A stretch of 32,249 bases of DNA from Flavobacteriaceae bacterium. Its GTDB lineage: Bacteria; Bacteroidota; Bacteroidia; Flavobacteriales; Flavobacteriaceae. A program made the translations under genes and the position numbers. Numbering within the stretch: position 1 is the stretch's first letter; each line of letters opens with the position of its first letter. The stretch covers positions 1 through 32,249 of the forward strand of contig JADHML010000012.1 in the NCBI GenBank assembly GCA_016780065.1, written 5' to 3'. Under the pieces are notes generated by a model, which did no database searches, had not been told where the DNA came from, and saw only the letters and a program-made list of their open reading frames with translations. Shown here one piece after another: positions 1 to 32,249 of the stretch.

Positions 1-2
1 GC

Positions 3-1802
3 TGTAACCTTGCGGAAAGTTTTGAGACCAACCCTTCGATAGATGTCAATTTTAACGATGCCTTGACGGGTGTCAAGCAAGTGCAAATGATGGGTCTCGC
101 CAGTCCTTATTTGATGATATCTGAGGAAAACATTCCTATAGTACGTGGGGCTTCTCAGGTCTATGGGTTGAGTTTTACGCCAGGTACTTGGGTGGAGAGT
201 ATGCAAATCACCAAAGGCGCTGGCAGTGTGGTCAATGGGTTTGAAAGCATGACCGGACAAATCAATACCGAACTCAAAAAACCATTGACCAGTGAAAAGC
301 TGTTTCTCAATTTGTTTCGGTCTCTGAACGGACGCTCAGAGCTGAACCTTCATACCAAAACTGACCTTAGCCCTAAGTTGTCTACCAATCTTTTTGTACA
401 CCTCAACCAGCGTACTCAGAAAAACGACCGCAACGACGATGATTTTTTAGACACACCACTCTCTGAACAGTGGAATGTGCTCAACCGTTGGCAATACATC
501 AACCCCCAAAAAGGCTTTGTGTCATTTTTGAATTTGAGACTGATGGGCGATCAAAAACAATTGGGTGCTGTGGACTTTGATCCTGATCTGCACAAAAACA
601 CCACCGACTTTTGGGGAAGCGAAATTGTTACAGACCGCTTAGACGCTTCTTTTAAGTTGGGTTATGTAAATCCGATGATTCCTTATGAGAGTATCGGGTT
701 TCAGTTGGCACACAGCCGACACGATCAGGATTCATATTTTGGGTTACGCACCTATGACATTAACCATCAAAGCTGGTACGGGAGTGTATTGTTTAATTCG
801 ATTATTGGAAACACCAAAAACAAATTTAAAACCGGTTTGAATGTGGCATACGATGCCTATGATGAGCAAGTTTTGACAGACGCTTACAGCCGTATTGACC
901 GATCTGTGGGGGGCTATTTTGAATACACCTACGATAGTTTGGAAAAGCTCAACGGTTCTTTGGGTGTGCGCTATGATCATCACAATCAGTTAGGAGGGTT
1001 TTTAACACCACGTATGCACCTGCGGTATAAATTTTCGGACCTTACGACCTTGCGTTTTTCTGTAGGGAGTGGTCGCAAAACCGCCAATGTGTTTAGCGAA
1101 AACCAAAAGTTATTTGCTTCTTCTAGAACGATAGAGCTGCCCAATGTTTCAGACAGTCGCTTTGGGTTGCTCCCTGAGCGTTCTTGGAATTATGGTTTTA
1201 GTATTGTCAAAGGTTTTGATTTGTGGCAAAGACCTTCGAGTTTGACATTGGATCTGTTCCGTACGGAATTTGTCAATCAAGTGGTGGTCGATTGGGAAAC
1301 CCCCAATGCCATTCGTTTTTACAATTTGGAGGGCGATAGTTTTGCCAACAGCCTTCAGCTTGGTTTTGACAGTGAACTCGCAAGTGACCTGAATCTGCGT
1401 TTGGCATACAAGTATTATGACGTACAGTTGGATTATGAGTCGGGTAGAAAGCAAAAACCCTTACAGCCCGAACATCGGTTTTTTGCCAATTTGGGCTATG
1501 TGAGCAGCAAATGGCGTTTAGACGGCACTTACCAGTATACAGGGGCCATGCGGGTTCCAGCCACTGGAGACCATCCCGACGGACAACAAACCCAACCCTT
1601 TGGGTTGATCAATACGCAAATCACTTATATTCCCACACCTAGGCTTGAATGGTATGTAGGTGCTGAAAATGCAGCTGATTACCGTCAAATAAACCCCATA
1701 GTTTCAGTCAATGATCCTTTTGGGGCATCGTTTGACACCACCCAAGTATATGCCCCTGTGGAAGGAAGTATGATGTATTTGGGTATGCGATATAATTTTT
1801 AA
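3..1802 (+). CDS. TonB-dependent receptor, 5' end cut by window edge
   Basis: This is an outer-membrane active-transport receptor driven by TonB/ExbBD. The frame is open from base 3 and gives about 599 residues. A TTG at 63 lies inside the plug domain and is not the real start. The first ~100 residues are plug sequence, with VRGASQVYGLSF and a conserved GAGSVVNGFESMTGQIN stretch. The rest is a barrel of alternating aromatic/polar strands, ending in YLGMRYNF with the terminal Phe expected for Bam-dependent insertion. Signal peptide, any carboxypeptidase-regulatory domain and the TonB box lie upstream of the window. The next gene starts 10 nt downstream and encodes a secreted heavy-metal-associated protein, so the substrate is probably a metal or metal complex (inference). 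Family certain, substrate unknown. Confidence 0.93.
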   Translation, partial: CNLAESFETNPSIDVNFNDALTGVKQVQMMGLASPYLMISEENIPIVRGASQVYGLSFTPGTWVESMQITKGAGSVVNGFESMTGQINTELKKPLTSEKLFLNLFRSLNGRSELNLHTKTDLSPKLSTNLFVHLNQRTQKNDRNDDDFLDTPLSEQWNVLNRWQYINPQKGFVSFLNLRLMGDQKQLGAVDFDPDLHKNTTDFWGSEIVTDRLDASFKLGYVNPMIPYESIGFQLAHSRHDQDSYFGLRTYDINHQSWYGSVLFNSIIGNTKNKFKTGLNVAYDAYDEQVLTDAYSRIDRSVGGYFEYTYDSLEKLNGSLGVRYDHHNQLGGFLTPRMHLRYKFSDLTTLRFSVGSGRKTANVFSENQKLFASSRTIELPNVSDSRFGLLPERSWNYGFSIVKGFDLWQRPSSLTLDLFRTEFVNQVVVDWETPNAIRFYNLEGDSFANSLQLGFDSELASDLNLRLAYKYYDVQLDYESGRKQKPLQPEHRFFANLGYVSSKWRLDGTYQYTGAMRVPATGDHPDGQQTQPFGLINTQITYIPTPRLEWYVGAENAADYRQINPIVSVNDPFGASFDTTQVYAPVEGSMMYLGMRYNF

Positions 1803-1812
1803 ATTTATTTTT

Positions 1813-2187
1813 ATGAAAACCCTATTTTTTTCTTTGTTTATAATGCTTCCCTTTTTGGGAATGGCTCAAGACCTGCCTTCTAAAAGTCAGCAAGATGTTT
1901 TTGAAGTTTTTGGCAATTGCAACATGTGTAAGTCACGTATCGAAAAAGCAGCCCTCGATGTAAGTGGTGTTAAGTATGCAAGTTGGGACATCCCCTCAGG
2001 GAATTTAAAATTGATCTACAACGCCCGAAAGATCCATATTGACTCTGTGCAGGCTGCAGTGGCTGTTTCAGGTCACGACACCCGTGATTTTAAGGCAGAC
2101 AGTTTGGTGTATAACGAGTTGCCTTTTTGTTGTCAGTATGTGCGGAAAGGGGAGAATGCCAAAGAAGGACAGATGACCAAGCATTAA
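1813..2187 (+). CDS. secreted heavy-metal-associated (HMA-like) domain protein
   Basis: The protein has 124 residues. A signal peptide (about residues 1-18, MKTLFFSLF...GMAQ) indicates export to the periplasm. The mature part resembles an HMA/CopZ fold: the metal-binding loop GNCNMCKSRIEKAA carries Cys36 and Cys39, followed by the usual beta-alpha-beta pattern. A second Cys pair (Cys106-Cys107) sits near the C-terminus and could add ligands. HMA domains usually bind soft metals such as Cu(I). The gene is 10 nt behind the TonB receptor gene and surely co-transcribed. A periplasmic metal carrier or scavenger working with that receptor is the simplest reading (inference). It ends 1 nt from the convergent lipoprotein gene. 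Confidence 0.88.
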   Translation: MKTLFFSLFIMLPFLGMAQDLPSKSQQDVFEVFGNCNMCKSRIEKAALDVSGVKYASWDIPSGNLKLIYNARKIHIDSVQAAVAVSGHDTRDFKADSLVYNELPFCCQYVRKGENAKEGQMTKH

Positions 2188-2188
2188 G

Positions 2189-2440
2189 TCATTCTACACA
2201 ATAGTCGTCTCCTTCCTCAAAACTGTTATAAGTATCTATATCAACATCGACGTCACTGATCAAGGCACCGCCAAAGTTGTTGCTGTTTGTGTTGGTGGCG
2301 CCACTGCTAAAGCGAATGACGAGTTTGTATTGATCATCAACAATGATTTTGTCAATGATTTCACCACAGCGATCATCAGAGCTGCATGAAGCAAGAAATA
2401 GTAATAAGATCCCAATTGGCGAATAAATAATGCGTTTCAT
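2189..2440 (-). CDS. small lipoprotein of unknown function
   Basis: The product has 83 residues. The N-terminus MKRIIYSPIGILLLFLASC is a type II signal peptide with lipobox LASC, so Cys19 should be lipidated; SSDDR follows it. The mature domain is acidic, with a short predicted-beta stretch (DQYKLVIRFSS) and two further cysteines, Cys25 and Cys81, that could form a disulfide. I recognise no family. It is convergent with the HMA gene, 1 nt apart, and sits 154 nt downstream of mnmE on the same strand. That gap is AT-rich and I see no clear promoter in it. The signal peptide makes a real gene likely; function is open. Confidence 0.75.
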   Translation of the reverse strand: MKRIIYSPIGILLLFLASCSSDDRCGEIIDKIIVDDQYKLVIRFSSGATNTNSNNFGGALISDVDVDIDTYNSFEEGDDYCVE

Positions 2441-2594
2441 AGTTTATTGTATTTGAGTTATAATATGGTTCATCTAAAGATAGATATTTCAACTTAATAG
2501 AAATAAATACAATTCTGTGTATTTTTTTATGAAAAACGCATAAAATTATTTAAATCTTAAACTTGGTTGATTGTAAAACTTATGTGTTTTAAAG

Positions 2595-3968
2595 TTACTT
2601 CCCAATACAAAAGTTTGCAAAAATATTCCCAAGCAGTTCGTCCGTGGACACGGTTCCGGTAACGGTTCCTAAATGATCTAATGTAGCGCGTAGGTCAATG
2701 GCAAGCAGGTCGCTGCTCAATCCGTCAGACAAGCCTTTGCGGACGGCTAGGGTTGCTTCCAGTGCGTCTTTTAGCGTCGCATAGTGGCGGTTGTTGGTGA
2801 TGATGGTTTCAAAGGTTTCTCCCTGAACCAAGTCACTGAGTTGTTGTTTTAACTCCTTCAAACCCAACTGAGTTTGGGCGGAGATAAAAAGATGGGTTTG
2901 TTTGCCCAAATTGTTTGAATATTTATTCTGGTCAGCATTGGATAACAAATCCACTTTGTTGATGATCACCAATGTTTGGAGGTTTTCAGTTTGTAGTTCA
3001 TTGATTGCATTGTTGACTTCCTCAGGGCGGGTTTGAGTAGGGTCCACTACATAGAGCAACAATTGTGATTGTGCAATTTTGTCTTTGGCTCTCTCGACCC
3101 CGATGGCTTCGATTCTGTCGTCGGTTTCCCTGAGTCCAGCGGTGTCTATAAATCGAAATTGTATGCCGTTAAGAAACAACGTGTCTTCAATGCTGTCTCG
3201 TGTGGTTCCAGGTATGTCGGATACAATGGCTTTTTCTTCTTGCAAAAGGGCATTTAGTAAAGATGATTTCCCAGCATTGGGTTTGCCTGCAATGGCTACC
3301 GGAACGCCGTTTTTCATCGCATTACCCAACGCAAAGGAGTCGATCAAAGACTTTAGTGTTTCTTGGATGTTGTCTAGTAGTTTTTCTAAAGCAGCTCGAT
3401 CGGCAAAGGCAACATCTTCCTCACTAAAATCGAGTTCTAATTCAATCAAAGAAGCAAAGTCTACCAACTGAGCTCTGAGTTCTGACAATCGATCTGAAAT
3501 CCCTCCACGCATCTGTTGAATGGCCATTCGGTGTGCAGCGGCTCCTTCGCTAGCGATTAAGTCAGCCACGGCCTCGGCTTGTGTAAGGTCCATTTTTCCA
3601 TTCAGAAATGCTCGAAGGGTAAACTCACCTGCCTCGGCCATTTTAGCACCCTTGTTCATCACAATTTGCAACAGCTTTTGCTGAATGTAAGTCGATCCAT
3701 GACAGGAGATTTCTACAACATCTTCTCCAGTGTAAGAGTGGGGTCCGTGAAATACGGTCACCAATACCTCGTCAACCATGGTTTGGTCATCATAAAGATG
3801 CCCTAGGTGTACGGTGTGACTGGGTTGTTTTTGAAGTTTTTTGTTCCGGACAGATCGAAACACAGCATCTGCTATTGAAATAGCGTCGGGTCCAGACAAG
3901 CGTACAACAGCGATGGCTCCCATTCCAGGAGGAGTGGCCAATGCAGCAATGGTGTGTGTTCCAGTCAT
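2595..3968 (-). CDS. mnmE: tRNA uridine-5-carboxymethylaminomethyl modification GTPase MnmE
   Basis: With MnmG, this GTPase installs the cmnm5 group on wobble U34 of certain tRNAs. At 457 residues it has the normal family length. The N-terminal tetrahydrofolate-binding domain starts TIAALATPPGMGAIAVVRLSG and is followed by the helical domain. The inserted G domain has P-loop GKPNAGKSS (228-236), switch II DTAGLRET (275-282) and NKVD (337-340). The protein ends FCIGK, with the conserved Cys454 of the family. The ATG start gives the expected N-terminus. It lies 24 nt downstream of the GNAT-like gene on the same strand and is probably transcribed with it. Confidence 0.97.
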   Translation of the reverse strand: MTGTHTIAALATPPGMGAIAVVRLSGPDAISIADAVFRSVRNKKLQKQPSHTVHLGHLYDDQTMVDEVLVTVFHGPHSYTGEDVVEISCHGSTYIQQKLLQIVMNKGAKMAEAGEFTLRAFLNGKMDLTQAEAVADLIASEGAAAHRMAIQQMRGGISDRLSELRAQLVDFASLIELELDFSEEDVAFADRAALEKLLDNIQETLKSLIDSFALGNAMKNGVPVAIAGKPNAGKSSLLNALLQEEKAIVSDIPGTTRDSIEDTLFLNGIQFRFIDTAGLRETDDRIEAIGVERAKDKIAQSQLLLYVVDPTQTRPEEVNNAINELQTENLQTLVIINKVDLLSNADQNKYSNNLGKQTHLFISAQTQLGLKELKQQLSDLVQGETFETIITNNRHYATLKDALEATLAVRKGLSDGLSSDLLAIDLRATLDHLGTVTGTVSTDELLGNIFANFCIGK

Positions 3969-3992
3969 GCGCCAAAAATAACAAATGCCCGT

Positions 3993-5117
3993 TTATAATT
4001 CTTTCTTGTAAGTTCTGCGTCTTTTGTGGAGTTTGTGATCATAGTTTTTCCACATTTTTTGAATCGCGCTGTTTTCCTCTAGTTCAGGGTTGGTTTCAAC
4101 ATCTGTAATTCCCCTTTTATTGAATAAGTCCTGCATGGCCTGAAAAATCATCGCTGTGACTCCTTTGTTCTGATATTCAGGGTCAATACCAATGAGGTAA
4201 AATGATGCTTTGTGGTTGTTGCGTTGCGCCCTAAGAATGTGTAAAAACCCAAACGGAAACAACTTCCCATTGACTTTTTTGAGTGCCTCTGAAAAAGAAG
4301 GCATGGTGATGGCAAAGGCCACCAACTTGCCATTTGCATCCACCACACACTTTATAAAATCTGGATGAATGTAACGGAAATATTTCTTTTTGTAGTGTGC
4401 TACTTGATGTGGTTGTATGGGCACAAATGTTTGCAATTTGTCATAGGTCTTGTTGAGCAAGTCAAACATTTCATCAACATATGGTATAAGTGCTTTCCGA
4501 CTGCGAAACTCTAGGGGTTTTAGCTGATAGCGTTCTGCGATGACAGTTGCGAATTTTTTGACTTTTTCAGGTGCATCTTTTTGATCGAATATTTTGATTT
4601 GAAACTCAACCCATTCGGCTTGCTTTTTATATCCCAACTGTTCCAAATGTTCCTTTTGATAGGGGTAGTGGTACCATGTTATCATGGTGTTTTTATGCTC
4701 AAAACCTTCAGTCAACAAACCCGCTTTGTCCATGTTTGAAAAACCCATGGGTCCCTCTACATAGCGCATGTTGTGTGCTTTTCCCCAATCGGAAACGGCT
4801 TCTAGAAGTTTTTGGCTTACCTGAATTTCGTCTACTACGTCATACCACCCAAACCGCACTTTGTGTTTTTGTTGTTCCCTAATTTCAACCCAGTTGATCA
4901 AAGCTGCGATGCGGCCCAATACCTTTCCTTGGCGTTTGGCTAAAAAAAGTTTGGCATCCGCATGTTCAAATACAGGGTTGTTTTGCTTGTCAAAAACCGC
5001 TTTTTCTTCTTTGGTGATGGGCGGCACCCATTCGGCACAATTCTGGTACAACTCAAATGGAAACTGAAGAAAATCCTTCATGTCTTTGTCGCTATTAACT
5101 TCAATAATATCTATCAT
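3993..5117 (-). CDS. GNAT-like acyltransferase domain protein, conserved in Bacteroidota
   Basis: The product has 374 residues, is soluble and has no signal peptide. The C-terminal third looks like a GNAT N-acetyltransferase core: a beta strand YLIGIDPEYQ runs into QNKGVTA, matching the (Q/R)xxGxG/A acetyl-CoA pyrophosphate loop at about residues 309-325, followed by a helix and VETNPELEENSAIQKMWKNY. The N-terminal part (IIEVNSDKDMKDFLQFPFELY...WVPP) is typical of a widespread Bacteroidota family often labelled hypothetical. The substrate is unknown. Its ATG overlaps the stop of the upstream gene by 4 nt (ATGA at 5114-5117), indicating translational coupling, and mnmE follows 24 nt later. GNAT assignment is from motif reading. 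Confidence 0.8.
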   Translation of the reverse strand: MIDIIEVNSDKDMKDFLQFPFELYQNCAEWVPPITKEEKAVFDKQNNPVFEHADAKLFLAKRQGKVLGRIAALINWVEIREQQKHKVRFGWYDVVDEIQVSQKLLEAVSDWGKAHNMRYVEGPMGFSNMDKAGLLTEGFEHKNTMITWYHYPYQKEHLEQLGYKKQAEWVEFQIKIFDQKDAPEKVKKFATVIAERYQLKPLEFRSRKALIPYVDEMFDLLNKTYDKLQTFVPIQPHQVAHYKKKYFRYIHPDFIKCVVDANGKLVAFAITMPSFSEALKKVNGKLFPFGFLHILRAQRNNHKASFYLIGIDPEYQNKGVTAMIFQAMQDLFNKRGITDVETNPELEENSAIQKMWKNYDHKLHKRRRTYKKEL

Positions 5118-6196
5118 TTGATGCGATTCAGTTTGCGTTCAATTCGACGTTGTTCTTTATCAATTTTTCTATCCTCTTTTTCGCGTTTTCGCAACATACG
5201 TAGATACGCACGTTCTGTCTGAAAATTAGATCTGTTATAATAATCGAAAGAGTCTTTTATGATTTTTTCTTGGGGCTCTCCACGGTCAATGTGTTTGTCT
5301 ATTCGATAGGAAAATCCAACAGCCCACTCGAACAATTGAGGTGTTTTTTTAGTTGTTCGTGAAATGTGCATATCCATTTGAAGGTCTCTGGAGAGTAAGT
5401 GTGCGATGCCTGTTGATATTGTAGCGTCAGAAAATAACTTGCTTTTTGTGTTATGCTCCTCAACAAAAGCTGACCAACGCTCATTCAGATTGACAGTAAG
5501 GCCAATGGTGTGAAAGTTGCTTTCATATGCTGTGCCAAAATATCGAGTACCCCAGTTGGTTGTGAGTACCCAATCTTTGCCTAAGTGGTTTTGAGTAATG
5601 AATTGAAAAGTTCCTGAAAATGTAGATGGTTTGTATTTTTCGATACCAAAGTCAAACAAAGGTTTAAAGTTGGTAGCATACGGATAGGTGTTGTCCAAAA
5701 CGATTTCTACGCCTCCGTAAAAAGAAATCACAGGTACAAGATCAATCCAGCGAACCCCTTGATTGGCTTTCCAGCTGTATAGGTTGGGTTTATACCATTC
5801 TGGATACCTAAAAGGATCAAAAAGGACATATTTGAAGCCAATTGAATGGTTTTTTAGTCCTGACCTTCTTCCTTCTACAGTTCCTCGTCGATTTTGGAAT
5901 TGCAGTTGGTCAAGCTGAAAATCGAGTTGATAAATGAGTTCAAATGACTCTGTAAACAAACCTGTTCGAAATGCCACAGCTGAACCCCAACCTCCAAAAG
6001 AAGCATTGGCATATCTTTCAAACGACCCACTTCTGTAAGCGTTTCCCCATTCTACCTGATAGACTCCGGGCCCCACTCCAAAAGCCCCCATCGAAGCACC
6101 TGGCCGATTGCTGTTAATAATGGGCGTATACTGTCCCCAGGATATCGAGCTGAGTACTAATAAAATAACCAACACTAATTTCTGAGTGGTATGCAT
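5114..6196 (-). CDS. probable outer-membrane beta-barrel protein (MetA-pathway/transporter-like)
   Basis: The preferred start is the ATG at 6196. The 14 residues encoded upstream of it (MLRYCSIISVIFDL) do not look like a signal peptide, whereas MHTTQKLVLVILLVLSSISWGQ does. The mature protein (about 340 residues) begins with NSNRPGASMGAFGVGPGVYQVEWG, a motif I associate with the outer-membrane 'MetA-pathway of phenol degradation / transporter' barrels common in Bacteroidota. It continues as amphipathic strands to about residue 310. The last ~60 residues form a highly charged helix (REKEDRKIDKEQRRIERKL) unusual for a barrel C-terminus. A -7-like box (TATCTTTG on the minus strand, 6202-6209) sits just upstream. 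It is coupled by ATGA overlap to the GNAT-like gene. Exact function unknown. Confidence 0.72.
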   Translation of the reverse strand: MHTTQKLVLVILLVLSSISWGQYTPIINSNRPGASMGAFGVGPGVYQVEWGNAYRSGSFERYANASFGGWGSAVAFRTGLFTESFELIYQLDFQLDQLQFQNRRGTVEGRRSGLKNHSIGFKYVLFDPFRYPEWYKPNLYSWKANQGVRWIDLVPVISFYGGVEIVLDNTYPYATNFKPLFDFGIEKYKPSTFSGTFQFITQNHLGKDWVLTTNWGTRYFGTAYESNFHTIGLTVNLNERWSAFVEEHNTKSKLFSDATISTGIAHLLSRDLQMDMHISRTTKKTPQLFEWAVGFSYRIDKHIDRGEPQEKIIKDSFDYYNRSNFQTERAYLRMLRKREKEDRKIDKEQRRIERKLNRIK

Positions 6197-6201
6197 TAGG
6201 T

Positions 6202-6260
6202 CAAAGATAACAGAAATGATTGAGCAGTAGCGAAGCATTGCGTCTAGAGTTGTATTTTTG
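6202..6260. promoter_or_regulatory. divergent -7 elements between barrel gene and yfhO-like gene
   Basis: The 80-nt divergent gap contains TATTTTTG at 6253-6260 (plus strand, 16 nt before the ATG at 6277) and TATCTTTG on the minus strand at 6209-6202. Both match the Bacteroidota -7 consensus TAnnTTTG. Neither has a convincing TTG at the usual 17-23 nt spacing, so these are tentative. Confidence 0.3.
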
Positions 6261-6276
6261 AAATCAAATCCTTTTC

Positions 6277-8682
6277 ATGCGTGTCTTAAAAACGGTTTTA
6301 TCCCACCTTTTTCCAATCGGAATTTTCATCGTGTTGTCCTTGGGTTATTTTTATCCTGTGTTGAACGGAAAAGCCATTTTTCAGTCAGACATCGTACAGT
6401 TTAAAGGCATGCAGCGTCAGGTCTTGGAGCACCGTGCAGACTTCGAAGAGGAACCCTATTGGATAGACAATGCTTTTGGAGGGATGCCCACCTATCAGAT
6501 TGTTTCCAAACATGCGCACGATCTTATAGGGCATATTGATGGGCTGATACGGTTTTTACCTCGCCCAGCAGATTATCTTTTTGTGTATTTGGTTGGCTTT
6601 TACTTCTTGGCACTTTTCTTTAAAGCATCCAAACCCACAGCCGTCATGGGAGCGGTTGCTTTTGGTTTTTCTACCTATTTAATCATTATTCTAGGCGTTG
6701 GGCATAACACCAAAGCGCTTGCACTGGGCTATATGCCTTGGGCCTTTTTGGGTGTGTTGCACATACTCAAAAACAATTTTAAAATAGGTTTCCCAATAGC
6801 AGTTCTTGGTACCGCTTTACAACTTCATGCCAATCATTATCAAATGACATACTACATGTTGATGCTGATGGGTGTATTGGTTTTGTTTTATGTCATTCAT
6901 CACGTCAAAAACAAGTCCTTACTTGAAATGTTTAGACCTTTGGGTGTGTTGATCTTGTCTTTTTTATTGGCCTTGTCATTCAATGCAACGCATTTGTTGG
7001 CAACAAATGAGTATACAACATACAGTACCCGTGGAGATAATCCCTTGACCATCCGTGCAGATGGAACCCCATCAGCTGATAACGAAGGACTTTCATATGA
7101 ATACATTACGGAATACAGCTACGGTATACTCGAATCGATCAATTTATTAGTGCCTCGTTTTATGGGTGGGGGTAGCGGGGATCGATTGCGATCTGATTCT
7201 AATTTGATTCAATTTCTTCAAAAAATAGAACCTGAAACCGCACAACAAATTTTTCGTTATGCCTCTCCATATTGGGGCAATCAACCGATTGTTGAAGCAC
7301 CTGCCTATGTAGGGGCCGTCGTGTTTTTTCTAGCTCTTTTTGGTTTTTTGGTCATGCGAAAACGATGGCGCATGGTTTTGCTAACTGCCACCTTGATGTC
7401 TTTGTTTCTCTCATGGGGAAAAAATGCAGATTTCCTCACTCATTTTTTAATTGAATACCTTCCCTTTTACAACAAATTTAGAGCGGTGAGTTCTGCTCAA
7501 GTAATCTTAGAATTCTGTCTCCCTCTAGCTGCAGTTTTAGGAGTTCAAGCGCTGTTAAACAGTGACCACCAAGATCAACTTAACAAAGCTTTAAACAAGG
7601 TTTTTATTGGATTGATGATTTTTTTAGGACTGATTTTGATTGGGTCTTATGCTTTTTTTGATTTTCAATCCGAAACAGAAGTATTTGCTGCCTACCCTGA
7701 GATTATGACACCCCTAGTCGAGGATCGAAAGCAGCTTATGATGTTTGATACGTTTAGATCTGCCGCATTTGTCTTTATAGCTTTTTTGCTCTGTCGTTTT
7801 GTGGTTTCTACCAAATACAAAATGTATGTTGTCCCAGCATTGACATTATTAATCATCATAGACTTGTGGTCTTTTGATAGAAACTATGTCAATCAAGACG
7901 ATTTTGTCTCTAAGTCACGCATCGACCAACCTTTTGTAGCTACTGCTGCTGATTTGGCTATCCAGCGAGATACAACTCGTTTTCGAGTTTTTGAACCTCA
8001 GTTGAGAATGGCTCATTCTAGAACCGCTTATTTTCACAACACCCTCGGTGGATATCATGGTGCTAAACCCCGCCGTATGCAAGACCTTTATGATTTTCAT
8101 TTAACCAAAGGTAATGACCAAGTGCTCAACATGCTTCATGTGAAATACATCATTCAAGAGGATCCAGACAACCCTCTCGGAGTTGTTCGCAATCCTGATT
8201 CTTTTGGAAATGCTTGGTTGGTTCAAGAAGTCTTGCAAGTGGATTCTTCCAACAAAGAAATCACAGACCTACAAAAAACTCCCCTGCAGACGGCCGCATT
8301 GACAACCGAGAACTTACCCCAATATAAGTTTGACGATGACCCACTAGCCAGCATCAAACTTGTCCATCATCAAGCCAATTACTTAGCTTATGAGTTTGTT
8401 GGTTCAAAAACTCAGTTTGCTGTATTTTCAGAAATGTATTATCCACATGGATGGCAAGCTTTTATTGATGGAAAACCCACAAACCACTACAGAGTTAATT
8501 ATGCTTTAAGAGGGCTTATCATCCCTGCAGGATCATCTCAAATCACATTTAAATTTGTTCCCGATGTCATTCAAACAGGCAATCAAATTCGATATACAGG
8601 CTATGGAGTGTTTTCGCTGCTTTTAGTGTTGCTAGTGTTCCTCCCTATGTTCAAAAATTATAATTCTACTAAAATTGGCTAA
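6277..8682 (+). CDS. YfhO-family multi-pass membrane protein
   Basis: This is an 801-residue integral membrane protein of the YfhO family, related to GT-C-type glycosyltransferases or glycosylation accessory proteins of the cell surface. The first TM helix (about 11-30) is followed by an extracytoplasmic loop with FQSDIVQFKGM and the family-typical GGMPTYQ near residues 68-74. Many hydrophobic helices run to about residue 530. A beta-rich soluble domain comes next, containing YPHGWQAFIDGKPTNHYRVN and IIPAGSSQITFKFVPD, and then a final TM helix. It overlaps the GT4 gene by 8 nt, so the two are co-translated. A role in surface polysaccharide or teichoic-acid-like glycosylation is inferred from family and neighbours. 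Confidence 0.9.
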   Translation: MRVLKTVLSHLFPIGIFIVLSLGYFYPVLNGKAIFQSDIVQFKGMQRQVLEHRADFEEEPYWIDNAFGGMPTYQIVSKHAHDLIGHIDGLIRFLPRPADYLFVYLVGFYFLALFFKASKPTAVMGAVAFGFSTYLIIILGVGHNTKALALGYMPWAFLGVLHILKNNFKIGFPIAVLGTALQLHANHYQMTYYMLMLMGVLVLFYVIHHVKNKSLLEMFRPLGVLILSFLLALSFNATHLLATNEYTTYSTRGDNPLTIRADGTPSADNEGLSYEYITEYSYGILESINLLVPRFMGGGSGDRLRSDSNLIQFLQKIEPETAQQIFRYASPYWGNQPIVEAPAYVGAVVFFLALFGFLVMRKRWRMVLLTATLMSLFLSWGKNADFLTHFLIEYLPFYNKFRAVSSAQVILEFCLPLAAVLGVQALLNSDHQDQLNKALNKVFIGLMIFLGLILIGSYAFFDFQSETEVFAAYPEIMTPLVEDRKQLMMFDTFRSAAFVFIAFLLCRFVVSTKYKMYVVPALTLLIIIDLWSFDRNYVNQDDFVSKSRIDQPFVATAADLAIQRDTTRFRVFEPQLRMAHSRTAYFHNTLGGYHGAKPRRMQDLYDFHLTKGNDQVLNMLHVKYIIQEDPDNPLGVVRNPDSFGNAWLVQEVLQVDSSNKEITDLQKTPLQTAALTTENLPQYKFDDDPLASIKLVHHQANYLAYEFVGSKTQFAVFSEMYYPHGWQAFIDGKPTNHYRVNYALRGLIIPAGSSQITFKFVPDVIQTGNQIRYTGYGVFSLLLVLLVFLPMFKNYNSTKIG

Positions 8683-9937
8683 GGCATCACAAAAACATAT
8701 TTTACTCGTTGCTTATTATTGGCCTCCCGCAGGTGGTTCAGGAGTACAGCGCTGGTTGTATTTAGCCCAACACTTGGTCAATATGGGACATAAAATAGAT
8801 GTGCTGACAGTAAGTTCGGCTGCAGCAACCCCATACGACGAAGAATTGTTATCACAAGTTCCCGAATCCATTCGTGTTCATAGGATGCACATTTGGGAAC
8901 CGGGAAGAGGGATGTATCGATATGCTCATGAACAAAGCAAAGACAAACAGGGACTTGCTTATCGTGTCATTCGATGGGTTCGAGCCAATGTGTTTTTTCC
9001 TGATGCACGTTGTTTATGGATTGCTAAAGGGAGAAGGTGGATTGATCATTTTATAAAATCACATCAACCCGATTGGCTGATTACAACAGGACCCCCGCAT
9101 AGTGTTCATATGATGGGTTATGCACATCGTCACCACCCACATACTCGTTGGATGGCTGATTTTAGAGATCCATGGGTTGATTTTTTTGTAAATCAATCAT
9201 TACCAATGACACTACGCACTCAAAGTCGTCACCAAAAATGGGAACAAAAAATTGTGTCTTCAGCGCATATGGTCCTCACTACCACACCATCTCTCAAAGA
9301 AAAATATCAAATATGGAATCCGAGAACGGAAGTGATCTACAATGGTTTTGAGAAGTTGATTCATGGAGATTTGTCAGATAAATTTACCCTTTGCTATGCT
9401 GGTAGCTTAAAAACCAATCAGCTTTCAGATGCATTTTGGACATCGATTCAAACCCTCACTACAACAATTCCTCAATTTGCCCATCACACAAAAATTCATG
9501 TTTATGGTCAAACCGATCCTTTTGTGCGGGAGCAAATAGATGCACTCACAGAACATGAATTGATACAATGGCATGGTTATCAATCCAAATCAAGTGTTGA
9601 TAAAGCATTGTCCAACGCACGAATCTTGTTGTTTTTTGGGAATCAACATGCCTCGTCTGACGGAGTGATCAACGCAAAAATCTTTGAGTATATGGCTGCC
9701 TCCAAACCTGTATTGGCTTTGGTCAATGCCCATGGTGATTTGTCCTCATTCATTAGAAAACATAAATTAGGAGCTGTGTTTTTGTATTCCGAAAAAGAAG
9801 CAATAATGAACTGGTTACACAATCAATACAATGATTATTTAAATGGTGTTTCTAATGAGGGCAATCAAGTTGACATGACTTATTCTCGTCAATCACAAGC
9901 TGTTCGACTTGCCGACTTATTAACTCAAGCACTCTAA
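8675..9937 (+). CDS. glycosyltransferase family 4 protein
   Basis: This is a GT-B fold retaining glycosyltransferase of 420 residues that should act in the cytoplasm on a lipid- or glycan-linked acceptor. The N-terminal domain starts HILLVAYYWPPAGGSGVQRW, the usual glycine-rich acceptor-side loop of GT4 enzymes. The C-terminal nucleotide-sugar domain has FTLCYAGSL (about 235-243) and KIFEYMAASKPVLAL, where the Glu of the E-x7-E region is visible. The start is TTG at 8675: no ATG or GTG lies at a sensible place, the next ATG being 36 codons inside. It overlaps yfhO by 8 nt and is followed 2 nt later by the flippase. Sugar specificity unknown. Confidence 0.92.
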   Translation: MAKASQKHILLVAYYWPPAGGSGVQRWLYLAQHLVNMGHKIDVLTVSSAAATPYDEELLSQVPESIRVHRMHIWEPGRGMYRYAHEQSKDKQGLAYRVIRWVRANVFFPDARCLWIAKGRRWIDHFIKSHQPDWLITTGPPHSVHMMGYAHRHHPHTRWMADFRDPWVDFFVNQSLPMTLRTQSRHQKWEQKIVSSAHMVLTTTPSLKEKYQIWNPRTEVIYNGFEKLIHGDLSDKFTLCYAGSLKTNQLSDAFWTSIQTLTTTIPQFAHHTKIHVYGQTDPFVREQIDALTEHELIQWHGYQSKSSVDKALSNARILLFFGNQHASSDGVINAKIFEYMAASKPVLALVNAHGDLSSFIRKHKLGAVFLYSEKEAIMNWLHNQYNDYLNGVSNEGNQVDMTYSRQSQAVRLADLLTQAL

Positions 9938-9939
9938 AT

Positions 9940-11394
9940 ATGGGAATCATAACCAACCAGTCGACCAAAAACATAGTAATTATCGCTATTGCCTTTGCTT
10001 TTGGCGCTGTGAATACCTTGGTTTTTTATCCAATTTTCTTATCCGCAAACCAGTATGGATTGGTTGTGTTTTTATTGGCCAGCTCTAATTTATTAATGCC
10101 TCTGATTGGTTTTGGAGTTAATCAAACCATCATCAAGTTTTTTAGTGCATATGACAATCCCGGCGAGCAACGTACTTTTTTATCCTCTATCATCTGGATG
10201 CCTTTATTAGTGGCCTTGGTAGTAGGGGGTATAGGTTTTGTGTTTTATCACTCAATTACTGAGGCATTGTCAGAAAAGAACCCTGTGATTGGTTCTTATG
10301 TATGGGTGATTTTTTTTGTAGCAGTGGCCACTTCTTATTTTGAAGTGTTTTATGCTTGGACTCGAGTACAGCTTCAAACCGTTTATGGAAACATGTTAAA
10401 AGAGATATTTCCGAGGTTGTTTTTGTTTCTATTGCTACTGTCAATATACTTTTTAGACCTTTCTTTTGAGATGTTTGTTTGGCTATTGGTAGGTGGTTAC
10501 TACCTTAGGTTGTTGGTGATGATTCTTATAGCTCACCATTATTACCCAATTTCCATACAGTTTCGTTTGCCTAGAAATATAAAAACTGTGATTTCCTATG
10601 CTGTATACATACTTTTGGCGGGGTCTGCGGGGAGTTTGATTTTGGACATCGACAAGTTTATGATACCCCAACAGCAAGTCATAGCACAAACTGCTTTTTA
10701 TGCGGTTGCCATTTTTGCTGCTACTGTGGTTGAAGTTCCCTTCCGTGCACTCTCACAAATTCTCAATCCCATTGTTGCCAAAGCCATTAACAACAGTGAC
10801 TGGAAAGAAGTAGCGGTTCTTTATAAAAAAAGCGCCCTTAATTTATTTATAGTAGCGGGTTTGTTTTTTTTATTGGTGAACATCAATATGGGTCATCTTT
10901 ATGAACTCATTCCAGATCCTTCCTATCAAACAGGGATATGGGTGGTGTTGATGATTTCATTTGCCAAGTTGTTTTCCATGATTTTTGGCTGTGGTACCGC
11001 TATCATAACCAATGCTCCTTTCTACAAGATTTCTCTCTTTTTTTCGATCGCTATGGCTTTTTCTGTCATACTGCTCAATTCTCTGTGGATTCCTCGTTTT
11101 GGTATTCATGGAGCTGCTTGGGCAACTTTGGCTGTCGTTGTTTTCTTTACCATTGTTAAAATTGGCTACCTCTTTTATCAACTTAAAATCACCCCTTTTT
11201 CCATCAACATGCTTAAAGTAGCTTTGTTGATATTATTTATGACAGGGGTTGGATTGTCTATAGACATTGAAGGTCACCCATTGGTGCTGATTTTTTTAAA
11301 TTCTTTAATCATTAGCCTGGTGTATGGTTTGGCTGTTTATGTATTGCGCCTATCAGATAGTCTGGCTCGATTAGGAAACCGCCTCATTAGGTAA
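9940..11394 (+). CDS. polysaccharide flippase (MOP superfamily, Wzx-like)
   Basis: The product has 484 residues with about 14 hydrophobic segments across its whole length and no large soluble domain, as in O-antigen/teichoic-acid flippases of the MOP superfamily. The N-terminus (NQSTKNIVIIAIAFAFGAVNTLVFYPIFLSANQYGLV) is typical of Bacteroidota lipopolysaccharide biosynthesis flippases. The expected role is moving an undecaprenyl-linked oligosaccharide across the inner membrane. It follows the GT4 gene by 2 nt, closing a three-gene surface-glycan block. Its last 24 nt overlap the 3' end of uvrA on the other strand. Substrate unknown. Confidence 0.9.
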   Translation: MGIITNQSTKNIVIIAIAFAFGAVNTLVFYPIFLSANQYGLVVFLLASSNLLMPLIGFGVNQTIIKFFSAYDNPGEQRTFLSSIIWMPLLVALVVGGIGFVFYHSITEALSEKNPVIGSYVWVIFFVAVATSYFEVFYAWTRVQLQTVYGNMLKEIFPRLFLFLLLLSIYFLDLSFEMFVWLLVGGYYLRLLVMILIAHHYYPISIQFRLPRNIKTVISYAVYILLAGSAGSLILDIDKFMIPQQQVIAQTAFYAVAIFAATVVEVPFRALSQILNPIVAKAINNSDWKEVAVLYKKSALNLFIVAGLFFLLVNINMGHLYELIPDPSYQTGIWVVLMISFAKLFSMIFGCGTAIITNAPFYKISLFFSIAMAFSVILLNSLWIPRFGIHGAAWATLAVVVFFTIVKIGYLFYQLKITPFSINMLKVALLILFMTGVGLSIDIEGHPLVLIFLNSLIISLVYGLAVYVLRLSDSLARLGNRLIR

Positions 11395-14139
11395 ATACCC
11401 AAAGAGACTTGAGTTTTTATCTTTTGCCAACTTGCTAGGGGATCCTTGTGCGATCAACTGACCACCTTTCGCACCTCCTACAGGTCCCAAATCAATGATG
11501 TGATCCACACAAGCGATGAGCGCTGTATTGTGTTCAATAACAATAATTGAATGGCCATTTGCGATAAGGGCTCTAAAAGAACCTACTAATTTTTCGATAT
11601 CGTGGGTGTGCAATCCGGTAGTGGGTTCATCAAACAAAAAAAGAATTCTTTCTCTTTGACTCCCTTTAGAAAGAAAACTCGCCAGCTTGATACGCTGAGC
11701 TTCACCACCAGAGAGGGTAGAGGAGGACTGCCCCAGAGCAACGTATCCCATTCCTACGTCTTGCAAAGGCTTGATTTTTTTTACAATTTTTTCTTGGTTA
11801 TGCTGACTGAAAAACGAAATGGCTTCATCAACGCTTAAGGACAACACATCATGTATGTTTTTGTCACCAAAACGAACTTCTAGGACTTCTTTTTTAAAAC
11901 GTTTTCCTTGGCAGGTTTCACATTTGAGCTTTACGTCTGCCATAAATTGCATTTCAATCGTCACCTGTCCTTCGCCTTTACAGCTTTCACATCGCCCTCC
12001 ATCTACATTAAAAGAAAAATGTTTAGCAGAAAAACCTTTTACTTTTGAGCTGTTTTGATCTGCAAATAGTTTTCGAATTTCGTCATAAGCTTTGATGTAT
12101 GTAACTGGGTTGGATCGTGACGATATACCGATAGGATTTTGATTTATATACTCTACATGATCAATGTCATCAATAGCGCCAGAAAGCTTGTTGTGTTCTC
12201 CAACTTTTTCCCCATAAATATCTTTTTCTCTAAGCAAAGCAGGCCATAGAATCTGACGAATTAGAGAACTCTTTCCACTTCCCGATACACCTGTAATCGC
12301 TGTAAGTCTGTTTAATGGAAAAGCCACATCAATATTTTTAAGATTGTTTACGCGAGCTCCATGAACAACAATTTCTTTTTTGGAGGGAGTAGGATTGGGT
12401 ATATGACTTATTGTTCGCTTCTTGCTCAGATAATCTGCAGTTAAGCTTCCAGACTTGAGGATTTCTTTAAGACTGCCTTGTGCGACCAATTCACCCCCAA
12501 ACACCCCAGCTTCCGGTCCGATATCAATAATATGATCCGCAGCACGTATGATGTCTTCATCATGTTCTACAACAATGACCGTATTGCCTAAATCACGAAG
12601 TTTTTTTAAAATTTGAATCAATCGTTCAGTGTCTTTAGGGTGTAGTCCAATACTAGGCTCATCTAAAATATACAGGGATCCCACCAAACTGCTTCCCAAA
12701 GAAGTAGCTAGATTGATACGTTGTGATTCTCCTCCTGATAAACTATTCGATTTTCTGTTCAAATTCAAATAAGACAAACCAACATCCATCATAAATTGAA
12801 TTCGATTATTGATTTCGATCAAAAGGCGTTCGGCTACTTGTTCTTCATAAGCAGTAAGGGTGAGCTTCTGGAAAAAAGACTGTAGTTTATTGATAGGCAA
12901 ATCTGTTAAGTCGCTGATTGAGTGACCATTGATTTTTACATAATTGGCTTCTTTACGCAGGCGAAGTCCGTTACAGGCATCGCATGTTGTTCGACCGCGA
13001 TAACGGGATAGCATGACACGGTTTTGTATTTTGTAGTTTTTAGCTTCCAGTTTATCAAAGAAGTATCGGATCCCTTTAAAATATTTGTTTCCGTTCCATA
13101 ACAAATCTTTTTGTTCTTGAGTCAGCTCAAAATAAGGCTTGTGAATCGGGAAATCGAAATGGTATGCATTTTCAATGAGTTTCTTCTTATACCTACTAGC
13201 TCTTTCACTACGCCAAGGAGCTACGGCACCTTCATAAATCGACAGGGAGGTGTTTGGCACAACCAATTCATGGTCTATTCCTATCAAATCACCATACCCC
13301 TCACATTTTGGACATGCCCCCAAGGGGTTGTTAAAACTAAATAGGTGGACGTTGGGTTCTATAAATCGAATTCCATCACGTTCGAATCGATTGGTAAAGG
13401 TTTGTTCGCTTGAATCATCAGGAAACCAAAGACTCAAAGATCCTTTTCCCTCAAAAAAAGCAGTTTCAACAGAGTCCGCTATTCGATGAAAAAAACTTTC
13501 TTCATGTTTGATCACCATTCGGTCTATAACAAGCTCAAAACGGCTGTCTATGTTTTTATCAAACCCTTGGATACGTTCGATGACACCATTGACTCTTATA
13601 CGCGCATATCCTTGTTGAGCAAGGAGTTTAAGAACTTGATCAGTAGAACGATCATGAACCTCAACAGGTGCTAGCAATATACATTTGGTTCCTTCAGGAA
13701 GTTTTTTTAGTACATCGATGACGTTTTCTACACTGTCCTTAGTGACTTTTTCACCTGAAATTGGAGAGTAGGTCGTTCCGATTCGGGCAAATAATAGTTT
13801 GAGATAATCGTAAATTTCAGTGCTTGATCCTACGGTAGATCGCGGATTGGAAGTGTTTACCTTTTGTTCAATGGCCACAGCAGGAGCGATGCCTTCGATT
13901 TTGTCAACCAAAGGTTTGTCCAACCTTCCCAAAAATTGTCTGGCATATGATGACAGGCTTTCTACGTATCTGCGTTGACCTTCTGCATAAAGTGTGTCAA
14001 AAGCCAAACTCGATTTTCCAGACCCAGATAGACCTGTGATGACCACCAATTTTCTTCTCGGAATATCAATGTCAATGTTTTTGAGGTTGTGCATTTTAGC
14101 ACCCCTTATGCGAATTGTTTTTTCTTTTTCCTTAGGCAA
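11371..14139 (-). CDS. uvrA: excinuclease ABC subunit A
   Basis: This is the damage-recognition ATPase of nucleotide-excision repair, 922 residues, close to the family norm. Two ABC modules are visible. Module I has Walker A GLSGSGKSS (36-44), zinc-finger cysteines in CPKCEGYG (about 273) and CDACNG (about 384), signature LSGGESQR and Walker B YILDEPSIGLH. Module II has Walker A GVSGSGKSS (about 616-624), the DNA-binding zinc module CESCKGEG...CETCQGKRF (about 713-745), signature LSGGEAQR and FLFDEPTTGLH. The start appears to be TTG at 14139: the frame is open upstream to a stop at 14176-14178, but no ATG or GTG is present and the next ATG (residue 16) would remove the conserved RGAK strand. 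The 3' end overlaps the flippase gene by 24 nt. Confidence 0.97.
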   Translation of the reverse strand: MPKEKEKTIRIRGAKMHNLKNIDIDIPRRKLVVITGLSGSGKSSLAFDTLYAEGQRRYVESLSSYARQFLGRLDKPLVDKIEGIAPAVAIEQKVNTSNPRSTVGSSTEIYDYLKLLFARIGTTYSPISGEKVTKDSVENVIDVLKKLPEGTKCILLAPVEVHDRSTDQVLKLLAQQGYARIRVNGVIERIQGFDKNIDSRFELVIDRMVIKHEESFFHRIADSVETAFFEGKGSLSLWFPDDSSEQTFTNRFERDGIRFIEPNVHLFSFNNPLGACPKCEGYGDLIGIDHELVVPNTSLSIYEGAVAPWRSERASRYKKKLIENAYHFDFPIHKPYFELTQEQKDLLWNGNKYFKGIRYFFDKLEAKNYKIQNRVMLSRYRGRTTCDACNGLRLRKEANYVKINGHSISDLTDLPINKLQSFFQKLTLTAYEEQVAERLLIEINNRIQFMMDVGLSYLNLNRKSNSLSGGESQRINLATSLGSSLVGSLYILDEPSIGLHPKDTERLIQILKKLRDLGNTVIVVEHDEDIIRAADHIIDIGPEAGVFGGELVAQGSLKEILKSGSLTADYLSKKRTISHIPNPTPSKKEIVVHGARVNNLKNIDVAFPLNRLTAITGVSGSGKSSLIRQILWPALLREKDIYGEKVGEHNKLSGAIDDIDHVEYINQNPIGISSRSNPVTYIKAYDEIRKLFADQNSSKVKGFSAKHFSFNVDGGRCESCKGEGQVTIEMQFMADVKLKCETCQGKRFKKEVLEVRFGDKNIHDVLSLSVDEAISFFSQHNQEKIVKKIKPLQDVGMGYVALGQSSSTLSGGEAQRIKLASFLSKGSQRERILFLFDEPTTGLHTHDIEKLVGSFRALIANGHSIIVIEHNTALIACVDHIIDLGPVGGAKGGQLIAQGSPSKLAKDKNSSLFGYLPNEAVS

Positions 14140-14196
14140 GGCCTTTTTTTTAAACCAATCTTTAAAAATACTTATTTACGATCATTTTTAAACGAA

Positions 14197-14228
14197 TTGT
14201 AAGTATTAAAATTCATTTCCTATATTTG
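14197..14228 (+). promoter_or_regulatory. predicted promoter of the ECF sigma gene
   Basis: TTG at 14197-14199 is followed after 21 nt by TATATTTG (14221-14228), matching the Bacteroidota consensus TTG-N(17-23)-TAnnTTTG. The gene starts at 14296, leaving a leader of about 60 nt. The imperfectly related arms AATACTTA (14167-14174) and TAAGTATT (14200-14207) form an 8-bp inverted repeat around the -33 region, possibly an operator. Confidence 0.6.
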
Positions 14229-14295
14229 CTCCAAACACTTCGCCTATAGAATAGATTTACTCTTTAAACCCTTTGTTTAATTAACAAGTAAATCT

Positions 14296-14874
14296 ATGGT
14301 ACCACAAGATTCAGTTCTTATTACAGATTTTCTAAGTGGAAACAACGCATCTTTTGAAGTTCTGTTAAATCGCTATAAAAATCGTGTATACGGCTTTGTG
14401 TATTCAAAAGTTAATGATGCAAATTTGGCTGATGATATTTTTCAAGACACTTTTGTGAAGGTGGTAAAAACATTGCGGGCTGGAAGTTATAAAGAAGAAG
14501 GTCGTTTTTTGTCATGGGTCTTACGAATCGCTCATAATTTGATCGTAGATCATTACAGAAAATCAAACCGAATGCCCAAGTATGAGTCTAGTCGAGAAGA
14601 ATATGATGTTGTTGCCAATTTATCCGATGACAATTTAAATGCAGAATTTTGTTTGATTGAAAATCAAATTCATGCAGACTTAGTTTCTTTAATAAAAGAG
14701 CTTCCTGACACCCAACAAGAGGTCATTCTAATGCGACTCTATAAAGACATGAGTTTTAAAGACATTGCAGACAACACAGGAGTAAGCATCAACACCGCTT
14801 TGGGTCGTATGAGATATGCAGTGATAAACTTGCGTAAATTGATTGAGGAACGGAATTTAATCTTTACACAATAA
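14296..14874 (+). CDS. RNA polymerase sigma factor, ECF (sigma-70) family
   Basis: This is a transcription initiation factor of 192 residues. The sigma region 2 segment is visible as LLNRYKNRVYGFVYSKVNDANLADDIFQDTF (about 23-55), including the conserved DDIFQDTF core-binding/-10 element. Sigma region 4 is visible as LPDTQQEVILMRLYKDMSFKDIADNTGVSINTALGRMRYAV (about 137-178), with the helix-turn-helix. There is no adjacent anti-sigma gene with a FecR-like or zinc-binding domain: the next gene is a 46-residue ORF and then nth on the other strand. This arrangement suggests a stand-alone ECF factor. Target genes cannot be read from the sequence. Confidence 0.95.
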   Translation: MVPQDSVLITDFLSGNNASFEVLLNRYKNRVYGFVYSKVNDANLADDIFQDTFVKVVKTLRAGSYKEEGRFLSWVLRIAHNLIVDHYRKSNRMPKYESSREEYDVVANLSDDNLNAEFCLIENQIHADLVSLIKELPDTQQEVILMRLYKDMSFKDIADNTGVSINTALGRMRYAVINLRKLIEERNLIFTQ

Positions 14875-14910
14875 CTCCTAGTTACCTACGTTATTTATTG
14901 AAATAATTGT

Positions 14911-15051
14911 ATGGTAAAAATTTACACACCTTTTAATAATCAAATTCCTCAAAAGCCTTCCAAAAAAACGATTCAGTTTATTTTAGATTTCGCTGCTTCG
15001 CATAGAAGTGTTGCAGTTGACAACAGTCGAGTTGATATTTTATTGAATTAA
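14911..15051 (+). CDS. small conserved-looking protein, 46 residues
   Basis: An uninterrupted frame starts with ATG at 14911, 36 nt after the sigma-factor gene, and ends with TAA at 15049-15051. The product (MVKIYTPFNNQIPQKPSKKT...) is basic at the N-terminus, has a central amphipathic helix (TIQFILDFAASHRSV) and a short hydrophilic tail ending DILLN. There is no signal peptide, TM segment or cysteine. The composition is protein-like, and I recall similar short ORFs (a Y.PF...IP.KPS..TI.F.L pattern) beside the same kind of sigma gene in flavobacteria, but I cannot verify that here. Its stop overlaps the nth stop by 4 nt. It is probably co-transcribed with the sigma gene; function unknown. Confidence 0.7.
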   Translation: MVKIYTPFNNQIPQKPSKKTIQFILDFAASHRSVAVDNSRVDILLN

Positions 15052-15704
15052 TCGTTTTTCTTTTTGTAAGCATTTAAAACAGTTTTTCTGCCAATCGTAT
15101 GGGTGATGAGATCTTTTTCTAAACTCCAACCTCGCGCTGGTGAATATTCACGTCCATACCAGATAATCTGTAGATGGAGATCATTCCATCGCTCTTTTGG
15201 GAACAGTCGTTTGGCGTCTTTTTCAGTTTGAACCACATTTTTTCCATTACTGAGTCCCCATCGGTACATCAGCCTATGGATATGTGTATCGACAGGAAAT
15301 GCGGGTACTCCGAAAGCCTGAGACATAACCACACTTGCTGTTTTGTGTCCAACAGCAGGAAGTTCTTCAAGTGCTTCAAAGTCTGCGGGTACCTGTCCAT
15401 TATGTTTGTCTATTAAAATATGTGAAAGTCCATGAATCCCTTTTGCTTTTTGTGGAGATAAGCCAACAGGTCTAATAATGGCTCTAATTTCATCAATGCT
15501 TAGTTTAATCATTTCATATGGGTTATCAGCTTTTTCAAACAACAAAGGGGTGGTTTGGTTAACACGCACGTCTGTGCTTTGAGCCGATAAAAGGACTGCA
15601 ATCAAAAGGGTGAAAGGATCTTTGTGGTCTAAGGGTATAGGGATGCTAGGGTATAGATCGTCTAAAGTTTTTATCACGAAAGCCACCTTTTGAGCTTTGT
15701 TCAT
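15048..15704 (-). CDS. nth: endonuclease III (DNA glycosylase/AP lyase), no Fe-S cluster
   Basis: This base-excision repair enzyme removes oxidised pyrimidines. I chose the ATG at 15704 (218 residues) over a TTG six codons upstream. The HhH motif LPAVGHKTA (116-123) supplies catalytic Lys121 and PVDTH (137-141) supplies catalytic Asp139, at the places expected from E. coli Nth (Lys120, Asp138). The usual C-terminal [4Fe-4S] module (C-x6-C-x2-C-x5-C) is missing: the region reads GREYSPARGWSLEKDLITHTIGRK, and the whole protein contains no cysteine. The fold and catalytic residues are intact, so it should be active. It is divergent from bcp with a 40-nt gap. Confidence 0.93.
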   Translation of the reverse strand: MNKAQKVAFVIKTLDDLYPSIPIPLDHKDPFTLLIAVLLSAQSTDVRVNQTTPLLFEKADNPYEMIKLSIDEIRAIIRPVGLSPQKAKGIHGLSHILIDKHNGQVPADFEALEELPAVGHKTASVVMSQAFGVPAFPVDTHIHRLMYRWGLSNGKNVVQTEKDAKRLFPKERWNDLHLQIIWYGREYSPARGWSLEKDLITHTIGRKTVLNAYKKKND

Positions 15705-15719
15705 ATTTTGTATTTTTAT

Positions 15720-15752
15720 CAAAAATAGATTTAAAATTTATGCTATGATCAA
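15720..15752 (-). promoter_or_regulatory. predicted nth promoter
   Basis: On the minus strand, TTG (15752-15750) is followed after 22 nt by TATTTTTG (15727-15720), a full match to the Bacteroidota -33/-7 pattern, 15 nt before the nth ATG. The -33 element lies inside the first codons of bcp, so the two divergent genes share control DNA. I found no equally good plus-strand promoter for bcp. Confidence 0.55.
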
Positions 15753-16194
15753 TATTGGAACTCAAGTGCCCGATTTTACTGTCAGCGACCACAATGGAAA
15801 TTCTGTTTCTCTTTCTGATTTTAAAGGAAGTAAGTTGGCTGTGTTTTTTTATCCAAAAGCCAGTACGCCTGGATGTACTGCTGAGGCATGTGATTTGCGC
15901 GATAATCACCAAGCTTTACAATCAGCTGGTTACGCCATACTGGGTGTGAGTGCGGATTCTGTGTCCGCTCAAGCTAAGTTTGCAACAAAATATGATTTGC
16001 CATTTCCGTTACTTGCGGATGTCGACAAAACCGTCATCAATATATTTGGAGTCTGGGGTCCAAAAAAATTTATGGGCAAAGAATACGAAGGGATTCATAG
16101 AACGACCTTTCTAATTGATGAAAAAGGAGTTGTGTCGCATGTGATTGACAAAGTCAAAACAAAAGAACATGCAGCTCAGATTTTAGAAGCCTAG
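15745..16194 (+). CDS. bcp: thioredoxin-dependent peroxiredoxin (BCP/PrxQ type)
   Basis: This enzyme reduces hydrogen and organic peroxides in the cytoplasm using thioredoxin. The ATG at 15745 gives MINIGTQVPDFTVSDHNG, the canonical N-terminus, in a 149-residue protein. The 16 extra residues possible from a TTG upstream are discarded. The peroxidatic cysteine is Cys44 in YPKASTPGCTAEACD and the resolving cysteine is Cys49, the 1-Cys/2-Cys BCP spacing (E. coli Cys45/Cys50). GKEYEGIHRTTFLID is the usual C-terminal strand region. Divergent from nth; its stop overlaps the stop of the next convergent gene by 4 nt. Confidence 0.96.
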   Translation: MINIGTQVPDFTVSDHNGNSVSLSDFKGSKLAVFFYPKASTPGCTAEACDLRDNHQALQSAGYAILGVSADSVSAQAKFATKYDLPFPLLADVDKTVINIFGVWGPKKFMGKEYEGIHRTTFLIDEKGVVSHVIDKVKTKEHAAQILEA

Positions 16195-17645
16195 TCTAAA
16201 GCTTTCTGCGGTTCGGCATGATAGCCAAAAAGCGCCTGATCTTTAATCAGTCGCGACACACCTTCTGGAAGCATATCCTCCCAGCCTGATTTACCTCGGT
16301 TGATCATCTCCAACACATCTCGAGAATAGATTCGCATGTCTTCCACGCTATAATCAAGAATGTCTACAACTTTGTTGTTGTATTTAAAGAACTTGTACAA
16401 TTCTTTTACCCTAGGGTGTACTTTTAGGTTGTTGCTGTTGATGATTTCACCTGTTTTTGGGTCTAACATCGGGTAGAGGTACACAATGAGATCTTTAAAG
16501 AATAGCTTGCCAAATGCTTCCAAAATACCCCCACTAAGGTTTCTGTAGTATTTCTCATGAAAAATTTCCACCAGATTGCTCACACCCATAGTAAGGCGTA
16601 TTTTTTTTGTGGTGTAATTTGAGAAGTATTCAGCCAATCGATAGTACTCCTTAAAGTTAGAGATCATCACAATGTGTCCAAGTGAACACAGTAAATTTGC
16701 ACGATCCATAAAATCCTGTTCGTCAATGACGCCAGTAGACATCAAATTTGAGAGCGTGATTTCAAATATCACCAAGGTTTTTTCAGGGTCAACGCCTTTT
16801 TCTTGTTCAAAAATGGACAATGATTTTTTGTACATGTCCAAATTCACTTTGGTTACAGGTCTGAAACTTCCACGAAGAGCAAGTATGTTCTTTTTATATA
16901 ATTCTCTTGCTGGTAATAGGTTGTTGCCATCTGGCCCAAACATGACTGCCTCTGTCATGCCATTCTTCACCAATTCAAGGCTCAAAACCCGATTGTCAAT
17001 TTCTTTAAACAAAGGTCCCGTAAAGTTGATCGTGTCTATTTCGATTGCTTCTTTGTCGATGTGATCATAAAGATAGCGCAGCATCTTCCTCGGGCGATCG
17101 TGTTGATAGAAGGCTCCATAAATTAGGTTTACACCCATCACCCCAATAGATTCTTGTTGTGATCGAGCATCGATTTCATGAAAACGTACGTGCGTTGTAA
17201 TCGTAGAATAAGGTCCATTGGGTTCGGTTTGAAATTTGATCCCCATCCATCCATGACCTTTGAATTTTTTTGCGAAATCTATGGTAGTAACCGTGTTGGC
17301 AAAAGTGAAAAATATCTTTTCAGAACCTGTTTTCTTTTCAATACGCTCCTCGAGATGTTTCATCTCTAAATTGAGCATTTTGTTGAGCCTCGATTCAGAC
17401 ACATACCTCTTGTCACTCTCTTTGCCATAGATGGCATCACTAAAATTTTTGTCGTAAGCGCTCATCGTCTTAGCGATGGTTCCCGATGCTCCACCACATC
17501 GAAAAAAATGACGAGCTACTTCTTGACCTGCACCAATTTCTGCCAAAGTACCATAGATGTTGGCATTGAGGTTGATCCGCAAGGCTTTGGCTTCTAGAGA
17601 CGGTGTGTTTTCGAAAGGTTGATCCCCTAAGAGAGATATGGGCAT
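16191..17645 (-). CDS. conserved protein of unknown function, 484 residues
   Basis: A soluble-looking protein with no signal peptide. The N-terminal block (LNANIYGTLAEIGAGQEVARHFFRCGGASGTIAKTMSAYDK) is strikingly well-formed, and I recognise it as the hallmark of a widespread uncharacterised family. Database labels such as nicotinate-nucleotide adenylyltransferase are sometimes attached, but the HxGH and ISTxxR nucleotidyltransferase motifs are not present, so I do not adopt that name. Other blocks are GVMGVNLIYGAFYQHDRP and FEITLSNLMSTGVIDEQDFMDRA. It is a single-gene unit: a -7-like box (TAGTTTTG, minus strand, 17670-17663) lies 17 nt upstream without a clear -33, and the 3' end overlaps bcp by 4 nt. 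Family recognised, function not. Confidence 0.85.
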   Translation of the reverse strand: MPISLLGDQPFENTPSLEAKALRINLNANIYGTLAEIGAGQEVARHFFRCGGASGTIAKTMSAYDKNFSDAIYGKESDKRYVSESRLNKMLNLEMKHLEERIEKKTGSEKIFFTFANTVTTIDFAKKFKGHGWMGIKFQTEPNGPYSTITTHVRFHEIDARSQQESIGVMGVNLIYGAFYQHDRPRKMLRYLYDHIDKEAIEIDTINFTGPLFKEIDNRVLSLELVKNGMTEAVMFGPDGNNLLPARELYKKNILALRGSFRPVTKVNLDMYKKSLSIFEQEKGVDPEKTLVIFEITLSNLMSTGVIDEQDFMDRANLLCSLGHIVMISNFKEYYRLAEYFSNYTTKKIRLTMGVSNLVEIFHEKYYRNLSGGILEAFGKLFFKDLIVYLYPMLDPKTGEIINSNNLKVHPRVKELYKFFKYNNKVVDILDYSVEDMRIYSRDVLEMINRGKSGWEDMLPEGVSRLIKDQALFGYHAEPQKALD

Positions 17646-17769
17646 GGTCGACAGCGTTTATACAAAACTAACAAACTTCAACATAATATATCGATTTCAT
17701 TCTTTTTTTTAAAGATCTTTAACTTTGTTTTGCTTTTCTATGAATATGCTTTTGTCTAAGTTACTAATG

Positions 17770-17801
17770 TGTGACAAAAAGAGATCATTTTTTTAATTTT
17801 G
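17770..17801 (+). promoter_or_regulatory. possible promoter of the MBL-fold hydrolase gene
   Basis: TAATTTTG at 17794-17801 matches the -7 consensus. TGTG at 17770-17773, one mismatch from TTTG, is 20 nt upstream. The gene starts 15 nt after the box. The -33 half is weak. Confidence 0.35.
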
Positions 17802-17816
17802 TAAAAACTCATTAAT

Positions 17817-18584
17817 TTGTTAATTACATTTCTCGGTACTGGAACATCTCAAGGCATTCCCGTTATTGGAAGCACTCATCCCGTTTGTCAGAGTAACGAT
17901 CAGCGAGACAAACGTCTTCGATCCTCGGTTTTGTTGTCTTGGAATGAAGCAAATTTTGTTATCGATTGTGGACCAGACTTTAGGCAGCAAATGTTACATG
18001 TTGGATGCAGTCATATAGATGGAATTTTGTTTACTCACGAACATGCCGATCATACAGCTGGAATTGATGATATTAGGCCTTATTTTTTTCGCCAAGGTGA
18101 CATTCCTATTTATGCGCTTCCAAGAGTTATAAACAATCTAAACACAAGGTTTGACTACATAATGAGTGCCGAAAACAAGTACCCTGGTGCGCCATCTGTC
18201 AAACTAAACAATGTCGATCCCAAAACTTCTTTCGTGCTAAAAGGCAAGACTGTAGTTCCGATTTTGGCATTACATAACCGCATCGAAGTATTGGGATACC
18301 GTATAGATGGCTTTGCTTATTTAACTGACATCAAATCAATTTCAGAAACTGAAATTTTAAAACTAAATGATTTGGATGTATTGGTACTCAATGCACTCAG
18401 GTTAGAACCTCATCATTCACATCTCAATTTAGAGGAAGCCATAGAGTTAAGTCAACGAATTGGAGCTAAAAAAACATATTTTACCCATATCAGTCATATG
18501 TTGGGTTTTCATGCAGATGTTGAAAAAGATCTTCCTAAAAACGTACATTTGGCTTTTGATTTCCTAAGTATATCCTTGTCATGA
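17817..18584 (+). CDS. metallo-beta-lactamase-fold hydrolase (PhnP/RNase Z-like)
   Basis: The product has 255 residues. It starts LITFLGTGTSQGIPVIG, the typical N-terminus of MBL-fold phosphodiesterases related to PhnP and RNase Z. The metal-binding motif HEHADH is at 74-79, an upstream VIDCGPDFR supplies the strand/turn before it, and later YLTDIKS, EPHHSHLNLEEA and THISH provide the further Asp/His ligands. Probably a cyclic or diester phosphodiesterase with two metal ions; the substrate cannot be read. The start is TTG at 17817: upstream to the in-frame stop at 17802-17804 there is no ATG or GTG. Its stop overlaps the next ATG (ATGA, 18581-18584), so the pair is translationally coupled. 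Confidence 0.92.
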   Translation: MLITFLGTGTSQGIPVIGSTHPVCQSNDQRDKRLRSSVLLSWNEANFVIDCGPDFRQQMLHVGCSHIDGILFTHEHADHTAGIDDIRPYFFRQGDIPIYALPRVINNLNTRFDYIMSAENKYPGAPSVKLNNVDPKTSFVLKGKTVVPILALHNRIEVLGYRIDGFAYLTDIKSISETEILKLNDLDVLVLNALRLEPHHSHLNLEEAIELSQRIGAKKTYFTHISHMLGFHADVEKDLPKNVHLAFDFLSISLS

Positions 18585-19060
18585 CACGAAAGATTTTTCA
18601 ATACCTTTTTTTGTTTTCTCTTCTAATTGCGCTCTTTTTTTATGTGAATGGTCGCAATCAATCTACTTTCTTTAACGACCAAGTTGATCGTTTGATGAAG
18701 AAAACTGAAAAATTGACTGATTCTATCAGTCAATTAAACATTGATCATCACAACACAACTTATTTTTCATTGGATGGAAATCACGATGCTAAAGCTTTTT
18801 ACAAAGATCTTTCTCCAACAACCATAGAACAATTAATCGAAGATCAAATGTTATTGCTCAACGATGCATCTAAAGGAAACCCAATTTTATCTTCCATAGG
18901 TAGGGATTATATCATAAACAAAATTCAACTTGTTAATCACCATTGGTTGTTGGCAGATTTTACCAATGGAAAACGGTGGGGAGATGTACTGGTGTTCTAC
19001 GAAATAGATTCAAAAAACAGAGTCTCTTTACGATTGATTGACCATGTGTTTTACCCTTGA
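18581..19060 (+). CDS. membrane-anchored protein of unknown function
   Basis: The product has 159 residues. It has a single N-terminal hydrophobic helix (about 6-22, after MTRKIF), then a short heptad-like coiled-coil segment (about 31-53, DQVDRLMKKTEKLTDSISQL), then a globular domain ending DVLVFYEIDSKNRVSLRLIDHVFYP. The topology suggests an inner-membrane anchor with the domain in the periplasm. I do not recognise a characterised family. It overlaps the MBL-fold hydrolase gene by 4 nt, implying production in a fixed ratio with it, and its last 10 nt overlap the esterase gene on the opposite strand. Confidence 0.8.
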   Translation: MTRKIFQYLFLFSLLIALFFYVNGRNQSTFFNDQVDRLMKKTEKLTDSISQLNIDHHNTTYFSLDGNHDAKAFYKDLSPTTIEQLIEDQMLLLNDASKGNPILSSIGRDYIINKIQLVNHHWLLADFTNGKRWGDVLVFYEIDSKNRVSLRLIDHVFYP

Positions 19061-19704
19061 TTGGCTCGTAGCATCTCATGCCACTTGAGAAGGTTTTGAA
19101 ATCCTTTTTGTCCTAAAGTATGTCCCACCGCCTCGTAGGAAACCTCGGGTTGGATCCCTTTTTCGTTCAACAATCGTACGGACTCTACACCCCAAGCATA
19201 AGGAACCACCTCGTCTAAAGTTCCATGAGCTACAAAAATGGAAGGAACCTCTTGTTCTGTTTGAAGTTGGGTGATGTTTTGATTGAGGTATCCGCTAAGG
19301 ACTGCTATACTGGCGAAAGAACCTGGGTGTGACAAACCCAAAGCATAACTCAATATACCGCCTTGGCTAAATCCTAACAAATGGATTTGAGATTGGTCGA
19401 AAAGGTGCTCATTTTGCAGCTCCTTTAAAAACTGCAAGATGATTTTTGTTGATTCTTCCGCTTGTTTATCATCAGACCATTTGCCACGGTCTTGATCGAA
19501 ATGGATTGCATACCAAGCATAGCCCATAGGTTGTAAAACATGAGGTGCCCGCACTGAAATTATCAAAAAGTCATCGTGAAGGTATTCCGCAAAAGAGAAC
19601 AAATCGTCTTCGTTACTGCCATAGCCATGCATTAATAAAAGCAGAGGGGGAGGAGTCGTGGTATGTTTTTTTGGAGCGCGAAATTTGTATTCTAAACAAG
19701 CCAA
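19051..19704 (-). CDS. alpha/beta hydrolase, phospholipase/carboxylesterase family
   Basis: This is a cytoplasmic serine esterase of 217 residues, close to the usual ~220 of the carboxylesterase/acyl-protein thioesterase-like family. The oxyanion region is MHGYGSNEDDLFSFA (25-39). The nucleophile elbow GFSQGG places Ser113, Asp164 lies in GTLDEVV, and His195 is in AVGHTL, completing the triad. The physiological ester is unknown. The start appears to be TTG at 19704: the frame is open further upstream into pyrC but has no ATG or GTG nearby. It follows the dihydroorotase gene by 5 nt. Confidence 0.92.
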   Translation of the reverse strand: MACLEYKFRAPKKHTTTPPPLLLLMHGYGSNEDDLFSFAEYLHDDFLIISVRAPHVLQPMGYAWYAIHFDQDRGKWSDDKQAEESTKIILQFLKELQNEHLFDQSQIHLLGFSQGGILSYALGLSHPGSFASIAVLSGYLNQNITQLQTEQEVPSIFVAHGTLDEVVPYAWGVESVRLLNEKGIQPEVSYEAVGHTLGQKGFQNLLKWHEMLRANQG

Positions 19705-19709
19705 TGCAA

Positions 19710-20966
19710 CTAGTCTTTTGTGAGATGTAAGCTGTTTTTTGCGATGATTCCATACACAGTTCCAGAAAATTTCATTCCTAAGTATGCGCTGTTTTTGGAA
19801 TTAGAAAGAATGCTGCTTTTTTGATGTGTATGTGAGCCTTCAGGGGAAAATAAGGTTAAATCTGCTGTAGCTCCTTCTTCTATCGTGTTTTCAGGAACTC
19901 CAAATCTGATTTTACCTTGACTTAGTAAAACAGCACTTTCTTCAAGCCCAAAAATGCCGTTCAAGGCACCAAAGGCAGTTTCCAAACCAATGCTTCCATA
20001 TTCGGCGTGTTCGAGCTCCATTTTCTTATGCTCTATATCCATGGGCTGATGATCAGAGGTCACCATGTCAATAACTCCGTCTTTCACTCCTTTAATCAAA
20101 GCCTTTTGATCGGTAGCTGATCTCAGGGGAGGCATCGTTTTATAACGTGTGTCAAAGCCCAATAAAGATTCATCTGTCAAAACAAGGTTGTGAATGGCTA
20201 CACTACAACTCACATCTAGGCCTTGTTTTTTGGCGTTTTTTATCATCTCTACAGATCCAGCACTCGAAATGGTGGGGATGTGTAATTTGCCACCTGTGTA
20301 TGTCAATAATGCCAAATCACGACCTACGCGCAATTCCTCGGCTAGATTCGGAATTCCGGGCAATCCAAGGGTTGTACTTATTTTTCCCTCATGCATCAAT
20401 CCATTCTTACATAGTTGACTGTCCATAGGAAACGACTCGACTAAGCCACCAAATCCTTGAGTATATTGCAATGCTAACACCAATAAATGAGCGTCGTCTA
20501 GCGGTTTTTTGTGGTTGCTGAAAGTCACGGCACCTGCTTGAAATAAATCATGAAGTTCTGCAAGTTTCCCCTGATTGTTTTCTGAGGATACACCCGCTTT
20601 AGGATATATTGAGGTAGCCGCATTGGAGGCTTTGCGAAACAAAAATGAGATATCAGCCTTGTTAATAGGTCTAGGGGATGTGTTTGTGTTGTATGCGATG
20701 TGCGCAAAACCTGAAGATTGAGCTACCTCAAGTCCATGGCTCAGCGTCTCGCGTTCTTCAAAACCAGGTTCACCAAATGAGATACTGCTGTCAAACCATC
20801 CTTGTGAGACATGCAAATTGTCGAGTTGAATAATCTTGGCTTTAGGTTCCGAAAGACTTTTGCCAATCTTCTGAATCTTGCCATCTTTTATGAGAATATC
20901 AAATGTTTTGCTGTGAAAGCTGCTTTTGGGGTCGATAATTTTTGCGGTTTTGAGTAGTATGGTCAT
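19710..20966 (-). CDS. pyrC: dihydroorotase homologue lacking metal ligands
   Basis: This amidohydrolase-fold protein of 418 residues aligns along its length with class I dihydroorotase, the third step of pyrimidine synthesis. The active-site DxHxHxREPG is here DSSISFGEPG (59-68), so both first-strand His ligands and the substrate Arg are replaced by Ser61, Ser63 and Gly65. The bridging-residue region reads GAVTFSNHKKP and the usual HxE reads SFPMD. His259 (SVAIHNL) and Asp305 (TSDHQP) remain. This resembles the non-catalytic PyrC'/PyrX subunits that partner aspartate transcarbamoylase, and I recall the same form in many flavobacteria, where it is annotated simply as dihydroorotase. Catalytic activity is doubtful; family is certain. 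Confidence 0.88.
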   Translation of the reverse strand: MTILLKTAKIIDPKSSFHSKTFDILIKDGKIQKIGKSLSEPKAKIIQLDNLHVSQGWFDSSISFGEPGFEERETLSHGLEVAQSSGFAHIAYNTNTSPRPINKADISFLFRKASNAATSIYPKAGVSSENNQGKLAELHDLFQAGAVTFSNHKKPLDDAHLLVLALQYTQGFGGLVESFPMDSQLCKNGLMHEGKISTTLGLPGIPNLAEELRVGRDLALLTYTGGKLHIPTISSAGSVEMIKNAKKQGLDVSCSVAIHNLVLTDESLLGFDTRYKTMPPLRSATDQKALIKGVKDGVIDMVTSDHQPMDIEHKKMELEHAEYGSIGLETAFGALNGIFGLEESAVLLSQGKIRFGVPENTIEEGATADLTLFSPEGSHTHQKSSILSNSKNSAYLGMKFSGTVYGIIAKNSLHLTKD

Positions 20967-20992
20967 ACAAAAATTACGATGTTAAATCGTTG

Positions 20993-21026
20993 CAAAGATA
21001 GAAATACTATTTAAAACCAATTCAAA
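20993..21026 (-). promoter_or_regulatory. predicted promoter of the dihydroorotase-esterase unit
   Basis: On the minus strand, TTTG (21026-21023) is followed after 22 nt by TATCTTTG (21000-20993), a full match to the Bacteroidota pattern, 26 nt before the ATG at 20966. The -33 box overlaps the last codons of the upstream TIGR02757 gene. The unit can therefore be transcribed separately from that gene. Confidence 0.6.
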
Positions 21027-21792
21027 ACTTTTCAAATACTCCTAAACCAAACAACGCAAAGTCGTATTTTACAGGGTCAATAGGATCTAATTTTCTTAGA
21101 TTTTCATCCAATTCCATCAACGCTTTTAAGTCATTTTGTTTTCGGTCAATCAGCCCCAGTTTGCGAGCAACATTTCCGCTGTGTACATCCAAAGGACAAG
21201 ATAGCTTACTAGGCGCAATGTGTCGCCATATTCCAAAATCAACCCCATTAGAATCTTGACGTACCATCCAACGCAAAAACATGTGTATTCTTTTGGCAGC
21301 AGACCCTTTTTGTGGGTTGGCTACATGTTTAGAAGTCCTTTGTGGATAGGGTATTTCAAAAAAAACTTCTCTAAAACGACTAATGCTATGGTGTAGGTTC
21401 ATCTCGTTTTTTAAAGGCATGAACAAAGTCTCCAAACTGTCGTATTTTGAATATATGTTTCTTAGAGAACGCATAAAAAAATGAGTGTCTATATCGTTAA
21501 AGGTTCGGTGGACAAAACCATTTATGGATTTTAGGTCGCTTTTTGAAGCATTCATCACAAAGTCGTAGGGCGCATTTCCCATTCGATCTATTAAATTTTG
21601 GGCATTTTTAATAATACCAGCTCGATTGCCCCATGCGATGGTTGCTGTAAAAAATGCAGCAATTTCAATGTCTTTTTTTTCTGAAAATTGTTTAGGAATT
21701 TGAATGGGATCAGAAGCGATAAACGCTGGCTTGTTGTACTGAGCCACTTTTTGATTCAAAAAATCGCGTAGTTCTGAGTAGCTTATTGCCAT
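21022..21792 (-). CDS. TIGR02757 / DUF2400 family protein
   Basis: The product has 256 residues and matches the TIGR02757 family, whose function is not established. Hallmarks seen: FFTATIAWGNR (48-57), a KGSAAKRIHMFLRWMVR block (162-178), and KYDFALFGLG near the C-terminus. The segment CPLDVHSGNVARKLGL (199-214) resembles the catalytic-Asp stretch of HhH-GPD DNA glycosylases; compare FPVDTHIHRLMYRWGL in the Nth encoded in this same window. A DNA-repair-like fold is therefore possible (inference). It overlaps the upstream ABC ATPase gene by 10 nt and is presumably co-expressed with it. Confidence 0.88.
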   Translation of the reverse strand: MAISYSELRDFLNQKVAQYNKPAFIASDPIQIPKQFSEKKDIEIAAFFTATIAWGNRAGIIKNAQNLIDRMGNAPYDFVMNASKSDLKSINGFVHRTFNDIDTHFFMRSLRNIYSKYDSLETLFMPLKNEMNLHHSISRFREVFFEIPYPQRTSKHVANPQKGSAAKRIHMFLRWMVRQDSNGVDFGIWRHIAPSKLSCPLDVHSGNVARKLGLIDRKQNDLKALMELDENLRKLDPIDPVKYDFALFGLGVFEKF

Positions 21793-22442
21793 TGCCCGTC
21801 TACCAATCTGAGGGTTCTATCACTGATAGCGGCTAGTTCGCGATTATGAGTGACCAATACGATGGTCTGATCAAAATTATCTCGCACATCCAACAGCAAT
21901 TTATGTAGTTGTTCGGCAGTTTTACTGTCCAAATTTCCGCTTGGTTCATCGGCTAGTAGAACAGAAGGCTTGTTTATTAAAGCGCGCGCCATGGCCACTC
22001 TTTGTTGTTCTCCGCCAGAAAGCATGTTCGGTTTATGATGCGCTCTATTGGCAAGTCCAAGATAGTCCAACAATTCAAGGGCTTGTTTTGTTGCTTCCGA
22101 CTTTGATATTTTTTTAATAAAAGCAGGAATACAGACATTTTCTAAAGCTGAAAACTCAGGAAGTAGTTGGTGTGATTGAAAAACAAAACCAAGTTGTTCG
22201 TTTCTGAACTTTGCTAGTGAATCTCCTTGGAGATTTAATACATCAATGTCATTTACAATAATTATTGTTTGTGGACCTAAATCGGGTTTATCTAGTGTGC
22301 CAAGAATATTCAATAAAGTAGTTTTCCCTGCCCCTGATGGACCTGTAATAGCAACAATCTCCTTTTTTTTTATGGTTAAATCAATTTCTGATAGGACCTT
22401 TAAATCCCCATAGCATTTGTTTAATTTATTGGCTACAATCAT
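21783..22442 (-). CDS. lolD: ABC transporter ATP-binding protein, LolD/MacB type
   Basis: This is an ATPase of 219 residues. Walker A is GPSGAGKTT (34-42), the Q-loop lies in [12 protein letters not shown], the signature is LSGGEQQRV (141-149), Walker B is [12 protein letters not shown] (161-172), and the H-loop His lies in VTHNREL. The SGNLDSKT and [13 protein letters not shown] pieces are typical of the LolD/MacB subgroup that drives lipoprotein release or related mechanotransmission. No permease gene is adjacent; in Bacteroidota the LolD-like ATPase is often encoded apart from its LolCE-like partner. The LolD name is by similarity. It is divergent from msrA across a 118-nt gap containing a perfect palindrome. 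Confidence 0.85.
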
Positions 22443-22467
22443 GGGTTAAAAATACACATTTTGACAG

Positions 22468-22488
22468 CTTTCATTTTTAAAATGAAAG
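22468..22488. repeat. perfect 10-bp inverted repeat with 1-nt spacer
   Basis: CTTTCATTTT, one T, AAAATGAAAG: both arms match exactly. It lies in the divergent gap between lolD (start 22442) and msrA (start 22561), 26 nt upstream of the lolD ATG. The position and symmetry suit an operator for a dimeric regulator; a short AT-rich hairpin is the alternative. Confidence 0.55.
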
Positions 22489-22529
22489 TTTATTTCATTC
22501 AATTCACGAATAATTTATATTTTTTTGTT

Positions 22530-22537
22530 TAAATTTG
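22530..22537 (+). promoter_or_regulatory. -7 promoter element upstream of msrA
   Basis: TAAATTTG matches TAnnTTTG and lies 23 nt before the msrA start. No TTG or TTTG is found 17-23 nt further upstream, so expression may need an activator or the element may be chance. Confidence 0.4.
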
Positions 22538-22560
22538 GGTAAACAACTGTTAAACAAAAA

Positions 22561-23094
22561 TTGGAAAAACGTGCAACATTTGCTGGAGGGTGTTTTTGGT
22601 GTACTGAAACCCTTTTTCAACGCCTAGAAGGTGTGTTTGAGGTAATTCCTGGCTATAGCGGGGGTCAAATAAAAAACCCTTCATATAGAGAGGTTTGTAC
22701 GGGTAGAACTGGTCATGCAGAATGTGTATCCATTGGTTTTGATGAAGATATCATTGCTTTTAATACGCTTTTAGATGTATTTATGCATACCCACGACCCA
22801 ACTTCCTTGAATCGTCAAGGTCAAGATGTAGGAACACAATATCGTTCTGCCATTTTTTATCATGACGAGGACCAAAAATTAGCAGCTAAAAAAATCATTT
22901 CAGCATGTGAAACTCAATTTAACGCTCCCATTGTAACAGAGGTTGTCCCGTTCGATGTTTTTTACCCTGCTGAAATCGATCATCACAATTATTACAACCT
23001 AAACAAATCCCAACCATACTGTAACTATGTGATTAGTCCCAAGGTTGGTAAATTATTAAAAGACTATAAAGAATATTTAAAAGAGAATATATGA
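22561..23094 (+). CDS. msrA: peptide-methionine (S)-S-oxide reductase
   Basis: This enzyme reduces methionine-S-sulfoxide, free or in proteins, in the cytoplasm. It has 177 residues. The catalytic motif is GGCFWC with nucleophile Cys11, preceded by the ATF strand; QLYRSAIF-type sequence appears as [15 protein letters not shown], and [15 protein letters not shown] is the conserved substrate-pocket region. No export signal. The start is TTG at 22561: the frame upstream runs only to a stop at 22540-22542 and contains no ATG or GTG, and a later start would remove the catalytic motif. It overlaps folE by 4 nt (ATGA). Confidence 0.95.
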
Positions 23095-23687
23095 CATTTG
23101 AATCCATTGACGCTTATGACATCAGTATAACCAACGCAATAAAGTCTCACTACAAAGACATTATCCACAATATTGGTGAAAATCAAAATAGGGAAGGGCT
23201 GATAGACACCCCCAAACGTGCTGCCAAAGCCATGCAATTTCTAACTCAAGGCTATGACATGGATCCAGCAGCCATTTTAAAGGGCGCCATGTTTGCAGAG
23301 TCATACAATGAAATGGTATTGGTTAAAGACATTGAATTGTATTCATTATGTGAACATCATATGTTGCCATTTTTTGGTAAAGCACATGTAGCTTATATCC
23401 CTGACGGTCATATAGTGGGGTTGAGTAAAATTCCACGTGTAGTTGATGTGTTTGCCCGTCGTTTACAGGTTCAGGAACGCCTTACAGAACAGATATTGGA
23501 TTGTATCAATACTACACTAGAACCCAAAGGTGTAGCTGTTGTCATTGAGGCCTCTCATATGTGTATGATGATGCGTGGGGTACAAAAACAAAACTCCTTA
23601 ACCACAACTTCTGGTTTTCGTGGTACGTTTGAGAAAATGGAAACGCGAAATGAGTTTTTGAAATTGATCCATTCTAAGCTATCATAG
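23091..23687 (+). CDS. folE: GTP cyclohydrolase I
   Basis: This enzyme converts GTP to 7,8-dihydroneopterin triphosphate, the first step of folate/pterin synthesis. It has 198 residues. The zinc ligands are Cys87 and His90 in [10 protein letters not shown] and Cys158 in SHMCMMMRG, with the same 71-residue spacing as in E. coli FolE. The family signatures [20 protein letters not shown] and [10 protein letters not shown] are present. It is coupled to msrA by a 4-nt overlap and ends 2 nt from the convergent TonB-receptor gene. Confidence 0.97.
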
Positions 23688-23689
23688 CT

Positions 23690-26110
23690 TTAATGCTTTA
23701 TTTTGATTTGGAATAAAACATTTCTGCCAACCTCATCTGAATAAAATCGAAGTCTGTTCAAATAATTTCTGTAAGCTTTGTTCATTACATTATCAATTGA
23801 TAGACCAAAGTAAATATTACTTGAAACAAAATTATATGGACCCCAGTTAAAATTTAGATTGAAAAGATTATAACCATCTGGTGGGGTGCTTATATCGACA
23901 ATTTTATCAATTTTTTTTCCGCTTTCGATAACAGATGTTATCGAGTTATTGTTTGGAAATAAATTTTGTTTATTCACGAATTTGTTCCCAATTATTGCAT
24001 TAAACTTTTTGAATTTACCTAAGGAAAATTGCACTTCATTTGTAATCACCAATGGAGGTATATTTACTAGATGTTCTTTGGTATGATAATCTTTTGCCTC
24101 AACCCAACTAATGCTATTTCTAAATCTAATATTGTCCTTAATTTGGTAAACAAAATCAAAATCTACTCCTTTGAAAATTGAGGTAATATGTGAGTACTCA
24201 AACACTGGAAATGCTCCTCTAATTGTTTGTTCAAATCCAGCTGGTTGAGCTAATATGAAATCTTTACTGTATAATAAATATGGATTAATTCTGTAATTTA
24301 ATTTTCCATTCTTTTTTTCAAAATCAACCAAGACTTTGTGAGTTTTTTCTTTTTTCAAAAATGGATCTCCGTACTCAATTGAAGCTAATGAGTGATGAAG
24401 ACCTCCACTAAACATCTCAGCTATATTTGGTGCTCTTTCAGTATAATTATGCTGAATGCCCAACGAATATTTTTTTGCAAATTCTTTGACAAATCCTGCA
24501 TTTGAAGAAAAAGTATTAAAAACTACTTTTTTTCTAATTAGCTTTTGACTTAAAACTTCTTTTATTACATATTTTCCAAGTCGATCTTGGTAGTTTTCAT
24601 TTTCCCATCGTGAATTTCTATAATACTTGTATACGTCATTACTACGATATTCATATCTTAATCCAAAGCCAAAATTAAATCCCTTATTTAGGTTTAATGT
24701 GGAAATAAAATAACCTCCAAGATTTGTGTTTAAATAATCTGGAATTAGCCTTTTTACCCCTGTTCCAGGGGTTGAATAATTATCTTGAACTTCAAAAAAT
24801 ATTCCATTGATAAATTCATTAGAAAAATTTGACCAAGTATAACTTGAATTTATACTGTGAGTAGATAAATTTAAGTCAAGAGATGGGATGTTTTTAAAAT
24901 CTCCAATCCTCAAATCGAATTCTTTTCGATTATTTCTTTGCCAACTGTATTTAAAAGTTAATTCTTTATTATCGCTGATGAAATGTGTATAATCTACACT
25001 TGAAGTAAAGTGTTCATTTGATTGTTTTGGATAATTTATGTTGTAACTAAATTCATTTACAACGCCAGGTTCATCTGCTTCAATTGCTCTGAGTAAGTCT
25101 CCAATGTTACCAATATGAGAGCTTTTTAAAATTCCAGTTTCAGTATTAAAATAGCTGAAAAATATTTTTAAATCATTGTTAATATTGTTTTTACCAAACG
25201 TAAAAGACAAGTTATTTTCATTCATTCCTGTATTTGAAAGAATGTATCTTGGAGCACTTAAATCACCACTTTTTTTGAATGTTCCCTGACTCTTAAAGTA
25301 TGTGCCATTTTCATATGTTTTAACCCATGAACTAACAATACCACCCCCAGCACCATTGCTTTTGATATTTAAAATTGTTTTTCCGTAAAGAGAATCGATT
25401 TTTTTTGGCAAAGAGGACTTTAGTATGATTACTCCTCCAGGATTTCTGCCAGAGTATTTCAATACACTTACTCCTTTAACTAATTTGACGTCTTCAAATG
25501 CATTCAAATCTACATTTGGCGCATGGTCTTGTCCCCATTGCTGGTTTTCTAGCATTACACCGTTATAGATTATTCCAACTCTGCTTCCGAACATTCCGTG
25601 AATTACTGGCTTAGCTATGTTACTTCCAGTTGACAAAGTGTTTACGCCACTCACAGTTTCTAATAATACTGCTAACCCACTATTGCTATAGCGATCTTTT
25701 ACTGCTCCTGAAATCGAATATGATTTAGCACTAGTTGAAAGATTATCAACTTTTTCATCAATCAAAACCACTTCATCTAAAGATCTTATTTCGTGATCTA
25801 AGTAAAAATTCTTTTTTCCAGACTCCTTAAGATTAATTTCAGCATAAAAATCAGGACAATTAATATGTGAAACTTTAATTTCTATAATTTCACTACAAAG
25901 ATTTTTAAAATTAAAATATCCATTTTCTGATGAAATGATAATGTAATTTGTACCTACGACTTTTACGACAGCTGCTTCTAGCGGAAGGTTCGAGTCGGAA
26001 TCAATGATGTAACCTTCAAAATTTAATTTACAATCTTGGGCAAATACAAATCCTGCAGCAATAAAAAAAATTATTGCTGTAGGAAATAAGATTGATTTGA
26101 TTGAAAAAAT
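23690..26110 (-). CDS. TonB-dependent receptor, ZnuD-like; apparent ATT start
   Basis: Outer-membrane receptor of about 806 residues. The frame is open from a stop at 26134-26132 with no ATG, GTG or TTG until a GTG at 25771, but sequence before that GTG is clearly protein. It has a signal peptide (FSIKSILFPTAIIFF...FVFAQ), then a carboxypeptidase-regulatory-like domain (LNFEGYIIDSDSNLPLEAAVV...FNFKNLC...KVSHINC). ATT at 26110 gives the best signal peptide. The plug contains KPVIHGMFGSRVGIIYNGV and WGQDHAPNVD, reminiscent of the ZnuD zinc-receptor group. The barrel ends GRNVLFQIKIKH without a terminal Phe. Neighbours are a His-rich lipoprotein and a His/Cys-rich peptide, supporting zinc or a similar metal (inference). 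The region is very AT-rich. Confidence 0.88.
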   Translation of the reverse strand: MFSIKSILFPTAIIFFIAAGFVFAQDCKLNFEGYIIDSDSNLPLEAAVVKVVGTNYIIISSENGYFNFKNLCSEIIEIKVSHINCPDFYAEINLKESGKKNFYLDHEIRSLDEVVLIDEKVDNLSTSAKSYSISGAVKDRYSNSGLAVLLETVSGVNTLSTGSNIAKPVIHGMFGSRVGIIYNGVMLENQQWGQDHAPNVDLNAFEDVKLVKGVSVLKYSGRNPGGVIILKSSLPKKIDSLYGKTILNIKSNGAGGGIVSSWVKTYENGTYFKSQGTFKKSGDLSAPRYILSNTGMNENNLSFTFGKNNINNDLKIFFSYFNTETGILKSSHIGNIGDLLRAIEADEPGVVNEFSYNINYPKQSNEHFTSSVDYTHFISDNKELTFKYSWQRNNRKEFDLRIGDFKNIPSLDLNLSTHSINSSYTWSNFSNEFINGIFFEVQDNYSTPGTGVKRLIPDYLNTNLGGYFISTLNLNKGFNFGFGLRYEYRSNDVYKYYRNSRWENENYQDRLGKYVIKEVLSQKLIRKKVVFNTFSSNAGFVKEFAKKYSLGIQHNYTERAPNIAEMFSGGLHHSLASIEYGDPFLKKEKTHKVLVDFEKKNGKLNYRINPYLLYSKDFILAQPAGFEQTIRGAFPVFEYSHITSIFKGVDFDFVYQIKDNIRFRNSISWVEAKDYHTKEHLVNIPPLVITNEVQFSLGKFKKFNAIIGNKFVNKQNLFPNNNSITSVIESGKKIDKIVDISTPPDGYNLFNLNFNWGPYNFVSSNIYFGLSIDNVMNKAYRNYLNRLRFYSDEVGRNVLFQIKIKH

Positions 26111-26124
26111 AATAATGAGAATTA

Positions 26125-26730
26125 TTAAGACTCAACGTGGGCCTCAAATTCAATTTCAACATCTGTTGCTCCACCAAAATCATCACGTGTGGTTCCTGTT
26201 TTTGAAGTTGGTTGATGTATTAGGTATGCTTCTACATCAACTACTGTTGCAGCAGTTGTTGTCCACTTGGTCACCAAATTGAGAGCATTCCCTTCGGAAT
26301 CTCTAGTATCACCAGAAGTTGTAACAAATGAAATTCCATCGCCAATAAGTTCATAGAATACAATATGCTCGTCTGCTTCTTCGATGACTTCTTCAGTCAT
26401 ATCAATAACATTATTTGGATCCGAATCATTTAAAAATGTAATTTCAAACTTGTATTCAGAGTCACTCTCAAGTTCTATTTTAGTATGATCCCCATGATCA
26501 TCACCCTCTTGATTTTGAACAAGAACGGCATGATCATGATCGTGATCGTGTTCTTCAACTTCAAAATTGTAAGTTTCCGAGCTATCGTCTGAAAGATTAG
26601 TTACGACAATTACAGCTTTGGTGAAAACTTCAATTTCATTTTCTACGTCTGGAGTATCATCCTTGTCACAGGAAATGAATAGTAAAACTGATGAAAGCAA
26701 TGTTGCTTTCAGATAAATATTTTTAAACAT
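26125..26730 (-). CDS. His-rich lipoprotein paired with TonB receptor
   Basis: The product has 201 residues. The signal peptide MFKNIYLKATLLSSVLLFISC has lipobox FISC; Cys21 is the lipidation site, followed by acidic DKDDTPDVENE. The mature part resembles a flavobacterial family often named 'type 1 periplasmic binding fold superfamily protein' and usually found beside a TonB receptor: VIVVTNLSDDSSETYNF, EITFLNDSDP, MTEEVIEEADEHIVFYEL, and a C-terminal DDFGGATDVEIEFEAHV. It carries two His clusters, HDHDHDH (61-67) and DDHGDH (77-82), likely metal ligands. The TonB receptor frame begins about 14 nt after its stop. It is probably a surface or periplasm-facing metal-binding partner of the receptor (inference). 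Confidence 0.85.
   Translation of the reverse strand: MFKNIYLKATLLSSVLLFISCDKDDTPDVENEIEVFTKAVIVVTNLSDDSSETYNFEVEEHDHDHDHAVLVQNQEGDDHGDHTKIELESDSEYKFEITFLNDSDPNNVIDMTEEVIEEADEHIVFYELIGDGISFVTTSGDTRDSEGNALNLVTKWTTTAATVVDVEAYLIHQPTSKTGTTRDDFGGATDVEIEFEAHVES
26529..26550. repeat. short hexanucleotide tandem repeat coding for His-Asp
   Basis: On the plus strand, CATGAT twice, then CGTGAT, then CGTG (3.7 units). Read on the minus strand it encodes HDHDHDH in the lipoprotein. Unit length of 6 keeps the frame, so gain or loss of units would vary the number of His ligands without breaking the gene. Confidence 0.7.
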
Positions 26731-26766
26731 TTTAAATTTTTTTAGGTATTTATGTAGGTTTTGTGG

Positions 26767-26781
26767 TCTATAATATATAGA
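26767..26781. promoter_or_regulatory. palindromic site TCTATA-ATA-TATAGA upstream of the lipoprotein gene
   Basis: A 6-bp inverted repeat with a 3-nt centre lies in the 74-nt gap 37 nt upstream of the lipoprotein ATG. The AT-rich TATAATATATA core is loosely like Zur/Fur boxes (known Zur sites have a TTATAATATAA-type core), but the match is weak and no clear -7 element accompanies it. Confidence 0.3.
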
Positions 26782-26804
26782 GTAAAAAGATGTGGTAAAA
26801 AATA

Positions 26805-27098
26805 TTAATTTGAAGGAGGTCCTCTTTTGAAGAAATTAAGCAGAATTTTTTTTTGGTATAAAACTTCAATTTCAAATATTTCTGAATTGAATAAAAAAAC
26901 TAAGGATTTATAATTGTTTGTAGATGAATTATAAATTTTATTTGATAGAAAATTATCTAAACAACAAACTTCATCATAATCGTGAAAATGTACAGTTGTA
27001 TCTTCACATTGTTGATGCCCATGATGAGATAGCTCATGCGCATAAACCGCCAATGTTGGCAGAAAAATACTAAGTGTGAAAATAAGCCGTAGAAACAT
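26805..27098 (-). CDS. small secreted His/Cys-rich protein
   Basis: The ATG at 27098 gives 97 residues; a TTG one codon upstream is possible but unnecessary. The signal peptide (about 1-20, MFLRLIFTLSIFLPTLAVYA) leaves a mature N-terminus HELSHHGHQQ with ligands His21, His25, His26, His28, Cys31, His37, His39, Cys45 and Cys46. The C-terminus ends KKILLNFFKRGPPSN; I recall RGPP-type ends in small exported Bacteroidota and proteobacterial peptides found near metal transporters. The likely role is metal (zinc) binding in the periplasm or at the surface (inference). The gene is 7 nt from the DUF6787 gene upstream and 74 nt before the lipoprotein. Codons are AT-rich, unlike the ser genes. Confidence 0.78.
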   Translation of the reverse strand: MFLRLIFTLSIFLPTLAVYAHELSHHGHQQCEDTTVHFHDYDEVCCLDNFLSNKIYNSSTNNYKSLVFLFNSEIFEIEVLYQKKILLNFFKRGPPSN

Positions 27099-27105
27099 CA
27101 AGCGT

Positions 27106-27420
27106 TTATTTGTTTTTGTTCAATTTATGGATGGGCACACCCATACGAGACAACATTTTCTTTTCAAAGTTCCAAAAAAATTGGAACTCTCCAAATAAAA
27201 AGCCACAAAATACCAAAATCACCTGATATATTGGGAATATCAATAAGATACGGATTGGCCAGTATAGCCATAAATTGGTATTTTCTGGAGTAAGCCCCAG
27301 CCAATGGGTAAGCGGTTCGGCAAGCAGAGCCGATACACTGCCCGTAATGCCAAAGACAATGAAAATGATCAACAAGTGGAAGTTGGAGCGAATCCCCCAA
27401 CGTTGTTTTAAGTTTTTCAT
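27106..27420 (-). CDS. DUF6787-type small membrane protein
   Basis: The product has 104 residues. The N-terminus KNLKQRWGIRSNFHLLIIFIVFGITGSVSALLAEP contains the first TM helix (about 16-34). A second TM helix spans IRILLIFPIYQVILVFCGFLFG (about 57-78). The C-terminus is basic, with FEKKMLSRMG. I associate this pattern with the Bacteroidota family DUF6787, often encoded next to serA. Some entries carry unrelated enzyme names that the sequence does not support. It starts 4 nt after serA. Function unknown; a real gene by composition and context. Confidence 0.8.
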   Translation of the reverse strand: MKNLKQRWGIRSNFHLLIIFIVFGITGSVSALLAEPLTHWLGLTPENTNLWLYWPIRILLIFPIYQVILVFCGFLFGEFQFFWNFEKKMLSRMGVPIHKLNKNK

Positions 27421-27424
27421 CAGT

Positions 27425-28375
27425 TTACCCTAAAATCGCATGGATTTGATGTGCGAGTTCCGTGCCGATACGGTCTTGTGCTTCTTGTGTCGCTGCACCA
27501 ATATGAGGGGTTAGCGATACGCTCGGGTGCATCAATACCTTCATGGCAGGTTTTGGCTCGTTGACAAAGGTGTCCAAGCCAGCAAAGCTCAACTGCCCAT
27601 TTTCGAGAGCGTCAAGGAGTGCCTCTTCATCAATTACACCACCTCGGGCTGCATTGATCAAACCAGCTCCTTTCTTCATCATCCCCAATTCTTTCTTTCC
27701 AATAACGGGTTTGTCTTGTGCAGGTACGTGTAAGCTGATAAAATCCGCTTCTTTTAATACAGACTCGAAACTGTTCATCTCAATCGCGACATCAACTGCA
27801 GCTCCGTTACCCAACACCACCTTAACTTCTGCCTTGTCCATAAAAGGGTCATGCGCAATAACATGCATACCTACGCCAAGTGCAATTTTAGCAGTTTCTT
27901 GCCCTATACGTCCAAATCCAATCACGCCCATGGTTTTACCACGTAATTCAGACCCGCCAGCATAATTTTTCTTTAAGACTTTAAAATTGCTATCGCCTTC
28001 TAGTGGCATTTGTCGGTTTGCATCATACAGAAAGCGAACACCACCATATAAATGCGCAAAGACCAACTCGGCTACCGAAGCAGATGAAGCTGCAGGGGTG
28101 TTTATGACATGCAAGCCCTTTTCACGCGCATAGTCCACGTCGATATTGTCCATACCCACACCACCACGTCCGATAATTTTTAAGCTCGGACAAGCATCGA
28201 TCAGGTCTTTTCGAACCGTTGTGGCACTGCGTACCAACAAAACATCGATTTCATTAGTGTTGATGTGATTTTCCAATTGCTCTTGAGCAACATTGGTTGT
28301 GCTTACTTCATATCCATACGACTCGAGTGCCTTCACTCCAGTTGCGGATATACCATCATTTGCTAATACTTTCAT
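27425..28375 (-). CDS. serA: D-3-phosphoglycerate dehydrogenase (2-hydroxyacid dehydrogenase family)
   Basis: This NAD-dependent enzyme carries out the first committed step of serine synthesis, oxidising 3-phosphoglycerate to 3-phosphohydroxypyruvate. It has 316 residues, the short form without the C-terminal ACT regulatory domain. Visible pieces: the substrate loop [26 protein letters not shown], the NAD-binding GFGRIGQE (about 157-164), the catalytic Arg in [13 protein letters not shown], Glu in FVNEP, and His in [13 protein letters not shown]. Lack of ACT domains implies no allosteric serine inhibition of the classical type. It lies directly behind serC (11 nt), which makes the assignment as SerA rather than another hydroxyacid dehydrogenase secure. 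Confidence 0.94.
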
Positions 28376-28386
28376 GTTTTTCTTTT

Positions 28387-29451
28387 TTAAGCAGTTCTTT
28401 CTAATTCTTTCATCACATCTACCAATACCTGCACCGATTCAATGGGGAGTGCATTGTACATAGATGCACGATAGCCTCCTACAGATCGGTGTCCATTGAT
28501 ACCGTTCAGACCGGCATCCGCACTCATTGCGCCAAATCGGTCTTTTAGGGATTCCTGTTCGAGTGTAAAGGTGGCGTTCATGGTACTTCTATCTTCGACA
28601 GCTGCAAAGCCTTTAAATAAGGGGTTGCGGTCGATTTCGCCGTACATGAGGGCCGCTTTGGCTTCGTTTCTTTTTTCAATTTCTTTAATACCTCCTAAGT
28701 CTTTCAACCATTGAAGGTTCAGCATAGAGGTATATACCGCAAATACGGGTGGGGTATTAAACATACTGTCTTTGGAAGCATGGTTGGCATAATCCAACAT
28801 AGATGGTATTTTGTGACTTACCTTTCCAAGAACAGATTCTTTTACAACAACAAGAGTCGTACCTGCAGGACCCATATTTTTTTGCGCACCCGCATAAACA
28901 ATCCCAAACTTAGAAAAATCGAGTTGACGTGAAAATATATCAGAGCTCGAGTCACTTACCAGTACAGAGTCTGTCTGAGGAAGATTTTTGATCTGTGTGC
29001 CAAAAATGGTGTTGTTAGTGGTGATATGCAGGTAATCGGCATCAGAAGGCACATCAAAGCCTTTGGGGATGTAATTAAAGTTTGCATCGGCTGAAGAAGC
29101 AACTTCAACGACCTCTCCAACAAGTTTAGCTTCCTTTATGGCTTTTGTTGACCAAGTTCCTGTGTTCAAGTATGCAGCTTTCTTATCTAAAAGGTTGTAG
29201 GCTGTTGCAAGAAATTGGGTGCTGGCACCGCCTTGTAGAAACAAGGCTTTATAGCCTTTGCCTTCCAAGTCTAACAACTCTAGAGTTAGCTGACAAGCAC
29301 GCTCCATGATTTCAATAAAAGCAGGGCTTCGGTGTGATATTTCGATGAGTGAAAGACCAGAATTGTCTAACTCTTGCACGGCAGCCGCCGCTTGTTGCAT
29401 AACAGAATCTGGAAGGATGCAAGGGCCGGCGCTAAAGTTGTGTTTTTTCAT
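28387..29451 (-). CDS. serC: phosphoserine aminotransferase
   Basis: This PLP enzyme converts 3-phosphohydroxypyruvate and glutamate to phosphoserine, and also serves B6 synthesis. The ATG at 29451 gives MKKHNFSAGPCILPD, the canonical N-terminus; nine extra residues from an earlier start are discarded, leaving 354 residues. Visible: LEISHRSP-type ISHRSPAF, LQGGASTQFLATAYNL, SDSSSDIFSRQLD, and the Schiff-base Lys in YAGAQKNMGPAG (about residue 188). HRSVGGYRASMYNA closes the phosphate-binding site. It forms an operon with serA. Confidence 0.97.
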   Translation of the reverse strand: MKKHNFSAGPCILPDSVMQQAAAAVQELDNSGLSLIEISHRSPAFIEIMERACQLTLELLDLEGKGYKALFLQGGASTQFLATAYNLLDKKAAYLNTGTWSTKAIKEAKLVGEVVEVASSADANFNYIPKGFDVPSDADYLHITTNNTIFGTQIKNLPQTDSVLVSDSSSDIFSRQLDFSKFGIVYAGAQKNMGPAGTTLVVVKESVLGKVSHKIPSMLDYANHASKDSMFNTPPVFAVYTSMLNLQWLKDLGGIKEIEKRNEAKAALMYGEIDRNPLFKGFAAVEDRSTMNATFTLEQESLKDRFGAMSADAGLNGINGHRSVGGYRASMYNALPIESVQVLVDVMKELERTA

Positions 29452-29519
29452 AAAGCAAAATATTTTGCAAATAAACAAAATAGAGACAGGACATGCTCTA
29501 ATAAAAGTTAAATTTTTAG

Positions 29520-30578
29520 TTATTTTTTTAACAAAAAGCTTAGTGTGTCAACACGATCTGCGTAATCATCGAGTTTGGGGAATTGAGCGCTTCCAAATGC
29601 AACAGATTCTAAACCATCTATATGACTCACGATGCATTGTATTTCAGCCGATCTTTCGGTTACATATCTTTGAACTTCTTCGGGATCTTCATAATAATCA
29701 AAATACAAACATCCGATCGGAGATGAAAGGCGGCCGTCTTGTTTGATCAACATAAAGCCATTGTCTAATATGTTGTCTTCACTCATTAAAAAAACAGCTC
29801 TGTTGTAATCGTAATTGTTAGCGTACGAATGATGATGTATCAGGTCATTTACACTGTATAAAGCATTAAAAAGTATGTCAAAATCATAGTCTTTTGGCAC
29901 TAAAATTTTTGAAACACTTCTGCAGCCCAAACCAAAGTACAAGCTCACGTCCTTGACCAATCCATTCAGTTCCTCCTGAGATTCGTTTCCGGTCAACACC
30001 GCCAAGCTCGATCGGTTTTTTCTTAACAAATGGGGAACCTTTCGAAAATAATATTCAAAATAGCGACTGCTGTTGTTACTACCTGTCGCAATGACTTTGT
30101 CATAACCTTTTAATTGATCATCACAAACTGTTACCTTGTTGTTCCATTCTGGTATATGTTTTGTCATCATTTGTAACAGTTCTGGTATTAAAAACCGATC
30201 TTTAGATGACATTTTTATGACAGCACGATGTCCACTAATCAACACACAAAGTAAATCGTGAAAACCTACTAAAGGAAGATTCCCTGCCATGACAATACCA
30301 ACCGCCGTGTCAGAACTCTTATCGAGCTGATATGCAGACAGCCATGATTCTAAATGATCATGTTGCAACAAATTTCCCCAAGCTTCGATGGCTGTTAGAG
30401 TGTTTTCAGGGGTGAACCAAGCGTTGTGTGTGTGTGATTTTTCAATCGCATGTTGAAGATTTTGGTATGAAGCATCATTTGAATGTTTGGAGTTGACAAA
30501 CACTCTTAGGTCTTCCCCAAATTGGGATAAACCTTCAATGATCGATTTTATTCTATCTGATGACTTGTGTGAAACCAC
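29520..30578 (-). CDS. acyl-CoA reductase (LuxC-like)
   Basis: The product has 352 residues and resembles the LuxC/acyl-CoA reductase family, NADPH-dependent enzymes reducing acyl-CoA to aldehyde. Visible: NAWFTPENTLTAIEAWG near the N-terminus, VGIVMAGNLPLVGFHDLLCVLISGHRAVIK as the nucleotide-binding region, and FGLGCRSVSKI holding the probable catalytic Cys (about residue 219). A GTG start at 30578 is used. In Bacteroidota this gene commonly sits opposite a dicluster ferredoxin and beside serC/serA, as here. The metabolic role in that setting is not established. It may instead act on another acyl or aldehyde substrate. Confidence 0.88.
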   Translation of the reverse strand: MVSHKSSDRIKSIIEGLSQFGEDLRVFVNSKHSNDASYQNLQHAIEKSHTHNAWFTPENTLTAIEAWGNLLQHDHLESWLSAYQLDKSSDTAVGIVMAGNLPLVGFHDLLCVLISGHRAVIKMSSKDRFLIPELLQMMTKHIPEWNNKVTVCDDQLKGYDKVIATGSNNSSRYFEYYFRKVPHLLRKNRSSLAVLTGNESQEELNGLVKDVSLYFGLGCRSVSKILVPKDYDFDILFNALYSVNDLIHHHSYANNYDYNRAVFLMSEDNILDNGFMLIKQDGRLSSPIGCLYFDYYEDPEEVQRYVTERSAEIQCIVSHIDGLESVAFGSAQFPKLDDYADRVDTLSFLLKK

Positions 30579-30595
30579 GATTGCGCTTACTTTTG
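30565..30595 (+). promoter_or_regulatory. predicted ferredoxin promoter
   Basis: TTG at 30565-30567, then 20 nt, then TACTTTTG at 30588-30595: a full match to the Bacteroidota pattern, 18 nt before the ATG at 30614. Immediately next to it, CAAAGTTA (30596-30603) reads TAACTTTG on the minus strand, a second -7 element pointing at the acyl-CoA reductase, but without a spaced TTG. Confidence 0.62.
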
Positions 30596-30613
30596 CAAAG
30601 TTAAAAAATAAAA

Positions 30614-30967
30614 ATGGCTATTATCATCACAGACGAATGTATCAATTGTGGGGCTTGCGAACCTGAGTGCCCCAATACTGCAATTTATGAAGGTGCATTC
30701 GATTGGACCTATGCTGAAGGTACGCAACTTTCAGGTGATGTGGTATTGCCCAATGGCAAAGCCATCAATGCCGATGAAGTAAATGAACCCATTTCTGATG
30801 AGGTTTATTACATCGTTCCCGATAAGTGTACGGAATGCAAAGGCTTTCATGATGAGCCTCAGTGTGCGGCCGTTTGTCCTGTAGATTGTTGTGTGCCTGA
30901 TGAGGACCATGTAGAATCTGAAGAGACCTTATTGGGAAAGCAACGTTTTATGCACCCTGACTCTTAA
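30614..30967 (+). CDS. dicluster 4Fe-4S ferredoxin
   Basis: This is a small cytoplasmic electron carrier of 117 residues. Cluster I motif [13 protein letters not shown] uses Cys9, Cys12, Cys15 and Cys19. After an insert of about 50 residues comes a second motif, [22 protein letters not shown], the longer-loop spacing seen in YfhL/Azotobacter-type ferredoxins. The C-terminus is acidic ([13 protein letters not shown]). It is divergent from the acyl-CoA reductase gene with a 35-nt gap and is followed 3 nt later by ychF. A low-potential electron donor or acceptor role is family knowledge; its partner enzyme is unknown. Confidence 0.95.
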
Positions 30968-30970
30968 CTT

Positions 30971-32065
30971 ATGAAAGCGGGTATTGTAGGCTTGCCAAAT
31001 GTTGGTAAATCCACCTTGTTCAATTGTTTGTCAAATGCAAAGGCACAAAGTGCCAATTTTCCTTTTTGTACCATAGAGCCTAATATTGGCGTAGTCAACG
31101 TCCCAGACGTAAGACTGGAAAGACTGGAACAACTTGTAGCACCCGAGCGCGTGGTGCCTGCAACGGTTGAGATTGTTGACATTGCCGGACTTGTCAAAGG
31201 AGCCAGCAAAGGGGAGGGGCTAGGGAACCAATTTTTGAGCAATATTCGTGAAACCGATGCCATCCTTCACGTACTTCGTTGTTTTGATAATGACAACATT
31301 GTCCATGTCGACGGTTCTGTAGACCCAATTCGAGACAAAGAAACCATTGACCTAGAACTCCAACTCAAAGATTTAGATTCTGTCGAAAAACGTCTTGAGA
31401 AAGTAGGTCGTGCGGCACGAACAGGCGACAAAGAAGCCCTAAAAGAGCAGGTAGTTTTGATCCAACTCAAAACAGCCTTAGAAGCCGCACAATCTGTGCG
31501 AGCACTTGATCTGTCCGATGAAGACCGATCTGCATATGTTCGCCCACTACAACTCATCACTGATAAGCCTGTTTTATATGTTTGTAATGTTGACGAGTCT
31601 TCTGCAGTGTCAGGAAATGCCTATGTAGACCGAGTTCGCGAAGTCGCTCAATCCGAACAAGCTCAAATCCTCATTTTAGCGGTTTCTACAGAAGCCGATA
31701 TCAACGAATTGGACAGCTACGAAGAGCGCCAAATGTTCTTGGAAGACATCGGGCTGGAAGAACCTGGAGCAGCCAAGCTCATCCGCTCAGCTTATGTCTT
31801 ACTCGACTTGCAAACTTATTTCACCGCAGGTCAAAAAGAAGTTCGCGCATGGACCATTCACAAAGGCGCTACGGCACCTCAAGCGGCTGGGGTCATACAT
31901 ACCGACTTTGAAAAAGGCTTTATCCGTGCAGAAGTCATCGCCTATGACGATTACGACCAGTACGAATCCGAAACCAAAGTTAAAGAAGCAGGGAAAATGC
32001 GTGTCGAAGGCAAAGACTACACCGTCCATGATGGCGATGTGATGCATTTCCGCTTTAATGTTTAG
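30971..32065 (+). CDS. ychF: ribosome-binding ATPase YchF (Obg family)
   Basis: This P-loop NTPase of the Obg/YchF group prefers ATP and binds the ribosome. It has 364 residues, the standard length. G1 is GLPNVGKST (7-15), switch region [21 protein letters not shown] covers G3 (DIAG), and NVDES represents the divergent G4 (NxxE). The C-terminal TGS domain includes [45 protein letters not shown]. The start ATG is 3 nt after the ferredoxin stop. Its stop is 9 nt from the convergent CBS-domain gene. Confidence 0.97.
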
Positions 32066-32074
32066 GGCCAACCA

Positions 32075-32249
32075 TTAAAACAACTTCAGTAAGAACTTTA
32101 CCAAATCTGTTGTGGTTACAATGCCTACCAACTCGTCCTCATCCATCACGGGCAGCGCATGAAACTCATTTTCTGACAACATCAGCGCGGCATCATAAAT
32201 CGTGTCTTTGTGTTCAATGGTCAACACATCTCTAGTCATCACTTGGGCT
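32075..32249 (-). CDS. CBS-domain protein, C-terminal part (5' end outside window)
   Basis: On the minus strand an open frame enters from the window edge and ends at TAA (32077-32075), giving 57 residues: AQVMTRDVLTIEHKDTI, then AALMLSENEFHALPVMDEDELVGIVTTTDLVKFLLKLF. This is a complete CBS motif: VMT..., a helix with alternating hydrophobics, the LPV-x-D core and GIVTTTDL. CBS pairs bind adenosyl nucleotides and act as regulatory modules. What precedes it (a second CBS domain or an enzyme) cannot be seen. Confidence 0.85.
   Translation of the reverse strand, partial: AQVMTRDVLTIEHKDTIYDAALMLSENEFHALPVMDEDELVGIVTTTDLVKFLLKLF

Follow-up and report, generated by a model that had tools for sequence, protein, structure and literature searches.

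A candidate metal-responsive arrest peptide upstream of a ZnuD-like TonB-dependent receptor in Flavobacteriaceae

The stretch analyzed here (32,249 nucleotides of contig JADHML010000012.1, from a marine bacterium; "the window") contains three consecutive open reading frames on the minus strand. They encode an exported-looking His/Cys peptide, a His-rich lipoprotein, and a ZnuD-like TonB receptor, and are preceded by serC, serA, and a DUF6787-type gene (Table 1). This gene order and neighborhood are as described in the original prediction, and its reading of the set as a metal-acquisition cassette is supported as likely. The cassette is probably a metal-uptake operon governed by its own first gene, an arrest leader. 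The earlier view of the His/Cys peptide as a soluble ligand protein was not supported. The peptide has an arrest motif and, at a constant distance from that motif, a Cys. These features are the signature of a nascent-chain sensor, and the peptide most likely senses metal as a nascent chain and in this way controls the receptor. Leaders that sense metal and precede TonB genes have already been published, Bacteroidota included, and the system in the window would be a variant of them.

Table 1. Features of the cassette and its surroundings, in window coordinates
Feature	Position	Strand	Basis or remark
TonB-dependent receptor, N-terminal CarbopepD_reg_2 domain and plug	23690..~26125	-	profiles; plug E 1.3e-10
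Exchanged segment (approximate), from inside the leader gene through the lipoprotein to near the receptor 3' end	23750..27000	.	identity steps, tree conflict
Barrel GLHH, first His (H577) aligned with ZnuD zinc ligand H499	24392..24397	-	alignment
Plug Asp-His (D200, H201), aligned with ZnuD zinc ligands D99-H100	25523..25528	-	alignment
Lipoprotein, 201 aa, Cys21 lipobox	26125..26730	-	sequence; alignment; predicted structure
His-rich loop, lipoprotein residues 61–82	26485..26550	-	sequence
Intergenic region between leader and lipoprotein, 74 nt	26731..26804	-	C over G on coding strand, weak hairpin
Leader ORF, 97 aa, candidate metal-responsive arrest peptide	26805..27098	-	hydrophobic N-terminus, His/Cys motif, RGPP 2 residues before stop
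RGPP arrest motif, leader residues 92–95	26814..26825	-	sequence, conservation
Putative metal-binding stretch, leader residues 21–46: H...HHGH..C.....HFH.....CC	26961..27038	-	conservation
DUF6787-type gene	27106..27420	-	directly upstream; 7 nt to leader start

The hydrophobicity of the leader N-terminus was read from the sequence by eye. The two prolines are the fourth and third residues from the C-terminal end. An ORF ending in R[AG]PP lies 5' of the receptor in 53 of the 55 related loci, not counting L030 (a fragment) and L004–L012 (duplicates of named loci). In L035 and L067 the tail of the leader alone is intact. At the class level, 158 genomes have a receptor match, counting the window's own; the upstream stretches of the 60 best-scoring after the own genome were inspected. 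An R[AG]PP leader is seen in 39 of them and a K[AG]PP leader in 3 more; the remaining 18 have no such leader within ~1.4 kb upstream. Only in these counts per receptor locus is the motif free of selection. Regarding chance, the two strands of 38 named loci contain 1138 possible ORFs of 60–145 aa; R[AG]PP terminates 34 of them, and all 34 listed end at receptor-upstream leader ends. The initial pattern also admitted H, Q, K, and S, and every listed match has R with A or G.

Fifty-one leaders of related loci, the window included, were aligned; L035, L056, and L067 are outside this alignment on account of a contig end, masked bases, and a frameshift. C45, R92, P94, and P95 are invariant in all 51. 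These leaders were gathered by an R[AG]PP-like pattern at the C-terminus, so that the invariance of the motif is partly a product of selection, and of the four residues only C45 is unselected. H21, H28, C31, H37, and H39 are conserved at 90% or more. R[AG]PP is placed 2–6 residues before the stop in every aligned leader. HxH is seen in 47/51 leaders of related loci versus 18/43 class-level leaders, while CxxC is present in 9/51 of the former and, at the CruR register, in 29/43 of the latter. The class-level leaders were gathered by [RK][AG]PP and include near-identical pairs, among them L083/L124, L087/L125, and L127/L129. The spacing between Cys and Arg was not a selection criterion in either set.

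Of 149 genomes of the same family, own included, 121 contain a match to a leader profile. The 73 leader ORFs examined from this search exclude L152 (own), and the other 69 loci comprise the 29 best-scoring and 40 chosen to favor second copies or weak matches; some of these leaders share genomes with the 51-leader alignment. R[AG]PP is found within 14 residues of the end in 69, the exceptions being L185 (RDPP) and L194 (RSPP), which lack it, and L182 and L196, where it is farther from the end. The Cys register is likewise kept in 69 and absent in L185, L194, L199, and L212. In 63 of the 73, the receptor (56) or the lipoprotein (7) follows within 600 nt downstream.

A SecM-type secretion monitor, unrelated to metal and lying before the receptor by chance, would also look exported and carry R[AG]PP at its C-terminus, like arrest peptides linked to the sec genes. 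This is very improbable, as the receptor or lipoprotein follows the great majority of the profile-found leaders, and the Cys and His ligands of the leader are conserved. Alternatively, the peptide might be a mature secreted metal-binding protein feeding the receptor, with RGPP as a docking tail. Its exported look, its richness in His and Cys, and the position of its gene beside the receptor agree with such a role. However, the leaders show a mean column identity of 34% and are poorly conserved outside the ligand residues and the motif, yet the C45-to-R92 gap is 45–48 residues in 51/51 aligned leaders, and a Cys lies 46–49 residues before R/K in 43/43 class-level leaders (shuffled sequences: mean 6.9, maximum 15). 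A ruler set by the ribosomal tunnel explains such a fixed distance in a poorly conserved peptide, and a folded ligand protein does not. Besides, neither CruR nor CutF, both related, has been detected as a protein in cells. The secreted protein is thus an unlikely explanation, and the nascent-chain sensor is preferred.

Arrest motifs of the RGPP type are known to stall ribosomes, according to the accessible parts of two reports (PMC10951233, PMC12992588), and the accessible text of the latter describes arrest of CruR in vitro, as well as RAPP/RGPP proteins before TonB genes across Gram-negative phyla. Stalling has also failed in some cases, which weighs against the present reading. CruR is the DUF2946 leader of cruR-bfrG/crtA-bp2921 in Bordetella pertussis; between its C90xxC93 and R139 there are 48 and 45 residues, and five added residues strongly reduce the copper response (PMC9426467). 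The leader in the window resembles CruR in being short, in having a hydrophobic N-terminus as a putative export signal, in being the first gene before a TonB-dependent receptor, in bearing R[AG]PP just a few residues from the stop at a Cys-Arg gap of 45–48 residues, and in the excess of C over G in leader and spacer. It differs from CruR in having no DUF2946 match, in having C with HxHxxC...HxH instead of CxxC, in a spacer of 74 nt versus 162, in preceding a ZnuD-like receptor, and in having a lipoprotein as the companion instead of PepSY_TM. A search with DUF2946 (PF11162) gave no match for the window leader and matches for 2 of 51 relatives, the best with E 0.022. No assignment of the leader to DUF2946 or another named family in Pfam or NCBIfam was convincing.

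CutF-like proteins number 5,334, many of them from Bacteroidota, and TonB-like genes are frequent neighbors (PMC9973294). CutF and CutF-like proteins share with the window leader a length below 150 aa, PP within the last 15 residues, a Cys/His motif, and a same-strand gene close downstream. In contrast, CutF bears CxxxC, is stalled in the presence of copper and not in its absence, and opens a stem-loop hiding the SD sequence; for the CutF-like proteins, copper, nickel, and cobalt are named in the accessible text, zinc is not (PMC9973294). The TonB-related RAPP/RGPP proteins share the motif, the signal sequence (putative in the window leader), and the class of the downstream gene, whereas neither a member from Bacteroidota nor a set of metal ligands nor a Cys-Arg register is described for them in the accessible text (PMC12992588). 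In its size and PP position, its distance between ligands and motif, and its same-strand downstream gene after a short spacer, the window leader agrees with metal-responsive arrest leaders.

C exceeds G in the leader 3' end plus the spacer in 50 of 51 loci; over the 600 nt that follow, it does so in 2 of 51. The spacer can form a hairpin, variable in sequence and weak in the clade of the window (z -1.0 in the window; mean z -1.47 over 35 loci, 18 of which are below -1). The bias of C over G may also stem from the amino acids of the leader.

The following mechanism is probable. Upon translation of the leader, the ribosome would stall at R-G-P-P, two residues before the stop. At the stall, the His/Cys stretch, ~46–49 residues back, would be just emerging from the ribosomal tunnel and could meet metal. 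Under low metal, the stall would persist and the downstream message would be protected, either against Rho-type termination or by opening of the next start, so that lipoprotein and receptor would be made. With enough metal, the nascent chain would bind it, the stall would be relieved, and expression would stop, as reported for CruR. The receptor would import the metal, perhaps with the help of the lipoprotein.

In the lipoprotein, H122, D144, W156, and H172 are invariant among 36 aligned sequences. It is predicted to be mainly beta with a disordered His-rich loop (pLDDT 83.2, residues 62–80 below 50). This loop varies in length and composition and is missing in L013 and, by eye, in most class-level relatives. 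Similar proteins adjoin the receptor class-wide, as judged by pattern and eye. The window lipoprotein does not match ZrgA (PF10986), and the matches of 10 of 36 members, with a best E of 0.012, fall short of significance. With the predicted structure, Foldseek returned nothing at 1e-3 or better. The best VIA hits (Z 9.1 and 8.8) are nuclear-pore chains over ~100 residues, and the rest are at 7.8 or lower; none of these gave a functional lead.

The start of the receptor requires a correction. Its frame contains no ATG, GTG, or TTG from the upstream stop to 25771, and the open frame that includes the signal sequence and CarbopepD_reg_2 begins at ~26125. By profile, the best solved relative is ZnuD (79.9 bits), followed by 9gbc (75.9) and OprC (65.7). 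By fold, ZnuD (4rdt, Z 36.3) is tied with PirA (36.6), and Cir and BtuB (35.2) and OprC (34.2) follow. The score against the ZnuD model NF038289 is 64 bits versus a cut-off of 950, against a heme-type model 62.3, and against the OprC model TIGR01778 51.7 versus a cut-off of 472. ZnuD is the zinc receptor of Neisseria meningitidis (PMC4557270). Both are TonB receptors, and the window receptor differs from it by the added N-terminal domain. Three of the four ZnuD zinc ligands (D99, H100, H499) are aligned, and the sequence alignments stop short of the fourth, E340. The plug motif [DE]H is conserved in 56/56 related rows and 30/30 class-level rows, with Glu for Asp in many relatives, and the first His of GLHH in 54/54 related rows reaching the site and 30/30 class-level rows. 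No Cys is found in the receptor at the place aligned with the plug Cys of OprC, which is taken here to be copper-binding.

Because the three ZnuD ligands are kept and the plug Cys of OprC is not, zinc appears to be the likelier metal. The argument for zinc is built on three residues in an alignment with a distant relative. It is tentatively proposed that zinc-sensing arrest peptides exist class-wide: nascent His/Cys leaders would detect zinc where the tunnel ends and control the ZnuD-like receptor and the lipoprotein, replacing or supplementing Zur, and recombination through the sensor gene would shuffle receptor alleles among species. It is possible, if short of probable, that the same device senses copper and imports it. 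The pair of leader and receptor would then correspond to CruR-CrtA and serve respiratory oxidases. Copper is the metal sensed by both CruR and CutF, and copper genes lie downstream of most CutF-like leaders of the Cys type. In a single-sequence search, OprC comes second among solved molecules, and CxxC stands at the CruR register in more than half of the class-level leaders. By eye, related leaders precede NosFY-like ABC genes (L193–L195), and the leader of L183, of the same C/HxH type as in the window, precedes a PepSY_TM gene, a class linked to copper in Bordetella. However, every receptor row examined has the ZnuD-type Asp/Glu-His and His, the window receptor lacks the OprC Cys, and the window leader has C, HxH, and CC in place of CxxC. 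In the accessible text of a 2025 survey, genes related to Cu are downstream in various lineages, Bacteroidota not among them (PMC12992588). By eye, the type of the leader (C or CxxC) shows no strict correspondence with that of the receptor (D-H or E-H). COX1 is present in 60/60 receptor genomes and 280/295 class genomes; it is near-universal in the class, and its co-occurrence is therefore uninformative on copper versus zinc.

No paper linking RGPP with both zinc and translation arrest was found in the open-access literature, nor one that brings zinc, nascent chains, arrest, and TonB-dependent genes together in Bacteroidota; such a paper may nonetheless exist in print. The accessible text of a paper on zinc in Riemerella offers no evidence on a homolog. 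If the proposal is true, the control of outer-membrane metal uptake in a major bacterial group would depend widely on ribosome stalling and not just on repressors, and CruR and CutF, which sense copper, would have a counterpart for zinc. The register of 46–49 residues in poorly alignable leaders would offer a direct handle on the position along the tunnel where metal is read. Small "secreted metal-binding" proteins beside TonB receptors of Bacteroidota may be regulators that never accumulate.

Within the genus, the locus is at a constant place. The receptor is present in 10 of 12 other genomes, the two misses being 78% complete, and serC-serA is upstream in 8/8 loci with enough flank. A gene similar to DUF6787 is 5' of the leader in 27/51 loci; an upstream ORF ends within 20 nt of the leader or overlaps it in 26/51 and does not in 25/51. 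The window contains no tRNA. The original prediction had suggested a transferable module, which constant presence in relatives sharing the neighborhood was to count against. Such constancy largely applies in the genus. It argues against an island, mobile element, or other added module, and for exchange of alleles in place. Movement between lineages was borne out for alleles: the locus is fixed in the genus, and its alleles have been exchanged in place between related bacteria.

The trees of the receptor and the ser genes conflict (AU p 1e-5 and 1e-10); L062, with a partial receptor, was left out, and the L068 receptor row is just 45% filled. The leader gene marks a fall in identity to the nearest ser-gene relative, from 97% to 58%. 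Such steps are seen against L068, L059, and L055, and none against L033. The receptor of L040 groups within another ser-gene clade. Mere local drift to AT-richness under relaxed selection, with no exchange, could be considered, as AT-rich receptor alleles (GC3 0.18–0.23) occur in several lineages, but the rejected tree topologies, the abruptness of the step, and the placement of L040 make it highly unlikely.

The reported G+C counts over 60 bases (13 in the cassette versus 31 in serA) are right on recount, and both are near the extremes of the 500-base profile. The contrast with the ser genes persists over whole genes. GC/GC3 is 0.298/0.213 for the receptor, 0.279/0.173 for the leader, and 0.360/0.228 for the lipoprotein, versus 0.454/0.407 for serA, 0.434/0.393 for serC, and 0.387/0.486 for the DUF6787-type gene. 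Low GC3 is also seen in some other genes of the window, such as msrA (0.264).

The three-gene cassette beside serC-serA-DUF6787 is present as originally predicted, on the minus strand (see table). The window is one entire contig; the completeness of its assembly is rated at 58%. The convergent folE is next after the receptor (names of ser, folE and DUF6787 are by eye and from the original prediction). The compositional contrast with the ser genes remains when genes are counted in full, with a GC3 of 0.17-0.23 for the cassette and 0.39-0.49 for serA, serC and DUF6787. The receptor frame contains no ATG, GTG or TTG from the upstream stop to 25771 (site 26090-26127, minus strand). In close relatives, TTG or ATG codons lie close to the stop codon of the lipoprotein gene. 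The missing start could reflect a rare start codon (ATT, for instance), coupling with the lipoprotein, or an error in the assembly.

Genes of the cassette in the window
Feature	Position	Strand	Remark
His/Cys peptide (leader), 97 aa	26805-27098	minus	downstream of serC-serA-DUF6787
Lipoprotein with His-rich loop, 201 aa	26125-26730	minus	
TonB-dependent receptor	23690 to ~26125	minus	CarbopepD_reg_2 domain and plug

The leader ends with R[AG]PP, a motif of SecM-like arrest peptides. According to one report (PMC12992588), translation is halted by seven Streptomyces lividans arrest peptides of the RAPP/RGPP kind and by CruR, the copper-sensing leader of Bordetella pertussis, and TonB receptors are among the genes overrepresented downstream of such peptides. 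However, efficient stalling was not seen for the majority of E. coli and B. subtilis proteins bearing such motifs. Among receptor relatives (records titled Flavobacteriaceae, Flavobacteriales or Bacteroidetes among those named), 53 of 55 loci have an ORF ending in R[AG]PP ahead of the receptor or, where the lipoprotein comes first, ahead of that gene. No such leader stands beside the receptor in L019 and L025, and the leaders of L035 and L067 are intact in the tail only. The genome containing L019 has a match to the leader profile elsewhere. The motif scan also permitted H, Q, K and S; all listed matches have R with A or G.

In the alignment of 51 leaders (window included; mean column identity 34%), four columns are invariant: C45, R92, P94 and P95. 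Because an R[AG]PP end was the criterion for gathering the rows, the invariant Cys is the unselected result. It is separated from the Arg by 45, 46, 47 or 48 residues (5, 15, 22 and 9 leaders, respectively), and 2-6 residues follow PP. In CruR, C90 and C93 lie at distances of 49 and 46 from R139, and the addition of five residues strongly lowered the copper response (PMC9426467).

In the class, which we take from the record titles to be Bacteroidia in GTDB terms, the receptor profile finds matches at 1e-80 in 158 of 295 genomes (own genome counted). Upstream stretches of the 60 best-scoring receptor genomes besides our own contain an R[AG]PP ORF in 39 cases, a K[AG]PP ORF in 3 more, and neither in 18. 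A Cys is seen 46-49 residues before R/K in all 43 class-level leader ORFs that reach at least 60 aa (two genomes give two, one cut ORF was dropped, and a few pairs are near-identical); 2000 shuffling trials on the 75 upstream residues gave 6.9 on average and 15 at most. HxH is present in 47/51 leaders of the window's family vs 18/43 class-wide. Within the same family (one genome per genus, own counted), the leader profile matches 121 of 149 genomes. Among 73 profile-found leader ORFs examined, 69 have R[AG]PP within 14 residues of the end and 69 have the Cys register. The gene following within 600 nt is the receptor in 56 and the lipoprotein in 7, not necessarily as immediate neighbour; either lies farther away in 3, and neither is found in 7. 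In L087 and L125 (upstream stretches), L141 (3240-3551) and L197, a single receptor has two tandem R[AG]PP leaders in front of it, or an additional leader sits between it and the lipoprotein.

The best solved relative of the receptor by profile is ZnuD (79.9 bits), followed by the TonB-linked receptor 9gbc (75.9) and copper OprC (65.7). The zinc ligands of ZnuD are D99, H100, E340 and H499 (PMC4557270). D99-H100 align to D200-H201 of the window receptor, and H499 to H577. The former position is [DE]H in 56/56 receptor rows of nearer relatives and 30/30 class-level rows; the latter is His in 54/54 and 30/30. The plug Cys of OprC has no counterpart in the aligned window receptor. Among NCBI models, ZnuD gives 64 bits where the cut-off is 950, so the receptor is not classed as ZnuD; heme-type and copper models give 62.3 and 51.7. 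The predicted fold (pLDDT 78.7) has Z 36.3 to ZnuD, level with PirA. On this evidence, zinc is the favoured metal. The metal of receptor and leader could instead be copper, as a PepSY_TM gene (L183, named by eye) is preceded by a leader of the window's type. Other exceptional downstream genes, judged by eye, are NosFY-like ABC genes (L193-L195) and another His-rich lipoprotein (L188). The leaders of L193 and L195 carry CxxC, and that of L194 ends with RSPP. The PepSY_TM and NosFY-like genes behind these four related leaders suggest that the family includes copper-type paralogues. Co-occurrence with COX1 does not separate zinc from copper.

In the leader end and spacer, C exceeds G on the coding strand in 50/51 loci (mean +6.1 points), vs 2/51 in the following 600 nt; serA ends span -3.5 to +4.0. 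Such a bias is also seen in the Rho-dependent region of CruR (PMC9426467). The leader overlaps the previous gene or lies within 20 nt of it in 26/51 loci, so its own promoter or operator seems unlikely there and control after initiation is more likely. The other 25 have space enough for either element. Either Rho termination or start masking may serve as the coupling step.

The lipoprotein looks like a conserved partner of the receptor, judging from its distribution. Among 20 extended class-level loci, a text pattern picks out a similar protein in 15 (after the receptor in 14), and inspection by eye adds four further loci. In the window's nearer relatives it is placed before the receptor, and several same-family genera (L014-L028) have no lipoprotein between leader and receptor. 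Its invariant residues include H122, W156 and H172. The His-rich loop varies between members and its predicted state is disordered; it is therefore an elaboration rather than the core. In structure comparison, no solved structure accounts for the predicted fold.

The serA+serC tree places the window with nine genomes (support 100/100), the nearest being L068 (serA 97%). In the receptor tree, the window groups with L033 (87%), then L066, L034 and L065, distant from L068, L059, L055 and L064. A receptor tree constrained to keep the ten ser-clade members as one group is worse by 244 log units (AU p 1e-5), or by 29 units without L040 (p 0.003). Forcing the ser genes of L040 to join L037-L039, as its receptor does, yields p 1e-10. 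In 100-base steps, DNA identity to L068 is 89-99% from inside serA to the leader 5' end and 45-80%, mostly near 60%, beyond. Identity to L059 shows the same step and climbs back to 88-89% at the end of the receptor and in folE; identity to L033 is 74-95% throughout the cassette. This step indicates that the exchanged piece starts in the leader gene, in or just past its ligand part. AT-richness goes with this allele type: the window, L033, L034, L036-L040, L065 and L066 have a receptor GC3 of 0.18-0.23, and L055, L059, L064 and L068 one of 0.39-0.43. At the DNA level, the window serC is ~69-76% identical to that of L068, vs 95-99% for most of the adjoining serA, and a second breakpoint may lie near the serC-serA border (~28350-29450).

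The device is of a published kind, the CutF-like and CruR-like metal-sensing leaders. CutF-like leaders are many in Bacteroidota, with TonB-like genes as common neighbours (PMC9973294). New relative to the literature compared are the class-wide fixed Cys-Arg register, the putative C/HxH ligand set of the window's leader family, the association with a ZnuD-type receptor and its lipoprotein, and the recombination through the leader gene. We infer leader stalling, the kind of metal and the direction of control. The original interpretation is upheld in part: a likely metal-acquisition cassette with a ZnuD-like receptor and the movement of its alleles are supported, an added transferable module is not, and the first of the two proposed ligand proteins is more probably a metal-sensing leader.

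At 63-2187 (plus strand), a second TonB receptor is followed by a small exported-looking protein with CNMC, an HMA-like motif (by eye). They are possibly a heavy-metal pair.
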